Origin: Prevotella sp.
GTDB lineage: Bacteria; Bacteroidota; Bacteroidia; Bacteroidales; Bacteroidaceae
Length of the DNA stretch: 64,000 nucleotides
Direction: 5' to 3'
Assembly: GCA_017623655.1 (NCBI GenBank)
Contig: JAGAON010000008.1
Location: 124,001-188,000 of the forward strand
This document shows, piece by piece, positions 1-64,000 of the stretch. Position numbers and translations under genes: made by a program. Position 1 is the stretch's first letter. Each line of letters begins with the position of its first letter. Below the pieces are notes generated by a model. That model made no database searches, had not been told where the DNA came from, and saw only the letters and a list, made by a program, of their open reading frames with translations.

Positions 1-1
1 G

Positions 2-685
2 AAATACCTGCCGGCATGGCTGCAACTGGCGGACGAGAAGGGATTCAACGCCCCCTTCGGCATTACCACCGCCGAACGCCGTCACCCTCTCTTCCGCAAA
101 CGCTACCGACTGCACAAACCCACGTGCGAATGGGACGGGGCGGTATGGCCCTTCGCCACCTCGCAGACACTGACGGCACTGGCCAATGTTATGGACTCCT
201 ACCCGGAATTGGCCAAGAACATCACCGACAGTTGCCGCACGATAATCCTCAGCAAGGCCGCAAACACAAAAGACGCGACACTCGACAGCATCGCCGACGG
301 CAACCTCTTCTTCTACCATCTGAAAAAATACACCGAATCACAATACCGCCGCGGCAGGCCGTACATAGGCGAATACCTCGACGAGACCGACGGACAGTGG
401 CTCATGGGAGACCGTGAACGCTCCAGATACTACAACCACTCCACCTACAACGACCTCATCATCACCGGCCTGATAGGTCTCCGCCCCTCCATGGACGACG
501 CCGTAACGGTACGCCCGCTCATCCCCGCGACGTGGGACTACTTCTGCATCGACAACCTGCCCTACCACGGCAAGCTGCTCACCATCTACTATGACAGACA
601 TGGAACACGCTACCGTCAGGGAAAGGGGCTGCACATCGTGCAGCGCGATATGCCCATGCCTGCAACGGTATCGGAGAGGCATTGA
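2..685 (+). CDS. Glycosidase of the MGH1/GH63-like (alpha/alpha)6-barrel type, C-terminal part
   Basis: Open from the left edge; 227 codons remain before TGA. The visible part has CEWDGAVWPFATSQTLTAL near the start and SRYYNHSTYNDLIITGLIGL further on, ending with a short region (VTVRPLIPATWDYF, then LPYHGKLLTIYYD) that resembles the C-terminal sheet of these enzymes. From memory of the family, the WDG-WPFATSQT segment belongs to the catalytic barrel of MGH1-type/GH63-related alpha-glycosidases common in Bacteroidota. The substrate cannot be told from this fragment, and any signal peptide and the catalytic acid lie outside the window. It converges on the efflux operon, with a GGGTGCTGATTAC palindrome cluster in the gap. 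Family placement is moderately sure. Confidence 0.7.
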   Translation, partial: KYLPAWLQLADEKGFNAPFGITTAERRHPLFRKRYRLHKPTCEWDGAVWPFATSQTLTALANVMDSYPELAKNITDSCRTIILSKAANTKDATLDSIADGNLFFYHLKKYTESQYRRGRPYIGEYLDETDGQWLMGDRERSRYYNHSTYNDLIITGLIGLRPSMDDAVTVRPLIPATWDYFCIDNLPYHGKLLTIYYDRHGTRYRQGKGLHIVQRDMPMPATVSERH

Positions 686-710
686 AAAGCAACAGGCTAA
701 CAAGCCCACG

Positions 711-855
711 GTGAAAGGGTGCTGATTACATTGTAAAAGGGTGCTGATTACATCGCAATCAGCACCTGATTGCAGTGTAATCAGCACCCTTTTACAATGC
801 CTTCTGTAACGCACTGAATCGCAATACATTGCAGGGGCACGTCTTGGTGCGTCCG
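711..855. repeat. Cluster of GGGTGCTGATTAC palindromes plus a GGACGCACC-type palindrome
   Basis: The gap between two convergent genes holds two forward copies of GGGTGCTGATTACA and two inverse copies (TGTAATCAGCACCC or close variants), about 711-805, then a diverged copy of the palindrome ACGTCTTGGTGCGTCCG at 834-855. The outer copies can fold into A-tract/stem/T-tract hairpins and so could terminate transcription from both sides. Confidence 0.75.
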
Positions 856-858
856 GCA

Positions 859-2484
859 TCACCTCATGATACGCTTCAACTGCCGCCGCAACTGCTTCTG
901 TCCACGGTTGAAACTGCCGAGGGTCCATGCGCCGACCGTTGTCCATGCCGGCATACGCTTCACCCTACGGCGCACTGCCGGGCTGTCCCACAACAGGAAA
1001 CCAAGGATGAAGAAGATGCAGACCCATATCATCCAACCGTAGAGTATCTTCACCGTCTGGGCGAGAAAGCCCTCTATCATGCCGTCCATATAGCCGCCGA
1101 AGTCAAACGGATGCCGCGTGAAGGCCACAGAATTTACATATCCTCCATAACGGGCAAAGCCGTCCGCCACATAATACCCTATGCCCTTGGCAAGGATGGC
1201 GGCCCCTATCGTTCCGCCGCCGAACATATGAAGGAAGTTGAATATGCCTAAGGCCTGAAAGAAATGCTCAAAGGACATAATCTGATGAAGGCTCCACATG
1301 AAGGCGATGCACAGCACGGCATAACCGAATCCGCGGCAGATGAGCGGAGGAATGAGCTGACCATAAGCGATGTCCGGGCTGACAAGGAAGTAGAATCCAA
1401 TGCAGTAACCGCAGAGAAACACCATGCCTATGGCTATCAGCTGGTACTGGCTCCACCGCATCAGCTTCAACCAGCCGAGCGAAAAGAGGCAACCGCCTAC
1501 GGCACCTACAAGCGACCACTGGTTAAGGGTCTCATACGTAAGGTCTGTATAGTGCATGACCTCCTCGTAATATACCATTTCCAGCACGTGTTCCACAGAC
1601 ATGACAAGTTCAAAAACGGCCACGAAGAACAGGATGGGACGCAGATAACGGTAGCGGAGTATGCGCCACTCGATGTATGGCGTGGGGTAAGTAATCATCC
1701 TTATCATGTTGGCGGCAAGGGCAAGGCACGCCACCGCCGTTGCAATGACAATGTAGCGGGAGTGGTACCAGTCCAGCCAGTCACCGTAGTTCAACACCCA
1801 TGCCACCGCCAGCCAGAACACTATCCACAGCAATCCGCCTGTCCAGTCAATGCCTTTCAGCGGTATCCGGCGCTCAGGGGGCATCGGGCAGAACGGGCGG
1901 CAGAGCAACGTCTGAACCGAAAGCACCACAATCATGAGGCCGATGACGAAAAGGTGCATCACCGTCCAGTGCATATAAAAGGCGAATGCGGCGGCAAGCC
2001 AGCCGGAAACCTCCATCGCCACAAGCAGGACAAGGTGCAGAACGGGGAAGAAGACGGCAAAGTCACGGCGGGGAGTAATCCACAGCTGTATGCTTGACAT
2101 ACACTCAAACGTGCCCTGTATCTTCGCCATGCCACAGACAACGCATACCACTCCCATGACGGGCAGGGGCAGACGGTGCATTGTAAGCAGGTTGCAGACG
2201 ATTATGACGAGTGCCGACGTGGTGAGGAGAAAGCGGTTGGTAAAGTGGAACTTCATGCGGAACAGCACCGGAAACCACACCGCCATGCCGGCAAGAGTGC
2301 AGTAAAGGAGCATGGTAAGGTCCTCACGCATCCACGAATGCCCGCCGATCATGTCGTTCATGGCACCCATATATACGCCGCCACTGAACTGAAAGCAGTA
2401 TGCCAGCAGCAGATATATCCACGGACGGATGCCTTTGGGCACCCAATCGTGAAACATCGGCATTGAGAAAGGGGGGATATCCAT
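859..2484 (-). CDS. MFS multidrug exporter, EmrB-like inner-membrane pump
   Basis: 541 residues, strongly hydrophobic throughout, with roughly 12-14 membrane segments; the N-terminus enters the membrane at about residue 21 (WIYLLLAYCFQFSGGVYMGA). The C-terminal tail is basic (RRRVKRMPAW; RGQKQLRRQLKRIMR), as expected for a cytoplasmic end. It is the last gene of an outer-membrane channel / HlyD adaptor / MFS trio on the minus strand, the arrangement of EmrAB-TolC systems that export drugs across both membranes. The substrate is unknown. The sequence is divergent from classical EmrB, so the assignment rests partly on the operon. Confidence 0.8.
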   Translation of the reverse strand: MDIPPFSMPMFHDWVPKGIRPWIYLLLAYCFQFSGGVYMGAMNDMIGGHSWMREDLTMLLYCTLAGMAVWFPVLFRMKFHFTNRFLLTTSALVIIVCNLLTMHRLPLPVMGVVCVVCGMAKIQGTFECMSSIQLWITPRRDFAVFFPVLHLVLLVAMEVSGWLAAAFAFYMHWTVMHLFVIGLMIVVLSVQTLLCRPFCPMPPERRIPLKGIDWTGGLLWIVFWLAVAWVLNYGDWLDWYHSRYIVIATAVACLALAANMIRMITYPTPYIEWRILRYRYLRPILFFVAVFELVMSVEHVLEMVYYEEVMHYTDLTYETLNQWSLVGAVGGCLFSLGWLKLMRWSQYQLIAIGMVFLCGYCIGFYFLVSPDIAYGQLIPPLICRGFGYAVLCIAFMWSLHQIMSFEHFFQALGIFNFLHMFGGGTIGAAILAKGIGYYVADGFARYGGYVNSVAFTRHPFDFGGYMDGMIEGFLAQTVKILYGWMIWVCIFFILGFLLWDSPAVRRRVKRMPAWTTVGAWTLGSFNRGQKQLRRQLKRIMR

Positions 2485-2535
2485 AAGTAATGACAGATAA
2501 TTATTAGAATTAATAGCTAAAAGTTAATGACTAAG

Positions 2536-2614
2536 AATTGTGATTACCTTATGCGTTTGTATTCTTTTCATAAGTAACTTTTATACACTTTCCGTTACGG
2601 AATCATAACTTTTA
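2536..2614. repeat. Left arm of the inverted repeat flanking hlyD
   Basis: About 75 bases here (key words ATTACCTTATGCGTTTG, TTTCATAAGT, TTCCGTT, AATCATAA) match the reverse complement of 3731-3808 at roughly five positions in six. The two arms lie just outside the hlyD gene. Confidence 0.8.
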
Positions 2615-2639
2615 ATTCTTAATTATTAATTTTTGATTC

Positions 2640-3671
2640 TCACGGCACTTCCACTTCGCACTCCACATTCATCCCCGCACGGAGCTTGTCCGTAGCCTTT
2701 CCCGGCAGAAACTTTATGCGAACGGGGACGCGTTGCTCCACTTTCACGAAGTTTCCGGTGGCATTGTCCTGCGGAATCATGGAGTAAGCGGAGCCGGTAG
2801 CGTCGCTTATGCGCTCCACTTCGCCGTCAAACTCAACGTCAGGAACGGCATCTACCGTTATTTTCACCTTGGCCCCGACTGCGATATTGGGCATCTGGGT
2901 CTCCCGATAGTTCGCCACGACCCACTTATCTGCGGCATCCACTATGCTGCACAGCGTCTGGCCGGGCTGTACCAGCTGTCCCTCGTGGATGTCTTTGTGC
3001 CCGATTACGCCGTCAGCGGTGGCAACTACCACGGTATATGACAGGTTCAGCTCCGCGGTATGCAGCGCAGCGCGTGCCACCTCGATGCCAGCCATGGACT
3101 GGGCAAGGCGGTGTGACTGTTCGTTTTTGGCCGAAGCGGCCACTTCCTTCTGGTGGTTTGTGGCGTCAAAACGCGCCTTGGCCGCAAGAAACGCGGCGTG
3201 GACGTTGTCATACTGCTGCCTTGTCACAGCGCCTTTCGCCATCAATGCCGCATAACGCTCGTCCTCCCGGCGTGCATTCTCCATCCGGACACGCGCCTCT
3301 TCCAGCCCGGCAGTGGTGACACTGACGTTGGATGACGTTGTGACAACGCCGGCACCGGTAGCTGAACCGCCCGCTATGGCATTGGCAAGGGCGGCCTTTG
3401 CCTGAGCGAGGGCAAGGCGAAATTCCGCGTCTTCGATGATGACGAGGGTGTCACCCCTCCTTACTTGCTGGTATTCTTCATAGCGTATCTCCTTTATATA
3501 ACCGCCGACACGGGCGTTGACAGGCGTGATATGCTGCTCGATATGCGCGTTGTCAGTGTATTCCACGTTGCCGAAATGCACGAATTTGGCTATCAACAAC
3601 CATGCGGCCACTATGATTAACACAACTATAATGGCATTGTATGCGATGCGTGTAAATTTCTTTGAGTCCAT
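2640..3671 (-). CDS. HlyD/EmrA-family periplasmic adaptor of the efflux pump
   Basis: 343 residues. One N-terminal membrane anchor (about residues 10-30) is followed by YTDNAHIEQH at 39-48, a hallmark of EmrA-type adaptors. Then come a biotinyl-lipoyl-like half, a long alpha-hairpin rich in Ala/Arg/Glu (about 85-205), the second lipoyl half (VVVATADGVIGH) and a beta-barrel domain. It would bridge the MFS pump and the outer-membrane channel. It lies between the two in the operon, with AT-rich spacers of 155 and 176 bp that contain inverted repeats. Those spacers are unusually long for a tripartite operon. Confidence 0.9.
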   Translation of the reverse strand: MDSKKFTRIAYNAIIVVLIIVAAWLLIAKFVHFGNVEYTDNAHIEQHITPVNARVGGYIKEIRYEEYQQVRRGDTLVIIEDAEFRLALAQAKAALANAIAGGSATGAGVVTTSSNVSVTTAGLEEARVRMENARREDERYAALMAKGAVTRQQYDNVHAAFLAAKARFDATNHQKEVAASAKNEQSHRLAQSMAGIEVARAALHTAELNLSYTVVVATADGVIGHKDIHEGQLVQPGQTLCSIVDAADKWVVANYRETQMPNIAVGAKVKITVDAVPDVEFDGEVERISDATGSAYSMIPQDNATGNFVKVEQRVPVRIKFLPGKATDKLRAGMNVECEVEVP

Positions 3672-3730
3672 TATTATGATGAAAGTTTAGAGTTAAAAGC
3701 TAAGGAATTAAGAATTAAGAGTTAATAATT

Positions 3731-3808
3731 AAAAATTATGATTATGCAACGGAATGCGTATAAAAACACTTATGAAACGAATGCAAACGCATAAGGTAAT
3801 CATAATTA
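3731..3808. repeat. Right arm of the inverted repeat flanking hlyD
   Basis: Reverse-complement partner of 2536-2614 (words CGGAATGCGTATAAAA, ACTTATGAAACGAATGC, CATAAGGTAATCATAA). Next to it, at 3810-3840, lies a run of TTAATTATTAATT units; the same AT-rich word recurs at about 6880-6915. Confidence 0.8.
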
Positions 3809-3847
3809 TTAAGTCCTTAATTATTAATTATTAATTAATTGTTCTGT

Positions 3848-5170
3848 TTATATATCTCCCGCCACGTATTTTAACCGGTATAAGGCCGCGGCAACGGCTA
3901 TCCGCGCATCGGCGTATTGCCGTTCGGCGTCAAGGCGCACGTTAGCCGCGTCGGTCATGTCCGTCACCATTGCCAGTCCCTCCTGATACCGGTTGGCCAC
4001 CACGTCATAGTTCTGCCGGGCGAGTTCCATACTCTTCTGTCGTGTGCACAGCTCCGCCTGTGATGTCCGCAACTGCACGTATGCGGCGTGAACGGCGTCA
4101 CTCACGCCTTCCGCCGCCACCATGCTCCGCTGCTTTGCGTGCGTAACGGCGGCGGAAGCGGAACGCAGTTTTCTTTTGCCTTTGTACAAGGAAGACAGGT
4201 CATAGCTGACACCCACGCCGACAAACCAATAGTTCAGGTTCTTGTCTATGGGCGGAACCTCCGTCAATATGGGGCCGTCCAGATGGTCTTCCGCCACCAG
4301 CGCCACTTTTGGCAACAGCGCAGAACGTGCCATTTTCTCTTGCCTCACATTCATCTCCACCGCCGTCCTCGCTTTTTTCAGGTCGCTGTTGTTTGCCGCA
4401 GCCATCGCCTGCCAATGCTCCTCTGACGGTATTCCCGCTATGTCAAACGCCTCCTGCGGCAGCATCGTGTAGCTGACGGACTTCTGTTGCGGTGCGATAG
4501 CCGTCTGCAACTGCTTCCTGACAACGTCCTTCCGGCCAGAGATGACGGTGGCCTGCAACTGCATTTGCTCCCGCATAAGTTCGTAACGCGTGATGTCATT
4601 CCGCAAGACCACACCCTCCTCATACCTGTCCCGCGTACGGCTAATGAGCGTATCGGCCAGCGCGATGTTGCTGTCAATCACCTGCAAATGGTTATCGAGA
4701 CTGTGAAGTTGCAGATATAGCGACGCGACAAGCAGGTGTACGCCGCGCCTGTTGCCCTCATCGTTATGCGTTTCCATCTCTTTTTCCAGTTCGGCAAGGC
4801 GTATCCCGCTTGTTACCGCACCGCCGCTATACAGCACTTGCTGCGCCGTAAGGGAGAAATTGTTGCCCCAATGCGGCATAGGAGCGTTGTGGAAGTCGCC
4901 GAAATGACGGTTCCACAACTGTGCGTTACCTAAATAAGAGAACGCCAACGAGGTCTTCACGTCAGGCAATCTCTGCGCTTTCGCGGCCTGGATGTTAAGT
5001 TCCGCCTTCTCTATGGCCGTGCGACAGGCGCTGACAGAGGTGTTGTTGGCATCGGCAATGCGGAAAAGTGCGCCCATGCCGTCAGCCAATGCCTGCGTCT
5101 GTGCGTATATGCCAACGGCAGGCAGCGTAGCCAAGCCAACGGCAAGGCTACGTAACCGGTGAGTTTTCAT
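3848..5170 (-). CDS. TolC-family outer-membrane efflux channel
   Basis: 440 residues from the ATG at 5170. A longer frame reaches 5218, but the shorter start puts a signal peptide at the N-terminus (MKTHRLRSLAVGLATLPAVG, cut after IYA), and the longer start lies at the end of the attenuator-like leader. Two repeated OEP halves contain the usual coiled-coil segments (ATVISGRKDVVRKQL; ELCTRQKSMELARQNYDVV) and the ending RYQEGLAMVTDMTDAANVRL typical of TolC proteins. It forms the outer-membrane duct for the adaptor and MFS pump encoded downstream. First gene of the operon. Confidence 0.9.
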   Translation of the reverse strand: MKTHRLRSLAVGLATLPAVGIYAQTQALADGMGALFRIADANNTSVSACRTAIEKAELNIQAAKAQRLPDVKTSLAFSYLGNAQLWNRHFGDFHNAPMPHWGNNFSLTAQQVLYSGGAVTSGIRLAELEKEMETHNDEGNRRGVHLLVASLYLQLHSLDNHLQVIDSNIALADTLISRTRDRYEEGVVLRNDITRYELMREQMQLQATVISGRKDVVRKQLQTAIAPQQKSVSYTMLPQEAFDIAGIPSEEHWQAMAAANNSDLKKARTAVEMNVRQEKMARSALLPKVALVAEDHLDGPILTEVPPIDKNLNYWFVGVGVSYDLSSLYKGKRKLRSASAAVTHAKQRSMVAAEGVSDAVHAAYVQLRTSQAELCTRQKSMELARQNYDVVANRYQEGLAMVTDMTDAANVRLDAERQYADARIAVAAALYRLKYVAGDI

Positions 5171-5210
5171 AACTGAATTGTGTGTTGTTTTTAAGTTTAT
5201 ACTTGCGTTT

Positions 5211-5264
5211 CTATGCACTAAAAAAGCCGCTTTCCCATTGTCTTCTGCCCCTTCCTTGAGGCAT
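5211..5264 (-). CDS. Possible 17-codon leader peptide of the efflux operon
   Basis: ATG at 5264, stop TAG at 5213-5211. The frame reads MPQGRGRRQWESGFFSA. It begins about 15 nt inside the predicted transcript and runs through the 3' arm and U-tract of the leader terminator, so a translating or stalled ribosome would affect that hairpin. No clear ribosome-binding site is visible, which is common in Bacteroidota. Reported because its position is suggestive; coding is unproven. Confidence 0.35.
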   Translation of the reverse strand: MPQGRGRRQWESGFFSA

Positions 5265-5282
5265 ACGAATAGGAAAACGGCT
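5220..5282 (-). terminator. Intrinsic-terminator hairpin in the 5' leader of the efflux operon (putative attenuator)
   Basis: On the minus strand AGCCGTTTTCCT (5282-5271) pairs with GGGAAAGCGGCT (5236-5225) over 12 positions, two of them G-U, followed at once by six T. It starts within a few bases of the predicted transcription start and about 50 bases before the tolC start codon, so default termination would shut the operon. The loop contains a second possible stem (TGCC...GGCA). Confidence 0.7.
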
Positions 5283-5283
5283 G

Positions 5284-5291
5284 CAAAGATA
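5284..5291 (-). promoter_or_regulatory. Bacteroidota -7 box of the tolC-hlyD-MFS operon
   Basis: TATCTTTG on the minus strand fits the consensus TAnnTTTG. No good TTTG -33 box is seen at the usual distance, so the promoter may need an activator or be weak. Confidence 0.6.
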
Positions 5292-5384
5292 ATGCTTTTT
5301 TTTCATAAAAAACGCAGTACATAGCGGCATTTTTATATTATTTTAACACCGTTTCAACGGACTGTCGCATTCTGTTCCCAAAAC

Positions 5385-5430
5385 AAAAGGGTGCTGATTG
5401 CAGTGTAATCAGCACCCTTTTGCAACGGCA
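5385..5430. repeat. GGGTGCTGATTAC palindrome
   Basis: AAAAGGGTGCTGATTGCA is followed by its near-perfect inverse, giving a hairpin with an A-tract before and a T-tract after. It starts the long composite repeat. Confidence 0.8.
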
Positions 5431-5439
5431 TTTATAACA

Positions 5440-5750
5440 TATTGAACCGCAGGAAGTTATTGGTAACGGGAATAAAGCCCCGACGGGGCGGAATAATACC
5501 TTTTTCTTCATACGTTATAAGTTCACAGGGTTTATACCCTGTGCTATATTGTTTCGCCCCGTCAGGGCTTCATCACCGCTTTGTAGAGACGAGGTATTAC
5601 CTCGTCTCAATATGAACCGCCGTGCGATACGATTACGGAGACGATGTGGTACATCGTCTCTACATACGGGTAATAATCCTATTTGCATCGACCTTTATAA
5701 CGCATAGAGCGCAATGTCTTGTGGGGATGCACCTTGGTGCGTCCAAATCA
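5440..5750. repeat. Composite intergenic repeat, copy 1
   Basis: Successive palindromic blocks: GCCCCGACGGGGC (about 5477), CACAGGG-TTTATA-CCCTGTG (5525), CGCCCCGTCAGGGCTTC (about 5560), a GTAG-headed GAGGTA palindrome (5581-5610), a GATGT palindrome (5638-5664), and GGATGCACCTTGGTGCGTCC (about 5725-5745). The same blocks in the same order form 14010-14545. This accounts for most of the 550-bp gap between tolC and the DUF3089 gene; no gene is seen in it. Confidence 0.85.
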
Positions 5751-5840
5751 CCGCATGTTCCATGTATTGGCGGACGCAGTTTGTTATCATCATGTAGAAA
5801 AAACGGTGGCGGTTATAATGTCACCACCACCGTTTTACAC

Positions 5841-6845
5841 TTATTTCAACGTGCTGCGAAGTATCACGTTGCGCCTAAGACAGTTCTCATAAAAGAACAG
5901 TTCCTGCAAATGCAGGTTTCCTTCGGGGAACATCTCGCCGAGGGACGGGAGGAAATAGCGTTTGATGTCAAGTCCGTTGACCATGAGAACGTTATGCGCT
6001 TTGCTGACAGTCACGGTGACTGGTGTGGCGGGTAATGCCGGTACTACCGCCGTTCCGTAAGGGAAGCGCTTGTCGTCAGGAGCGGGAGTTGCGCCTGCGG
6101 GGAGCAGGGTTGCGGGCGTTTCATCGGTTGTCCACGTAACGGGATTGATGCAGGCGACGTTATCCCCGCACAGGGATTGGTTGATGGCGGCCGGAGTGGT
6201 GACGCTGTTGAAGCATACGGTGACGCCGGTGGATGTGGAGTCCTGCGCAAGCCGTATGTGCGCGAGCTTGTGATTGCCACGGACAGTGTCTGCGGGGGTG
6301 ATGCCATAGCCTACCACGTAGGCGGCGATGAGGCGGCGATAAGTGTCGTCGTCCATGTATTTCAGAAGTTCCACGACCATCTTCGCCCCCTGACTGAAGC
6401 CCGCGAGAATGAACGGACGGCCGTTGTTGAGATGCCGCAGATAATGGGTGAAGGCGTTGATGACATCGGTACGGGCCATGTTTTCAGCGGCTTTATAGGT
6501 GGTTTCATCGGGTGTTCCGAACGTTCCCTGCCTGTAATAGGGCAGGAAAAGGTTGGCCTGCGTGGCGAAGATGGTGTCGGCAAGTTCCGCGGACAACTGC
6601 CACGCCTTGCGGTGAGCGGGGTTACGCGGGTCGGCGTTGTAGCGTGTTGCGCCTTGACTGTCTTGCCATGCGAAGACGCAGGTGGGCAGAAGGTAGAACA
6701 CATCGGGCTTGCTGCGGTCTATATGTGCGGCAGACAGGCGTGTATTGCCTTCAAACCAAAGGGTACTGTCGCTCCATTCCATGTCGGAAGCATGGGCGTA
6801 AGCCGCTGAAAGCAGCATAAGGAAAAAGGATAGGAGATGTTTCAT
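5841..6845 (-). CDS. DUF3089 alpha/beta-hydrolase, secreted
   Basis: 334 residues from the ATG at 6845, which gives a clean signal peptide (MKHLLSFFLMLLSAAYAHA); an upstream ATG in frame adds only ten polar residues. The nucleophile elbow GFSQGAK fits an alpha/beta-hydrolase Ser, and the HN of KAHNVLMVNGLDIKRY near the C-terminus is the likely catalytic His. PDVFYLLPTCVF near the mature N-terminus is typical of DUF3089. The family is probably esterase- or lipase-like, with no known substrate. It follows the symporter gene by 35 bp on the same strand, so it is likely co-transcribed with it. Confidence 0.8.
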   Translation of the reverse strand: MKHLLSFFLMLLSAAYAHASDMEWSDSTLWFEGNTRLSAAHIDRSKPDVFYLLPTCVFAWQDSQGATRYNADPRNPAHRKAWQLSAELADTIFATQANLFLPYYRQGTFGTPDETTYKAAENMARTDVINAFTHYLRHLNNGRPFILAGFSQGAKMVVELLKYMDDDTYRRLIAAYVVGYGITPADTVRGNHKLAHIRLAQDSTSTGVTVCFNSVTTPAAINQSLCGDNVACINPVTWTTDETPATLLPAGATPAPDDKRFPYGTAVVPALPATPVTVTVSKAHNVLMVNGLDIKRYFLPSLGEMFPEGNLHLQELFFYENCLRRNVILRSTLK

Positions 6846-6880
6846 TTTTTGTTGTTTTATAGGGTTTTCAAACACAACCT

Positions 6881-8350
6881 TTAATTATTAATTATTAATT
6901 TATAATTATTAATTACGGACAATGCGCCGTAGGTTATCAGTCCGTTAATCATAAGCAGTTCATAACCGAAACGGTATCCAAAGATTAGGGGAACGCCATA
7001 ATCAAGCAACAGGCACACAAGCGGTGAGGCGATGCAGACAAACACGGCAGGCTTTCCGAGGGGATTGCAGTGTTTTTTGTGCAACAGGGCGAAGGAGAAG
7101 AGGCCGAGAAGCGGGCCATACGTGTAGCTGCAAAGGCGGTAGATGGCATCGATGAGCGACGTGTTGTTGAACCAGTGGAACAGCATTATGCAGACAATGA
7201 AGAGCATTGCCATGACTCTATGCACACGATGGCGTGTATGTTCCGCGGCACTATGGCCGGTATCATCGTCCGGTTTCATGCCGAGGAAGTCGATGCAGAA
7301 GCATGTGGTGAGGGCTGTCAGCGCACTGTCGGCACTGCTGAAGGCTGCCGCCACTATGCCAACGGCGAAAAGTATAAGGACGGCTGTACCGAGATAGCCC
7401 GTGGCAGCGAACATGGTGAGGAGTTCATCGGGATTCGACGGCAGCGGCATGCCCTGCTTTCCGCAGAGCAGACACAGCATGACACCGAGACAAAGGAAAA
7501 GGAAATTGGCCGGGAGAAAGGCGAAACCGTATGCGCACATATCCTTCTGCGCATCGCGGAGGGTGCGGCAGGTGAGGTTTTTCTGCATCATGTCCTGATC
7601 CAGTCCGGTCATCACTATGACGATAAAGATGCCGGAAAGGAAGGAAATCCAGCCTGCCGAGCCTGCGGTATCAAGCGGAACGGACTGCTGGGTGAACACG
7701 GTCATAAAGGATTCACGCACTGCCTGCCACCCGTGCAGGCCGGGATAAAGGGCTTCGGAGACCTTATATATAATAAGGATAAGGGCAGCGAACATACAGA
7801 ACGTCTGCAAAGTGTCGGTCCATACGAGGGTCTTTATGCCGCCACGGCGTGTATATACCCAGATGAGGGCGACCATAACGATGACCGTAAGGGGGAAAAG
7901 GAATGCATCGTATGGTGTGCCACCCGTAAGACTGCGGTGTATAATGTAGCACGGAACATAAAACCTTGCGGCGGCTCCGGTCATCTTTGAGAGCAGGAAA
8001 AAGGCGGCTCCGGTCTTGTATGCTTCCGTTCCAAGAGGCCTGAGCACCGTGTAGATGGTGGCAAGGTTGAGCTTGTAGTAAATAGGAAGCAACAGGAAGG
8101 CTACGGCAAAGTAGCCGAAGATGAAGCCAAGGCAGGTGTATAGGTATGACATCCCGGAGTGTATCACCATGCCGGGCACGCTGACAAAGGTGATGCCGGA
8201 GATGCTTGCCCCTATCATTCCGAATGCCACTAGGTACCAAGGGGACTGTCTTTCGCCACGGAAGAATATGCTGTTATTGCTCCTTCGCGCCGTAAGCCTG
8301 CTGACACCAAGGAGCAACAGGAAATAAAGCAGTATGACAGTGAGAAACAT
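6881..8350 (-). CDS. Sodium:solute symporter (SSS/SLC5 family)
   Basis: 489 residues with about 13 hydrophobic segments. The N-terminus carries FFRGERQSPWYLVAFGMIGASISG, where the GASISG stretch in the first helices fits the SSS Na+-binding fold (the longer run is quoted only as RGERQSPW and GMIGASISG landmarks). FAVGIVAAAFSSADSALTAL matches the conserved helix with the Ser residues of the Na2 site. Members of this branch take up sugars, sialic acids or other organic solutes with Na+. It sits between a GH43-like enzyme and a DUF3089 hydrolase, which suggests uptake of a sugar released outside the cell. Substrate unassigned. Confidence 0.85.
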   Translation of the reverse strand: MFLTVILLYFLLLLGVSRLTARRSNNSIFFRGERQSPWYLVAFGMIGASISGITFVSVPGMVIHSGMSYLYTCLGFIFGYFAVAFLLLPIYYKLNLATIYTVLRPLGTEAYKTGAAFFLLSKMTGAAARFYVPCYIIHRSLTGGTPYDAFLFPLTVIVMVALIWVYTRRGGIKTLVWTDTLQTFCMFAALILIIYKVSEALYPGLHGWQAVRESFMTVFTQQSVPLDTAGSAGWISFLSGIFIVIVMTGLDQDMMQKNLTCRTLRDAQKDMCAYGFAFLPANFLFLCLGVMLCLLCGKQGMPLPSNPDELLTMFAATGYLGTAVLILFAVGIVAAAFSSADSALTALTTCFCIDFLGMKPDDDTGHSAAEHTRHRVHRVMAMLFIVCIMLFHWFNNTSLIDAIYRLCSYTYGPLLGLFSFALLHKKHCNPLGKPAVFVCIASPLVCLLLDYGVPLIFGYRFGYELLMINGLITYGALSVINNYKLIINN

Positions 8351-8366
8351 TATGATAAGAATTTAA

Positions 8367-8466
8367 GGGGAGTCAGCGGGAGTTAAGGGGGGAGTTAGCG
8401 GACAATAGTCTTTAATCCGCAAGGCATTTGTCCGCTAACTCCCCCCTTAACTCCCGCTGACTCCCC
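8367..8466. repeat. Perfect 39-bp inverted repeat with a 22-base spacer
   Basis: Bases 8367-8405 and 8428-8466 are exact reverse complements (core words GGAGTTAGCGGACAA and TTGTCCGCTAACTCC). It occupies nearly the whole gap between the GH43-like gene and the symporter gene, both on the minus strand. The RNA would fold into a very stable hairpin that could terminate, protect or process the mRNA. A related but decayed element is at 32431-32592. Confidence 0.9.
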
Positions 8467-8490
8467 ATTGACTCCTGTTAGATGATTATG

Positions 8491-9546
8491 TTATTTCTTC
8501 CAGTTCTTCAACCTTTCGTATTCCTTTTTGGTTATGCGCATGAAAGAACCATGCTGTGGCGCCGTAACGCCCTGTATGTCCTGCGGGTCTGAGAAGTTGC
8601 GCATGAACTTGTCAGCCTTACAGATACGGTAGTGTTTCGGGCGTGAGGAGTATTCTATGTAGGCTATGCGCCAACCGTCTTCACCGTCTATCTGGAATGC
8701 GGACACGCCCTCACACTTCTTCTTTCCCTCAAAGTTCACGTAGTCATCCTCAACCGGTTCGCCCCAAGGGCCGCGCAAACTCTTGGACGTTGCGGTGAAC
8801 AGTCCGGGCTTGCCGCCTTCCTTCTTTATCATCATGTGGAACAAACCGTCGGCCGGAACATAGTTAATGTCGGCGTCAATGGTGGCATATCCCCAGTCAA
8901 AGAGCAGCTGCGGCTGCGTAATCTTAGTGAAAGTCTTGTCTGCGTAGGAGTAATACATACGGTCGTATGCCTCTTCCGAGCGATTCCACATGGAGTAATA
9001 GATGAAGTATCCGCCCTTGGTGCCGTCCTTCCAGACGTAAGTCTCGTCCCAGAATATCTGTGGTGCCCACACGCGGTTGACCTTACTCCAGTCCTTATAG
9101 ACGGGTGTTATGCTCTTATCGTCACCGTCGCAGAAGATGCTCAGCCCCTTGCGGTAGTCGAATGTGGTTGACTTCCAGCTGAGAAGATCATCGGATGTCA
9201 GCAGGTCTATGCCGTAGTTGTCCCAGTCCGACGCCTTTCCAAGCCGCTTTGTCATGGAGTTGTTCATGTCGGTCGTTACCATCAGAAATCTTTTCTTGTC
9301 GTGAGAGCGGCAGATATAGGCGTCACGCGTGCCGCCTTCTATTCTCGCCAGCTCGTAACTTGAGAAGATTGAGTCTCCGCCTATGATGTCTTCATAGTGC
9401 AAACCGTCCTTGCTGACGGCGAAAGCGGTCCACTGTCCTTTGTCGCTCATGTGGCAGTAAAGGTAGTATTTGCCCTTCTGCGGGTTAACGGCCTGCGCCC
9501 CCAGCGTCATGGAAGCGAGGCATAAGGATGCCAATAGTTTCTTCAT
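8491..9546 (-). CDS. Secreted glycoside hydrolase, GH43-like five-bladed propeller
   Basis: 351 residues with signal peptide MKKLLASLCLASMTLGAQA. Repeating propeller elements are visible: GGTRDAYICRSHDKKRFLM (Asp of RDA is the candidate base), VWAPQIFWDETYVW, GGYFIYYSMW, ATIDADINYV (candidate pKa-modulating Asp) and KCEGVSAFQI (candidate acid Glu). This pattern is that of GH43 and related arabinosidase/xylosidase-like enzymes. The substrate is not evident. It probably acts in the periplasm or at the surface and feeds the symporter encoded downstream. Confidence 0.75.
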   Translation of the reverse strand: MKKLLASLCLASMTLGAQAVNPQKGKYYLYCHMSDKGQWTAFAVSKDGLHYEDIIGGDSIFSSYELARIEGGTRDAYICRSHDKKRFLMVTTDMNNSMTKRLGKASDWDNYGIDLLTSDDLLSWKSTTFDYRKGLSIFCDGDDKSITPVYKDWSKVNRVWAPQIFWDETYVWKDGTKGGYFIYYSMWNRSEEAYDRMYYSYADKTFTKITQPQLLFDWGYATIDADINYVPADGLFHMMIKKEGGKPGLFTATSKSLRGPWGEPVEDDYVNFEGKKKCEGVSAFQIDGEDGWRIAYIEYSSRPKHYRICKADKFMRNFSDPQDIQGVTAPQHGSFMRITKKEYERLKNWKK

Positions 9547-9591
9547 AGAGTTTTAGTATGTTAGTGATTGAAATGTAATCTGTTGTCGTTG

Positions 9592-12500
9592 TCAGGGCAT
9601 CATGGTCCTAAGACAGGCCACAGCGTCCGTCACGCTAGAGACATTCTTTACCACAAGGCGGTTATGTCCGCCCACAACCTTGAAGTCGCAGTAGCGTGGA
9701 TGCGCCGAAACATAGTTCAGTATCGCCCCGAAGTGCTTGCTTTGATAGAACACACTGTCCTGATTTGAGACGAACTGCATCTGCATCTGGTGCTGTTTCA
9801 GTATGAGTTTCTCGCATCCGAGCCGCCTTCCCAGCCTGCGCAACATCACCACCTGCATCAGTTCCTCGCCCTCTTTGGGCACCGGTCCGAAGCGATCTTC
9901 CATGCGTTTGCGGTATGCTTCGAGGTCAGCGTCGCCCTGTATGCTGTCCAACTCACGGTAAAGGCTCATGCGTTCACTGCTCCCCGGCACGTAATAGTCG
10001 GGGAAATACATCTGCAAATCGCTCTCCACGTTGCAGTCATCCACAAAGTCTTCGCCCGTAAGGTTCTCCCCCTCGGCCAGCTGTTCGGCGTAAAGTTCCT
10101 GAAATTCATCATTCTTCAGCTCGCTGACAGCCTGCGAAAGAATCTTCTGATAGGTCTCATATCCGAGGTCTTCCATAAATCCTGACTGCTCCGCTCCAAG
10201 CAGATTGCCTGCTCCGCGGATGTCAAGGTCCTGCATGGCAAGGCTGAATCCCGACCCGAGGTCGGCGAATGTCTCCAGTGCTTCCAGCCTTCTGCGGCTG
10301 TCGGCAGGCAGACATGACAGCGGCGGCGCGAGCAGATAGCAGAACGCCTTGCGGTTACTGCGCCCCACCCTGCCCCTCATCTGGTGCAGGTCTGACAGCC
10401 CGAAGTGGTTTGCATCGTTAATGATTATGGTGTTAGCGTTAGGTATGTCTATGCCGTTCTCAACTATTGTCGTTGACAGCAGCAGGTCATAGTCGTGGTT
10501 TATGAACCCCATCACAACCTTTTCAAGTTCCTCCGGCTTCATTTGTCCATGTCCTATGGCCACGCGACAGTCAGGAACGTGCCGTTCTATGATGCGTTTT
10601 ATGTTGTCAAGAGTGGCTATGCGGTTGCAGACGAAGTATATCTGCCCGTCCCGACTCAGTTCAAAGTTTATGGCGTCAGCTATCAGTTCCGCCGAGAATG
10701 TGGCCACCTGCGTGTCTATCGGCTGGCGGTTCGGCGGCGGAGTGCGCATTATGCTCATGTCCCTTGCGCCCATAAGGGAGAACTGCAACGTCCTCGGTAT
10801 AGGCGTGGCGGACATTGTCAGCGTATCGACATTGGTCTTCATCTGTCGCAACTTCTCCTTGGTCGATACGCCGAACTTCTGCTCTTCGTCTATAATCAGC
10901 AGCCCGAGGTCATGCCATTTCACCGCCTTTGTCAGCATACGGTGCGTCCCCACGAGAATATCTATCTTCCCTTCTTCCAGACGTTGCAGCACATCCTTGG
11001 CCTGTTTGGCCGTCCTTGCCCTCGAAAGGTAATCCACCGCCACGGGAAGTCCTGCAAGTCGCTTCGTGAAAGTCTTGAAATGCTGGAAGGCAAGCACCGT
11101 TGTCGGCACGAGCACCGCCACCTGTTTCGAGTCGCACGCGGCCTTGAAAGCCGCCCTTATGGCCACCTCCGTCTTGCCAAAGCCCACGTCTCCGCACACC
11201 AGACGGTCCATAGGGCGCGCCGCTTCCATGTCACGCTTCACCTCCTGCGTGGCCTTCATCTGGTCAGGAGTGTCCTCATACAGGAACGAACCCTCCAGTT
11301 CATGTTGCAGATAAGAGTCTTTCGCGAAGGCGAACCCCTGCTCGTGACGGCGTTTGGCGTATAGTTTTATAAGGTCACGGGCTATGTCCTTTATGCGTTT
11401 CTTGGCCCTTTCCTTGATACGTTCCCACGCTCCGGTGCCGAGAGTGGAAAGCCTTGGCGGCTCACCGCTGTCCGCACGGCGGTATTTGCTTATCTTATAG
11501 AGGGCATGGATGCTCACATCCACCTTGTCATTCTTCTGATATACTATGCGTATCACCTCCTGATAGCCGTTCGATGTGGTGCCGTCCGCGTTCCGTGTCA
11601 CCGTGGGCACACGCACAAGTCCGGCAAATTTGCCTATGCCGAAATCCACATGAACGATGAAGTCGCCCGGTTCCATCTCCTGCAACTCCTTCATTGTAAG
11701 CGCCATCTTGCCCTTCTTGGCCGTCTGTGCCTTCAACTGGTACTTGTGGAAGCGTTCAAATATCTGGTGATCGGTGAACACCACGGCCTGCATCACGTTA
11801 TCCACGTAACCCTCATGCACCGCCCCCTTCACCGGCGTCCATTCCAACCTCCTGCCGCCACCGTGTCCGTCCGCCACGTTGCTCATTATCTCTTTCAGCC
11901 GCTCATGCTGCTTGTCGCTGTCCGAGAGTATGAAGATGCGGTAGCCTTTCAGGGCATAATCCTCCAGCGTCTGCGCCAACAGGTCGAAATTCTTGTGCAG
12001 AAGCGGCTGCGGCGAGCAGGAGAACACCACGTCCGCCGCAGGCTGTTCCCTCAGTTCCACCACCTTATACGGTTTCAGGCTCTCCTCCATCCTCGTGGCG
12101 GTGCACAGGTTCAGGCTTGCCGTCAGCTCCCTCATGATGTCCGCTTTCTCCATCTCCGTGACGTAAGACATACGGTCTGACAGCGCCTGTTGCGAGAATC
12201 CCTCCTTATATATATAATCGACAGCGTCCGTGACATACTGCAAGTCGTGGGTCACCACAATGGTATCCTCGGGCAGGAAGTCTGGAAACGGAATTTTGTC
12301 CGTACCCATCCGCGCTATCTCCGGCACTATGCTGAGCGTGTCGAGCATCTCCATCGACAGCTGGTCCTCCACGTTGAAGGTGCGCATGGAGTCTATCTCG
12401 TCACCGAAGAAGTCCAGACGGAACGGCTGCTCGGAACTGTACGAATACACGTCGAGTATGCTTCCCCTCACGGCGTACTGCCCCGGCTCATACACATAGT

Positions 12501-13011
12501 CCACCTCCCTGAACCCAAGCTCCCTCAGGCGTTTAGCCAGCTGTGTCATGTCGATGCGCTGCTCCTTGCTGATGGTGATGCAGTTGGTGTCCAGCTTCTG
12601 TCTTGATATCACGAGTTCCGCAAGCGCAGCGGGGTAAGTCACGATGAGACGTGCCGCCTGTTGCGGTTTCGCCAGCGTCGTGAGCGTCTCCGTGCGCATT
12701 ATCTCGCCCGCCGCGTCACGCTGCCCGAACTTCACCGCCCGCTTGTATGACGACGGAAACAGCAGCACGTCACCCGTGCCGGTGATGTTCGTCAGGTCCT
12801 GAAACAGGTAACCCGCCTCGTCAGCGTCACGCATGATGAAGAGCATACAGCGGCGCACCCTGCCGTGGACAGCGGCGAAATACATGGCCACAGCAGACTG
12901 CGCAAGACCGCTTACGGCAGTCCCGCGTTTCGACTTCATCTTCAACTGCTGAGCCAGAGCCTTCGTCTGCGGATGGCCGGCATAAAGAGTTAAAAGTTCA
13001 TTCAGTAACAT
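9592..13011 (-). CDS. mfd: Transcription-repair coupling factor
   Basis: 1139 residues, the expected length. The order is a UvrB-like N-terminal region, the RNA-polymerase-interacting domain starting at LQEMEPGDFIVHVDFGIG, and an SF2 translocase with Walker A GDVGFGKTE, DEEQ box LLIIDEEQKFG, SATPIPRTL and QMRGRVGRSN. The C-terminal regulatory domain follows. It removes RNA polymerase stalled at lesions and recruits UvrA. Its start region faces the mannosyltransferase gene across about 100 bp with a TAnnTTTG box for each direction. Confidence 0.97.
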   Translation of the reverse strand: MLLNELLTLYAGHPQTKALAQQLKMKSKRGTAVSGLAQSAVAMYFAAVHGRVRRCMLFIMRDADEAGYLFQDLTNITGTGDVLLFPSSYKRAVKFGQRDAAGEIMRTETLTTLAKPQQAARLIVTYPAALAELVISRQKLDTNCITISKEQRIDMTQLAKRLRELGFREVDYVYEPGQYAVRGSILDVYSYSSEQPFRLDFFGDEIDSMRTFNVEDQLSMEMLDTLSIVPEIARMGTDKIPFPDFLPEDTIVVTHDLQYVTDAVDYIYKEGFSQQALSDRMSYVTEMEKADIMRELTASLNLCTATRMEESLKPYKVVELREQPAADVVFSCSPQPLLHKNFDLLAQTLEDYALKGYRIFILSDSDKQHERLKEIMSNVADGHGGGRRLEWTPVKGAVHEGYVDNVMQAVVFTDHQIFERFHKYQLKAQTAKKGKMALTMKELQEMEPGDFIVHVDFGIGKFAGLVRVPTVTRNADGTTSNGYQEVIRIVYQKNDKVDVSIHALYKISKYRRADSGEPPRLSTLGTGAWERIKERAKKRIKDIARDLIKLYAKRRHEQGFAFAKDSYLQHELEGSFLYEDTPDQMKATQEVKRDMEAARPMDRLVCGDVGFGKTEVAIRAAFKAACDSKQVAVLVPTTVLAFQHFKTFTKRLAGLPVAVDYLSRARTAKQAKDVLQRLEEGKIDILVGTHRMLTKAVKWHDLGLLIIDEEQKFGVSTKEKLRQMKTNVDTLTMSATPIPRTLQFSLMGARDMSIMRTPPPNRQPIDTQVATFSAELIADAINFELSRDGQIYFVCNRIATLDNIKRIIERHVPDCRVAIGHGQMKPEELEKVVMGFINHDYDLLLSTTIVENGIDIPNANTIIINDANHFGLSDLHQMRGRVGRSNRKAFCYLLAPPLSCLPADSRRRLEALETFADLGSGFSLAMQDLDIRGAGNLLGAEQSGFMEDLGYETYQKILSQAVSELKNDEFQELYAEQLAEGENLTGEDFVDDCNVESDLQMYFPDYYVPGSSERMSLYRELDSIQGDADLEAYRKRMEDRFGPVPKEGEELMQVVMLRRLGRRLGCEKLILKQHQMQMQFVSNQDSVFYQSKHFGAILNYVSAHPRYCDFKVVGGHNRLVVKNVSSVTDAVACLRTMMP

Positions 13012-13020
13012 AAATCAGTG

Positions 13021-13028
13021 CAAAAGTA
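13021..13028 (-). promoter_or_regulatory. -7 box for mfd
   Basis: TACTTTTG on the minus strand, ten bases upstream of the mfd ATG, so the 5' leader would be very short. Confidence 0.5.
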
Positions 13029-13048
13029 CAAAAAAAATCCATAATACC

Positions 13049-13079
13049 TTTGTTGTTTTAGGATTATTTCGTACTTTTG
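13049..13079 (+). promoter_or_regulatory. Promoter of the DPM-like glycosyltransferase gene
   Basis: TTTG at 13049-13052 and TACTTTTG at 13072-13079 are 19 bases apart, the standard -33/-7 layout of Bacteroidota promoters. The start codon follows at 13108. Confidence 0.75.
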
Positions 13080-13107
13080 CAATACTAAAAAAGACTAAAA
13101 GACAGCC

Positions 13108-13857
13108 ATGCACACAAGCGACAGCATAATTATCATACCGACATACAACGAGAAAGAGAACATAGAGAAGATAATACGCGCCATCTTCTCACTGGAAAAA
13201 CCGTTCCACATCCTCGTTATCGACGACGGGTCGCCCGACCACACGGCGGACATCGTCAAGGGGCTGATGGCCGACGAGTTCCGCGGACGCCTCTTCATAG
13301 AGGAGCGTCAGGGGAAGTTAGGACTGGGAACGGCCTACATAAAGGGCTTCAAATGGGCATTGGAGCGGGACTACCAGTATATCTTCGAGATGGACGCGGA
13401 TTTCAGCCACGACCCGAAAGACGTGCCGCGGCTCTACGCCGCGTGCGCTGACGAGGGCTACGATGTGGCCATCGGCTCGCGGTATGTCAGCGGAGTGAAC
13501 GTAGTGAACTGGCCCATAGGGCGGGTGCTGATGTCATACTTCGCGTCGAAATACGTCCGTCTCGTGACCGGTTTCAAGGTTCACGACACCACGGCGGGTT
13601 TCAAATGCTACAAACGCAGGGTGCTGGAGACGATAGAACTGGACAAGATACGCTTCAAGGGCTACGCCTTCCAGATAGAAATGAAGTTCACCGCCTACAA
13701 GATAGGCTTCCGCATAAAGGAGGTTCCGGTGATATTCGTGAACCGTCAGGAGGGCGTAAGCAAGATGAACGGCGGCATCTTCGGCGAGGCGTTCTTCGGA
13801 GTCATGCGCCTGAGACTGGACGGGTGGACAAGGAAATACCCGAAGATAAAAGACTGA
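13108..13857 (+). CDS. Polyprenol monophosphomannose synthase-like GT2 glycosyltransferase
   Basis: 249 residues, a single GT-A domain. It has IIIPTYNEKENI at the N-terminus, DDGSPDHTA, the metal-binding EMDADFSHDP and GSRYVSGV. This is the Dpm1 catalytic core, which transfers a sugar (mannose in characterised members) from a GDP-sugar to a polyprenyl phosphate at the inner face of the membrane. The C-terminal membrane anchors of some homologues are absent. It is divergently transcribed from mfd. The exact sugar is inferred from the family. Confidence 0.88.
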   Translation: MHTSDSIIIIPTYNEKENIEKIIRAIFSLEKPFHILVIDDGSPDHTADIVKGLMADEFRGRLFIEERQGKLGLGTAYIKGFKWALERDYQYIFEMDADFSHDPKDVPRLYAACADEGYDVAIGSRYVSGVNVVNWPIGRVLMSYFASKYVRLVTGFKVHDTTAGFKCYKRRVLETIELDKIRFKGYAFQIEMKFTAYKIGFRIKEVPVIFVNRQEGVSKMNGGIFGEAFFGVMRLRLDGWTRKYPKIKD

Positions 13858-13920
13858 CAGCAACATATTTTTTACTCAATAACAGCCTTCCGCAGAGCAA
13901 GGGATTAACGGGGGCAATGC

Positions 13921-14008
13921 AAAAGGGTGCTGATTACAATGTAATCAGCACCCTTTTACCGTATAATCAGCACCTGTTTACAGGGTAATCAGCACCCTTT
14001 TGCAACGC
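13921..14008. repeat. GGGTGCTGATTAC palindromes, including a perfect 37-base one
   Basis: Bases 13921-13938 and 13940-13957 are exact reverse complements around a single base: A4, a GC-containing stem, then T4. Two more inverse units follow up to 14008. The position between convergent genes fits a bidirectional terminator. Confidence 0.85.
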
Positions 14009-14009
14009 C

Positions 14010-14545
14010 TTCTGTAACGCTTTGAATCGCAGGGAGTTATTGATAACGGAAATAAAGCCCCGACGGGGCGGAATAATACAGCACAGGGTGTAAGCCCTGT
14101 GTTATGGAATGCCAACCCTATGACAGTATCGGAACCCCGAAGCCGGCAGGCGAGGAGCACACAGTGCGACGAGGGGTGAAATGCAAACGGATAGCAAAAA
14201 ATGTGCGACAAGCGGCAAGGTCTATTGGCAATAAAGCGCTGATATATCACCCCTCGCTGCCCTTGGGGCATCTCGCCTACCGGCTTCGGGGTGCCAATAC
14301 CTTCTTCTCCATACGTAATCAGTTCACAGGGTTTACACCCTGTGCTGTATTGTGTCGCCCCGTCGGGGCTTCATCACCGCTTTGTAGAGACGAGGTATTA
14401 CCTCGTCTCAATATGGAACACCGTGCGGTACGATAACGGAGACGATGTGGTACATCGTCTCTACATACGGGTAATAATCCTATTTACATCGCCCTTTATA
14501 ACGTTTTGAATGATAATGCTTTGTAGGGACGCACCTTGGTGCGTC
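14010..14545. repeat. Composite intergenic repeat, copy 2, carrying an insertion
   Basis: Same block order as 5440-5750: GCCCCGACGGGGC, then (after an insertion) CACAGGG...CCCTGTG, CGCCCCGTCGGGGCTTC, GTAG-headed GAGGTA palindrome (14383-14412), GATGT palindrome (14439-14465), GGGACGCACCTTGGTGCGTC (about 14525-14545). Together with the palindromes before it, it fills the gap between the glycosyltransferase and the small winged-helix gene. Confidence 0.85.
14080..14300. mobile_element. About 216-bp non-autonomous insertion with 5-bp target duplication
   Basis: Compared with copy 1 of the composite repeat, copy 2 is interrupted at 14080-14295. AATAC occurs at both junctions (14075-14079 and 14296-14300). 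The insert contains CACAGGG...CCCTGTG near its left end and imperfect 24-bp inverted repeats at 14131-14154 and 14272-14295 (core ACCCCGAAGCCGG, two mismatches). It has no coding capacity. MITE-like; the transposase is unknown. Confidence 0.6.
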
Positions 14546-14570
14546 CGGATTGCATCCTATAAACGGCCGC

Positions 14571-14873
14571 CTACTCCCACAGCATCCAGCTGTCTTCCTC
14601 ATTGGGGGAAAACTCAAGCAGCAGCTGTTGCACCTGCGCGGAACTGTCATTGAGCCTGTACCACCCCCGGGTGTCGGCCTTACATACCGCTCCCCCACTC
14701 TTCCTGCTCTCGGCACGCAGCCATTCGGCGACAGCCAAATAGACCTTTCCAAGATCTTGAGGCGCAAAAAGCGTATTGGTTATGTTATAAACGTTAAGGG
14801 CAATGCGCCTTACGGGCATACCGTCGGGATATGCCTCTTTCAGTATAAGTAGTATATGACGTTCGTATTGCAT
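14571..14873 (-). CDS. Small conserved-type protein, probably winged-helix
   Basis: 100 residues from the ATG at 14873; an upstream frame adds ten residues, but MQYERHILLIL is the more natural start. The predicted helix-turn-helix-like stretch is GMPVRRIALNVYNITNTLF, followed by YLAVAEWLRAESRKSG and a strand ending in GWYRLND, then an acidic tail (FSPNEEDSWMLWE). I do not recognise a named family. It lies downstream of the DUF2582 gene on the same strand, but a terminator hairpin separates the two. Confidence 0.6.
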   Translation of the reverse strand: MQYERHILLILKEAYPDGMPVRRIALNVYNITNTLFAPQDLGKVYLAVAEWLRAESRKSGGAVCKADTRGWYRLNDSSAQVQQLLLEFSPNEEDSWMLWE

Positions 14874-14885
14874 AAAAAGACACAA

Positions 14886-14927
14886 AAAATGAAGGGTGAA
14901 CAAATCAATGATTGCCCACCCTTCATC
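14886..14927 (-). terminator. Terminator of the DUF2582 gene
   Basis: On the minus strand TGAAGGGTG (14925-14917) pairs with CACCCTTCA (14898-14890), followed by ATTTTTTG. Confidence 0.75.
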
Positions 14928-14986
14928 TTATCATATACCGGCGTGCCGGTACACATCACGTTATTCTCTGCCGAAAATTTGCGGTA

Positions 14987-15307
14987 TTAGGCAAGGATAA
15001 CCTTATTGTCCTCTGTTGACACAATCTTACCTTCCTTGAGCAACCAGCCAAGTCCGAGGAACACATCCTCGGCAGCTACCTTTGCGGCCTTTGCTATCTC
15101 AGCCACAGAGAGAGGCTTCTCAGAGGCTGCAAGAATCTGGTAAACGTCACCGGCACGGAAGCCTGCATTCTCCGCATTTACATAAATTACAGCGGCCTTC
15201 TTGGTTGCTGACTTCGTACCACAGGTTTTTGTAGCGCAAGCCTTGGTGGTTTTCTTCTCTGCGGCAGCCTTGGTTGCTGTCGTCTTCTTTGTTGTTGTTT
15301 CTGCCAT
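14987..15307 (-). CDS. DUF2582 winged-helix protein with a Lys/Ala/Thr-rich tail
   Basis: 106 residues in two parts. Residues 1-39 are almost only Lys, Ala, Thr and Cys (TTKKTTATKAAAEKKTTKAC), resembling a histone-H1-like basic tail. Residues 40-106 form a winged-helix domain (FRAGDVYQILAASEKPLSVA; AAEDVFLGLGWLLKEGKI) of the DUF2582 type found in Bacteroidota. DNA or chromatin binding is likely, but the role is unknown. It has its own promoter (-7 box at 15393-15400) and terminator, so it is a single-gene unit. Confidence 0.85.
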   Translation of the reverse strand: MAETTTKKTTATKAAAEKKTTKACATKTCGTKSATKKAAVIYVNAENAGFRAGDVYQILAASEKPLSVAEIAKAAKVAAEDVFLGLGWLLKEGKIVSTEDNKVILA

Positions 15308-15392
15308 TTTGTTTGTTTTGGTTTATGATAATTCCCGTTGAGCAGCAAGATTGTTACCTCGTTTTTTTATCATCAACAAGAATTTGATGATG

Positions 15393-15400
15393 CAAAAGTA
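15393..15400 (-). promoter_or_regulatory. -7 box of the DUF2582 gene
   Basis: TACTTTTG on the minus strand, about 85 bases before the ATG. Confidence 0.6.
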
Positions 15401-15415
15401 CTACTTTTCAATGGA

Positions 15416-15450
15416 ATAGGGTGTCTTTTACAAGAGAAAAGACACCCTAT
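15416..15450 (-). terminator. Hairpin after aspS
   Basis: Perfect 14-bp arms (ATAGGGTGTCTTTT with its reverse complement) around seven bases, about 70 bases past the aspS stop. The downstream T-tract is weak on the minus strand. Confidence 0.6.
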
Positions 15451-15521
15451 CTGTGTTATTTTTGACAAAAGTCAACGGGAATATTGGCAGGTTGCTGTTT
15501 TTGGCTTGTATGTCATGGTTT

Positions 15522-17279
15522 TCAGGACTGTACCTTTACTTCCAGCTGCAACTCCTCCAACTGCTTTTGGTCAATGGCTGACGGCGCGTCGAGCATCACG
15601 TCACGGCCGCTGTTGTTCTTCGGGAACGCGATGCAGTCACGTATGCTGTCAAGGCCGGCCATGATGCTTACGAAGCGGTCGAGACCGAAAGCGAGACCGG
15701 CATGAGGGGGAGCGCCATACTTGAAGGCGTTGATAAGGAAGCCGAACTGGGCCATGGCACGCTCTGGTGTGAAGCCCAATACCTCGAACATCTTGGCCTG
15801 AAGGGCGCCGTCATGGATACGGAGCGAGCCGCCGCCGACCTCTACGCCGTTGCAGACAAAGTCGTAAGCCTTGGCACGAACCTTTGCGGGGTCGGTGTCA
15901 AGAAGCGGTATGTCATCCGGATTCGGCATGGTGAAGGGATGGTGGGTGGACATGAGACGCTGCTCCTCGTCACTCCACTCGAAGAGCGGGAAGTCGATAA
16001 TCCACAGGCACTCAAACTTGTTCTTGTCCATAAGGCCGAGCCTCTTGCCCATCTCAAGGCGCAGGGAACAGAGCTGGACGCGGGTCTTGTTGGCGTTGTC
16101 GCCTGAGAGTATGAGGATGAGGTCGCCCTTCTTGGCTCCGGCCTTGTCGGCGACTGCCTGCAACTGCTCGGCTGTGTAGAACTTGTCTATGCTTGACTTG
16201 ACGCTGCCGTCGTCGTTGAGTTTGATATAGACGAGACCCTTTGCACCCACCTGCTGTGACTTGACGAAGTCCGTAAGCTGGTCGAGCTGCTTGCGTGTGT
16301 AGCCTGCGCAGCCCTCGGCCACAATGCCGCCGATATACTCCGCATTGTCAAAGACCTGGAATGTGCCGAGTTTCAGCACGTCCATGAGTTCCACGAACTC
16401 CATGCCGAAGCGCAGGTCGGGCTTGTCGGAGCCGTATTTGGCCATCGCCTCGTGCCATGTCATCTGGCGAAGACGTGCCGGCAACTCCACGCCGCGCACC
16501 TCACGGAACAGGTGGCGGGCCATCTCCTCAAAGATTTCTATTACGTCTTCCTGATCCACGAAGGACATCTCACAGTCTATCTGGGTGAACTCCGGCTGGC
16601 GGTCGGCACGCAGGTCCTCGTCGCGGAAGCACTTGGCTATCTGGAAATAGCGGTCAAAGCCGGAGACCATGAGCAGCTGTTTCAGTGTCTGGGGGCTTTG
16701 CGGCAGCGCATAGAACTGCCCGGGATTCATGCGTGAGGGCACAACGAAGTCGCGGGCGCCCTCCGGTGTGGAGCCGATGAGTATCGGCGTCTCCACCTCT
16801 ATGAACTGACGGGAGTCGAGGAAGTTGCGTATGAGTATCGTCATACGGTGGCGAAGCTCAAGGTTTTTCCTCACGCAAGAGCGGCGAAGGTCAAGGTAAC
16901 GGTACTTCATCCGCAGCTCGTCACCGCCGTCGGTGTTGTCCTCTATGGTGAACGGAGGGGTCTGGCTCTCGCTGATAACCTTCATCTCGGTCACGAGAAT
17001 CTCTATGTCTCCGGTGGCGAGCTTGCCGTTTTTGGAATAGCGTTCGGCCACCTGACCCGTTGCCTGTATCACAAATTCGCGGCCAAGGCGGCCTGCCATG
17101 GCCCTGAGTTCTTCCGGAGAATCCTCGTTGAAGGCCAGCTGCGTTATGCCGTAACGGTCTCTCAGGTCAACGAAAGTGAGCGCACCAAGGTTGTGTACGC
17201 CCTGTACCCAGCCGGCAAGAGTCACTGTCTGGCCGGCGTTCTCTATGCGGAGTTCTCCGCAGGTGTTTGTTCTATACAT
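15522..17279 (-). CDS. aspS: Aspartyl-tRNA synthetase
   Basis: 585 residues, the bacterial length with the GAD insertion. The N-terminal OB-fold anticodon domain starts [20 protein letters not shown]. Class II motif 2 is [18 protein letters not shown] and motif 3 is [15 protein letters not shown]. It charges tRNA-Asp. It is 37 bp downstream of the pqqD-like gene on the same strand, so it may be read from the long upstream gene train as well as from its own promoter. Confidence 0.97.
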
Positions 17280-17316
17280 TGAATTATAATGTGTTTATTT
17301 ATTTCCTTATGATATG

Positions 17317-17586
17317 TCAGTCAACTACCAGTTTCTCCTTGCGCAACTTTGAGATGAGATTCTCCACGTCGGTGCGTGCCGTCGCCTCATCCACTTCGTA
17401 CTCGGCTGTGAGTAACTGCACAAGCCCGTCAACGGTAAAGTCACCGCCTTCCATCTGTTCCCACAGGAAAAGGGAAGAGTCGTTGAGGGATATTAATTTG
17501 GAGAAATCGATGTTTTTCTCGCCCATCGGCACAAGGACGGATATGCCACAGACCTCTTTACGGTCCCAACCTTTTATGATTCTCAT
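17317..17586 (-). CDS. PqqD-like small protein (RiPP-recognition-element fold)
   Basis: 89 residues: a beta hairpin region (GISVLVPMGEKNIDFSKLIS), LNDSSLFLWEQMEGGDFTV, then LVQLLTAEYEVDEATARTDV and a C-terminal helix ending ISKLRKEKLVVD. The LNDSSLFLWE segment is the PqqD signature (LN-tiA--iW). PqqD proteins bind leader peptides and present them to modifying enzymes. It sits directly after the S26-like peptidase and HprK-like kinase genes. No precursor peptide gene was recognised nearby, so the client is unknown. Confidence 0.82.
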   Translation of the reverse strand: MRIIKGWDRKEVCGISVLVPMGEKNIDFSKLISLNDSSLFLWEQMEGGDFTVDGLVQLLTAEYEVDEATARTDVENLISKLRKEKLVVD

Positions 17587-17601
17587 CTTGTCTTGTTATT
17601 T

Positions 17602-18114
17602 TTAGGATTTTGTTATCTTGGCCTTTACATAGGCAAGGGTTGCTGTCGGATAGTGATACAGTTGCCAAACCAGAAGCAGCCAGCGCCTGATCGGTTTCAG
17701 AAACAGCCACACCCGCCAGTAGGTTTGGTACGCAATGGTGCCTACCGAGTCAAGTTTTGTACTGCCATTGCGGTAAAAGCCGATGGCTATCGCGATGACA
17801 TCCTGCCTACGTACGAACTCCGGCAGAAGGTTACCGTCACCGCACATCACGATATTGTCGCCCTTGACGGATGTTATTCTGTGCAGGACGAAGCTGTCTC
17901 TGCTTGGCAGATAGGTAAAAATAACATCGCCTCTGCGCAACGTTTCCGGTACTGCCGACAGCAGGGCGGCATCACGGTTGTCTTCCAGATAGGGCCTCAT
18001 GCTGATGCCTCTAAGCGGCAGTGTGACGGTCTTTCCGGCCAAGACATAGTCCTTTACAAGCGACAGTATGGCGTTATCGAAAACCGTATTCTGTGTATTT
18101 TGCTCTTTCTTCAT
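17602..18114 (-). CDS. S24/S26-type peptidase, signal-peptidase-like
   Basis: 170 residues. GISMRPYL holds the expected catalytic Ser of the S26 fold, and FVLHRITSVKGDNI has His where bacterial signal peptidase I has its general-base Lys region, as in the SipW/ER-type Ser-His enzymes. MCGDGNLLPEFVRRQDVI is the usual following box. The C-terminal segment (about residues 130-165, WRVWLFLKPIRRWLLLVWQL) may lie at the membrane. It could cut or release a product of the neighbouring kinase/PqqD module. Genes on both sides are 15-18 bp away. Confidence 0.8.
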   Translation of the reverse strand: MKKEQNTQNTVFDNAILSLVKDYVLAGKTVTLPLRGISMRPYLEDNRDAALLSAVPETLRRGDVIFTYLPSRDSFVLHRITSVKGDNIVMCGDGNLLPEFVRRQDVIAIAIGFYRNGSTKLDSVGTIAYQTYWRVWLFLKPIRRWLLLVWQLYHYPTATLAYVKAKITKS

Positions 18115-18132
18115 GTTTGCTTCCTTTGTTTA

Positions 18133-19008
18133 TTATTCAAGGAAACGGCGGCATACCTGCGCGGAAGCGGCGTCCGGCAGGCAGTGCAGCCTTGCCATTG
18201 TGACCTTGGAGAGCAGTGATGACACCGTGTCGCACATCCTCCGGTATATCTCCTCGTCGCTCCTTATGGTGGAACAGGCTGTCAGCAACATGGCAAACGC
18301 GTCCACCGGTTTCAGCGGTTCCACACGATTCACGGTGTCACGGGTTATCTTCAGCACCGCCCCGAGCGGCACACGGATATTGCGGTAGCACGCTGTCTTG
18401 CCGCTCCAAGGCGACCCGTACAGCATGGGTTGCCCGCCAACAAGGCGTATTATGGGGTTGTCGTCGTTGACAAGGTCACACCCTTCTATGGTTTTCAGCC
18501 AGTTTGCGACCTGCGTACTCTTACCGGTTCCGCTCTCGGCGGTAAAGGCGTATGCCCTGCCGGAGTGCCTTACGACGGACGCATGAATGAGAAGCGTGTC
18601 GTGAAAGGCGGCACTGAACGCGTATGTAAGCATCATAATGCTGTTGAGGGCGAAGCGCTTGACGGACAAGTCGCCCCTTATTGCGCAGCGGCAGTCACCG
18701 AACTGCGGCGAGGTTATAAGCAGCGCACAGGGTAAGCCGCGCAGTGTATGGATGAGAAGTTGGTATCTTCCATCCGCAGTACGCTCCACTTTTGTCACTC
18801 CGTTGCCCGTGTCCGCCTCGGTAATAAGACGTTTCCCCTCCGCCGGCAGCATCTTCAGACGACGCTCAAGGCGCAATGTGAAGAGCCGGGGAGCACCTTT
18901 CTCATGCGTGGTTTTGAAGGGAACGAAGGACGGAAGGAGCGTATCAAGGAAAGAATCGTCACCATCCATCTCTATCGTTACATTGTGTCCGCCGATACAG
19001 TAGTCCAT
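18133..19008 (-). CDS. HPr-kinase-like P-loop kinase (HprK-related)
   Basis: 291 residues. LLIHASVVRHSGRAYAFTAE leads into the P-loop AESGTGKST at about residue 156, followed by DLVNDDNPIIRL (metal/base motif) and YGSPWSGKTACYRNIRVPLG, the order seen in HprK-related kinases found with PqqD-like proteins and in lasso-peptide clusters. Such proteins phosphorylate a peptide or small substrate; true HPr is not encoded here. The start is two bases after the stop of the secreted-protein gene, so translation is probably coupled. The resemblance to HprK-related systems is from memory of the families. Confidence 0.8.
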   Translation of the reverse strand: MDYCIGGHNVTIEMDGDDSFLDTLLPSFVPFKTTHEKGAPRLFTLRLERRLKMLPAEGKRLITEADTGNGVTKVERTADGRYQLLIHTLRGLPCALLITSPQFGDCRCAIRGDLSVKRFALNSIMMLTYAFSAAFHDTLLIHASVVRHSGRAYAFTAESGTGKSTQVANWLKTIEGCDLVNDDNPIIRLVGGQPMLYGSPWSGKTACYRNIRVPLGAVLKITRDTVNRVEPLKPVDAFAMLLTACSTIRSDEEIYRRMCDTVSSLLSKVTMARLHCLPDAASAQVCRRFLE

Positions 19009-19010
19009 GA

Positions 19011-19481
19011 TTACTCTGCCGCAGGGGCGCTAAAACGGAACTCTCCCTGCCCGACTTGCTTGATAAGGAAGCCTCGTTTCCGCAGTTTCTCAGCCTGTTT
19101 GGCGTACCGTTTGTCCAGTTTCTTGACCGTTTCGGCAAATGTCACGGTGCAAATGCGGTTCTTCTCGCCCTTCTGGGCCATGTGATTGGCCAACTGTCCG
19201 GACAGGATTTCCCTGCCGACGAGGAACTTTGTCTTCTTTTCCAGCTGCGCATTGTCCAGTATAAGCTCGTCAGTCATATAGACAACAGAGTCTGCCGGCG
19301 AATAGGCAAGGCCGTAAATATAGAGCCGTCCGGCGTTTATCACCTCCGGCTTGGCCTCTCTCTTCATCTTTTTTTTCTGTGCCTTGGCCTCTTTCTTGGA
19401 CTGCTTTCCGCCGTTTTCCGGCTCTGCGTATGCAGTGAAAGCCATGGTAAAGGCCATCAGTATCATCAGTATTCTGTTCAT
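19011..19481 (-). CDS. Secreted basic protein of unknown function
   Basis: 156 residues with signal peptide MNRILMILMAFTMAFTAYA. A highly charged Lys-rich segment (about 26-46, GKQSKKEAKAQKKKMKRE) is followed by a mixed domain with INAGRLYIYGLAYSPADSV and a C-terminal basic helix (LDKRYAKQAEKLRKRGFLI). I recognise no family. It is the gene immediately before the HprK-like kinase (2-bp gap), so it may be a client or partner of that module; it has no Cys and few candidate cleavage sites besides the signal peptide. Confidence 0.65.
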   Translation of the reverse strand: MNRILMILMAFTMAFTAYAEPENGGKQSKKEAKAQKKKMKREAKPEVINAGRLYIYGLAYSPADSVVYMTDELILDNAQLEKKTKFLVGREILSGQLANHMAQKGEKNRICTVTFAETVKKLDKRYAKQAEKLRKRGFLIKQVGQGEFRFSAPAAE

Positions 19482-19508
19482 TTTCGCTATATATTATAAT
19501 AAGGTGTG

Positions 19509-20201
19509 TCACACATTCTTTTTCATTATACGGCGCATCTTCCTCTCCGCGGTCTTCCTTATCTGGCGCACCCGCTCCCTTTTGAGGCCGTATTCCTCCG
19601 CTATCTCCGCCATGGCCATACGTTCCTGCGTCCCGATTCCATAGAAGGCGGTTATCACATTGCGCTCCCTCTCATTGAGAAGGCGTATCGCCTGCGTCAG
19701 CGCAAAGCTCATTTCCTTGCTTTCCACCGCGTCATCCGTCATCGGCTTGCCGGCTTTCAGCATATCGCCGAGCGTGTTTGTCTGTCCCGGATGCAATGGT
19801 GTGTCGGTGGAAAGACGGCGCACTTCGCTCCCTTCCACCTTGCCATTCTTCGGCAATGTTACCACGGGGCTCTGCTCCGGCAACGCCTGTTCCATGTATT
19901 TCCTTATCTCCCACACCGCAAAGTTGACGAAACGCCCGTCCTCCTTGGGCTTCCACTTACGGGCGGAGAGCATCAGCGCGATGTTGCCCTCGCTGATAAG
20001 GTCGTCCATACTCAGCCCCTTATCGGCGTACTGGCGCGCTATGCTGACCACGAACCGCAGGTTTGCGGTGACGAGTTTGTCAACGGCAGCCTCGTCACCC
20101 TGCTGTATTCGCGCCGCCAAAGTGCGCTCCTCATCGTCTGTTAACGACGGAATGTTGTGTATGTCCTGCCAGTAGGCATCGAGAGTGTCTATTGATTGCA
20201 T
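19509..20201 (-). CDS. RpoD-like alternative sigma-70 factor
   Basis: 230 residues from the ATG at 20201; an in-frame start at 20261 would overlap the preceding gene. Region 2 is clear (VTANLRFVVSIARQYADKGLSM split as VTANLRFVVSIARQYADKG; DLISEGNIALMLSARK) and region 4 has ERNVITAFYGIGTQ and the helix-turn-helix AEIAEEYGLKRERVRQIRKT. Region 2.4 is divergent: FAVWEIRKYMEQALPEQSP instead of the usual WWIRQ...LAEQSR form, and region 3 is short. The housekeeping Bacteroidota sigma is about 286 residues, so this is a second group. It may read variant promoters. Confidence 0.85.
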   Translation of the reverse strand: MQSIDTLDAYWQDIHNIPSLTDDEERTLAARIQQGDEAAVDKLVTANLRFVVSIARQYADKGLSMDDLISEGNIALMLSARKWKPKEDGRFVNFAVWEIRKYMEQALPEQSPVVTLPKNGKVEGSEVRRLSTDTPLHPGQTNTLGDMLKAGKPMTDDAVESKEMSFALTQAIRLLNERERNVITAFYGIGTQERMAMAEIAEEYGLKRERVRQIRKTAERKMRRIMKKNV

Positions 20202-20244
20202 AGGCGGTGTTGGTATTTCGTTATAGAATATATCCCGGTTGTCA

Positions 20245-21543
20245 TCACAACCATATCTCAAACAGTCTGGACAGCCATCCCCTTGTCTTTTGCCAACGGG
20301 TGCGCCAAGAGTCCCATTTCTCCGGTGTCAGCCTGAAACAGTGCTGCTTATCCGCATTGAACAGCCTCGTAAGCTCCGCCGTCGTGTTCTTGTCTATGAT
20401 GACGGCGTTGGCCTCATAGTCCCAGTTCAGCGACCTTGCGTCGAGGTTGCAGCTGCCAACGGTGCAGACCTTGCCATCTACCATTATTATCTTCGTGTGG
20501 TGAAAGCCGTTCTGGTAGATGTAAACGTCCGCGCCACGCTTCATCATCCAGTGCAGATGATAGAACGAACAGTCCGGCGACATGGGTATGTCGCTCTTCT
20601 CAGCCATCATCACTTCCATCTTCACCCCGCGCTTCAAAGCACGCTTTATGGCCTTTTTCACCGAGTGTGTAAGCGTCAGATAGGGGTTAAGTATCTGTAT
20701 GCTGTCCTTTGCGTTGTCTATTGCGGCAATGTAGAACTGCCTCATTATCTTGTTCGTCCTGTGCGGCTCACGGTTTATTATGCCCACCATTTTCCTGTAA
20801 GCGGTAGCCGTCGTGTCCGGTTTCAGTCCCCGGAAGTAGTCCGCCGGGCGGTAACCCCTGTAATATTTCGCGCCGCTGATGTTCTGCTTGGCGGTCTTGT
20901 TCCACATCCGCAGGAATATCCTCTGCAAGGTGTTGACCTCCTCTCCGTCCAGCCGGCAGTGCATATCGTGCCACGCTCCCACCACTTCCGTGCCGTGAAT
21001 GTAATAGTCCGCCACGTTCATTCCGCCCGTATAGGCTATCTGTCCGTCAATGACCACAATCTTGCGGTGGTCCCTGTGGAACACATGATTTACCCAAGGG
21101 AAGGCCACGGGGTCAAACTCGTATATCTCAATGCCCTGCTCCCGTATCTTCTCCAAGTGCTTCTTCTTCAGCGGACGGTTGTTGGACATATTGCCAAAGG
21201 AGTCAAACAGCGCCCTGACCTCAACCCCTTCCTTCACTTTCCGCGCCAGAAGACGCACCAACTCACCCGTAATCGAGTCGTTGCGGAAGTTGAAATACTC
21301 CAGATGCACACTGCTCTTGGCCTGACTTATGGCATGGAACATATCGTCAAACTTAGCCTGTCCGTTGTTGAACAGCACCACGCTGTTGTCATGGGAGAAC
21401 GTTATCCCCCGGCCGCGCAGTTCCCGCACGACCAGCGTGTCGGCCGTTTCCTGCCCTTCTTCACGCATGGCGTCCGTCCCGGCGGCACCTCCCGTGATGG
21501 CAAGGTGGCACAATGCAACAGTCAATAACAAATGCTTCATCAT
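20245..21543 (-). CDS. Phospholipase D/cardiolipin synthase-family protein
   Basis: 432 residues with a signal peptide or anchor (LLLTVALCHLAITGGAAG). Two HKD motifs are intact: HRDHRKIVVIDG (about residue 155) and HHTKIIMVDGKVCTVGSCN (about 346). AYTGGMNVADYY follows the first. This is the bacterial cardiolipin-synthase (ClsB/ClsC-like) or PLD layout; it would join phosphatidyl groups or cleave phosphodiesters at the envelope. It starts 3 bp after the MscS-type gene stop, indicating one operon. Confidence 0.88.
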   Translation of the reverse strand: MMKHLLLTVALCHLAITGGAAGTDAMREEGQETADTLVVRELRGRGITFSHDNSVVLFNNGQAKFDDMFHAISQAKSSVHLEYFNFRNDSITGELVRLLARKVKEGVEVRALFDSFGNMSNNRPLKKKHLEKIREQGIEIYEFDPVAFPWVNHVFHRDHRKIVVIDGQIAYTGGMNVADYYIHGTEVVGAWHDMHCRLDGEEVNTLQRIFLRMWNKTAKQNISGAKYYRGYRPADYFRGLKPDTTATAYRKMVGIINREPHRTNKIMRQFYIAAIDNAKDSIQILNPYLTLTHSVKKAIKRALKRGVKMEVMMAEKSDIPMSPDCSFYHLHWMMKRGADVYIYQNGFHHTKIIMVDGKVCTVGSCNLDARSLNWDYEANAVIIDKNTTAELTRLFNADKQHCFRLTPEKWDSWRTRWQKTRGWLSRLFEIWL

Positions 21544-21546
21544 ATC

Positions 21547-23925
21547 TTACTCCGTTGTTCCTGCCTGTACCATGCTCCTTACATGAACGTCAGTCTGCGG
21601 GAACGGTATCTCGATGTTGTGCTCATTGAGCGTGTCGTAGATACATTCAAGTATTATACCGTCATCAGAATACTGCGTAAACACATTCACCCACACTATG
21701 ACTTTCAGCACAAGGGCCGAGTCTCCGAGCTCTTTCAGCACGACCTTACAGCCCTTTTGCCTGTCTATGCAGTCCAGTTTGCTCACCGCATCTATGATAT
21801 ACCGCTTGGCATCGGCCACCTTTGTGCCGTAAGCCACGCCCACATCCAGCACATGCAACTCATATCCGTGGTTGCGTGTCATGTTCTTGTAGTTCTTTGT
21901 AAACAGCTGCGAGTTCTGGAAAGCTATCACCGAGCCGTCCGTTGTGTCAATCATCGTCGAGGTATATGATATGCTTGACACCGTGCCGCGTATGCCGTCA
22001 CACACTATCAGGTCTCCGATTTTTATGCGTCCCATCATGAGCGAGATGCCGTAATATATGTTCTCAAGCAGGTCTTTGGACGCGAAACCGATACCGGTAG
22101 ATAAGCCTCCGGAGATAATCACAAGCCAATAGCTGGAGATATTGAATATGGCGAGCGACACAAGGAACCACACTCCCCACACGACGAGCTGCAAGACGTT
22201 CTTGACCATCATGAACCGCTGTGCGGCATTGACCGCGTCACGCTGCTCCAAGAAGTACTTTATGAACGCCTTGGCCGTATGGTTGATGTAGTTGAACACA
22301 AACCACAGCGTCACTACCATCGCAATGCCGAATATGCTCGCCTTGAAATTCGGCGTATCGACAAAGTTACGGGTGAACAGCGTCAGCGTAAGGTCGGTAA
22401 GGTTGAACACGTCGGCGGCCCAATACAGGCTCAGCACCACCGAGGCCACGGCCGCAGCGGGCAGCAATACCCGGTAAATCGCGTCGTGATGCCATGTCTC
22501 CGTTATCGGCTTCTCCGCCAGCCTGCGCTTCAGGGCATACCCGCGGAACCAGTCGCGCAGGCAGATTATGGTAAGGATGCACGTAAGCTGCATGACCCAC
22601 CAGATGAGTATCTGCACCGCAAGAAGCGTATAGCCGACGATGGAGCAGACAAGCGAGACGACAAACACGAACTGCGAGAAAGCGGCATAGCCCTTGTCGC
22701 CGCGCTCCACCTCCGCCCTGTACTTGTGCAGGGCGTGCCATTGCCACAGGCAACACACCAGCAGTATCGGCGGGAAGATGAGGTTGACAAGCGTGTTGGG
22801 TATCAGCACCACGCGGAAGCTGATAACAATAAAGCCGTTTACCAGCAGAGGCAGGTATATGCTGAGCGTCTTCAGCGTCTTTGAAGCCTCCACACGCAGG
22901 AGCGTGGAGATGATTATTACGCTCATGAGCCATGCGAACTGCACCAGCAGCGATGACGCCATGATGAGGAAATCCTGCGTGGCGAGAGCCTGTACTACGG
23001 CCAGTATTACGGCGAACGTAACGGCCGTGGAGGCGAGAATGAAGCAGGCGCGCTTGGCAAGGAACCACTGCCCTGCCTCACCAAGCATCCCCTTGCGGAT
23101 GAACTTGGTGGCAAGCCATCTCACTATCAGCAGGTTGAGCAGCACGGCGATAAAGCCGTAGAAGACAATGACAACGAAGACGCCAAGCATCCAGCGCGCA
23201 TCCCATTGTGACTTCACGTTACCGTAGCCGCCATACTTGTCCCCCATCGTGTCACGTGTCTCCGAATAATAGTCACGCAGGCGCGATATGATTGAGAAAT
23301 AGTTGTCGCCGCCATTGACAAATATGCTGTTCTGCAACTCCGCATACTTGCCGTTGGCATAGTCGTAGAGGTTCTTCAGGCGGCTCTCGGTCATTTTATA
23401 GTATGTGATATACTCGTTCAGCTGGTCCCGGTCCTCCATCACCATGCGGCGGGTGTTCACCGCCAACGCCAGACACACGTTGCGGTCGGTCTTCGCCCGG
23501 GCGTCAAGCACCATCACCGGCATAGACTTCAGGCACTGTATCAGGCTGTCAAAGCGCGCCACCTCGCCATTGCTCTTCTCCACAAGGGAGGTGAACGGGA
23601 CGAGGTGTTTTTCAAAATTCTTGTAGTCCTGTATGGCTTCATGGCAGGCATACGACAAGTCGAAGACGTAACCGTCCTTCTGCGAGTACAGCATCAGGGC
23701 GTTCTGGTTGCTGCTCTGCATCGTCTGCATCAGCGTGCGGAACACCCTCCGCTCCTCTTTCCTCATCGCTTCCTGCTTCTGCCCGTACTCGTCATGATAC
23801 TTGGTCAGCTCGCTGCGGAGTATGCGCAGCGTGTTACCAAGGCTGTCTTCCTTCAACACCGCAGAGGCAGGTGTGACAAACAGCAGGCCGAGCAACACAA
23901 GTATGTATAATCTTATTTTCGTCAT
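21547..23925 (-). CDS. Large MscS-family mechanosensitive channel
   Basis: 792 residues from the ATG at 23925, which gives the signal peptide MTKIRLYILVLLGLLFVTPA; a longer frame to 24048 crosses the promoter. The periplasmic N-terminal half is helical (about 25-250). Eight or more membrane segments follow, then the MscS core: pore helix GGLSTGIGFASKDLLENIYY and the beta domain IKIGDLIVCDGIRGTVSSIS, ending in ECIYDTLNEHNIEIPFPQTD. It releases solutes under hypo-osmotic stress. It begins the train mscS-pld-sigma-secreted-hprK-S26-pqqD. Confidence 0.92.
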   Translation of the reverse strand: MTKIRLYILVLLGLLFVTPASAVLKEDSLGNTLRILRSELTKYHDEYGQKQEAMRKEERRVFRTLMQTMQSSNQNALMLYSQKDGYVFDLSYACHEAIQDYKNFEKHLVPFTSLVEKSNGEVARFDSLIQCLKSMPVMVLDARAKTDRNVCLALAVNTRRMVMEDRDQLNEYITYYKMTESRLKNLYDYANGKYAELQNSIFVNGGDNYFSIISRLRDYYSETRDTMGDKYGGYGNVKSQWDARWMLGVFVVIVFYGFIAVLLNLLIVRWLATKFIRKGMLGEAGQWFLAKRACFILASTAVTFAVILAVVQALATQDFLIMASSLLVQFAWLMSVIIISTLLRVEASKTLKTLSIYLPLLVNGFIVISFRVVLIPNTLVNLIFPPILLVCCLWQWHALHKYRAEVERGDKGYAAFSQFVFVVSLVCSIVGYTLLAVQILIWWVMQLTCILTIICLRDWFRGYALKRRLAEKPITETWHHDAIYRVLLPAAAVASVVLSLYWAADVFNLTDLTLTLFTRNFVDTPNFKASIFGIAMVVTLWFVFNYINHTAKAFIKYFLEQRDAVNAAQRFMMVKNVLQLVVWGVWFLVSLAIFNISSYWLVIISGGLSTGIGFASKDLLENIYYGISLMMGRIKIGDLIVCDGIRGTVSSISYTSTMIDTTDGSVIAFQNSQLFTKNYKNMTRNHGYELHVLDVGVAYGTKVADAKRYIIDAVSKLDCIDRQKGCKVVLKELGDSALVLKVIVWVNVFTQYSDDGIILECIYDTLNEHNIEIPFPQTDVHVRSMVQAGTTE

Positions 23926-23942
23926 TGAAAGCAAATTTGCTG

Positions 23943-23950
23943 CAAAGTTA
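23943..23950 (-). promoter_or_regulatory. -7 box of the mscS-led gene train
   Basis: TAACTTTG on the minus strand, 18 bases upstream of the chosen ATG. Confidence 0.6.
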
Positions 23951-24185
23951 TACATATTTTTCCACATACACAAATTTTTCGGGGTGGTTGTTTCCACATT
24001 ATTTAATAGCTCTCCTCCGCTTCTCAACACCCGCCGGCGATTTAACATTTGCCACCACGGATTTTAACACGGAGATTCGCGCAGGGAAAAACGCCGGGTG
24101 TTTTGTCGCGTACAGCGGAATCTCGTGATTTATATAAGCACCTGACTATCAATACATAATAATCTTTTCCATTTCTATCACCATG

Positions 24186-24302
24186 TAAAAGGGCGTTGAT
24201 TACCGTGTTTTCCGCCTGCAAAAGGCATTCGTTCAGGTAACAAAAAGGTGCTGATCACAATGTAAAAGGGTATCAATTACACAGTGAACAGCACCTTGTT
24301 GC
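24186..24302. repeat. Diverged GGGTGCTGATTAC palindromes
   Basis: Units such as AAAAGGGCGTTGATTACC, AAAAAGGTGCTGATCACA and GTGAACAGCACCTTG are recognisable but mutated. They lie in the 700-bp divergent gap between the MscS and tcdA genes; apart from repeats and promoters no gene is seen there. Confidence 0.65.
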
Positions 24303-24440
24303 GCAATGATGCCTTTTCTGCCGCATCACAAAAGCATCCCGAGCCATGTTTTTCTTCTATTTTGCATTTGCGGGCGGGGGATGCGATTTAACACGGTTAA
24401 CAGTTTTTTAAGGTCACAACAGCAATTATTTCGCCCTCGT

Positions 24441-24524
24441 TGTAGAGACGATGTACCACATCGTCTCCCCACCCTTCTTTCGCATTTTTTGATTATTGAG
24501 ACGATGTGGTACATCGTCTCTACA
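24441..24524. repeat. Head-to-head pair of GTAG palindromes (BIME-like)
   Basis: Forward copy TGTAGAGACGATG...CATCGTCTC at 24441-24467 and inverted copy GAGACGATG...CATCGTCTCTACA at 24498-24524, 30 bases apart. The pair could fold into one long hairpin or two small ones. It lies about 55 bases upstream of the tcdA -7 box. Confidence 0.85.
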
Positions 24525-24577
24525 AGGCGGGCGTGCAAGGTCTCTGTGATTTTCTTGCTCATTCGCAAAATAATTCG

Positions 24578-24585
24578 TATCTTTG
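24578..24585 (+). promoter_or_regulatory. -7 box of tcdA
   Basis: TATCTTTG, 36 bases before the ATG at 24621. It supports that start over the much longer open frame. Confidence 0.65.
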
Positions 24586-24620
24586 CACGTCAAAAAACGA
24601 CAGCAAAAACAATATTGGCC

Positions 24621-25343
24621 ATGCAAGATATTTTCAACAGAGTGGAGCTATTGCTCGGCAGGGAGACGATGAAACGCATCACGTCATGCAGGATAATGAT
24701 AGTAGGCGTGGGCGGAGTAGGCTCATGGTGCGCCGAGAGTCTGGTGAGATCCGGCATCGGACACCTGACGATTGTTGACAGCGACAGCGTGTGTGCGTCC
24801 AACATCAACCGCCAACTGATGGCCACCACCGCTACGGTGGGCAGGGCAAAGGTGGATGTGCTGCGCGAGAGGCTGCTGGAAATAAACCCTGACGCTGACG
24901 TGACGGCGATGCAAAGGGTATATCGCGGGGAAGACAACGCCTTCTTCCGCCTTGAAGATTATGATTACATCATTGACTGCATAGACTCCTTGAAGGACAA
25001 GATGGCACTGCTGCTGAACGCCACCGCCACCAAGGCCACGGTGTTATCGTCGATGGGAGCGGCTCTGAAAATGGACCCTTCGCAGATAAAAGTGGCGGAA
25101 TACTGGAAGGTTCGCGGCTGTCCTTTGGGCGCGGCGCTGCGTAAAAAGATGAAACGGGCCGGGCAGAAGCCTGCCAAGCCCGTTATGTGTGTGTATTCCG
25201 AAGAGTTGCTTGAGAACAAAGGCATAGGAGAAGTGCCGCGCGAAGGGAACAGCAACGGCACTCTCGCCCACATCACCGCCATATTCGGCTTCACCCTCGC
25301 AGGCCTTGTGATGAAGGACCTGACCGCAAACTGCGCGCAATAA
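24621..25343 (+). CDS. tcdA: tRNA threonylcarbamoyladenosine dehydratase
   Basis: 240 residues from the ATG at 24621. The frame is open further upstream, but that part runs through repeats and the promoter. Begins MQDIFNRVELLLGRE, then the nucleotide-binding IMIVGVGGVGSWCAESLVRS, IVDSDSVCASNINRQL (adenylation region, Arg/Asn conserved) and DYIIDCIDSLKDKMAL. This is the ThiF/MoeB fold of TcdA (CsdL), which uses ATP to cyclise t6A37 of tRNA. It ends 2 bp before the stop of the convergent GH31 gene. Confidence 0.92.
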   Translation: MQDIFNRVELLLGRETMKRITSCRIMIVGVGGVGSWCAESLVRSGIGHLTIVDSDSVCASNINRQLMATTATVGRAKVDVLRERLLEINPDADVTAMQRVYRGEDNAFFRLEDYDYIIDCIDSLKDKMALLLNATATKATVLSSMGAALKMDPSQIKVAEYWKVRGCPLGAALRKKMKRAGQKPAKPVMCVYSEELLENKGIGEVPREGNSNGTLAHITAIFGFTLAGLVMKDLTANCAQ

Positions 25344-25345
25344 CG

Positions 25346-27754
25346 CTACAAAGTGACGCTCACCGCACTGCCGTCATACGTGACAGTCTTTCGTGACTGC
25401 GGCGTCTTGACGATGAAGGTGCGGCGTTGCGGCATACCGGGGAAGGAGCCTTCACGTCCCGAAATGGTCAGCCTGCGCTTCTTGTCGTTCCACGACAGGT
25501 GTATCATGGAACGCTGTCCACGCTCATATCCATACCCGTCTCCTTCATCTTCATACAGCACGAAGCGGGCGTCAGCACCGGGATAAACGTTTATTTCCAC
25601 ATCCTTGTCCATCTGTGCGGCGGAATATTCCGTCGCCTCGGCCGTAGTTAAGATGCTGCCATTTCTGACAAACAGGGGCAACACGCCTATCTCCACCGGC
25701 AGTTCCAGCCATTGTCCGCCATCATACACGGTGCCGTCCCAATAGTATGTCCACTTGTTTCCTTCCGGAAGATATACCCGGCGTGACCTGCTCTCGCTCA
25801 GAGGACGTGTAACCGGACATACGAGTATGTCCCCAAACATATACTCGTCTTTCATGTCCAGCACGTTATCGTCCTCCGGATAGTCGAAGGCAAGCAGCCG
25901 TGCCATGGTGTAACTGCCCGTTGTCTGCCGTGCAGACATACTGTATATATATGGAATAAGGGCATAACGCAGGTTTATCATACTGAGAATGGCGTCATAA
26001 TACGGCGTGCCCTGCTCCCCGAACCGCCATATCTCGCGCGGGGTCTCTGTGCCATGGCTGCGCAACATGGGCAGGAACGTAGCCCATTGGAACATTCTTG
26101 TGTAGTATTCCTTATAGGCATCGTCCTTCACTCCGTCCTGAAACTCGCCCGCCCTGAACCACTTCTGGGGATTTTTGCGGACAAAGAAAGAGCCTACGTC
26201 CACCGTCCAATAAGGATTGCCGGTGGCCATGTAGTTCAGTCCGGCAGGTATCTGCTGGCGGAAAGACTGCCAAGACGCGTGCGTATCGCCGTTCCATACT
26301 ATCGTACCGTAACGCTGCTGCCCCGCGTATGAGCTGCGGGTGAGGTTCACCACACGCTTGTCTGCCGTTACGGAGCGTTGGTTTTCATATATTCCCTGCG
26401 CATGATACAGCGAGAACAGGCTGCTGCGCTCCGCCCCGAGGGCTTCTTCCAGAACGGCTTTGTTCAGTTCCCAGCGCCGTTGATGGTCGTTCCAGCTGTA
26501 TGGAATGCCGTTTTGCGGCTCGGGCGTCTTGTTCCAATCGCCGTCAACCGGCTCGCTACAATCGCACCACCACGCGTCAAAACCTTTGGAAAAGAACTCA
26601 TCGTTGGCGTATTTCCAATACAGTTCGCGTGCCTTCGGGTTGAAAGCGTCATAGACTGAGTGCCCGAGCATAAAGCCACGGCTGCGGAAGTCACGCTCCT
26701 GAGGGCAATACTGAGGGTTTGGCCAGATGCTGACCATCAGCTTGGCGTGCATTGCGTGCACAGAGTCTGCAAGTGCCTTGGGGTCGGGATAGTGTTTGGG
26801 ATTCATCTTCATGTAGCCCCATCCCTCCGGCCAATAGTTCCAATCCTGGACTATCATGTCGATAGGCACATGACGGCGACGGTACTCGCGGAGGGTGTTT
26901 ATTATGTCATCGGACGACACATAGCGTTCCTTGGACTGCGTATATCCGAACAAATAGCGGGGCATGAGGGACACTTTGCCGGTAAGGTAACGGTAGCCAG
27001 CAACGACATCGTCCATACGCTGCCCCTTTACAAAGTAGTAGTCAAGTTCCTTTGCCGCCTCCATCTGCATGGAGAATGCACCGCCTGACGACGGAGAAGA
27101 GGACACGGAAGAGGTGAACTTCATGGCACAGCCCGCATCAAACAGTACTCCGAAACCGCCGGGAGACAGCAACATGGGTACCATCGCCTTGAGATTGTGC
27201 TGCGTAAGCCACACGGTCTTGCCGAGAAGGTTCATGTAATCCTCCATGTGGCAGCCGAGACCGTACAGGGCCTTGCCGCCGGGAAAAGAGAAATGCACAC
27301 GGTAACGGATGCCGGTACCGACTGTATCACGGCGGATTATGTCCTTGACGGTGACCATTCCGTTGGCTGTTTCCTCCATGTGCGCGGAGTTGTCATCATA
27401 TATTATGCGCTCCCAAACGACAGGCTCAGCCTCATGCGGTAAGGCCGGAGCTTCCTGTAACAATACCTTTCCGGTCTTCCTGTCAATAAACGTAACCGCA
27501 GACTGCGCCTTGCAAACTTTGACTACAAGGTCGGAAGAGGTGTACTCCACATAAGATTTCCTATCTTTCCGCTTCACGTCCACAGCCTGCCGGGGATATA
27601 CACAGACACCGGTACCGTTGTCCTGAAATGCGCCTTCCGCCACCCATTGAACTCTTACGATGGAAGAAGTGACGAAATCTACTTTCAACCGCTGCGCTTT
27701 TGCGGCGGAAAAAGAAGCGATAATTCCCAGAATTATCAAACAAAACCTATTCAT
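25346..27754 (-). CDS. Secreted GH31 alpha-glucosidase/alpha-xylosidase
   Basis: 802 residues from the ATG at 27754, which starts the signal peptide MNRFCLIILGIIASFSAAKA. GH31 landmarks: an N-terminal galactose-mutarotase-like domain, FGYTQSKERYVSSDDIINTL, VDMIVQDW-type IDMIVQDWNYWPEGW, the nucleophile segment FDAWWCDCSEPVDGDW (Asp after WWC), and RSHGTETPREIWRFGE in the acid/base and substrate region. C-terminal beta domains follow. A retaining alpha-glycosidase for outer alpha-glucosides or xylosides. It lies next to a GH97 gene with its own promoter. Confidence 0.92.
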   Translation of the reverse strand: MNRFCLIILGIIASFSAAKAQRLKVDFVTSSIVRVQWVAEGAFQDNGTGVCVYPRQAVDVKRKDRKSYVEYTSSDLVVKVCKAQSAVTFIDRKTGKVLLQEAPALPHEAEPVVWERIIYDDNSAHMEETANGMVTVKDIIRRDTVGTGIRYRVHFSFPGGKALYGLGCHMEDYMNLLGKTVWLTQHNLKAMVPMLLSPGGFGVLFDAGCAMKFTSSVSSSPSSGGAFSMQMEAAKELDYYFVKGQRMDDVVAGYRYLTGKVSLMPRYLFGYTQSKERYVSSDDIINTLREYRRRHVPIDMIVQDWNYWPEGWGYMKMNPKHYPDPKALADSVHAMHAKLMVSIWPNPQYCPQERDFRSRGFMLGHSVYDAFNPKARELYWKYANDEFFSKGFDAWWCDCSEPVDGDWNKTPEPQNGIPYSWNDHQRRWELNKAVLEEALGAERSSLFSLYHAQGIYENQRSVTADKRVVNLTRSSYAGQQRYGTIVWNGDTHASWQSFRQQIPAGLNYMATGNPYWTVDVGSFFVRKNPQKWFRAGEFQDGVKDDAYKEYYTRMFQWATFLPMLRSHGTETPREIWRFGEQGTPYYDAILSMINLRYALIPYIYSMSARQTTGSYTMARLLAFDYPEDDNVLDMKDEYMFGDILVCPVTRPLSESRSRRVYLPEGNKWTYYWDGTVYDGGQWLELPVEIGVLPLFVRNGSILTTAEATEYSAAQMDKDVEINVYPGADARFVLYEDEGDGYGYERGQRSMIHLSWNDKKRRLTISGREGSFPGMPQRRTFIVKTPQSRKTVTYDGSAVSVTL

Positions 27755-27784
27755 AACATTCTTTATTTTAGTTATTTCCGTATG

Positions 27785-27792
27785 CAAAAGTA
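27785..27792 (-). promoter_or_regulatory. -7 box of the GH31 gene
   Basis: TACTTTTG on the minus strand, 31 bases before the ATG at 27754; it rules out the longer start at 27787. Confidence 0.7.
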
Positions 27793-27900
27793 CGAAATAT
27801 TATTGGATTTCATCCTTTTACACGCCTCATACTACTTAGAAAAACGTTTTTATATAATCACTCATCGATAAAATACAATACGGTAATATACAAAACAAAA

Positions 27901-27950
27901 TGCCCGTCTCCGGGCTTTACGGCATAGTCCGTAAAGCCCGGAGACGGGCA
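27901..27950 (-). terminator. Terminator of the GH97 gene
   Basis: Perfect 22-bp arms (TGCCCGTCTCCGGGCTTTAC and its reverse complement, plus GG/CC) around six bases. On the minus strand ATTTTGTTTTG follows. The loop region ACGGCATAGTCC also occurs in the terminator at 41201-41232. Confidence 0.8.
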
Positions 27951-28016
27951 GAAAGAATTGCTATCAGCTCATTTCTTCATCGGTTAGTTCCGGTGATGGA
28001 TGCCATAACAATGGCG

Positions 28017-29972
28017 TTATGGCTTTATAATCATGACAAATCCGCCCCTCGGCCGGCAGTCAACGGAGGCGGGGCACTTGCCTTTTATGCACTTTATGCT
28101 CCACGGAGTGCTTGCGTTCTCACCGTCGGCGAAGAGCGTTACCGTCTTTTTCCCACTGCCGATGAAAGGCAAATCGACGGGCAATGTAACGGGATTGTCC
28201 GTACCGTTGATGCCCGCAACGTACCATGTGCCGCCATGTCGGCGTGCCATCACTACACTTTCACCCGGATATCCGGAAAGGAAACGCGTCTCATCCCACA
28301 CCGTTGGCAGTTCTCCCATGAAGTCCTGCACTTCTTTCGGCTGGGCAAGGTAGCTCTCCGGCTTGTCCGCCCAATGCAGCAAAGCGGACTCAAACAGCAC
28401 CGGAAGCGCCAGTTCATGGGCGTTGGTGGTGATGTGAGGGTGCTGGGAATCAGAGAAAGTGCATGGAGTATAGTCCATGGAACCGATGACATTCCGCGTA
28501 AAAGGCAACGTTGCGTTGTGGGCGGCGGCACGGTTTGTGAGCACGGGGAGGTTGTTGTACCACTCCGCTCCATACACAGCTTCAACGGACATGAGGTTCG
28601 GATAGGTTCTTTGCCAGCCCCTCGGGACGGTAGCCCCGTGGAGATTGACAAGGAGATGATGCCTTGCGGCGCACCCAAGAAGGTCTATGCAGTACTGCAT
28701 CGTCTCCTGTTTGTCACCTGCGAAGAAGTCTATCTTCACACCGGACACGCCTTTCTCTTCAAGCCATGCAAACTCTTTCTCCCTGTTCTCCGGCGCATTG
28801 AGACGCTCATGAGGCCCCGGTGCGCCGTATTTCTGCTTCCATGCGGTGGATGAGTTGTACCATAATATGGTCTTTACGCCCTTTTTCTTCGCATAGTCCA
28901 GCGCATCCTCTATCGTTCCTCCATTGCCCATCTCGTCCCATTCGGCGTCTATCAGCACATAGGGCAGTCCCAATGTCGCAGCCATGTCGATGTACTTGCA
29001 CACTATCTTGTAATCTTTCGAGCCGTGATTGTACGCCCAATATATCCATGACACGCTTCCGGGAGCTATCCATGAGGTGTCATCCAGACGGCTGGGAGCG
29101 CTGACATCGGTAACGAGAGTAGATTCCACCACGTCTTTTTTGCTGCCCATAATGACAACTCTCCATGGTGAGTACCATTGTCCGGACACCTGACTGTCAT
29201 TGTGGTCGGGCACTACCCGATAGTCGGTAGCCGAATGATTGTTGTATAAAGACGATGCACTGTGCCGGCGTTCTATGCCCGCTTCCGTTATCAATGCCCA
29301 CACATCATCGTCTGACTGCACCAAAGCGGGATAGCCCCAATGGCGGTTTTCCGTGTTGCCTGTGGCCGACAAGGGGAAAAATTCCTCGTAAGGCTCAGTC
29401 CATTTCTGCATCCATCGCCTTGTACCTTCTTCTATTTTATAGGCTGTGCGTTCGTCATTGACTGTGGTATTCGGTAGATCTGACAATTCATAACGGAAGG
29501 CTATGCCGTCATTATAAAGCCTTACTATCATGCGTTGGCCGCGTCCCAGACTGTCAGTGAACGCATATTCCACCTCGTTCGCCTCGTTACTGCACTGCAA
29601 GCGCTTTCCGCTGAGCATGGAATAACGTTCCTTTATCTTACGTGGCGCACCGACATTGTTTATCCTAAGCGCCTTTCCTCCGCCGTCAGCTGTCTGTACT
29701 CCGAAGCCGGACAGCGCAAGAACACGACTTTTCTTCGCCCCGTTCTTTTTATAACAGAGCGAGAATCCGGTAACGTTATTATCCTTTACGACGGGCGTCA
29801 ACAGCACCTTTCCGTTGGGAGAGGACTGTGTTTTGGCCACAACGGCAACGTTATCCCCTTCCATTGTGCGGGAAATAGAGGGGGCATTCCGCCATGCCTG
29901 CACCTCATAAGGCGCACTTACGCCAAGTGCGGCGAGGCATACCATGACGGCGTTTATTGTCAGTTTTTTCAT
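28017..29972 (-). CDS. Secreted GH97 glycosidase, probably of the retaining (alpha-galactosidase-like) branch
   Basis: 651 residues with signal peptide MKKLTINAVMVCLAALGVSA. The N-terminal beta-super-sandwich contains FRYELSDLP and the family's Ca-site Glu region. The barrel has SWIYWAYNHGSKDYK, YVLIDAEWDEMG, GVSGVKIDFFAGDKQETM and LMSVEAVYGAEWYNN. The Asp in GVKIDFF occupies the place where retaining GH97 enzymes carry their nucleophile, whereas SusB-type inverting enzymes lack it (from memory of the family). C-terminal beta domain ends RGGFVMIIKP. With GH31 it forms a small glycan-degrading pair. Confidence 0.88.
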   Translation of the reverse strand: MKKLTINAVMVCLAALGVSAPYEVQAWRNAPSISRTMEGDNVAVVAKTQSSPNGKVLLTPVVKDNNVTGFSLCYKKNGAKKSRVLALSGFGVQTADGGGKALRINNVGAPRKIKERYSMLSGKRLQCSNEANEVEYAFTDSLGRGQRMIVRLYNDGIAFRYELSDLPNTTVNDERTAYKIEEGTRRWMQKWTEPYEEFFPLSATGNTENRHWGYPALVQSDDDVWALITEAGIERRHSASSLYNNHSATDYRVVPDHNDSQVSGQWYSPWRVVIMGSKKDVVESTLVTDVSAPSRLDDTSWIAPGSVSWIYWAYNHGSKDYKIVCKYIDMAATLGLPYVLIDAEWDEMGNGGTIEDALDYAKKKGVKTILWYNSSTAWKQKYGAPGPHERLNAPENREKEFAWLEEKGVSGVKIDFFAGDKQETMQYCIDLLGCAARHHLLVNLHGATVPRGWQRTYPNLMSVEAVYGAEWYNNLPVLTNRAAAHNATLPFTRNVIGSMDYTPCTFSDSQHPHITTNAHELALPVLFESALLHWADKPESYLAQPKEVQDFMGELPTVWDETRFLSGYPGESVVMARRHGGTWYVAGINGTDNPVTLPVDLPFIGSGKKTVTLFADGENASTPWSIKCIKGKCPASVDCRPRGGFVMIIKP

Positions 29973-30005
29973 AATCAGCTACAATGTTCATTTTGTTTCT
30001 GTATG

Positions 30006-30013
30006 CAAAATTA
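30006..30013 (-). promoter_or_regulatory. -7 box of the GH97 gene
   Basis: TAATTTTG on the minus strand, 34 bases upstream of the ATG. Confidence 0.6.
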
Positions 30014-30148
30014 CAAATTGTGACCGATTATTATCCCCTCTTCCGTATCATTTTCTTTATCATTTATACCCAATTTGCATGACAACACTCGTAAAAAGCC
30101 ATGGCAACAGGCACAAAACACGTTGCAGCCCCGCACTTTCCGCAAGCC

Positions 30149-30457
30149 TTAGTCCTGCTCAAAGTCAAGACAAGTGCGCTGAACGGTGTAAGGACGGACA
30201 TACTTATCCGCCACTTCCACGTGCGCCGGATGCACGGCGTAAGCCTTCAACGCCCCAAAAGAGGCAAGGGTGCTGTCGAGCATGACGTCACAGTTTGAGG
30301 TTTCAAGACGGCCGTCTGCATTCACCTTAATGTCAATAAGTCCGGGAACCTTGCCTTTCAAACCTTCAAGGGCAGACTTCATGTCTGCCTTCACTGCGTT
30401 CTTTCTCTCCTCGGAGAGTTCCGGATTGAGTGTCCAAAGAATAATGTGCTTTATCAT
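30149..30457 (-). CDS. Dabb-family (stress-responsive A/B barrel) protein
   Basis: 102 residues from the ATG at 30457 (MIKHIILWTLNPELSEERK). The longer frame upstream crosses the promoter. Dimeric alpha+beta barrel features: HIILWTL at the N-terminus with the conserved His, VPGLIDIKVNADG, and LKAYAVHPAHVEVADKYVRP near the end. The biochemical role of the family in bacteria is unclear. It is divergent from sodB, whose product handles superoxide, so joint stress expression is possible. Confidence 0.85.
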   Translation of the reverse strand: MIKHIILWTLNPELSEERKNAVKADMKSALEGLKGKVPGLIDIKVNADGRLETSNCDVMLDSTLASFGALKAYAVHPAHVEVADKYVRPYTVQRTCLDFEQD

Positions 30458-30530
30458 ATCTATTTGTTCTTTATACATGAATAGAACGCAACACAACACT
30501 AAATTATTACAAAAACAACGGCTTTTTGCA

Positions 30531-30580
30531 CAAAAATATGCTAAAAGATGCCGTCTCTTCAACTTTTATCGCTACTTTTG
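30531..30580. promoter_or_regulatory. Divergent -7 boxes for the Dabb gene and sodB
   Basis: Minus-strand TATTTTTG at 30531-30538 and plus-strand TACTTTTG at 30573-30580 face away from each other, allowing shared control of the two genes. Confidence 0.6.
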
Positions 30581-30616
30581 CCGCTGAGAAATAACCCTTA
30601 AAAACAACATGACATT

Positions 30617-31216
30617 ATGGAGAACAACAAATTTTCAATGCCGGAACTGAGCTATGCCGCCGGCGCTCTCGCACCCATTATCAGTGAGGAAACCATCAAC
30701 CTGCACTATGGCAAGCATCTGCAAACATACATAGACAACCTGAACAGGTTGCTGCCCGGCAGCGGATTTGAGGGTAAATCAATCGAAGAGATTGCCGCAA
30801 AAGCCGACGGTCCGATAGGAAACAACGCAGGACAAGTACTGAACCACACTCTATATTTTGCACAATTCTGTCCTGACGGCGGCAACACCACAGCCCCGTC
30901 GGTTTGCCTGAAAGCCAAGATAGAGAAGGCTTTTGGCAGCATTGATGAGATGTGCGGCAAGTTAAGCGATGCCGCCGTAGGCCTGTTCGGGTCCGGATGG
31001 GCATGGCTTACGGTTGACAGCGAAGGCGAACTCGGGATACACCAGATGCCAAACGCGGACAATCCGCTGCGCCACGGACTGCATCCGCTGCTGACAATAG
31101 ACGTGTGGGAGCACGCATACTACCTGGATTACCAAAACCGCAGAGCCGAACACGTGAAGAATATATGGAAAATCATTGACTGGAATGTCATTTCCCAGCG
31201 TTTGAACCTGTGCTGA
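30617..31216 (+). CDS. sodB: Fe/Mn superoxide dismutase
   Basis: 199 residues. Metal ligands are in place: His in INLHYGKHLQTYIDNL, His in QVLNHTLYFAQF, Asp and His in DVWEHAYYLDYQNRR. GSGWAWLTVD is the conserved C-domain strand. It converts superoxide to oxygen and peroxide in the cytoplasm; Bacteroidota enzymes of this type often work with Fe or Mn. Own promoter and terminator. Confidence 0.96.
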   Translation: MENNKFSMPELSYAAGALAPIISEETINLHYGKHLQTYIDNLNRLLPGSGFEGKSIEEIAAKADGPIGNNAGQVLNHTLYFAQFCPDGGNTTAPSVCLKAKIEKAFGSIDEMCGKLSDAAVGLFGSGWAWLTVDSEGELGIHQMPNADNPLRHGLHPLLTIDVWEHAYYLDYQNRRAEHVKNIWKIIDWNVISQRLNLC

Positions 31217-31266
31217 CTTCCATGGGACAGCAGCCAGTGAACAAATGACAAAGGCATAAACAAGCG

Positions 31267-31310
31267 GGTCGTCATATCCGGAATGTCCGGGTATGACGAC
31301 CTGTCTTTAT
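31267..31310 (+). terminator. Terminator of sodB
   Basis: GGTCGTCATATCCGG (31267-31281) pairs with CCGGGTATGACGACC (31287-31301) with one G-U, followed by TGTCTTTATT. Confidence 0.75.
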
Positions 31311-31372
31311 TATAATAAGGTGTAGAATGTTTGTCACATAATGCCTCTTCAATGTCCGGTCATGCCGTAAAA

Positions 31373-31681
31373 TCACGTCATCAGCCACTCACTGACAAAC
31401 ACAACAATACAGCAAATGGCGGCAACGGGGAACAGCCCAAGTCCGAACATGGCCGCAATGATGCCCAGCACCAACGCCAACAGACCGGCCAAAGGAGACT
31501 GCGTAGTGTCTATTATAGCCGGAAACGTCATCACCGCAAGGGTAACATACGGCACATAATACAGGAAACTGCGGATGAATGTGTTGCGAATCCTGCCACG
31601 AATCAGTATCATCGGTATGACACGGATAAGGTTTGTCACAACTATCATTATCACTATATATGTCAATATGCGCGCATCCAT
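31373..31681 (-). CDS. azlD: AzlD-family branched-chain amino acid exporter subunit
   Basis: 102 residues, three to four membrane segments. Starts MDARILTYIVIMIVVTNLIR; contains RVIPMILIRGRI and FLYYVPYVTLAVMTFPAII, typical of the small partner of AzlC. Together they export branched-chain amino acids (from characterised members). It begins 3 bp after the azlC stop. Confidence 0.88.
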   Translation of the reverse strand: MDARILTYIVIMIVVTNLIRVIPMILIRGRIRNTFIRSFLYYVPYVTLAVMTFPAIIDTTQSPLAGLLALVLGIIAAMFGLGLFPVAAICCIVVFVSEWLMT

Positions 31682-31684
31682 TGT

Positions 31685-32392
31685 CTAATCGCCGTATTCA
31701 TCATTGCCGACAGGCTTGCAGACAGCCGCCGCGGCGGATATTATAATAGTGAGAAATATGGTCCGTGTGCCTCCGCTGAGTTCTGAAACAACAGGCATTA
31801 CGGCGCACATCCCGCTCAGAAAGAAGCTGGCTACCACGGCCATTCCCACCGCCCTGTCCTTACGTGAGGGCGGAATTATGATGGCAAGGAACATTCCATA
31901 GAGCGCAACACTAAGCGCGGAAACGACATTGGCAGGCAACACGTCACCGGCAATGATGCCCGATGCTGTGCCTGATGCCCAGAAAACGGTAGAGACAAGA
32001 GCCGCGCCGAAGGTGTAGGCTGGTGCCAGTTTGCCCGGGTAGGCTATTGAAATGCCGAATATCTCATCGGTCACACAGAGCGAGACGAGCACGCGTTTAA
32101 GCAGTGACACGCCCTCCCCGAACTTCTGGGACAGCGCCGTGCTCATAAGGAGATAGCGCAGATTGGTGACAAGGCTCATGCCTACCACCTCCGCGTATGC
32201 GGCAGACGCCGCCACAAGTGTATAGACACCGTATTCTCCGGCGGACGCCCTTGTAAAGAAACTGCCGGCAAATCCCGCCAACGCGCATATCCCCGCATTG
32301 CCGGCAATGATGCCCAATGAAAACGCGACGGCATAATATCCCATCGCAATGGGTATGCCATCACGAACACCACGAAGAAATATACTGCTCAT
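31685..32392 (-). CDS. azlC: AzlC-family amino acid exporter, large subunit
   Basis: 235 residues. GVRDGIPIAMGYYAVAFSLG at the N-terminus and TNLRYLLMSTALSQKF are AzlC landmarks; LCVTDEIFGISIAYPGKL follows. Several membrane helices. It is the pore-forming partner of AzlD; substrate by family is branched-chain amino acids or analogues such as azaleucine. Confidence 0.9.
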   Translation of the reverse strand: MSSIFLRGVRDGIPIAMGYYAVAFSLGIIAGNAGICALAGFAGSFFTRASAGEYGVYTLVAASAAYAEVVGMSLVTNLRYLLMSTALSQKFGEGVSLLKRVLVSLCVTDEIFGISIAYPGKLAPAYTFGAALVSTVFWASGTASGIIAGDVLPANVVSALSVALYGMFLAIIIPPSRKDRAVGMAVVASFFLSGMCAVMPVVSELSGGTRTIFLTIIISAAAAVCKPVGNDEYGD

Positions 32393-32430
32393 AACACAAG
32401 GGTTGAAGGTTGCAGGTTAGAGGTTATAGA

Positions 32431-32592
32431 GGGTGTGTCAAAATGTGGAAGTTAACGGAAGTTATGCGGCTTGTGCCACATGAAGTTAACGGACAATAGC
32501 CTGAATGTCAAGGTAAAATCATTTGTCCGCTAACTCCCTGTAACTCCTAAGCGGAGCGATAACTCCTGTTTATTTCTCATTTTGATACACCT
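32431..32592. repeat. Imperfect inverted-repeat element upstream of azlCD
   Basis: Outer arms GGTGTGTCAAAATG (32432-32445) and its near inverse (32579-32592); inner arms AGTTAACGGACAA (32484-32496) and TTGTCCGCTAACT (32523-32535). The inner part (GGACAATAG, CATTTGTCCGCTAACTCC) matches the element at 8367-8466, so this is a repeat family. Confidence 0.75.
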
Positions 32593-32631
32593 TCCACAAC
32601 CTTTAATCTTTCAACTCTGCCCCACAAATGT

Positions 32632-33984
32632 TTATTCTGCCGCCAGTTTTGCCCGGATAGCCTTTGTCTCCTCTTCGTAACCCGGCTTTTCGAGAAGCGC
32701 AAACATATTCTTCTTATAAGCCTCCACGCCCGGCTGGTTAAAGGCGTTCACGCCCAACAGCTGTCCGGAAATGCCGCATCCGAGCTCAAAGAAATAAATG
32801 AGCTGGCCATAGTTGTAAGCGTCCAGACGCTCGATAGAGATGAGGATATTCGGTACGCCGCCGTCAACATGAGCGAGCCTTGTGCCAAGTTCCGCATTTT
32901 TGTTTACCTCATCAATGCGCTTTCCGGCAAGGAAGTTCAGGCCGTCAAGGTTCTCCTCGTCCGACGGGAAGAGCAGGCTGCGCTCCGGATTCTCCACTGA
33001 TATGCAGGTCTCGAATATGGTACGCTCGCCGTCCTGAATCCACTGTCCCATGGAGTGCAGGTCGGTGGTAAAGTCACATGATGCGGGGAAGATGCCCTTG
33101 CCGTCCTTACCCTCTGACTCTCCGTACAGCTGCTTCCACCACTCAGCATAGAAATGCAGCTTTGGCTGGTAGTTTATGAGAATCTCTATCTTCTTGCCGT
33201 TGCGGTAAAGAGCGTTTCTTGTAGCGGCATAGATAGCCGCAGGATTCTCCTCGAAAGGCACGTCTATGGCGCACTGCCTTTCCATTGCCTGCGCACCTGC
33301 CACGAGTTGCTCGATGTCTATGCCCGCGCAAGCGATCGGCAGAAGGCCTACCGGCGTAAGCACGGAGAAACGTCCGCCCACGTTGTCGGGGATGATGAAC
33401 GAACGGTAGCCCTCCTTGTCGGCGCAAGTGCGTGCCGCACCCTTCTTGGCGTCAGTAACGGCAACGATAAGGTTCTTCGCCGCTTCCTTGCCAACCTGCG
33501 TCTCCAGCTGTGTCTTCAACAGGCGGAAAGTGAGGGCGGTCTCGGTCGTTGTGCCGGACTTTGATATGTTTATGATGGCGAATGTCTTGCCTTTCAGATA
33601 CTCCGTAAGTTCAGACAGATAGTCCTCGCCGATGTTATTGCCGGCGAAAACCACGGCAGGTGTCTTGCCATCGTTCACAAGCCACGCGAAAGAGTTTTGC
33701 AAACCCTCAATCACCGCCTTGGCCCCGAGATAAGAGCCGCCTATGCCTGCCACGACGATAACCTGAGCCTTGGCGCGCAAGTCAGCGGCAACGGCCTTTA
33801 CTTCGTTGATAAAATCAGGCGTGATGGAAGACGGAAGATGCAGCCATCCCAAGAAATCGTTACCGGGAACGGTACCTTCCTCCAAACCTTTACGTGCTTT
33901 TTCAACTTCTTCTTTGAACGCCATTACCGCACCGGCAGGAAGAAACTGCTGTGCCTTGCTGATGTCTAATGAAATGCTTTTCAT
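32632..33984 (-). CDS. pgi: Glucose-6-phosphate isomerase
   Basis: 450 residues, the compact bacterial length. [20 protein letters not shown] and [19 protein letters not shown] bind the sugar phosphate; [28 protein letters not shown] (Glu of the active site) and [12 protein letters not shown] near the end complete the PGI pattern. It interconverts glucose-6-P and fructose-6-P in glycolysis. Single gene, no clear partner. Confidence 0.97.
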
Positions 33985-34151
33985 AATTATTAATTTAACT
34001 GTTTATATGTTTCTCGTCCGCATAAGCCATACATCCACCGCCGCACAAGAGCGTCATGTCCATGTATGACAATACAATAAGCTACCGGCAAAATTACTAA
34101 TATTATTTCATTCCGCCAAAGAAAACAAACGAAAAGTATTTCCCGCAGGCA

Positions 34152-34203
34152 CAAAAAAAATAACGCAGGCATTTGCATATGCAACTACAAAAGCCTGCGT
34201 TAT
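34152..34203 (-). terminator. Terminator of rpmE2
   Basis: On the minus strand ATAACGCAGGC (34203-34193) pairs with GCCTGCGTTAT (34170-34160), followed by a run of T at 34160-34152. Confidence 0.85.
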
Positions 34204-34242
34204 AACTGTTCTGCCCTCATAAGGGCAAAGAAGAAATATCTC

Positions 34243-34494
34243 TTACTTCTTCAAATTACCGTAGCGGTTCATGAAGCGGTCAACACGACCTGCCGTATCA
34301 ACGAGCTTGCTCTTACCGGTATAGAACGGGTGTGAGGAGCTTGAGATTTCGACCTTTACCACTGGGTAAGTCTCGCCTTCGAACTCTACTGTGTCGTTTG
34401 TCTTACAAGTAGATCTGGAGAGGAACATATCGCCGTTGGACATATCCTTGAATACGACGGGGCGATAGTTGTCTGGATGAAGATTCTTTTTCAT
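34243..34494 (-). CDS. rpmE2: 50S ribosomal protein L31 type B
   Basis: 83 residues. Starts [20 protein letters not shown], has the type B sequence [20 protein letters not shown] and ends in [14 protein letters not shown]. The zinc-binding Cys residues of type A L31 are absent, as expected. Strong -7 box at 34530-34537 and a strong terminator make it a one-gene unit. Confidence 0.97.
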
Positions 34495-34529
34495 TTTTTG
34501 TTTGATGTTTGTTTAATAAAATGTGGCTG

Positions 34530-34537
34530 CAAAGGTA
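34530..34537 (-). promoter_or_regulatory. -7 box of rpmE2
   Basis: TACCTTTG on the minus strand, 36 bases upstream of the start codon. Confidence 0.65.
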
Positions 34538-34659
34538 CTACTTTTTGTTGGAATAGCAAAATATTACAGCAGAAACAAGGCACGTTGTTAATTTTTTTTA
34601 ACCCTTAAAGACATAAAACATACCCAAAGCCATCAATGAACCACGAAGGGAGACAGATT

Positions 34660-35055
34660 TAAGTCCAAGGTGCAAGCCTTGGGAATTATCGCATCGAACG
34701 GCAAAACGTGTTGTCATCAACATCCACAGGGTTTACACCTCGGGCTTTAATCTATCACCCCTTCGGGGCTCATCGCTAACGTCATCATGCCCTACTGCGG
34801 GATACATATACCTACATTATATCATCCATACCACTCCACATACCACCCCTTCCGAATTGTTAAAGTTTCCTTAGCGGCGGAAGAAACGCCGTTTTCCACT
34901 GTGCTTTCACACCAATAATCAGACAAAACAGCCTGCATCAGAGCGTAATTTACACCCTGTACCGCCGCAAAAGAGGGCTGTTAACATTGTTATCGGGTGC
35001 TGATTACATTGTCAACAACGCCTGATTACAGAGTAAAAGGGCCTCTTTTGCGTCA
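34660..35055. repeat. Decayed composite repeat and GGGTGCTGATTAC units
   Basis: The 800-bp gap between rpmE2 and asnA has CCAAGGTGCAAGCCTTGG (about 34667-34684), CACAGGGTTTACACC and CACCCCTTCGGGGCTCATC (order as in the composite repeats at 5.5 and 14 kb, but diverged), then GGGTGCTGATTACATTG and GCCTGATTACAGAGT at about 34995-35036. No gene seen. Confidence 0.6.
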
Positions 35056-35298
35056 CTGTCGCATTTTATCAAAATCCTTAAAAATCGCCGCTCTGTTTTT
35101 AACGCCTTACATACGTTCTGAGGGCGTTGTGCCTTTTCCGGCACATTTCCCCACTGGTGCCATTTTAACACGGCAGAAAGAGTTTTCATCTTCACCACCC
35201 CGCAGAAGGCGGTCAGACGCAAAAAATGCGCCACCGCTTTGTGCTTGCCTGCACAAAACGGTGGCGCATATATCTCATCTTGCACCGGTCACCTTATA

Positions 35299-36336
35299 TT
35301 ATATAAGGTTCATGCCGAGTTCCTTGCATTTCTTTCTCTGCTCATCCGGCCAGATGCTTGACTGTATCTCGCCTATGTGCCCCTTGTGGAGGAGCACCAT
35401 GCAGAGGCGGCTCTGCCCTATTCCACCGCCAATGGAGAGCGGCAGCTTGTCGTTGAGGAGCTGTTGGTGGAAGTATAGCTGCGTGCGCTCGGTCTTGCCT
35501 TCCAGCTCAAGCTGGCGGAGAAGGCTCTCCTTGTCAACGCGGATGCCCATTGACGACAGTTCGAACGAACGTTCCAACACCGGATACCATATAAGTATGT
35601 CGCCGTTAAGGCCGAGGAAGCCGTCGCTGTTGGGCGTTGTCCAGTCGTCATAGTCAGGCGCGCGGCCGTCGTGTTTCTCGCCGTTACTCAGCTTTCCGCC
35701 TATGCCCATCACAAAGACGGCGCCGTATTTCTTGCAAATAGCGTCCTCACGCTCCTTCGGAGAGAGGTCGGGGTACATCTGCAACAGTTCTTCGCTGTGT
35801 ATGAAATGTATCTCGCGGGGAAGGAACGGCTTTATCTGCGGATAGGTCTCACAGGTAAGATACTCCGTGCGGAGTATGGCCGAATAGATGCGGTTGACCA
35901 CATTCTTGAGGAAGTCAAGGTTACGTTGTCCGGCCGTCATCGACGCTTCCCAGTCCCACTGGTCAACATACAGGGAGTGAAGGTTGTCCAGTTCCTCGTC
36001 GGCACGTATGGCGTTCATGTCGGTATAGATGCCGTACCCCGGCTCAATGCCGTATTCCGCCAGCGTAAGACGCTTCCACTTGGCCAGCGAGTGCACCACC
36101 TCCGCCTTTTGATCGCCAAGGTCTTTTATCGGGAAGGTAACGGCGCGCTCCACTCCGTTGAGGTCATCATTGATGCCCAAGCCCTGCAATACGAACAGCG
36201 GCGCGGTGACTCTGCGCAGGCGTAACTCCGTGGAAAGGTTCTGTTGGAAGAAGTCTTTTATGAGTTTTATGCCTTGTTCCGTCTGTTTCAGGTCAAGAAG
36301 GGCTTTATAGTCTTGTGGTTTGATCAGTTTACTCAT
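35299..36336 (-). CDS. asnA: Aspartate-ammonia ligase
   Basis: 345 residues, slightly longer than the E. coli enzyme but standard for Bacteroidota. LIKPQDYKALLDLKQTEQGI at the start, RRVTAPLFVLQGLGINDDLN, the class II synthetase-like HSLAKWKRLTLAEYGI and LSIGGGIGQSRLCMVLLHKG. It makes asparagine from aspartate, ammonia and ATP. Own -7 box at 36368-36375. Confidence 0.97.
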   Translation of the reverse strand: MSKLIKPQDYKALLDLKQTEQGIKLIKDFFQQNLSTELRLRRVTAPLFVLQGLGINDDLNGVERAVTFPIKDLGDQKAEVVHSLAKWKRLTLAEYGIEPGYGIYTDMNAIRADEELDNLHSLYVDQWDWEASMTAGQRNLDFLKNVVNRIYSAILRTEYLTCETYPQIKPFLPREIHFIHSEELLQMYPDLSPKEREDAICKKYGAVFVMGIGGKLSNGEKHDGRAPDYDDWTTPNSDGFLGLNGDILIWYPVLERSFELSSMGIRVDKESLLRQLELEGKTERTQLYFHQQLLNDKLPLSIGGGIGQSRLCMVLLHKGHIGEIQSSIWPDEQRKKCKELGMNLI

Positions 36337-36367
36337 AATGTTGTGTCTGTATTCTTTATTGCGAATG

Positions 36368-36375
36368 CAAAGTTA
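36368..36375 (-). promoter_or_regulatory. -7 box of asnA
   Basis: TAACTTTG on the minus strand, 32 bases before the ATG. Confidence 0.6.
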
Positions 36376-36506
36376 CTACTTTTTTATTAACTTGCAAACA
36401 CAAACAGATAATTATTTTACACAAAGCAACTTTTTTTACCTTTATATTGACTTTTTGAAAGAAAAAACGGCAGTTGTTTATGCAAAATAATGCAAGTGTA
36501 TGTTTT

Positions 36507-37559
36507 TCAGCAGCCCTCTCTCATGAAGTCAAGCGCCTCTTCCATCTCCTTTGCCGTTGCGGTCTGGTTGATACGGATGTCGCCTATGCCGCCAAGCAGG
36601 GTGAAGTTGATCACGCCCGCCGTATTCTTCTTGTCGTGAGTCATCAGTTCCAGCAGCTCGGGATAGTCGTCACACGTTATCGGCAGCATACCATATACGT
36701 CACGAATGTAACGCACCGCCTCGCGCATCACTTCCACGGGGAAGCCCGTTTTGATTACCGCGAGGTACAGTTCGGGTATAAGTCCGTAGGCCACTGCATA
36801 GCCATGGAGTATCGGTCTACGCTTTTTCATCGCCCAAGACTCAAAGGCGTGCCCCATGGTATGGCCGAGGTTCAAGGCCTTGCGTATGCCGTTCTCGTGC
36901 GGATCTTCGGTCACCACGCGTTCTTTCACGGCCACGGAGTCGGCCACCATGCGCTGCAATGTCCGCAGATCCGGGCGTGTGATGTCGAAGGTTACAAGCT
37001 CACGCCACAGTTCCGGTGTTGCGATAAGCCCGTGTTTCAGCATTTCCGCATATCCGGAACGTATGTTTTCATCGTCAAGTGTCTTGAGAAACTCGGTGCA
37101 AAGGATGACATACCTCGAGTCGTTGAACACTCCTATCTCGTTTTTCAGGCCTCCGAAATTGATGCCGGTCTTGCCTCCCACGCTGGCATCGACCATAGAC
37201 AGCAGCGTGGTCGGTATGTTGATGAAGTTCAATCCGCGCTTGAACGTGCCGGCCGCAAAGCCTCCGAGGTCTGTCACCATGCCCCCGCCGAGGTTTATAA
37301 GCAGCGAATGTCTGGTGGCACCACCCTGTTGCAGGCACTGCCAGACGTGCACAGTGCTGTCGAGTGTCTTCTCCATGTCACTGGAACCGATGGTGATTAC
37401 CGTGGCATTCACAAGGCAAGGATAGTCTTTTATGACCGGAAGACAGAGCTTGTTGGTAACCGTGTCCGTAAGTATGAATATCTTGTCATGCTCGCAGTCA
37501 CTGACAGCTGACGTCAGTTCCGCTTCAAGGTCTTGTGATAAAATTATTCTTTGGTTCAT
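36507..37559 (-). CDS. aroB: 3-dehydroquinate synthase
   Basis: 350 residues from the ATG at 37559; an in-frame GTG at 37583 would overlap the dacB stop. NAD-binding GGGMVTDLGGFAAGTFKRGL, NIPTTLLSMVDASVGGKTGI and the metal ligands NLGHTMGHAFES fit DHQS. It performs the second step of the shikimate pathway. Last gene of nadB-dacB-aroB; the three functions are unrelated, so the grouping is probably only transcriptional. Confidence 0.96.
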   Translation of the reverse strand: MNQRIILSQDLEAELTSAVSDCEHDKIFILTDTVTNKLCLPVIKDYPCLVNATVITIGSSDMEKTLDSTVHVWQCLQQGGATRHSLLINLGGGMVTDLGGFAAGTFKRGLNFINIPTTLLSMVDASVGGKTGINFGGLKNEIGVFNDSRYVILCTEFLKTLDDENIRSGYAEMLKHGLIATPELWRELVTFDITRPDLRTLQRMVADSVAVKERVVTEDPHENGIRKALNLGHTMGHAFESWAMKKRRPILHGYAVAYGLIPELYLAVIKTGFPVEVMREAVRYIRDVYGMLPITCDDYPELLELMTHDKKNTAGVINFTLLGGIGDIRINQTATAKEMEEALDFMREGC

Positions 37560-37579
37560 CGTTCTTGTAATTATCTTCG

Positions 37580-38902
37580 TCACTTACACAGCTCCGCACA
37601 CACCATATTCTGAAAGTTCTTGGCCGCACCGCTGCTCATTATCCCCTGATTCATGATGGAAAAGCAAAGCTGGTGGCCGTTGGCGGCAGTGCAATATCCT
37701 GCCAGGCTGTTTATTCCGGCCAGCGTACCGGTCTTCGCGTGCACATTGCCGGCGGCGGGAGTTCTTGCCATACGCTTCTCCAACGTGCCGTCAACGGCGG
37801 CGACAGGCAAGGCTGGCAGGAGGTTGGAGTATATGTCCGGGTTGTTAAACGCATACCGCAAGAACCCTACTTCTATCTCCGCAGACACGTAATTGTATAG
37901 CGACAGCCCCGAGCCATCAGCGAAACGGTGCGGCGATTTGGCCAGCCCTATCTTCCGAAGCAGGGCTTCCAACACGGCTTTCGCCTTGGTTGCGGTGGAT
38001 GGTTTGCCCTTTGTCAGCCCTATATGGTAGAACATTGTCTCGGCATACAGGTTGTCACTTTCCTTCATCATGCGGTGGAGTATCTGCTCTATGGTGTGCG
38101 TCTGCACGCAGAGTTCCTTGGCATTGGCCGGGCAGGTCTTGTTCACCATCTCGCCATCGACGTATATTCCCGCGTCGGCCAGCACGTCGGCGAACTTCGC
38201 AAGCAGGTTGTCCTTGCGGCCATAAAGCAGAGGTGTCAGCACGGGATTGTCGTCATCCCAGCACCATCCCTCGCCCAACAGGTCGCTATCCTTCATCGAT
38301 CGGTCGGCATACACGTTGCCCCGTATCGTGTCTATGCCCATTTCCTTCACCGCCATGGCGAAAGAACGGAGGTCATCATGCCCCAACCGCGGATCCATGC
38401 CGCCTATTATATAAAGGTGTCCGTTCAGTGTCCGCAGGCTATCATCCACTATTCCCGTATAGCACAGGCGTGTCTTGTACAGGTATGCGCCGCCCAGCTT
38501 GTCGAGGGCGGCAACTGCTGTCAGCACTTTCATGGTCGATGCGGGACGCAATGTCTGCTTCTCGCCGCGTGCATACAATACGGAATCGGCGGTAAGGTCA
38601 TAGACCATCATGCCGAGTTGGGATGTTTTCAGGAAACGGCTCCGGCCGACTATGCTGTCGATATTGGCCTGCAACGACTGCGGCCACGGCAGGGTTGACG
38701 GCGGAATGACACCAAGCGTGTCTGCGGCCACGGTGTCCGCGGCGTCCTCACAGGGCTGTTCCAACGACGCAGGAGGGCACACCGCAACGCTGTCGCGGCG
38801 TGACGCGTAGGACGATACGGCCGCCGCAACAAGCAGCGACAGCATAAAAACACGTATCCTGAGGTTCAAGGTGCGGAACGGATTACTTGTTGTCATACGC
38901 AT
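37580..38902 (-). CDS. dacB: D-alanyl-D-alanine carboxypeptidase/endopeptidase (PBP4 class)
   Basis: 440 residues. N-terminal membrane/signal segment RVFMLSLLVAAAVSSYA. Active-site triad motifs: ASTMKVLTAV (SxxK), ESDNLYAETM (SxN) and VHAKTGTLAGINSLAGY (KTG). It trims peptidoglycan stem peptides in the periplasm. The start overlaps the end of nadB by up to 20 bp (an alternative ATG lies at 38896). Confidence 0.94.
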   Translation of the reverse strand: MRMTTSNPFRTLNLRIRVFMLSLLVAAAVSSYASRRDSVAVCPPASLEQPCEDAADTVAADTLGVIPPSTLPWPQSLQANIDSIVGRSRFLKTSQLGMMVYDLTADSVLYARGEKQTLRPASTMKVLTAVAALDKLGGAYLYKTRLCYTGIVDDSLRTLNGHLYIIGGMDPRLGHDDLRSFAMAVKEMGIDTIRGNVYADRSMKDSDLLGEGWCWDDDNPVLTPLLYGRKDNLLAKFADVLADAGIYVDGEMVNKTCPANAKELCVQTHTIEQILHRMMKESDNLYAETMFYHIGLTKGKPSTATKAKAVLEALLRKIGLAKSPHRFADGSGLSLYNYVSAEIEVGFLRYAFNNPDIYSNLLPALPVAAVDGTLEKRMARTPAAGNVHAKTGTLAGINSLAGYCTAANGHQLCFSIMNQGIMSSGAAKNFQNMVCAELCK

Positions 38903-40472
38903 GAAGCGGGTAATCCGTAGTGAAATGCAGTCCCCGGCATTCCTTGCGCTCTATCGCCCAGCGCGTGATAAGGTAGCCGACGTTGATCATATTGCGAAGC
39001 TCGCAGATGTCGCGGCTTGCGTAAACGTGCTTGAACAGCTTCTCCGTCTCCTCGTACAGGACGTCCAGTCGGCGCCACGCACGCATCAGGCGGAGGTCCG
39101 AGCGTACTATGCCCACGTAGTTAGCCATTATCTGTCCCACCTCATGCACGCTCTGTGTGATGAGCACCTTCTCCTCGTTTGAGAGAGTACCCTCATCGTT
39201 CCACTCCGGAACCATGGTGTTGAAGTCATACTCGTCAATGTGTTCCAGCGAATGCCTTGACGCCGTTTCCGCATACACCACCGCCTCAATGAGAGAGTTT
39301 GAGGCCAGGCGGTTGCCGCCATGCAGCCCCGTGCACGAGCATTCTCCAATGGCGTAAAGCCGCTTGATGCTGGAACAGCCGTTCAAATCGACCTTTATTC
39401 CTCCGCACATATAATGCGCTGCGGGGCGCACAGGTATGTATTCCTTGGTGATGTCAATGCCTATCGACAGGCATTTCTGATAGATATTGGGGAAGTGGCG
39501 GCGCGTCTCCTCGGCGTTCTTGTGGGTTACGTCGAGACACACATGGTCCAGTCCGTGTATCTTCATCTCCTTGTCTATGGCACGTGCCACTATGTCGCGC
39601 GGCGCAAGTGACAGCCGTTCGTCATATTTCTCCATGAATGTCTCGCCGTTGGGCAGGCGCAAAATGCCGCCGTAACCGCGCATGGCCTCCGTTATGAGGT
39701 AAGCGGGATGTGTCTCTCCGGGGTGGTGCAAGGCCGTCGGGTGGAACTGCACGAACTCCATGTCGGCCACTGTTCCCTTGGCACGATAGACCATAGCCTC
39801 GCCGTCACCGGTGGCGATAATCGGGTTTGTGGTTGTCTGATACACGGCACCGCACCCGCCTGTGCACATCAGCGTGACCTTGCTGAGGTAGGTATCCACC
39901 TTATGTGTGTCAGGATTGAGCACGTATGCGCCGTAGCACTCTATGTCGGGAGTGCGCCTTGTCACCTCTATTCCCAGATGGTGCTGCGTTATAATCTCCA
40001 CCGCAAAGTGGTTTTCCTTAACCTCGATGTTAGGGTTGCGCCGCACGGCCTCGATGAGCCCGCGCTGAATCTCGGCGCCGGTATCGTCGGCATGATGCAG
40101 TATGCGGAACTCCGAATGCCCTCCCTCGCGGTGCAGGTCGAACTCGCCGTCTTCTTTCCTGTCGAAGTTTACGCCCCAGTTGACAAGCTCCTTGATCTGC
40201 GACGGAGCCATGCGCACCACCTGTTCCACGGCCGCACGGTCGGAGATGAAGTCCCCGGCTATCATCGTGTCCTCTATATGCTTCTCGAAATCGTCAACAA
40301 TCACATTTGTGACTGACGCCACTCCGCCTTGCGCGAAATTGGTGTTCGCCTCTTCAAGCGTGGTCTTGCAGACAAGGCATATCCTGCCCTTGTTCGCCCG
40401 CGCCACCTTCAAGGCGTAGCTCATACCGGCCACTCCCGAGCCGATGATAAGGAAATCATATTTGTATGTCAT
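38883..40472 (-). CDS. nadB: L-aspartate oxidase
   Basis: 529 residues from the ATG at 40472 (MTYKYDFLIIGSGVAGMSYA). FAD-binding GSGVAGMSYA, FAQGGVASV, substrate loop HREGGHSEFRILHHADDTG and the conserved SCTGLHGGNRLASNSLIEAV identify NadB. It oxidises aspartate to iminoaspartate, the first step of de novo NAD synthesis; nadA and nadC are not in the window. First gene of its operon. Confidence 0.97.
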   Translation of the reverse strand: MTYKYDFLIIGSGVAGMSYALKVARANKGRICLVCKTTLEEANTNFAQGGVASVTNVIVDDFEKHIEDTMIAGDFISDRAAVEQVVRMAPSQIKELVNWGVNFDRKEDGEFDLHREGGHSEFRILHHADDTGAEIQRGLIEAVRRNPNIEVKENHFAVEIITQHHLGIEVTRRTPDIECYGAYVLNPDTHKVDTYLSKVTLMCTGGCGAVYQTTTNPIIATGDGEAMVYRAKGTVADMEFVQFHPTALHHPGETHPAYLITEAMRGYGGILRLPNGETFMEKYDERLSLAPRDIVARAIDKEMKIHGLDHVCLDVTHKNAEETRRHFPNIYQKCLSIGIDITKEYIPVRPAAHYMCGGIKVDLNGCSSIKRLYAIGECSCTGLHGGNRLASNSLIEAVVYAETASRHSLEHIDEYDFNTMVPEWNDEGTLSNEEKVLITQSVHEVGQIMANYVGIVRSDLRLMRAWRRLDVLYEETEKLFKHVYASRDICELRNMINVGYLITRWAIERKECRGLHFTTDYPLHAYDNK

Positions 40473-40552
40473 AATCAATTGCCCCACCTGACGTGCAGAA
40501 AACTCACGAGGCGTATGATTTGAGGGGGATTGGTTGGTTACTTTGGTTCTTG

Positions 40553-40582
40553 TCCGTACTTATGTACGGATGTGCAAAGGTA
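40553..40582 (-). promoter_or_regulatory. nadB promoter -7 box and start-site palindrome
   Basis: -7 box TACCTTTG at 40582-40575 on the minus strand. Just after it, TCCGTAC (40553-40559) and GTACGGA (40564-40570) form a palindrome that would sit at the very 5' end of the mRNA or serve as an operator. Confidence 0.5.
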
Positions 40583-40854
40583 CACAGTTTTTCCGATAAC
40601 GCCAAATTATTACACTGAAAAATGCGGCTTACAGCCGTTTGGCATACCTGTATATGCCGTGCGGGCGAGCCATGGACGCTCTGTCAAACCATTAAAAGGC
40701 AATAAGTCAAGATGCCACAAAAACGGCCGTTTTCATGACATTATGATTTTCCGCGGCATCAGACCACTATACATATAAATAGAGAAAAGGAGGCCATATA
40801 TTGCGTACCGCAGCGGAAGTAAAACGGCTTGTCACGGCAATATGGTGTTTGTCA

Positions 40855-40935
40855 TCATGCAATCAGTATGCTTTTACCGTGTGAAAAGCACCCTTTCAGC
40901 TTGCAATAAGCACCTTTTTGCAACGTCATTTCATG
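40855..40935. repeat. Degenerate GGGTGCTGATTAC-family units
   Basis: Words such as TGCAATCAGTATGC, GAAAAGCACCC and GCAATAAGCACC keep the family pattern (CAATCAGCACC) with mutations. The 900-bp gap nadB to DUF1016 otherwise holds the nadB promoter, a terminator and the sprA-end copy; no gene supported. Confidence 0.5.
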
Positions 40936-41200
40936 CTTTTTTGCAGCAAAAAGCAATGCACTCTTTTTACAACTTTTCGTTAACCCACACTGTATCAGCG
41001 CAATAATAAAACTCAAAAGAACCGGCACATTTCGGGCAAAGCGTTTTTGTGTCCCAAATATTCCAAGGATTTTGCACCATGAAAAAACAAAGTGTAAGCA
41101 AAGTGAACGTTTTGTCAGCAAAACGACAAATCTGAAATAAGCCCGTGTGTGGCGTTTTTTTCTTTCAATATCTGCACGAAAATGGCCGGTGAAAACAAAA

Positions 41201-41240
41201 CAGGGACTACGCCTTTTACGGCATAGTCCCTGTCGGTATA
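41201..41240 (-). terminator. Terminator, probably the original sprA terminator
   Basis: On the minus strand CAGGGACTATGCC (41232-41220) pairs with GGCGTAGTCCCTG (41213-41201), followed by TTTTGTTTTC. It lies about 30 bases past the second copy of the sprA 3' end. Confidence 0.8.
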
Positions 41241-41265
41241 ATGCGGTATGTTTCCTCTCTGCCTT

Positions 41266-41315
41266 ACCTTGTCTGTGAGAATTTGAGGCTTAGCCCGAAG
41301 TCTTGGGGTGCTGTC
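41266..41315 (-). pseudogene. Second copy of the sprA 3' end
   Basis: Read on the minus strand in the sprA frame it encodes VPTAPQDFGLSLKFSQTR and a stop; the real sprA ends YPTVTQDFGLSLKFSLTR. About 50 bases match with some eight differences. No larger sprA sequence remains. It flanks the DUF1016 gene on the side away from sprA. Confidence 0.85.
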
Positions 41316-41394
41316 GGAACACAATGGAATATGAAAGAACGGGCAACAAGCGTTTTTACCACTTGCAAGGGCAATGGCTGTCAAACGCACTGTA

Positions 41395-42486
41395 TTACTT
41401 TCCTTTCTCGCTCTCTTCGTATTCTTCTATCCATTCTTTCACCTTTGCTTGCAGCAAGGCCTTGTCAGGAAGACAGAGCTGGTAGGCGGTGGCATAGACA
41501 TTAGCGTCTTTCGGCAAAGTCAGTTCTACAAGGGCGTCGTCCTTTTTCTTGCACAGCAGTATGCCGATAGTGGGTTTCTCGTAGTCAAACTTAACGTAGC
41601 GGTCATAATAGTTTACATACATCTGCATCTGGCCAAGGTCCTGATGGGTGAGTTTGTCTATCTTCAAGTCTATCAGTACATAGCATTGCAATATGCGGTT
41701 ATAGAGAACAAGGTCAACAAAGAAGTGCTCTTCATTGAACGTGAAACGCTTTTGCCGGGTCTCGAAAAGGAATCCTTTGCCCAGTTCGAGAAGGAAATCG
41801 CGCATCTTTGTGATGATGGCGCTCTCCATTTTGCTTTCACTGTAACACTCGTTCGGCTTCAAGCCGAGAAACTCCAAGGTAAGAGGATTCTTGATAATGT
41901 CATCAGGTTTCTCCAGTGTCTGCCCGGCCTTGGACAGCCGCAGCACCTCGTCCTTGTCACGGCTTAACGCCAACCGTTCGTAGAGGCTTGACGCATACTG
42001 GCGCTGTAACTGCCGAACCGTCCAGTCTTGTTTTTGACATTCTATCTCATAGAAACTGCGTTCGTCCGGGTTCTCAATGCGCATGAGGATAAGATAGTGT
42101 GACCATGAAAGGGAGAACCGCGGTACACCATTTTGTTTCCGAATAAGGTCCACGCTGTGGACCTTATTCAAATTCTCACGCAACGCATCCCTACCCTGCG
42201 TCCCAAATACGTTATAGAAAAGGCGACATTTCTTTAATGTCTCAACAGACCACCCCTCTCCGTATTTATCAGTAAGCCTAACCGATAGATTCTTCAACAC
42301 AGCCTTGCCATAAGCGGCACGTGCATTGCCGTGCTGCTCGGTTTCCACTATGTAGTAGCCTATGCCGAAATAGGTGTAAACCATTGTCGTGTTGACAGTG
42401 GTCTTCACTTTCTGACGTGCTGTATCGATTAATGCCGAAACGCTGACAAACAGTTGTTCCTCGGTGACTTGTATTTCTTTGGCCAT
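41395..42486 (-). CDS. DUF1016/YhcG-type PD-(D/E)XK nuclease-domain protein
   Basis: 363 residues from the ATG at 42486 (MAKEIQVTEEQLFVSVSALI). N-terminal DUF1016_N part has YFGIGYYIVETEQHGNARAAYG and KYGEGWSVETLKKCRLFY; the C-terminal nuclease part has FEFLGLKP-type LEFLGLKPNE, FFVDLVLYNRILQCYVLIDL (Asp...x-Lys as DLKI) and EKPTIGILLCKKKDD. The family is linked to DNA metabolism and often found in accessory regions; function is unproven. Its GC content is clearly lower than that of sprA, and it sits inside a duplicated sprA end: a likely acquired gene. Confidence 0.88.
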   Translation of the reverse strand: MAKEIQVTEEQLFVSVSALIDTARQKVKTTVNTTMVYTYFGIGYYIVETEQHGNARAAYGKAVLKNLSVRLTDKYGEGWSVETLKKCRLFYNVFGTQGRDALRENLNKVHSVDLIRKQNGVPRFSLSWSHYLILMRIENPDERSFYEIECQKQDWTVRQLQRQYASSLYERLALSRDKDEVLRLSKAGQTLEKPDDIIKNPLTLEFLGLKPNECYSESKMESAIITKMRDFLLELGKGFLFETRQKRFTFNEEHFFVDLVLYNRILQCYVLIDLKIDKLTHQDLGQMQMYVNYYDRYVKFDYEKPTIGILLCKKKDDALVELTLPKDANVYATAYQLCLPDKALLQAKVKEWIEEYEESEKGK

Positions 42487-42538
42487 ACTTATACTGTATT
42501 CATTTTTTCTATTTCTATTCAAACGTGCCTTTCCCGCC

Positions 42539-45500
42539 CTACCTTGTCAGTGAGAATTTAAGGCTTAGCCCGAAGTCTTGGGTAACTGTCGGGTAGCTGC
42601 CGGCGGACAATAACGGGGTATTGCTCTGGCGATCGTAATAGAAACTCATGGTGAGCAGCCTTGAAAGACTGTAATCTGCCGAGAACGCAAGTTTGAAAGC
42701 ATCATTGCCGGAGGTAGCGGAAGAACTCATGGAGGCTATGTCTCGCGTGAGTGCCGCCTGTGACCTTATGCTTACATCCAAGCGCAGGTTGAGGTCGTGG
42801 GCAAATCCTTTGGACTTGTTGGTGACCTTGCTTCCGCTGTTCTTGCCGTCATCGGTTCCCGTACCGCGGTTTCGTGAGGCGGCATGAAGGGCGCGGCTTC
42901 TCATGAAACGGAAATCGGCTATCTTGTAACCAATGCCAAACACCCAGTCCTTGGATATGGCTTCGTTGATCTGCACGCTGGTCATGGAGAGGTTAAGCAC
43001 ACGGGTTGTGCGGTATTCTGCCTTGAAAGTGAGGTTGCTTGGCAGGGTGAAATCGATGCCAAGGAGTGGTGCGAACGCCTCGTTTATGCTTACAGTGGAG
43101 ATGTTGAACATGGAGTTCGGCATCGGATTGCCGGTGCTTACGTCGTTGACAAAGCCTATCATGTCGCCCATAAGTTCCTTGTATGTGGAGAAAGAACTGT
43201 AAGAGCCTACGGCGAACACGCTCTTATAGGAGTGGTTTACATTAACGCTCTTGAAGTGATCACGGACCCATGGTATCTGCGTCAGGCCGCTATAACGCAA
43301 TGTCCAGTTGGGGAGCATCCGTCTAAGGGAGGGGAACAGCGACAGGTCACCGTTGCCTGTATAAGCGTCGAGGAACGCAGGTATCATGACATCGGCACTG
43401 TATTTGTTCACCGCACCGTTGGCTGGATCAAACTTCTGGCCTGCAAGGGATGTGCCTTCCGGATAGATTCTGCCTATGTACTGGCTCTGCACGCGTGCCT
43501 GATATGTGTCCAAAGAACGGCAGAACTTGTCAAACGATACCGAATGGTAGCCGTTATTGGCGTCTCCCATGCCTTCAAAGGCGGACTTGATGCTTATGGT
43601 GGTCATGGAGAATGAACCGCTTTGTGTGGTGGGACTGCCCGCATACATATATTGTATGGACTTGGCCGTCGTCTTGGTGCGCGACATATTCAGGTCTATC
43701 TTCAGGTTACGGATTGGCTCAAGCGTCATCTTCACCTGCAAATCCTGACTTGTGCTCGTCGTGGCCGGCGTGGCAATGGAATCGCCTCCCTCGCTGCCGA
43801 GCAGCCAACCGTTGCCGCGGGCTTTCTCAATGTAACTGTCTCCGACCATGCCGAAGGCGAAATCAAGTCCCGGACGCATCACGCCACCGGTGCGTTGGCC
43901 GAAGATGTCGCCGACATTGGGCATGAAGCCCGGCAGCACAAGGGAGTACTGGTTTCGATATACCACGTTGATGTTGCGCACCATCATCATAATGCGGGCG
44001 GTGCTCTGCGCTATCTTGTACCACGTTTTGTTCTCAAGCGGTTCAAGCGCAAGCACGGACACTTTCATGGTAACGGCGGAATCGGCCTTGTTGATTATCT
44101 TTATCTTGTTCTCATCGACCTTGCGGTACTTTATGTCAACGGCCTTACCGTCCTTGTCCTTGGCGGACACGATGATGCGTTTGGATTTCCGTCCGTGCGT
44201 TATGACAATGGCTGTATCGGCGTTTATAGTTATTTCACGCGAGAAAGTGTTTCTCTTCTTACGGTCGTCAGCAAGCTTTGCCTGCGCCTCTTCTTCCTTC
44301 TTCTTTGCCAACTCCTCCTCTTCCTTGGTGAGTTTGGGTTTCTCGTCCTTCTGGTTCTTCGGTTGTACGCCGGTCTTTTTCTTGTTTGCGTTTCTTGTTA
44401 CCACCGGCGTTCTGTTGAACTTCTCATTGACTTTCTTGAGGAAAGGCACGTGATTGTATAACTTCACAAGGTCTAATGTGGAGTTTATGTTGAAGTTCCT
44501 GTTGGTGCTTATGGTGTTACCGTAAGACGTTCCGTCCTCCTGTTCCGTGCCGCGCGCCCACTGATAGGTTGCGTTGTATGAGCTGTTAGCCTGCAACCAG
44601 TCAAATATCGGCAGGAGAGAAAGCGGCAGTTTGTATGATGCGGAGAAGGTTTGGTTATAGTCCAAAGGCGTACCGAAGTGCTTGATGCTGTTCCATACCG
44701 AGTCCTTCCATATCTGGTAGCCCTCCGGATTGAGGTCTTTGTTCACCTGTCTGTCCGGCTCTTCTATCTCCGCACGTGTGGCACTCTGGAAGTTCAGATG
44801 CAGGTTCTTCGTAAGATCCCACCGCATAGAGAACTCGCGATTCCACAAAAACTGCGAGCTGAAGTTTGCCGGAATACCGTTGGAACTGCCCAAATCGTCA
44901 AGGTCACGCTCCTGCATCTCATAATAGCTGCGTGTCATTTCTGAGTTGGCCGATATGTTCTGCGGCAGCCAGTTGAACGCAAACTGCTTTAAGATGTCAT
45001 AGTATTTGGACTTAGACTTTGCCTTTTTGAAAGGTGTAAGCGGCTTATACAGCGGCGTCCATGAATAGTTCATGGCACCACGCCATTGCAGTTCGTTCTC
45101 ATACACCGTAGTCTGCCCGTCGGTATGCCTGTCCGAACGGCTGTAAGAGAAAGAGAAGTTGGCGGGATCATACGGCATCGGATGGCGTTTGGTGGCTATT
45201 CCCACACGCATACCGGAGACTGAGAAGTTCTTGCTGACGGTATTAGTGACAGCAATGCTGCGTATTGAGTCCTTCTCATGCTCGTTTTCCGCGCTTTCCA
45301 GTGCGTCATCAAGCAACATATCGGTATCAAGCGGATTGTACTTAGGTGTGGTTTTCTCGCGGGTGACACTGTAATAGACCGGGATTGACACCTTTGCTTT
45401 GTCCGGGAAGAACTTACCGAGTTCGAAATTGGTTGTGACTGTGTAGGAACCGTACTTATCCGTCGTGCGTTCCAATACCTTTTGCTCCAAGCCTCCGTAA

Positions 45501-48500
45501 CCGTCACTGATGTACTTGCCTGATGCCGCCACATTGCCAAAGTCCGACAACTGCACGTTAAGGTTGGCGGCAGCAGCCCATCCGCCGTCACTTTCCGGTT
45601 CAAGCATTCTCAACTCGTTCACCCATACCTCTCCGGCCTTCACCTCCGGGGAATTGTTCCTGACGCCAATCATAAGGACTTTCACCTCACCCAATGACGG
45701 ATTGCCGACAATAGACAGCTTGTTGCTCTGGTTGTCGGAATCATATTCTGAGTAGATGGCATTAAACGACGCAAGCCCGATGGCCTTTTTCCTGTTTCGT
45801 TCCTTCTTTAACGCCGTGAGTTTCTTAAGGTTTATGTCAAGCATATTCGCCTCCGGCCACACCGCACGGCAATCAGCCACGGAATAGGTGTTATATGTTC
45901 CCGGCGCCGTTAGCGACAGCGGTATCTCGTATTCGTAGAAATTATTGTTGTAATCGGAACCTATACGCACAAACAACGCAAGCTGCCCGTTCTGCAAGTT
46001 CGTCACGTTCTGCTCAAGAGCATTGGCATGCACGAACATCTGCAAGCGGTTATAGTAACGCATATCGTATGCAGCATTCTTGTAAACCGCCACGGCATCA
46101 CCATGCGACATATTGTCAATGTCAAAGCGCATGGCCTGCTCATTATTCTCCGTCAGCTGCGGTTGTGACGGGTCAACCACACGCGATATACCCGGCGGGA
46201 GTACATAGTTGACCGGTTTCTTGTCGTTATTCTCCTCTATATTGATGGCAGACGTAGTGAACTGTGCGGTAGGATTGGCGGAAGCTCCCTTTATTCTTTG
46301 GTCATACACGCGCCAGTCTCCTCTCACAAGGTCAAGGCTGGCGAGACGAAGAACGGTCGGTTCCTCGAAGCCTGTCATATACATACGCATAAAGCGGATG
46401 GAAGAGACATCGTTAATACCACCTACCGACTTTCCCTGACTGATGGGAACGCGGAACTGATACCATGTCACCGTCTCCCTCTTGCCATTGCGCAAGGACA
46501 CCGTCGCCTCACGTTTGTCAACGATATAGTTGTCACCCACATTAAAATGATTAGGGTCTATATCCACACTGTACTCATAATACTTTTCATATTCGTTGAG
46601 AGTGTAGTCCTGATTGATGTCCTCCACGTCAGGAGTTGTCTTATATGACGTGTCGTATGCCTCTGTTCTTGAATCAGAGTCGGGCGAGTTACCTTGCGGG
46701 TTGTTTATAAACTTATATCTGTCAAGGATGGATGCCCTTCTGCTATCCCAATAATCCCCGCGGAAATAGCGATAATCATCATTGGCTGGGTCTTGCACTA
46801 TCTCCGCTATCACGGAGTCATTCCTCACCACTCCCGAACCGTCAAGGCCGGCACCGACAGCCGTTGTCAGGAAACCTTTGTACGGTTCCCACGAGCGTTC
46901 CTCCTCATCGGTCAGTCCGTTGAAGCCGACATCCTGCCTTTCCCGTGCTCCCGGCGTAGTGGCAAAAGCGTAATTGATGGTATTCTGCACCGGAATCTTA
47001 CCCCATTGAGTGGTAGATACCGAGTCAATGCCATTCACCGGCATACCGCTCTCATAGAATTTCTTTCCGTCAAGCAGCACATCCTCCGACACCTCACCAA
47101 GGTTAAAGTAGAGTTTACCCGTATGCCGGGCGGCAGTACCGTCGTTGCGTGTATATACAAACGGGTCAAGCATCCAGAACTCGATGTACTCTATGTTCGC
47201 CTCCTGAAAGTCATTGGTGTCCAGCTTGCGCATCATGCCGCCCCAAGAGTTCCTTGGCGTGAGCAGATGTCCGTTCTGGTCTATGTTCGGATTGAAGTTA
47301 TAAGGTCCGCGTTCCTGCGGATAGAACGCCAGATTCATTATGCTCAAAGTGGATGTCGCGCCGCTGTAAGTGTTTTGGTCACGGTTAGGATACAGTTCCG
47401 ACACATACACCTCACGCACATAATGGTTAGACAACTGTTCAAGGTCTTCCTTTATATGTCCCGGCGTAAGCGTGGATGAACGGCGTGTGAACAAGGGATC
47501 TATGGTGTACCATGCCAGCCTTGCGCGGTCATATCCTGACGTAAGGTCCGTCTTGCTCAATGTCCTGCCACCGCCGTTTTCCCTTGCCGACGGCACACTT
47601 GACAGCGACCACGATGTCGGAGTGAGCAGACTTATCCCCATGGTTGACGACTCAAAGTCGTCTATGTACGACGCATTGTCCTGCGTTCCGCCCGCTATGC
47701 TGCTGAACAGCTTGGCAAACTCCGCGTTAAACTGTATGTTGGAAGGTTGCGTGACGTGCAGGAAAGGCACTTTGTTCAGCATATTCGTCAGCCACTGGCT
47801 GTCTTTCTTCCAGTTTATGTTAAAGCCTACAAGGGTGTTGTTCACAGGTTCCGACCCCATGGTTACCTTCGACGTGAGGCTCTGTTCGGCCAGATGCTGC
47901 AACGTACCGCTTATCTGGAAATCCTTGGAGAAGTCATATTCCCAGTTCACACCGAACATGGTCTTGCGCGACATACCGTACTCCGCCTCGCTTTCCAGCG
48001 ACACATTGACGTTAGTTCCCGCGTCTATGATGCTCTGGTTGAGTATAGTCACCACTCCGGCGGAATAATCCACCGAATAGTCCGAGCCCTCCACCAGCGT
48101 CACTCCGCCCGCCGTTACCACCACCGAGCCTTGCGGTATGTTGTATGCGCCAAGAGATATTTCGTTGGCCGATGTTCCCTTGTACTGTCCGGTGATGGCG
48201 AAACGGTTTTTCTCGGCTATCTGTTTCGCTACGGTACGCGTGGTATCATACAGTTCCTGATAACGGTATCTGGCGGCAACCTCATCGCTTGCCCCCGCTT
48301 GCCGCATGGCATCGTACAGTCCTGTGCCGAAAGGCTCCACCTTAGGCATGAACACCCGGCCGTTACTTACGGTATATCCCTCCACGAAGTCGAAGTAACC
48401 GTTACTGCGGACACGGTTGTTGTTGTCCAGACGGTCAGCCCCTATGAGCTTTATTATAGGCGTGCTTTTAAGGTTTCCGGCGTTCTCCGGAATGTAATTC

Positions 48501-50296
48501 ACATACACTCCCACCGTGTCACTCTGGTATTTTATGTCAAGGCGGAACTTCTCTCTCTGCACAGACGACGCGAGATAATACACGTTGCGCATCATAAGCC
48601 GCCAGTTAGGCTGCGAAGGCACGCTGCTGGTGTTCTTCAACGCCTTCACGAACAGTGCCTGATTGACGTCCGTATAGTCTGACGAGAACTCTCCCACCTG
48701 ATATGTCACGCCGCCCCTTGTATATTCATACGCCACGGCAAGAACCTGATCGCTTTGCAGCGTGGTCTTCAGCGAGATATATCCCATCGCCTGATTCACC
48801 GTATATTCCGACGGATTAAGCAGCCGCGCCTTTTCTATCTTCTCGTAATCAACGCCGGCTGTCATCACGGCGTCAAGCACCCCGCTCGTCTGGTTCACGT
48901 CACGCGCGGCGGAATAAGAGCCCGCCATGGTCCCGTACTCGCCGTTGGCACTGTTCGACGGTGCCGTCCCTGCGCCCGTTCCGCCCCACATCGGGTTCTT
49001 CGGAGTGCCCTCGGCAAGGTCTCCAAGGGCTATGATGTTGCGTGTGTTTGAGGTCTGCCCCGACTTGTTCGTCACCCACACCTCCACACGTCCGATTTTT
49101 ATTCCGGTGGTAAGGTTCGGCAACGAGCGCATCCACTTGTCGTAATTGTCACGGAAATAGAGGCCGAGGAAGAAGTGACGGTTCTCCTCATAGTTGGCGA
49201 CATCCAGCTCAAACGGCGTCAGCTGCACGCCTCCCTTTGAGGAAACGCTGGAAGAGGAGGACTTCTTCTGCGACAGAACAGTCTGCAACTTCAGCTTGCC
49301 GAACTGCATATCCGTTCTTATTCCGAAGAGGGACGACGCTCCCTGTATGAGCGAGGAGTTGCTGGGGAAGCTGACATTGCCCGCCTCCACAAGCTTGATT
49401 ATCTCGTCTTCCTTGCCGTCATACTTCAACTTCATGTTCTGCGCGTCATAGTCAAACGTCGCGTCAGTGTTGTAGTTGAGGTTCATGTTCATCTTGTCAC
49501 CTATCTTTCCGGTAACGTTGATGTTTATCTTCTCGTCAAAGTCTATGGTCGTGGTCTTGCGGTTGCGTATCGGCAGTGAAGGGTTGTCAACGCTTTTCAG
49601 CGTCGCCCCCAGTTTCAGTTCGGCCGTTCCCTGCGTCTTTACGCGTATTCCGCCGGGGCCGAATATCTTTTCCGCCGGGCCAAGGTCAAAGTGCATGTCG
49701 GTGAAGTCAAACTTCTCCTTGCCCTTTTTCTCGAATATCTCCGAGTTCTTGCTGCGGAAATAATTGCTGAACAGGGCCTTCTCGCTCCACTTCTGATACT
49801 CCGTGAGGTCCATCATTATGGGTGCGGCCATCCATGTCTTGCCCATACGCGTGCCGATAACATAACGGTCGAGGGTGTCGTTATACTCCACCTCCTGCTT
49901 TATGTTGTCCGGTCTCTTGAGGTCTGCCGACCCTTGTTTCAGGTCGTCGTAAGTCACCGGAGTGGTCTTCTGTATCTTCCAGCGCGGGTTGAGCAGGCTG
50001 TCGGGAATGGTGTCCTGTTGCAGTTTCAGCCTTGCCTGACGCTCACGGTACCGCTCAAGCGAGGATTTCGGCGTCCTTTTCTTGGCCGCCGCAGCGGCCT
50101 TCTCTTCCTTCCCGTCCTCTTTCCGGTCGTCACCGTCGCCGGGAGCGGCTGCAAGACGCACCATGGCCGAGCTGACGATGACCGACAGCAGCAACGCGGA
50201 TACGGTCAGGGCCACACGCCTTCTTCCGCCGCCACAGCACCGGAACAGGCCACGAGCCACGTTTCTCATTATGTTGTCAAGACGTTCTGTCATCAA
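42539..50296 (-). CDS. sprA: Type IX secretion outer-membrane translocon protein SprA
   Basis: 2585 residues, the expected giant size. An N-terminal hydrophobic segment (about 27-50, RVALTVSALLLSVIVSSAMV) serves as export signal. Long SprA_N-type beta regions follow, including GKTWMAAPIMMDLTEYQKWS, NLNYNTDATFDYDAQNMKL and SYIDDFESSTMGISL. A very charged Lys/Glu segment lies near residues 2000-2045 (KLTKEEEELAKKKEEEAQAK). The C-terminus ends in a membrane-strand-like QDFGLSLKFSLTR. SprA is the pore through which type IX cargo crosses the outer membrane. It follows ruvA by about 10 bp. Confidence 0.97.
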   Translation of the reverse strand: MMTERLDNIMRNVARGLFRCCGGGRRRVALTVSALLLSVIVSSAMVRLAAAPGDGDDRKEDGKEEKAAAAAKKRTPKSSLERYRERQARLKLQQDTIPDSLLNPRWKIQKTTPVTYDDLKQGSADLKRPDNIKQEVEYNDTLDRYVIGTRMGKTWMAAPIMMDLTEYQKWSEKALFSNYFRSKNSEIFEKKGKEKFDFTDMHFDLGPAEKIFGPGGIRVKTQGTAELKLGATLKSVDNPSLPIRNRKTTTIDFDEKININVTGKIGDKMNMNLNYNTDATFDYDAQNMKLKYDGKEDEIIKLVEAGNVSFPSNSSLIQGASSLFGIRTDMQFGKLKLQTVLSQKKSSSSSVSSKGGVQLTPFELDVANYEENRHFFLGLYFRDNYDKWMRSLPNLTTGIKIGRVEVWVTNKSGQTSNTRNIIALGDLAEGTPKNPMWGGTGAGTAPSNSANGEYGTMAGSYSAARDVNQTSGVLDAVMTAGVDYEKIEKARLLNPSEYTVNQAMGYISLKTTLQSDQVLAVAYEYTRGGVTYQVGEFSSDYTDVNQALFVKALKNTSSVPSQPNWRLMMRNVYYLASSVQREKFRLDIKYQSDTVGVYVNYIPENAGNLKSTPIIKLIGADRLDNNNRVRSNGYFDFVEGYTVSNGRVFMPKVEPFGTGLYDAMRQAGASDEVAARYRYQELYDTTRTVAKQIAEKNRFAITGQYKGTSANEISLGAYNIPQGSVVVTAGGVTLVEGSDYSVDYSAGVVTILNQSIIDAGTNVNVSLESEAEYGMSRKTMFGVNWEYDFSKDFQISGTLQHLAEQSLTSKVTMGSEPVNNTLVGFNINWKKDSQWLTNMLNKVPFLHVTQPSNIQFNAEFAKLFSSIAGGTQDNASYIDDFESSTMGISLLTPTSWSLSSVPSARENGGGRTLSKTDLTSGYDRARLAWYTIDPLFTRRSSTLTPGHIKEDLEQLSNHYVREVYVSELYPNRDQNTYSGATSTLSIMNLAFYPQERGPYNFNPNIDQNGHLLTPRNSWGGMMRKLDTNDFQEANIEYIEFWMLDPFVYTRNDGTAARHTGKLYFNLGEVSEDVLLDGKKFYESGMPVNGIDSVSTTQWGKIPVQNTINYAFATTPGARERQDVGFNGLTDEEERSWEPYKGFLTTAVGAGLDGSGVVRNDSVIAEIVQDPANDDYRYFRGDYWDSRRASILDRYKFINNPQGNSPDSDSRTEAYDTSYKTTPDVEDINQDYTLNEYEKYYEYSVDIDPNHFNVGDNYIVDKREATVSLRNGKRETVTWYQFRVPISQGKSVGGINDVSSIRFMRMYMTGFEEPTVLRLASLDLVRGDWRVYDQRIKGASANPTAQFTTSAINIEENNDKKPVNYVLPPGISRVVDPSQPQLTENNEQAMRFDIDNMSHGDAVAVYKNAAYDMRYYNRLQMFVHANALEQNVTNLQNGQLALFVRIGSDYNNNFYEYEIPLSLTAPGTYNTYSVADCRAVWPEANMLDINLKKLTALKKERNRKKAIGLASFNAIYSEYDSDNQSNKLSIVGNPSLGEVKVLMIGVRNNSPEVKAGEVWVNELRMLEPESDGGWAAAANLNVQLSDFGNVAASGKYISDGYGGLEQKVLERTTDKYGSYTVTTNFELGKFFPDKAKVSIPVYYSVTREKTTPKYNPLDTDMLLDDALESAENEHEKDSIRSIAVTNTVSKNFSVSGMRVGIATKRHPMPYDPANFSFSYSRSDRHTDGQTTVYENELQWRGAMNYSWTPLYKPLTPFKKAKSKSKYYDILKQFAFNWLPQNISANSEMTRSYYEMQERDLDDLGSSNGIPANFSSQFLWNREFSMRWDLTKNLHLNFQSATRAEIEEPDRQVNKDLNPEGYQIWKDSVWNSIKHFGTPLDYNQTFSASYKLPLSLLPIFDWLQANSSYNATYQWARGTEQEDGTSYGNTISTNRNFNINSTLDLVKLYNHVPFLKKVNEKFNRTPVVTRNANKKKTGVQPKNQKDEKPKLTKEEEELAKKKEEEAQAKLADDRKKRNTFSREITINADTAIVITHGRKSKRIIVSAKDKDGKAVDIKYRKVDENKIKIINKADSAVTMKVSVLALEPLENKTWYKIAQSTARIMMMVRNINVVYRNQYSLVLPGFMPNVGDIFGQRTGGVMRPGLDFAFGMVGDSYIEKARGNGWLLGSEGGDSIATPATTSTSQDLQVKMTLEPIRNLKIDLNMSRTKTTAKSIQYMYAGSPTTQSGSFSMTTISIKSAFEGMGDANNGYHSVSFDKFCRSLDTYQARVQSQYIGRIYPEGTSLAGQKFDPANGAVNKYSADVMIPAFLDAYTGNGDLSLFPSLRRMLPNWTLRYSGLTQIPWVRDHFKSVNVNHSYKSVFAVGSYSSFSTYKELMGDMIGFVNDVSTGNPMPNSMFNISTVSINEAFAPLLGIDFTLPSNLTFKAEYRTTRVLNLSMTSVQINEAISKDWVFGIGYKIADFRFMRSRALHAASRNRGTGTDDGKNSGSKVTNKSKGFAHDLNLRLDVSIRSQAALTRDIASMSSSATSGNDAFKLAFSADYSLSRLLTMSFYYDRQSNTPLLSAGSYPTVTQDFGLSLKFSLTR

Positions 50297-50305
50297 TGTC
50301 TCCGC

Positions 50306-50926
50306 TTATTTTATCATCTTCAACGCCAGTTTTATGACCTGCTCCACAGGCATATCGGGCGTACCCTGCAATATCTCCGTCACCACCTTGGCACTCGGGG
50401 CCGGCGAGAAGCCGAGCATCGTCAGCGCTCCCACCGCCTCGTCATGCACCTCCGTGTTAACACTCGGAGCCGGCGCACCGGCGGAAGAGGCGCTCATGTC
50501 GGCTATGATGCCGCAGGCGGTCATCTTGTCGCGCAGGTCAACGATAATCCTCTGCGCCGTCTTCAGCCCTATGCCCTTAACGCCTTTCAACGCCTTCTCG
50601 TTGCCGGTGGAAATGACATTCACCAGATCCGCCGGCGTAATGGCACTGAGAATCATGCGGGCTGTATTGCTCCCGACACCGCTTACGGTTATAAGCATAC
50701 GGTAAATCTCCCGCTCTTGCTTAGCGTAAAAGCCGTAAAGGGTGTAGGAATCATCCCTACCCCCGGTCATTATGGCCTCATGCACATACAGTCTTACTTC
50801 TTTCTTACCCTGAATAGCGGTATATGTATTTAAGGAAATGTTAAGCAGATACCCCACTCCGTGAGCCTCCACCACAGCCTGCGCAGGCGCAAGGTCGGTG
50901 AGTTCGCCTTTTATGTATTCTATCAT
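50306..50926 (-). CDS. ruvA: Holliday junction branch-migration protein RuvA
   Basis: 206 residues from the ATG at 50926 ([20 protein letters not shown]). OB domain, then the two HhH motifs [19 protein letters not shown] and [20 protein letters not shown], and the C-terminal RuvB-binding domain [14 protein letters not shown]. With RuvB it drives branch migration. It is encoded upstream of sprA in the same direction, an adjacency I recall as common in Bacteroidota. Confidence 0.96.
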
Positions 50927-51085
50927 CGCTGTTAAAGTTTCTTTTCTTATACAAAAACACGTAATAGAATAACGCACGCATGAGAAATATATTGTGTATT
51001 ATCCGCCATTAGTTTTTGCGTACCGACAGGGGAAAGCCAAGATGCCCGATGCGGATGACATCAGCAGTGAATCCCGCCTCATCCG

Positions 51086-51282
51086 CAAAAGGGTGCTGAT
51101 TACCTCGTGATCAGGTGCTGATTACAGTGTAATCAGGCCTCTTTCACACAGCAATCAGCACCCTTTTACAGAGACTGTTGTAACGCATTGAATAGCAACG
51201 CAATGTTGGCGGTTATATTCCCCCGTATTTTCGGACGCACACCACCGTATAAGCAGACGCACCAAGGTGCGTCCCTACAACG
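51086..51282. repeat. GGGTGCTGATTAC palindromes and a GGACGCACC palindrome
   Basis: AAAAGGGTGCTGATTACC, AGGTGCTGATTACAGTG, TGTAATCAGGCC and CAATCAGCACCCTTTT at 51086-51168, then GACGCACCAAGGTGCGTCCC with TACAA at 51256-51281 (inverted GTAG-headed type). These fill the gap between ruvA and the acyltransferase gene. Confidence 0.75.
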
Positions 51283-51362
51283 TCGTTTGTCATTATAATA
51301 TCGGGAAATTGGCGGTGTTTGCAACGTAATCAAACATCTTTTATTATGCAAACGGAATGTAT

Positions 51363-52520
51363 TTACCTGTTACCGGAATAGAGTTTGGCCAGCCGCGGGG
51401 TAAATTTCTTCAAGAGAAGCAATATAAATACGCAAATCGCCGCCGCAAGAAAGGGGGAAAGAAGATAGCATACCGCGTTCTCCAAGGCCGATGAACCCGG
51501 TATGACGAAATGCAGGATGGTGTTGGAAATGCCGAGCGGATTGCCGGTAGGGGAATCGTGGAAGGCATAGACGAAGAAGCAGCTTGACACCAAGAACTTA
51601 TTGGCCTTCACGTTCCAGCGTGTCACGAAGACCGAGGCTGCATAGAAAGAGACGAATACTGTGGCTATGGCGAAGAAGGGATATATGTTCTGTCCTATGA
51701 CGGTATGCTCACCGTTGTAGGCGATGCAGGCCGCAAGCAGGGCGAGAAAAGACACTATAACCACATATTTCGTGCGCTGCACGAAATGTATTACGTTTAT
51801 GCCGTTGATGGCAAAGTATGCGCCAAGGGAGAAGAAAAACACCGCCGTAACGCTGAAACCGGTGGCAACAGGCCATATTCTTGATATATAGGCAAGGGAC
51901 AACAGCGCCATACCGTAGATTCGGGTGCGCCTGATGAAACAATAAATCAACGGGGAAAGAGCCGAGACTACCATGAGGTCGCGCAGAAACCATAACGGAG
52001 TGTCAAAGGGACCGGTGGTGCGCAGCGACCCGCCAAGCCAGTTGACACGGTCCGTACCCCACTCGTTGCAATCCCAAACGACATGCCAATTCTGTTCGGC
52101 GAACATTGCCCAAGCGTAGGAAAGCGGCTCGCCTTTCAACAATATCTGAACCGCCACAAAGATGAAGAACGTGGTGATGTTCCACATAAGATAAGGGATG
52201 AGCAGGGCTTGGAGCCTGCGCCGCATCTTCTTTTTGTACCCAAGCCACGACCATTGCCTCATGGTCAGAAAGAAAAGGAGGCCGGATATGAAATAGAACA
52301 CAGGGACTTTGGTCAGCAGGTCGGTCAGTATCAGCTCCAAAATATAGTGCAGGTCAGCCGCGGAAAGTGGGGGGGTAGCCCCTAATTGTGCAGGAACCGG
52401 TGCCTCAATGGCTATATGTGAATAGATAACCATTACGGCCAAGGGAAACCTTAGCAGATCTATTGTCTGCGACTGCGCTTCCTCCGGTGACATTACTCCT
52501 TGGTGTTTCTTCTCTGTCAT
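51363..52520 (-). CDS. Acyltransferase 3 family membrane protein
   Basis: 385 residues from the ATG at 52520; a TTG start at 52535 would overlap rsgA. About ten membrane segments. IDLLRFPLAVMVIYSHIAIE holds the conserved His after helix 1 (family LR-...-H), and LLIPYLMWNITTFFIF follows; GPFDTPLWFLRDLMVVSALS matches the second conserved box. Such proteins O-acetylate or otherwise acylate surface polysaccharides. Target unknown. Confidence 0.85.
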   Translation of the reverse strand: MTEKKHQGVMSPEEAQSQTIDLLRFPLAVMVIYSHIAIEAPVPAQLGATPPLSAADLHYILELILTDLLTKVPVFYFISGLLFFLTMRQWSWLGYKKKMRRRLQALLIPYLMWNITTFFIFVAVQILLKGEPLSYAWAMFAEQNWHVVWDCNEWGTDRVNWLGGSLRTTGPFDTPLWFLRDLMVVSALSPLIYCFIRRTRIYGMALLSLAYISRIWPVATGFSVTAVFFFSLGAYFAINGINVIHFVQRTKYVVIVSFLALLAACIAYNGEHTVIGQNIYPFFAIATVFVSFYAASVFVTRWNVKANKFLVSSCFFVYAFHDSPTGNPLGISNTILHFVIPGSSALENAVCYLLSPFLAAAICVFILLLLKKFTPRLAKLYSGNR

Positions 52521-52531
52521 GATACTGTCCG

Positions 52532-53482
52532 TCAATGCCCTGTGCGGTATTTACCCTCCTCCTTGTCTTCAAGCATGGACAGATAGCTTTGGTAACGGGA
52601 AGCGGATATGTAGTGTTCCTCCACCGCTTTCAGCACCGCGCAACCGGGTTCATGGGTATGTGTGCAGTCGGAAAAGCGGCAGTCTTTCGAGAATTGGAAT
52701 ATCTCCTTGAAATAACTTGTAAGTTCTTCCGGCTCTATGTCAAACGTTCCGAAGCCGCGGATGCCCGGTGTGTCGATAATCCAGCCTTGCGTTTCCTCCG
52801 GCATGGAGGCCGGAATGGGCAGCATCTCGCTGAAGGTCGTGGTGTGCATACCTTGGTTATGCGCGTCGCTTATCTCCGCAGTGCGCAGGTTTGCGCCGGG
52901 TATCAGGGTGTTGATGATGGTCGATTTGCCAACGCCGCTGTTGCCGCTGAACAGCGTTATCTTGCCGGCGAGCATATCATGCAGTTCCTCCATGCCGCTG
53001 CCTGTGGCGGCGGAGACAGCCAAACTCTTGTAACCTATGGTGTCATAAAGCGTGCGCATCATGTCAAGATAATGCAGTTCCTCCGCGGACAGCAGGTCAA
53101 TCTTGTTGAATACCAGCACGACCGGAATGCGATATGCCTCCGCCGAGGCAAGGAAGCGGTCGATAAACGTCGTGCTTGTCTCCGGATAGTTTATGGTAAC
53201 GATAAGCATTGCCTGGTCAACGTTGGCCGCTATGATATGGCTTTGCTTTGAAAGGTTTGACGATTTGCGTATGACGTAGTTCCTGCGGTCTTCTATTTCC
53301 GTGATGAACGCCGTCGTCTCGTCCGCCTTCTTTATCACTACCCTGTCGCCGACGGCAATGGGATTGGTGCTGCGGATGCCTTTAAGGCGGAAGTTTCCCT
53401 TCACCTTACAGTCAACCGTAGCACCGTCATCTGTCAGTACCGTGTACCAATAGCCCGTGTTTTTTATTACAAGACCTGTCAA
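52532..53482 (-). CDS. rsgA: Ribosome biogenesis GTPase A
   Basis: 316 residues. OB-fold N-terminus ([20 protein letters not shown]), circularly permuted GTPase motifs in the order VFNKIDLL (G4), [16 protein letters not shown] (G1), HTTTF (G2) and DTPGIRGFG (G3), then the zinc-binding C-terminus [14 protein letters not shown]. It checks late 30S subunit assembly. Directly followed by the acyltransferase gene. Confidence 0.97.
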
Positions 53483-53504
53483 ATTCAGTTATAAATTAGA
53501 GCCC

Positions 53505-53637
53505 CCTCTAACTCCCCGAGGGGGAGAATATATACTTTATCCCGGATATTATGCCTTGCATACAATATCAACAGAGGATATATAACCCTTTATTTGTATT
53601 CTCTCCCCTCCCTCGGGAGGGGTCGGGGGAGGGGCTA
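53505..53637. repeat. Inverted GC-rich repeat between rsgA and frr
   Basis: GAGCCCCCTCTAACTCCCCG with AGGGGGAGAATA on the left and CTCTCCCCTCCCTCGGGAGG with GGTCGGGGGAGGGGCTATTA on the right are roughly reverse complements. Each arm is itself a palindrome (CTCCCCGAGGGGGAG; CCCTCCCTCGGGAGGG). Confidence 0.7.
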
Positions 53638-54198
53638 TTACACCGTCATTATCTCCTTATTCTTTTCTTCAAGCAGCGCGTCTATCTTCGCAATGTACTT
53701 GTCATGCACCTTCTGCAAGCTCGTCTCAGCATCCTTTTCCAAGTCTTCCGACAGCCCGTCCTTGATGGCTTTCTTCAATTTGTCTTTCAGATCACCACGC
53801 ACATTGCGCACCTCCACCTTGGCTTTCTCGCCTATCTTGCTGCACTGCTTCACCAAATCACGGCGGCGTTCCTCCGTAGGTTGCGGTATCGCGAGACGTA
53901 TCACCTCACCGTTGTTGTCGGGAGTGATGCCCACTTCAGAGTCCATTATGGCCTTCTCTATGCCGCGTATGGCCTTCTTGTCCCATGGTTTGATGGCGAT
54001 GGTGCGGGCATCGGGTGTGGTTACGGTGGCAACCTGATTCAACGGCACCATCATGCCGTATGATTCAACCCTCACACCGTCGAGTATCGCCACGTTGGCA
54101 CGCCCTGCACGGACGCGTGAAAGCTGCTCTTCAAGAAACATAGCGGCCATCTCCATGCGCTCCTCGGCGTCCTGGAGTACTTCTTTTACATCTATCAT
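53638..54198 (-). CDS. frr: Ribosome recycling factor
   Basis: 186 residues. Three-helix bundle with ERMEMAAMFLEEQLSRVRAG, RANVAILDGVRVESYGMMVP, LNQVATVTTPDARTI and the C-terminal KKAIKDGLSEDLEKDAETSL. It splits post-termination ribosomes with EF-G. Own -7 box (TAAATTTG, 54258-54251). Confidence 0.98.
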   Translation of the reverse strand: MIDVKEVLQDAEERMEMAAMFLEEQLSRVRAGRANVAILDGVRVESYGMMVPLNQVATVTTPDARTIAIKPWDKKAIRGIEKAIMDSEVGITPDNNGEVIRLAIPQPTEERRRDLVKQCSKIGEKAKVEVRNVRGDLKDKLKKAIKDGLSEDLEKDAETSLQKVHDKYIAKIDALLEEKNKEIMTV

Positions 54199-54250
54199 AT
54201 CTGCTGATCGTTATTGTTTTGTTTTATTACTCGTTCTTTTGTTTTGTCCG

Positions 54251-54329
54251 CAAATTTACTTATTATTTTCCATTCCACAAAATTTTGGAGAGTAAATGTT
54301 TGCCGTGTTAATTATTTCTTGTAATTTTG
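54251..54329. promoter_or_regulatory. Divergent -7 boxes of frr and the chelate-importer genes
   Basis: Minus-strand TAAATTTG at 54251-54258 for frr and plus-strand TAATTTTG at 54322-54329 for the binding-protein gene. Confidence 0.55.
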
Positions 54330-54351
54330 CAAAAACAAAACCGTGACTGTC

Positions 54352-55473
54352 ATGTACAAAACCATAACCTTATTTCTTTACGTCTGCCTGCTTGTCTCAT
54401 GCGCAGGCGGCGGAAAAAGCGGCACTGACACCGGCGGACTGCCGATGGACATGAAGTACGCCGAGTTGCTGGTAATGCGTGAGACCGACGACTTCGTGCA
54501 GGTAGAGATACGCAATCCGTGGGACAGCACGTCGCTGTTGCACCGCTATATCCTCGTGCCTTCCGGCAAGGAACTGCCCAAGCAGCTGCCGGAGGGCGAG
54601 ATAGTACGCACGCCTCTCAGGAACGCCGCCGTATATACGTCCGTGCATTGCGGCCTCATCGACGAGTTGGGGGCGGCTGACGCCATCAAGGGCGTGTGCG
54701 ACTTGCAGTACATTTACCTGCCGAAAATCAGGCAGGGAGTGCAGAACGGCACCATAGCGGACCTTGGCAACAGCATGACTCCAAACATAGAGAAGCTCAT
54801 GATGATGCGTCCTGACGCCATGTTCATATCCCCTTTCGAGAACAGCGGCTCTTACGGGAAACTCGGCAAGCTGCACATCCCCATCATAGAGTGCGCCGAC
54901 TACATGGAGACCAACCCCTTGGGCAGGGCCGAATGGATACGGTTCTACGGCTTACTGTTAGGGAAACGCCACGAGGCTGACAGCATTTTCTCCGCCGTGG
55001 AGAAGAGTTACAACGGCATGAAGGCTCATGCCGCACGTCAAAAGACACGCCCCACGGTGGTGACCGAGATGAAAATAGGCGGCACATGGTACGTGGCGGG
55101 CAACAAAAGCACCGTGGGAATACTCATCAGCGATGCCGGAGGGGACTACATTTTCAGCGACGTGGCGTCAGCCGGAGCCGTGCCTTACAGCCCGGAACAG
55201 GCTTTCATAAAGGCGCAGGAGGCCGACTTCTGGCTGATAAAGTACAATCAGGCCACGGACATGACAATGGAAGAGCTTGCCGAGGCATGGGCTTCCAACA
55301 AATACATGGAGGCATACAAGCGCGGCAATGTCTTCGGATGCAATCTCGCCAAGACCGGTTTCTATGAGGAAACGCCGTTCCATCCCGACGTGCTGCTGAT
55401 GGAATACATCAACATCCTGCACCCCGGCACGCAGGAAGAGCATACCATGAAGTATTACAACAGAATAAAATAA
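54352..55473 (+). CDS. Iron-chelate/cobalamin-type ABC importer, substrate-binding lipoprotein
   Basis: 373 residues from the ATG at 54352 (a GTG 9 bases earlier is in frame). Lipobox LLVSC with the Cys at about residue 17, so it is a lipoprotein. Periplasmic-binding fold of the BtuF/FhuD class III: VYTSVHCGLIDELGAADAIK, IEKLMMMRPDAMFISPFENS, IIECADYMETNPLGRAEWIR and AGNKSTVGILISDAGGDYIF. The ligand could be haem, siderophore or cobalamin. Followed after 8 bp by the permease gene. Confidence 0.88.
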   Translation: MYKTITLFLYVCLLVSCAGGGKSGTDTGGLPMDMKYAELLVMRETDDFVQVEIRNPWDSTSLLHRYILVPSGKELPKQLPEGEIVRTPLRNAAVYTSVHCGLIDELGAADAIKGVCDLQYIYLPKIRQGVQNGTIADLGNSMTPNIEKLMMMRPDAMFISPFENSGSYGKLGKLHIPIIECADYMETNPLGRAEWIRFYGLLLGKRHEADSIFSAVEKSYNGMKAHAARQKTRPTVVTEMKIGGTWYVAGNKSTVGILISDAGGDYIFSDVASAGAVPYSPEQAFIKAQEADFWLIKYNQATDMTMEELAEAWASNKYMEAYKRGNVFGCNLAKTGFYEETPFHPDVLLMEYINILHPGTQEEHTMKYYNRIK

Positions 55474-55481
55474 CCGCCAAA

Positions 55482-56516
55482 ATGCAGAAAGGTCTCATCA
55501 TCAACATATCGCTCCTGTCGCTCACCCTGCTGCTGTCAGCCGCCAACCTGCTGTTCGGTTCCGTCAGCATACCGCCCTCCCAGGTGCTCAACGCACTGAC
55601 GGGAATGCCGGTAGAACAGGCCGGATGGGCATACATCGTGATAGAGTCACGCCTGCCGCAGGCCGTCACCGCCATGCTGTGCGGTGCAGGGCTTGCCACG
55701 TCCGGGCTGCTGTTGCAGACCTCTTTCCGCAATCCCCTCGCCGGCCCGTCCATTCTCGGCATAACAAACGGCGCAAGCCTCGGCGTGGCACTGGTGATAT
55801 TGTTCTTCGGAGGGGTCATAGCCATGGGCGGAGCGGGCACTGCCGACGGTACGGCAGGTATGCACATAGGCGGCATACTCGCCGTCACGACAGGCGCGTT
55901 CATAGGCGCCGTGGCCGTCATCATGCTGCTGTTGGCGCTGAGCCACGTCGTGAGCGGCAACCTGATGCTGCTCATTGTCGGCATAATGATAAGCTACCTC
56001 ACCTCTTCCGCGGTGTCACTGCTCAACTTCTTCGCCGACTCCGACAACGTGTACAACTATGTAATGTGGGGCATGGGCAGCTTCAGCGACGTCAGCCTGC
56101 AACAGTTGCCGTGGTTCGCCACGCTCAACGCCGCCGGCCTGTGCCTTGCCGTGCTGCTTGTAAAACCGCTCGACGCCCTGCTGCTCGGCGACAACTATGC
56201 GCAGAACCTCGGCATAAACATCCGCCGCACACACCGTCTGCTGCTGCTTACCACAGGCATTCTCACCGCCGTCTGCACCGCTTACTGCGGTCCCGTGGCG
56301 TTCCTCGGCCTCGCCGTGCCGCACATCGCGCGGCTGCTTACAGGCACCGCCGGCCACACCGTGCTGCTTCCGGCCACCATACTGTGCGGAGCCGCCATAG
56401 CACTGCTGTGCAACCTCATCTGCATCATACCCGAAAACACCGTCATACCCATCAATGCCGTAACGCCGATATTCGGCGCTCCCGTGATATTATACATCAT
56501 ATTGCGGCGGAAATAA
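55482..56516 (+). CDS. FecCD/BtuC-family ABC importer permease
   Basis: 344 residues, about ten membrane segments. SRLPQAVTAMLCGAGLATSG, LLQTSFRNPLAGPSILGITN, GASLGVALVILFFGG, and the ATPase-contact loop AYCGPVAFLGLAVPHIARLL are classical. It forms the channel for a metal chelate taken up with the preceding binding protein. The ATPase gene that usually follows is missing: REP palindromes and a RAYT gene come next. The ATPase may be encoded elsewhere. Confidence 0.92.
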   Translation: MQKGLIINISLLSLTLLLSAANLLFGSVSIPPSQVLNALTGMPVEQAGWAYIVIESRLPQAVTAMLCGAGLATSGLLLQTSFRNPLAGPSILGITNGASLGVALVILFFGGVIAMGGAGTADGTAGMHIGGILAVTTGAFIGAVAVIMLLLALSHVVSGNLMLLIVGIMISYLTSSAVSLLNFFADSDNVYNYVMWGMGSFSDVSLQQLPWFATLNAAGLCLAVLLVKPLDALLLGDNYAQNLGINIRRTHRLLLLTTGILTAVCTAYCGPVAFLGLAVPHIARLLTGTAGHTVLLPATILCGAAIALLCNLICIIPENTVIPINAVTPIFGAPVILYIILRRK

Positions 56517-56541
56517 TGGGCGAAGCGAAAATGCACCGCGG

Positions 56542-56620
56542 TTGTAGAGACGATGTACCACATCGTCTCAATGAACAATGTAACGATGACTGGGAGACGA
56601 TGTGGTACATCGTCTCTACA
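56542..56620. repeat. Head-to-head pair of GTAG palindromes upstream of the RAYT gene
   Basis: Forward TGTAGAGACGATG...CATCGTCTC at 56542-56569 and inverse at 56594-56620, as at 24441-24524. They lie between the permease stop and the transposase start. Confidence 0.9.
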
Positions 56621-56690
56621 ACGCGAGGCACAAAGATTCGCAATAGGGCGGGCTATAATAAATAATGGAACTAAAACCTATGATGAAACA

Positions 56691-57359
56691 ATGACCGACA
56701 AACTTTTCCAAAACAAATACCGCATACAATCCACAAGGGCTATATGGCACGATTATAATTGCGGAATGTATTTTGTAACAATATGCACCGCAGAACACAA
56801 ACATCATTTTGGAAAAATAATCCTTGAAAACGATGAACCTAAAATGTTATTATCTGAAATCGGGATGGTGACCGATGAATGTATAAAAAAGATGGAAACG
56901 CTACATAACGACATTGTTGTACCATTGTATCAGATAATGCCAAACCATATACACTTAATCATCGTAGTAGAGGGTTCACCCACATGCAACAAGGAAACGC
57001 CATCGCCATGTAGAGACGATGTACCACATCGTCTCAATACAACACAACCTAACAACACAGAAACACAACCCGCATGTAGAGACGATGTACCACATCGTCT
57101 CAATAACCAATTACACCATACAGTAAACAAAAACAAACAACACATATCCCACAGCCGTGGACGGTTGTCGAATGTGATAGGAGGCTTGAAACGCGCCGTC
57201 ACAAAATACGCCAACGCAAACAACATTCCGTTTGTATGGCAACAACGTTTTTATGACCGCATAATGCGCGGTCAGGACGAGACAAACCGCATTGCGGAAT
57301 ACATTGAGAGTAACCTCGGAAACTGGCAGCAGGACGAACTCCTCGCAAAAGGGTGCTGA
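56691..57359 (+). CDS. REP-associated tyrosine transposase (RAYT, IS200-like HUH enzyme)
   Basis: 222 residues from the ATG at 56691 (MTDKLFQNKYRIQSTRAIWH). WHDYNCGMYFVTICTAEHKH opens the fold, MPNHIHLIIVVEG holds the HUH pair, and QRFYDRIMRGQDETNRIAEY carries the catalytic Tyr. RAYTs cut and join GTAG-headed REP palindromes. Two such palindromes lie inside the gene at 57009-57036 and 57075-57102 and are read through as CRDDVPHRLN between the HUH box and the Tyr domain. The stop codon lies inside a GGGTGCTGATTAC unit, so the last residues (KGC) come from that repeat. The gene is AT-richer than its neighbours. Confidence 0.9.
   Translation: MTDKLFQNKYRIQSTRAIWHDYNCGMYFVTICTAEHKHHFGKIILENDEPKMLLSEIGMVTDECIKKMETLHNDIVVPLYQIMPNHIHLIIVVEGSPTCNKETPSPCRDDVPHRLNTTQPNNTETQPACRDDVPHRLNNQLHHTVNKNKQHISHSRGRLSNVIGGLKRAVTKYANANNIPFVWQQRFYDRIMRGQDETNRIAEYIESNLGNWQQDELLAKGC
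57009..57036 (+). repeat. In-frame GTAG palindrome inside the RAYT gene, copy 1
   Basis: TGTAGAGACGATG...CATCGTCTCAA, identical in its core to the copy at 57075 and to the intergenic forward copies at 24441 and 56542. Confidence 0.92.
57075..57102 (+). repeat. In-frame GTAG palindrome inside the RAYT gene, copy 2
   Basis: Same 27-28 bases and same reading frame as copy 1, 66 bases (22 codons) further on. Between the copies is a low-complexity linker rich in Thr, Asn and Gln. Confidence 0.92.
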
Positions 57360-57436
57360 TTACACTGCAAACAGATGCTGATTACACTGTAAAAAGGCCT
57401 CTTTTACAATGTAATCAGCACCTGTTTGTTTTGCCG
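57347..57436. repeat. GGGTGCTGATTAC palindromes at the RAYT 3' end
   Basis: AAAAGGGTGCTGATTACACTG, AGATGCTGATTACACTG, then inverse TGTAATCAGCACC. The first unit contains the RAYT stop codon (57357-57359). The cluster lies between convergent genes. Confidence 0.85.
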
Positions 57437-57476
57437 TCGGTAACGTATGTATTTCCAGACTGTTACGGAAGGGCAT

Positions 57477-58334
57477 CTATTCCCAGTCGCTCAGGTCGGC
57501 CGTGGCCTCCACCTTACGCTCCAAATCGTCGGGAAGGGCAGCGAAAAAGTCAAGCCCCGTGACGCGTTCCACATCGTCAACGGTGTTGACGTAGGACGTC
57601 ATCTTCTTGTTTGTAGGCTCGTTGCGGTAGATGAAGCCTATGGCCTTTGGCTTGCCACGCATACACAGCACGACCTTGAAGAATGCTTCCGGCACAACGA
57701 TTTTGTTCTTGCCTATCGTCTTGTGCTTCTTATTGAGCAGCAACGGGCCGCTGACGATGTAGATGTCGCCGTACCGTTGCGCCCATACACGGCATTTTTC
57801 CTCCAACTCTCTCCAGTCTCCTGTGTTGAGATTGCGCAGTTGCGGGCAGCAGTTGGTGTAAAGAAACGACTGCACCTGCGCCTCACGGCTCCAGCGGTTG
57901 TCGCCCGACGGGCATATATGTCCGCGGTCATAGCCGCTGTTCACATAGTCCATGTTGGTGGCGCGAGGCTCCGGCACGTCCTCGTCCTCGGCAAATTTCA
58001 GCCCGTCACGCTTGTATGCGCCGTCCGTGTGGTCTGCCGTCAGATGCCACGCCACCCACACCGGCAGTCTGGTGGCCGGGTTATATGACAGCATATACGC
58101 CGCACGCTCCAGCAGGATGAAGTCAGCCACGGTGGCATCGCCTGCCGCTGGAGAGACGACATGAGTGACAAGCAGCCTTCGGGGAGACAGTGTGTCGGCG
58201 GTTTCCGCCATCTTTTGCGACGGTTTCGGCTCTGCCGTCTCCGTGTGTAATGACTGTTTCGCAATGACGTTGCCTACGGCAAGCGCCACGGCGGCAAACA
58301 GAGTGGCGAAGAAAATCTTTGTTGCTTTGTTCAT
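57477..58334 (-). CDS. DNA/RNA non-specific endonuclease (NucA/EndA family), exported
   Basis: 285 residues with an N-terminal signal or anchor (ATKIFFATLFAAVALAVGNV). The beta-beta-alpha-Me motif is SGYDRGHICPSGDNRW (His in DRGH), with SFLYTNCCPQLRNLNTGDWR giving the metal-binding Asn and Glu region. It degrades DNA and RNA outside the cytoplasm. No immunity gene is adjacent, so a nutritional role is more likely than a toxin. Confidence 0.92.
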   Translation of the reverse strand: MNKATKIFFATLFAAVALAVGNVIAKQSLHTETAEPKPSQKMAETADTLSPRRLLVTHVVSPAAGDATVADFILLERAAYMLSYNPATRLPVWVAWHLTADHTDGAYKRDGLKFAEDEDVPEPRATNMDYVNSGYDRGHICPSGDNRWSREAQVQSFLYTNCCPQLRNLNTGDWRELEEKCRVWAQRYGDIYIVSGPLLLNKKHKTIGKNKIVVPEAFFKVVLCMRGKPKAIGFIYRNEPTNKKMTSYVNTVDDVERVTGLDFFAALPDDLERKVEATADLSDWE

Positions 58335-58337
58335 AAT

Positions 58338-58450
58338 GGGAGGTTAAAAGGTTGGAGGTTGAGGGTTATGGAGGTAAGAGGCCGATGGTTATGGAATAGG
58401 AATGGCAGCGAAGTGACCAACAACCTAAAACCAATAACCACTAACCTTAC
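58338..58450. repeat. Purine-biased inverted repeat between the nuclease and MATE genes
   Basis: GGTTAAAAGGTTGGAGGTTG and GGGTTATGG on the left answer to CCAACAACC, CCAATAACC and CTAACC on the right. Similar GGTTGAAGGTTG words lie at 32401-32430. Confidence 0.5.
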
Positions 58451-59720
58451 GGAATATCACCTGCTGCGCCGCACCCCGCATGAAGAGATATGCGGTGAAG
58501 GCGAGCCACAGGGCGTGGTTGCCGAGGGTGTCACGGAAGGCAAAATAGAGCAGGAAGAACGCCGTAGCCCCGCAGAATGTGCCCCAGAGCATGCCCTTGG
58601 TGTTAGTCATTCCCACGAAGACACCGTCCCACACGAAGGCCGCTATGCCGCAGAAAGGTATGGCGACAGCCCACGACAGGAAGTCCGTTGCCGCCATACG
58701 TATCGTGGCATCGTCCGTAAGCAGGCGCAGGAAAGCCTCTCCGCCAACGGCATAGGCCACGGTGTAGGCGGTGGTGAGGGCGAGTCCCCAAAGCCATACG
58801 CCACGCAGGGCGAGACGGAAGTTGGCCTTGTCATGCGCTCCGTAGTAGCGTCCGCACAGGGCTTCGGCGGCAAAGGCGAAACCGTCCATGACGTATGTGT
58901 AGAGGATAAACAGCTGCATAAGCACGGAATTGACGGCGAGAATGACGGCACCGCCGCGCGCTCCCGCCACGATGATATAGAGATTGACGGCCACAAGGAA
59001 CAGGGTGCGGTAGAACAGGGTGCTGTTGACAAGGAAAAAGCGTTTCATCTGCGCCAGTTTCACCGCCCCTTTCAGGCACACGCCGCGCCACAGCCCGCCA
59101 TACTTGACGCGCACCATGGCAAGAGCCATCAGCGCCCCACTCCACTGTGCGGCAAGCGTTCCCATGGCAACGCCCTCTATCTTCATGCCGAAGCCATAGA
59201 CAAAAAGGCACGAGAGACAGATGTTGACCACGTTCTGCGTGATGGAGATGACCATGGGCAGCACGGTGTTCTGCATTCCTACGAACCATCCGGTAAAGGC
59301 GTAAAGCGCCAGCGAGGGCAGCGTCCCCCATATACATATATTATAATAGGTATGTATAATGGGGCAAAGAGCCTCTTCCGGCTCTATGAACCACATTGCA
59401 AGACGGAACAGGGGCTGCTGCATGACAACGAGAACCGCGGCCATGACAAGGCAGGTCAGCTGCGCACGCAGCAGTATGTGGCAGCATTCCCGAAAGGATT
59501 TCTCGCCATAGCTCTGCGCCGTCATGCCTCCCGTACCGAAGCGGAGGAAGGCGAACAGCCAGTATATGATATTGAAAACCATCGACCCTACGGCTATGGC
59601 GGCCATATATCCGGCGTCACCCATGTGGCCGGTAATGGCGACATCCACCAGTCCGAGAAGCGGAACGGTGATGTTTGACACAATGGAAGGAATGGCAAGA
59701 TGCAGTATCTTTTTGTTCAT
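58425..59720 (-). CDS. MATE-family efflux transporter (DinF/NorM-like)
   Basis: 431 residues with 12 hydrophobic segments. Starts KILHLAIPSIVSNITVPLLG, then VDVAITGHMGDAGYMAAIAV, the MATE hallmark pair (second half: LVNSTLFYRTLFLVAVNLY; MDGFAFAAEALCGRYYGAHD). It exports cationic drugs or metabolites using Na+ or H+. The 3' end lies in the inverted repeat that separates it from the nuclease gene. -7 box TACCTTTG at 59741-59748. Confidence 0.93.
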   Translation of the reverse strand: MNKKILHLAIPSIVSNITVPLLGLVDVAITGHMGDAGYMAAIAVGSMVFNIIYWLFAFLRFGTGGMTAQSYGEKSFRECCHILLRAQLTCLVMAAVLVVMQQPLFRLAMWFIEPEEALCPIIHTYYNICIWGTLPSLALYAFTGWFVGMQNTVLPMVISITQNVVNICLSCLFVYGFGMKIEGVAMGTLAAQWSGALMALAMVRVKYGGLWRGVCLKGAVKLAQMKRFFLVNSTLFYRTLFLVAVNLYIIVAGARGGAVILAVNSVLMQLFILYTYVMDGFAFAAEALCGRYYGAHDKANFRLALRGVWLWGLALTTAYTVAYAVGGEAFLRLLTDDATIRMAATDFLSWAVAIPFCGIAAFVWDGVFVGMTNTKGMLWGTFCGATAFFLLYFAFRDTLGNHALWLAFTAYLFMRGAAQQVIFRKVSGYWF

Positions 59721-59740
59721 AAGATGAGACGATTACGGTG

Positions 59741-59829
59741 CAAAGGTACTGTTTTTTGGCGAAAAAATACCCGAAAGCGTTTTTTTTAACGAAATGTTTT
59801 GCCCATATAAAATCTTTTCCGTACTTTTG
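59741..59829. promoter_or_regulatory. Divergent -7 boxes of the MATE and DUF349 genes
   Basis: Minus-strand TACCTTTG at 59741-59748 and plus-strand TACTTTTG at 59822-59829. Confidence 0.6.
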
Positions 59830-59925
59830 TACGCAAAATTCAATGACGAAGGTTATACCTATAACTCTCAAAATGGAGCACCGCACAAGAGGTGCCCGAA
59901 CATCGATTCATTAACAAAAACAACA

Positions 59926-61674
59926 ATGATGGACTCTCAAGAGATGGCGCAACAGCCGCAGGAAACGGCACAGGAGAAGCGCCTTTACACCTCCAAGGAG
60001 GAAGTAATCGCCCGTGTGAAAGAACTGTCACACGGGGAGGAAGAAGCAACAAGGCCCGAATTGGATCATCTGAAAACGGCTTTCTATTTCCTGCTGAACG
60101 CAGAACGCGAGGCAGCACAGAAGGCTTACCTTGACGGCGGCGGTGACCCTATGCAGTATGCAGTACTGCCTGACCCTCTGGAAGAGGAGTTTAAGGTCGG
60201 GATGAACACCATAAAGGAGAAGAGACAGCAGGCCATAAAGAGACAGGAAGAGGAAAAGCAGCAGAATCTGAAACGCAAACAGGAGATTCTGGAACGCATA
60301 AAGGAACTGACAACCACACCCGAAGAGGCCGCAAACGCTTTCCAAGAGGTGAAGCAGTTGCAGCAGGAGTGGCGGGAGATAAAGGCCGTTCCGGCCGAGA
60401 ACGCCACGGAACTGTGGAACACATACAAGCTGGTGCAGGAGCAGTTCTATGACCTTTTGAAGATGAACTTCGAGGCTCGCGAATATGATTTCAAGAAGAA
60501 TCTCGAGATGAAGACCGCACTTTGCGAGGCGGCGGAGAAGCTGTCGGAGGAAGAAGACGTGATAAGCGCGTTCCACCAGTTGCAGGAACTGCACAACCAA
60601 TACCGCGAAATAGGTCCCGTAGCCAAAGAGTTGAGGGACGAGGTGTGGGCACGTTTCAAGCAGGCAAGCACCGTAATAAACAAGAAACACGCCGCACACT
60701 ACGAGGCGATACGCCTGCAACAGGAGGAGAACCTCACCAAGAAGAGCGAGTTGTGCGACAAGGTTGAGATGCTGTCAGCAGCGGAATGCAAGACCGCCGC
60801 GGACTGGGAGGCGAAGAGCAAGGAGATTATCGCGCTGCAAGCGGAATGGAAATCCATCGGTTTCGCCCCCAAGGCGATGAACGTAAAGATATTCGAAAGG
60901 TTCCGCACGGCGTGCGATCAGTTCTTCGTTGCCAAGAACGAGTACTTCACCGAACTGCGGACACGCTTGCAAGAGAACATCGCCAAGAAAGAGGAACTGG
61001 TGAAACAGGCGCAGGCTTTGCAGGACAGCACGGAATGGAAGCAGACCGCCGACAAGCTGATTCAGCTGCAAAAGGAGTGGAAGACCATAGGAATGGTGCC
61101 GAAAAAAGTAGGCGACACACTGTGGAAAGAGTTTATCGCAGCGTGCGACAAGTTCTTCGAGGCACGCAATGCGGCCAACGCCGGCGAGCGAAACGAGCAG
61201 CAGGAGAACCTTACAAAGAAGCAGGACATAGTGTCAAGGCTTAAAGCCCTGTGCGAAGAAGAGGCCGACAACCTGCGTCAGAAGATACAGTCCCTGACGG
61301 AAGAGTTCAACTCCGTAGGCCACGTTCCGTTCAAAGAAAAGGACAAACTGTATGAAGAGTATCACGGAACACTCGACATTCTGTATAAAAAGCTGAACAA
61401 AAACCGTGCTGACCGCCGCCTAAACGCCTTCAGGCAGGGAATGAAAGAGGTGGCAAAGCGTGGAGAAAACGCCGTGGAGACAGAGCGTCAGCGTATGCAG
61501 AAACGCTTTGACGCGATGAAAGAGGAGCTTGCCAACTACGAGACCAACCTCAATTTCCTGTCTGCAAGCAGCAAGAAAGGAAACACACTCATCGACGAGA
61601 TGAACAGGAAGGCGGACAAGTTACGCGACGAACTGGAACTGATGAAGCAAAAGCTGAAGGCTCTCAAGGAATGA
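59926..61674 (+). CDS. DUF349 coiled-coil protein
   Basis: 582 residues from the ATG at 59926 (MMDSQEMAQQ); the open frame upstream crosses the promoter. It contains five or six repeats of the DUF349 unit, each about 70-75 residues with a W-x-x-I/V-G pattern: LQQEWREIKAVPAENATELW, YREIGPVAKELRDEVWARFK, LQAEWKSIGFAPKAMNVKIF, LQKEWKTIGMVPKKVGDTLW, and FNSVGHVPFKEKDKLYEEYH. The remainder is Lys/Glu-rich helix. The function of the family is unknown; the repeats suggest a long helical scaffold in the cytoplasm. Confidence 0.92.
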   Translation: MMDSQEMAQQPQETAQEKRLYTSKEEVIARVKELSHGEEEATRPELDHLKTAFYFLLNAEREAAQKAYLDGGGDPMQYAVLPDPLEEEFKVGMNTIKEKRQQAIKRQEEEKQQNLKRKQEILERIKELTTTPEEAANAFQEVKQLQQEWREIKAVPAENATELWNTYKLVQEQFYDLLKMNFEAREYDFKKNLEMKTALCEAAEKLSEEEDVISAFHQLQELHNQYREIGPVAKELRDEVWARFKQASTVINKKHAAHYEAIRLQQEENLTKKSELCDKVEMLSAAECKTAADWEAKSKEIIALQAEWKSIGFAPKAMNVKIFERFRTACDQFFVAKNEYFTELRTRLQENIAKKEELVKQAQALQDSTEWKQTADKLIQLQKEWKTIGMVPKKVGDTLWKEFIAACDKFFEARNAANAGERNEQQENLTKKQDIVSRLKALCEEEADNLRQKIQSLTEEFNSVGHVPFKEKDKLYEEYHGTLDILYKKLNKNRADRRLNAFRQGMKEVAKRGENAVETERQRMQKRFDAMKEELANYETNLNFLSASSKKGNTLIDEMNRKADKLRDELELMKQKLKALKE

Positions 61675-61717
61675 TTGCCACGCCTTCATGAAGGCAAAAG
61701 CAATGACAACGCAATAC

Positions 61718-61755
61718 AAAAACGGGATGATTCCATCAGGAACCATCCCGTTTTT
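61718..61755. terminator. Bidirectional terminator between the DUF349 and thioredoxin-like genes
   Basis: AAAAACGGGATGATTCC (61718-61734) pairs with GGAACCATCCCGTTTTT (61739-61755), with A- and T-tracts on both sides. Confidence 0.85.
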
Positions 61756-61767
61756 ATGTTCATAAGC

Positions 61768-62358
61768 CTATTCGTAAATCTCCTTCAGCTTGGCGGCCAG
61801 GCCGTCACCACGAAGCTCTACCGCCACGATGACGCCCTCCTCATCGCACAAGAAGTTCCAAGGTATGTACTCAATGCCGTACATTGCCGCCGCAGGACAG
61901 TCAAAACCATTAAGGTCAGAGAGCTGCGTCCATGTGTAACCATTATCTTCTATGGCCTGCATCCACGCCTGACGGTTGCCGTCAAGTGATATGCCCACCA
62001 CCTCAAAGCCCTGCGACTTGTAACGCTCCCAGTTGCTTTTAACGTTCGGCATCTCCATCATACAGGGTCTGCACCAGCTCGCCCAGAAATCGACAAGCAC
62101 ATACTTTTTCTTGCCGCGGGCGGCCTTTCCGCCTATAAACTCACTCAATTTGTGCTGCTTTCCGTCAATGCCGCCAACACTGACATCCACAAATTTCTGT
62201 CCGATAAGCGGATGTGAAGGAGCCTCAACGGTGCGCGGAGCGGTGTCAACGACAGCACTCTGTGAAGGATTCGCCGTGTCCGGCATCGCGTTTCTGTTCC
62301 GTGCACAGGCAGTAAGGCACAGCATCATTGTCAAAACAGGAATAATGTAATGTCTCAT
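61768..62358 (-). CDS. TlpA-like thiol-disulfide lipoprotein
   Basis: 196 residues from the ATG at 62358. Signal with lipobox LTAC (Cys at about 17). The thioredoxin fold has KYVLVDFWASWCRPCMMEMP with the redox CRPC pair, VVGISLDGNRQAWMQAIEDN and YGIEYIPWNFLCDEEGVIVA (cis-Pro region). A periplasmic or outer-membrane-anchored reductase or cytochrome-maturation type enzyme. Starting at 62430 would overlap mnmA, so the shorter form is preferred; the gap is then 29 bp. Confidence 0.9.
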   Translation of the reverse strand: MRHYIIPVLTMMLCLTACARNRNAMPDTANPSQSAVVDTAPRTVEAPSHPLIGQKFVDVSVGGIDGKQHKLSEFIGGKAARGKKKYVLVDFWASWCRPCMMEMPNVKSNWERYKSQGFEVVGISLDGNRQAWMQAIEDNGYTWTQLSDLNGFDCPAAAMYGIEYIPWNFLCDEEGVIVAVELRGDGLAAKLKEIYE

Positions 62359-62387
62359 AACTATTGATTTATATAATAATAATATCT

Positions 62388-63539
62388 TTATACCGTTATC
62401 TCCGCCGACCCGTAGCAACGGTGATGGCACTCGTCATATATGACACAGAACTGTCCCGGCGCAACACCATGTATGGGTTTGCGTGCATGGACCATATAGA
62501 CCCCGTCCGTGCCAAGCTCCAATGACGCCGGCAGATACTCCGGGGTGTGGCGTATCTTCACGCAAACCTCAACCCTGTCTCCCGGCTTTTGCAGGTGTTT
62601 TCCCGGCACACGCTCCTGTCCTTCGGCCACCTCCCAAGGGTTACAGGTGAGGAAGTTCATGTTGAACACGGGGAAATCCTGCTTGTATGCGGTCTTCGGG
62701 TCATAGCCGTTAGATACGAAAAGAATGTTCTTCCTTATGTTTTTCTTCACCGCAAACCATGGCCCTCCGCCGAATCCAAGCCCGTGCCGCTGTCCGATGG
62801 TATGGAACCACAGCCCTTTGTGCATACCTATCTTCTTGCCGGTCGCAATGTCTATCACCAGTCCGGGGTTCTCCCCAAGATACCGGCGCAGGTATTCGTT
62901 ATAGTTAATCTTGCCAAGAAAGCAGATACCCTGCGAGTCTTTGCGCCGCGCATTGACCAGACGCTCCCGCTCGGCAATGCCCCTTACCTCGTCTTTCTGG
63001 TAGTGTCCTATCGGGAAACAACTCTTTTTCAGCTGCCAGTCATACAGTTGTGCAAGGAAATCCGTCTGGTCTTTCACCGGGTCTGGCGACGTGACGAGCC
63101 ACTTTCTGCCCTCTCCGTCAACCTCCGTTTGGGCATAATGACCGGTAGCTATGAGGTCATAGTCGTGCCCGCGCTTCTCGTTGAACGCCCCGAACTTGAT
63201 TAGTCTGTTGCACATCACGTCGGGATTAGGCGTGAAACCGTTGCGAACCTTGTCCATGGTATATCTGGTTACGTTGTCCCAATACTCCCTGTGACAATCC
63301 ACCACTTCCAGTTTCAGTCCGAAACGGCGCGCCACGGCCGTGGCCATCTCAAGGTCTTCCTCGGAGGTGCAGTCCCACTCCTCCTGTTCCTCCGGACCGA
63401 TTTTAATGTAAAAGCAGTCCGGTTTCAGCCCCATGGCACACAGTTCATACGCCGCCACCGACGAATCCACACCGCCGGATAGCAGCAACGCTATTCTCTT
63501 GTCTTCCAGTTTCTCTGTCATTCGCTTCTCTTGTTTCAT
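62388..63539 (-). CDS. mnmA: tRNA-specific 2-thiouridylase
   Basis: 383 residues from the ATG at 63539; an ATG six codons later (63521) is also possible. PP-loop ALLLSGGVDSSVAAYEL, catalytic Cys in FTPNPDVMCNRLIKFG, second Cys in SQGICFLGKINYNEYLRRYL. It thiolates U34 of Lys, Glu and Gln tRNAs. It is followed by the thioredoxin-like gene on the same strand. Confidence 0.96.
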   Translation of the reverse strand: MKQEKRMTEKLEDKRIALLLSGGVDSSVAAYELCAMGLKPDCFYIKIGPEEQEEWDCTSEEDLEMATAVARRFGLKLEVVDCHREYWDNVTRYTMDKVRNGFTPNPDVMCNRLIKFGAFNEKRGHDYDLIATGHYAQTEVDGEGRKWLVTSPDPVKDQTDFLAQLYDWQLKKSCFPIGHYQKDEVRGIAERERLVNARRKDSQGICFLGKINYNEYLRRYLGENPGLVIDIATGKKIGMHKGLWFHTIGQRHGLGFGGGPWFAVKKNIRKNILFVSNGYDPKTAYKQDFPVFNMNFLTCNPWEVAEGQERVPGKHLQKPGDRVEVCVKIRHTPEYLPASLELGTDGVYMVHARKPIHGVAPGQFCVIYDECHHRCYGSAEITV

Positions 63540-63582
63540 GCGTTTTCCCGCCGGCCATAACCGGCAGTCATCCGAGGGTCTC

Positions 63583-63672
63583 CGCAATCAGCACCTGATT
63601 ACAGTATAATCAGCACCTGATTGCATTGTAATCAGCACCCTTTTACGGGGCAAGGTGATCAGCACCCAATCA
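63583..63672. repeat. GGGTGCTGATTAC palindromes next to the sstT stop
   Basis: Four inverse units (CAATCAGCACCTGATTAC, TAATCAGCACCTGATTGC, TGTAATCAGCACCCTTTT, GATCAGCACCC). The cluster abuts the stop codon of the sstT gene at 63670. Confidence 0.8.
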
Positions 63673-64000
63673 GAACTTCACCTCAATGCCCCTCTTTCTG
63701 CGGTCATAGAAGTCCGCCGTGGCGGTGAACATGGCGTCTCCGCTGGAGTTAAGCGCGGTCTCGACGGAATCCTGTATCACGCCGATGATAAACCCTACGG
63801 CCACCACCTGCATGGCTATGTCATTGCTTATACCGAACAAAGCGCATGCCATCGGTATCAGAAGCAGCGAGCCTCCCGCCACTCCCGACGCTCCGCAGGC
63901 GCCGAATGCGGCAAGAACGCTAAGTACCAGCGCACTGCCAAGCGACACCTCGATGCCCATGGTGTGACAGGTTGCCAGTGTCATGACGGTAATCGTGATG
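63670..64000 (-). CDS. sstT: Serine/threonine:sodium symporter, C-terminal part
   Basis: About 110 C-terminal residues; the gene runs off the right edge. [40 protein letters not shown] and [20 protein letters not shown] and [16 protein letters not shown] are the conserved helical hairpin and Na+-binding regions of SstT (dicarboxylate/amino acid:cation symporter family). It imports serine and threonine with Na+. Confidence 0.9.

Follow-up and report, generated by a model that had tools for sequence, protein, structure and literature searches.

In the window, the whole 64,000-nucleotide stretch of Prevotella sp. DNA that was analysed, we find a gene for a RAYT (REP-associated HUH/Y1 tyrosine transposase) that carries two copies of a REP palindrome within its own coding sequence (Table 1). 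A longer version of the frame, of 268 aa, starts at an in-frame ATG at 56553, which lies within the upstream REP. As judged from its homologues the gene is RAYT-like. It encodes the HUH motif and the single tyrosine by which RAYT or TnpA-REP proteins are recognized (H86-I-H88 and Y204), and it is flanked by a many-copy REP family that is represented by an inverted pair just upstream, as in published REPtrons, and by 145 places in the genome (see below). The solved TnpA-REP structure 4er8 was matched by a profile of 20 homologues at 6.4e-7, and the WQ pair is aligned in this match; across the alignment of the 20 homologues W183 is invariant and Q184 nearly so. The NCBIfam model REP_Tyr_transpos (NF047646) matches residues 149-208 only, with E=1.9e-8 and 34.3 bits against a curated cut-off of 80. 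A Pfam scan of the protein gave no matches and the codon-usage score of the ORF is low; the gene is credible because of its homologues.

Table 1. Features of the RAYT locus, further repeat copies in the window, and the remnant in a relative of the same genus.
Feature	Position	Strand	Basis or remark
RAYT ORF, 222 aa	56691..57359	+	ATG 56691 to stop 57359
HUH motif H86-I-H88	56946..56954	+	both His invariant in 20-sequence alignment
Internal REP copy 1	57009..57035	+	exact match; encodes CRDDVPHRLN (residues 107-116, to 57038)
Internal REP copy 2	57075..57101	+	exact match; encodes CRDDVPHRLN (residues 129-138, to 57104)
W183-Q184, counterpart of E. coli W94-Q95	57237..57242	+	alignment and 4er8 match
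Catalytic tyrosine Y204	57300..57302	+	invariant column; aligns to Tyr of 4er8 YI..N motif
Upstream flanking REP, left member of inverted pair	56543..56569	+	exact match
Upstream flanking REP, right member of inverted pair	56594..56620	-	exact match
Dispersed REP copy	5638..5664	-	exact match
Dispersed REP copy	14439..14465	-	exact match
Dispersed REP copy, inverted pair with 24498..24524	24441..24467	+	exact match; within ORF 24306-25343
Dispersed REP copy	24498..24524	-	exact match
GTGCTGATTACANTG repeat sites	719-787, 5391-5415, 13927-13995, 24248-24262, 34997-35011, 51115-51139, 57353-57421, 63602-63638		
RAYT remnant, C-terminal part	L061 2003-2331 (locus = L032)		break at REPs

Both internal REPs sit in the linker between the HUH motif and the tyrosine. 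The sequence-only reading of this DNA had described them as two near-identical in-frame palindromes encoding the same ten residues each; this was confirmed, and the two are exact copies of the 27-mer TGTAGAGACGATGTACCACATCGTCTC, identical over 27 nt. They share one reading frame at a spacing of 66 nt (22 codons), and both begin at a codon boundary. The claim that the insertions leave the gene unbroken was borne out by a frame that is open from start to stop. Shuffled versions of the window sequence gave no matches to the 27-mer at up to three mismatches. Folded as single-stranded DNA, the two copies reach -11.1 and -10.2 kcal/mol (z of -6.7 and -6.4). The REP has one GTAG foot, and its stem begins G-C, A-T, G-C. 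The 22 nt preceding each internal REP are also similar (a 53-nt family, 87%), and copy 2 may be a tandem copy of copy 1 within an A/C-rich linker.

The window also contains a second dispersed repeat, with units of GTGCTGATTACANTG that often occur as inverted pairs or as direct copies spaced 22 nt; it has 18 matches at up to two mismatches, versus 0.1 by chance. One of these arrays (57353-57421) overlaps the stop codon of the RAYT gene. Units of this repeat were present in 23 of the 250 fetched loci, mostly REP loci of the window's genome (G000) and the RAYT remnant of the same genus.

The REP family in the genome of the window

The palindromes do belong to the gene's own REP family, as had been proposed from the letters: TGTAGAGACGATGTACCACATCGTCTC occurs in G000, an assembly of 59.95% completeness, at 145 places (73 + 72) with up to two mismatches, and a reversed control pattern occurs at none. 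For the coding context we placed the 66 exact sites by coordinate and considered ORFs that are 100 aa or longer and extend 20 aa or more beyond the REP in both directions. Eighteen of the 66 sites fall within such ORFs, two of them in the RAYT gene and two in the window ORF 24306-25343, whose ThiF domain starts at residue 116, past its two REPs. The remaining in-ORF sites are in ORFs with low codon scores and without a Pfam match. Among the 14 other REP-bearing ORFs scanned, no REP lies inside a Pfam-matched part, although the missing Pfam matches are weak evidence because the RAYT gene itself has none. The placement of REPs within ORFs of this genome appears selective.

A deletion remnant in the same genus

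A relative in the same genus (G021, apparently identical with L061) has the same gene neighbours, but of its RAYT gene only the sequence past internal REP 2 is left; the left flank runs on from the upstream REP region. A deletion between REPs, by the RAYT or by ordinary recombination alike, would explain this arrangement. We found no close full-length homologue without the inserts, the nearest relative being this deletion remnant. The proposal that the element inserted into its own gene stands in part: the inserts are the gene's own REP, they are in frame in a linker and the gene is open, but a recent insertion is not directly visible among these relatives. A further locus from the genus of the window, L033, has a RAYT linker with four hairpin-derived segments in a row.

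The remnant, the incomplete genome of the window and the poor codon-usage score of the ORF could also point to a pseudogene or an assembly artefact. However, the open frame keeps the residues that are invariant across the 20 aligned homologues, and the same pattern recurs in many well-completed genomes, and we consider this explanation extremely improbable.

Hairpins inside related RAYT genes

From 166 RAYT loci we obtained 142 full-length ORFs, of which 138 have both motifs (four were dropped for a missing motif match). The loci were taken by rank among the matches listed, down to a cut-off that left out 38 lower listed places, and the set of 138 genes may count some genes twice. A hairpin was defined by a stem of at least 10 bp with at most one mismatch, a loop of 2-8 and, on one strand or the other, a GTRG foot. 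We find 85 such footed hairpins inside the ORF, in 69 of the 138 related RAYT genes, a rate that is biased upwards because the loci were found by the window protein or by a profile including hairpin-bearing genes. Shuffling the codon order (n=20) gave a mean of 0.6 hairpins and a maximum of four. The hairpin-bearing genes span several phyla. A singular event of self-insertion is not supported by these counts, nor by the description of in-frame REPs in the text of a 2018 paper (PMC6006769). The sequence-only reading had named the same inserts in distant homologues as the mark of an ancient domain sequence; hairpins near the same site are indeed present in other genera and phyla, but their cores differ. 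Across the surveyed sequences the internal hairpin is thus not an old domain that became fixed, and it is not a single event either.

The linker between HUH and Tyr holds 75 of the 85 hairpins, in 65 genes, and 53 of these 75 start 8-24 residues past the HUH motif; 73 of the 138 genes are without a footed linker hairpin. Within the RAYT gene the density is 2.13 hairpins per kb in the linker, 0.27 in the N-terminal part and 0.07 in the C-terminal part. In the flanks, counted raw with any neighbouring genes included, it is 1.34/1.10 per kb at less than 200 nt, 0.27/0.25 at 200-500 nt and 0.06/0.09 at 500-1000 nt. Other ORFs of the same loci contain 13 hairpins in 217,791 nt (265 ORFs), or 0.06 per kb versus 0.99 in the RAYT ORFs. 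These densities bear on passive insertion, in which REPs spread near the RAYT gene, insert in frame into a peripheral linker that tolerates them, cause little damage there and are lost again by drift. This is the published reading, argued for RAYT genes in the text of Quentin et al. (2018, PMC6006769) and for other genes in that of Di Nocera et al. (2013, PMC3733652). The local enrichment of hairpins around the RAYT gene and the many genes without one in the linker are what passive insertion would produce. However, the linker is denser than the flanks although most insertions into it should be harmful; unselected in-frame insertion is expected to be rarer in the linker, and the excess counts against passive insertion.

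Two observations lie beside this pattern. In the N-terminal half of the gene, a second internal hairpin site directly follows the HYFGEI motif (L062 3135-3166 and L063 3406-3433), and locus L182 (G404 C2:2300420-2302059), in a genome of 2.9 Mb, has three tandem RAYT matches, one with an internal stop.

Among the 67 hairpins with a readable foot, GTR is a codon in 52, the next phase is used in 15 and the phase with TAG in frame in none. The majority phase corresponds to a V-E-T frame (52 vs 15), and the C-R-D frame of the window's gene is also used. This bias is one of two observations that would favour the encoded peptide as an old protein element that matters in itself, the other being an invariant residue in five of the eight aligned codons of the hairpin in the six species described below. 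However, the cores and their residues differ widely, the C-R-D frame is used as well, and in those species silent positions are conserved beyond the residues. We consider a role of the peptide highly improbable, and with two frames in use and varying residues we reject it as the main driver.

The foot is on both strands in 34 of the 75 linker hairpins; of those with a foot on one strand only, 18 have it on the coding and 16 on the template strand. The suggestion that the hairpin lets the enzyme bind its own message receives no special support from these numbers. Such an mRNA operator, through which the enzyme would repress translation or alter decay, would fit the strong hairpin on the coding strand (by DNA folding parameters) and the GTAG on the coding strand in both window copies. 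Nevertheless, neither strand is preferred in the survey, and the hairpin is located mid-gene, distant from the start codon. We regard an operator in the message as improbable, and with strand bias absent an mRNA-specific site is not favoured.

On a tree of the 138 genes, built without the linker, the presence of the hairpin needs at least 38 changes, compared with a mean of 46.2 for shuffled labels, 2 of 200 of which did as well or better. The hairpin has been gained and lost often and follows descent loosely. Frequent gain and loss agree with passive insertion, and a strict version of retention, in which the hairpin is ancestral and always kept, is rejected by the 38 or more changes. A footed linker hairpin is shared by the nearest neighbour in 7 of 9 cases at a core identity of at least 0.75, in 19 of 26 at 0.60-0.75, in 16 of 27 at 0.50-0.60 and in one of three below that, at a base rate of 47%. 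The hairpin has the same offset in the nearest neighbour in 2, 9, 7 and 0 cases, respectively. This suggests moderate retention of the linker hairpin between nearest neighbours.

Match to the flanks and copy number

Sorted by where their footed hairpins lie, the 138 loci comprise 25 with hairpins in the linker and also in the 500 nt next to the gene, 40 with linker hairpins only, 20 with external ones only and 53 with none at either place. In 18 of the 25 loci with both, the internal core matches the locus's own flank at 0.85 or more, versus 11 of 600 cross-locus comparisons. By an alternative count, 31 of the 85 internal hairpins recur with up to three mismatches elsewhere in their own locus, whereas an average of 2% of the other loci contain such a copy.

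For copy number we scanned hand-picked hairpin-bearing genomes with the gene's own hairpin. The hairpin was present in the gene only in G422, G619 and G534, and likewise in G420, by a narrower search that gave one dissimilar match in addition. G468 has three copies, all at the RAYT locus. The gene and one more copy were found in G519, G573, G416 (where other hairpin families are dispersed) and G475 (counted with a pattern two mismatches off its own hairpin), and the gene and two diverged copies in G467, whose other families are dispersed. In G560, G451 and G614 the hairpin occurs at the locus and at a few places elsewhere, and it is dispersed in G408 (15 places), G649, G692, G509, G432 and G000. 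G423 shares a hairpin family with G451 and G560 and has five copies of it; they flank its two RAYT genes, and none is inside these genes.

A lineage with one close hairpin copy per genome

G422 belongs to a genus other than that of the window; of 150 genomes of this genus, 51 gave a match and six contain close orthologues (85-100% identity). This is one clade, chosen because a copy number of one was already known for it. In all six genomes, which are 5.0-5.9 Mb in size and 99-100% complete, the hairpin AGRCAGGGCATGCCCTGYCT is found once per genome (20-nt pattern, at most three mismatches), inside the RAYT gene. In one of the six, G707, the gene is broken and the hairpin core is still present. 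A diverged hairpin related to the internal one lies just past the stop codon in L223, L225 and L226, and is missed by the scans at three mismatches.

The hairpin has a mean pairwise identity of 0.89 among the six species, and the linker on either side of it 0.52 and 0.42. Its 14-nt centre is invariant in the six orthologues; six further runs of 14-26 nt, which encode conserved parts of the protein, are likewise invariant in these genes. Of the fourfold third positions, 6 of 6 in the hairpin are invariant versus 13 of 38 (Fisher p=0.004), six being a small number of sites, and GC3 is 0.50 in the hairpin versus 0.23. The inner ten pairs are intact in all six, in L223 by a double change from A-T to G-C. 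The outer four pairs decay: L223 has a wobble at one of them, and the number of broken pairs is one in L224, two in L225 and four in L226, where a gap accounts for part of the loss. Both L225 and L226 have GTAC in place of the GTAG foot. In these alignments the inner stem of the hairpin is conserved more than the foot.

An intact inner stem with conserved silent sites, in six species where a near-identical genomic donor is absent, counts against passive insertion. Four of these orthologues, however, have a decayed outer foot, which counts against a recognition site because a site that is read through GTAG should keep its GTAG; this lowers the odds of a retained site and raises those of passive insertion.

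Discussion

The gene in the window is a true example of a published phenomenon. According to the text of PMC6006769, subclass 2.4 is the only one with in-frame REPs inside the tnpA-REP genes, for the most part in the stretch from HuH to Y, and the window RAYT is probably a TnpA-REP that resembles this subclass. By the description in that text, the likenesses are an HUH-Y1 enzyme with GTAG-footed REPs both flanking the gene and in frame between HuH and Y, the NH[IFV]H and WQ motifs (NHIH and WQ in the window) and an abundance of the subclass in Bacteroidetes. However, the consensus of the Y motif given there is YIxNNP, whereas the window RAYT has YIESNL, and the REPs of the subclass are long canonical ones with three consecutive G-C pairs at the bottom of the stem, or have a double foot, neither of which is found in the window REP. 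With the E. coli REPtron (4er8) the window gene shares a sequence-profile relation, the WQ and Arg residues and REPs that flank the gene; it differs in its internal REPs, given the restriction of these to subclass 2.4 in the same text. The W94-Q95 pair of the E. coli enzyme is discussed there for GTAG recognition. Palindromes in frame within ORFs are also described in the text of Di Nocera et al. (2013, PMC3733652), as intragenic GTAG/CGTC REPs inside other genes, and are known from the Rickettsia palindromic elements. These reside in many unrelated genes, whereas the host gene in the window is the presumed mobilizer, and, unlike the cases in that text, no other Pfam-supported gene of G000 holds an exact REP within its domain.

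How the hairpins came to be in the linker, and whether they are kept there, can be pictured as follows. The RAYT product would be expected to act on single-stranded REP hairpins, and new REP copies would arise genome-wide, with extra frequency near the RAYT gene. We infer that the internal copies were placed by RAYT activity and that the enzyme binds them. Of the whole protein, only the variable linker between HUH and Tyr would tolerate additional residues in frame. In this way the gene would come to contain its own substrate, with the encoded amino acids as passengers. The hairpin would then be kept beyond chance as a nucleic-acid site that the enzyme recognizes in its own gene, most likely as DNA because neither strand is preferred. 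Such binding might be a means of local control, or it might make the internal hairpin a founder copy through which enzyme and substrate stay linked. We assign this reading as a whole, retention as a nucleic-acid site included, a probability of about 0.45.

Passive insertion we consider a serious explanation, somewhat short of an even chance. In addition to the evidence given above, both window copies equal the genomic REP exactly, as recent copies would, and the text of PMC6006769 argues that the internal REPs form a peripheral extension, with little impact possible. In the text of PMC8266576 GTAG and hairpin are recognized by several enzymes, and the requirement for the foot varies. The internal hairpin may be kept as a nucleic-acid site, a case that is fair, short of decisive.

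Two aspects of the sequence comparisons would go a step beyond what is in print: the linker hairpin density above that of the flanks, and the conservation of the inner stem, at silent positions as well, in a hairpin of which the genome has a single close copy. The text of PMC6006769, its supplementary Figure S10 aside, does not mention silent-site conservation or a single-copy state, and a search by title and opening of the abstract, with subscription papers and supplements outside its scope, found no paper on the internal hairpin as a conserved element. That in this RAYT group the hairpin is a functional cis element under nucleotide-level selection, which can persist as the only close copy in a genome, appears to us somewhat unlikely.

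The finding bears on how REPs spread and on how RAYT genes persist without moving like ordinary transposons. If the hairpin is a retained recognition site, it would be a physical link between enzyme and substrate. The transposase gene would store its own substrate; the two would move as a unit and could give rise to a new REP population, and the linker would contain an unusual stretch of DNA that is selected at once as coding sequence and as structure.
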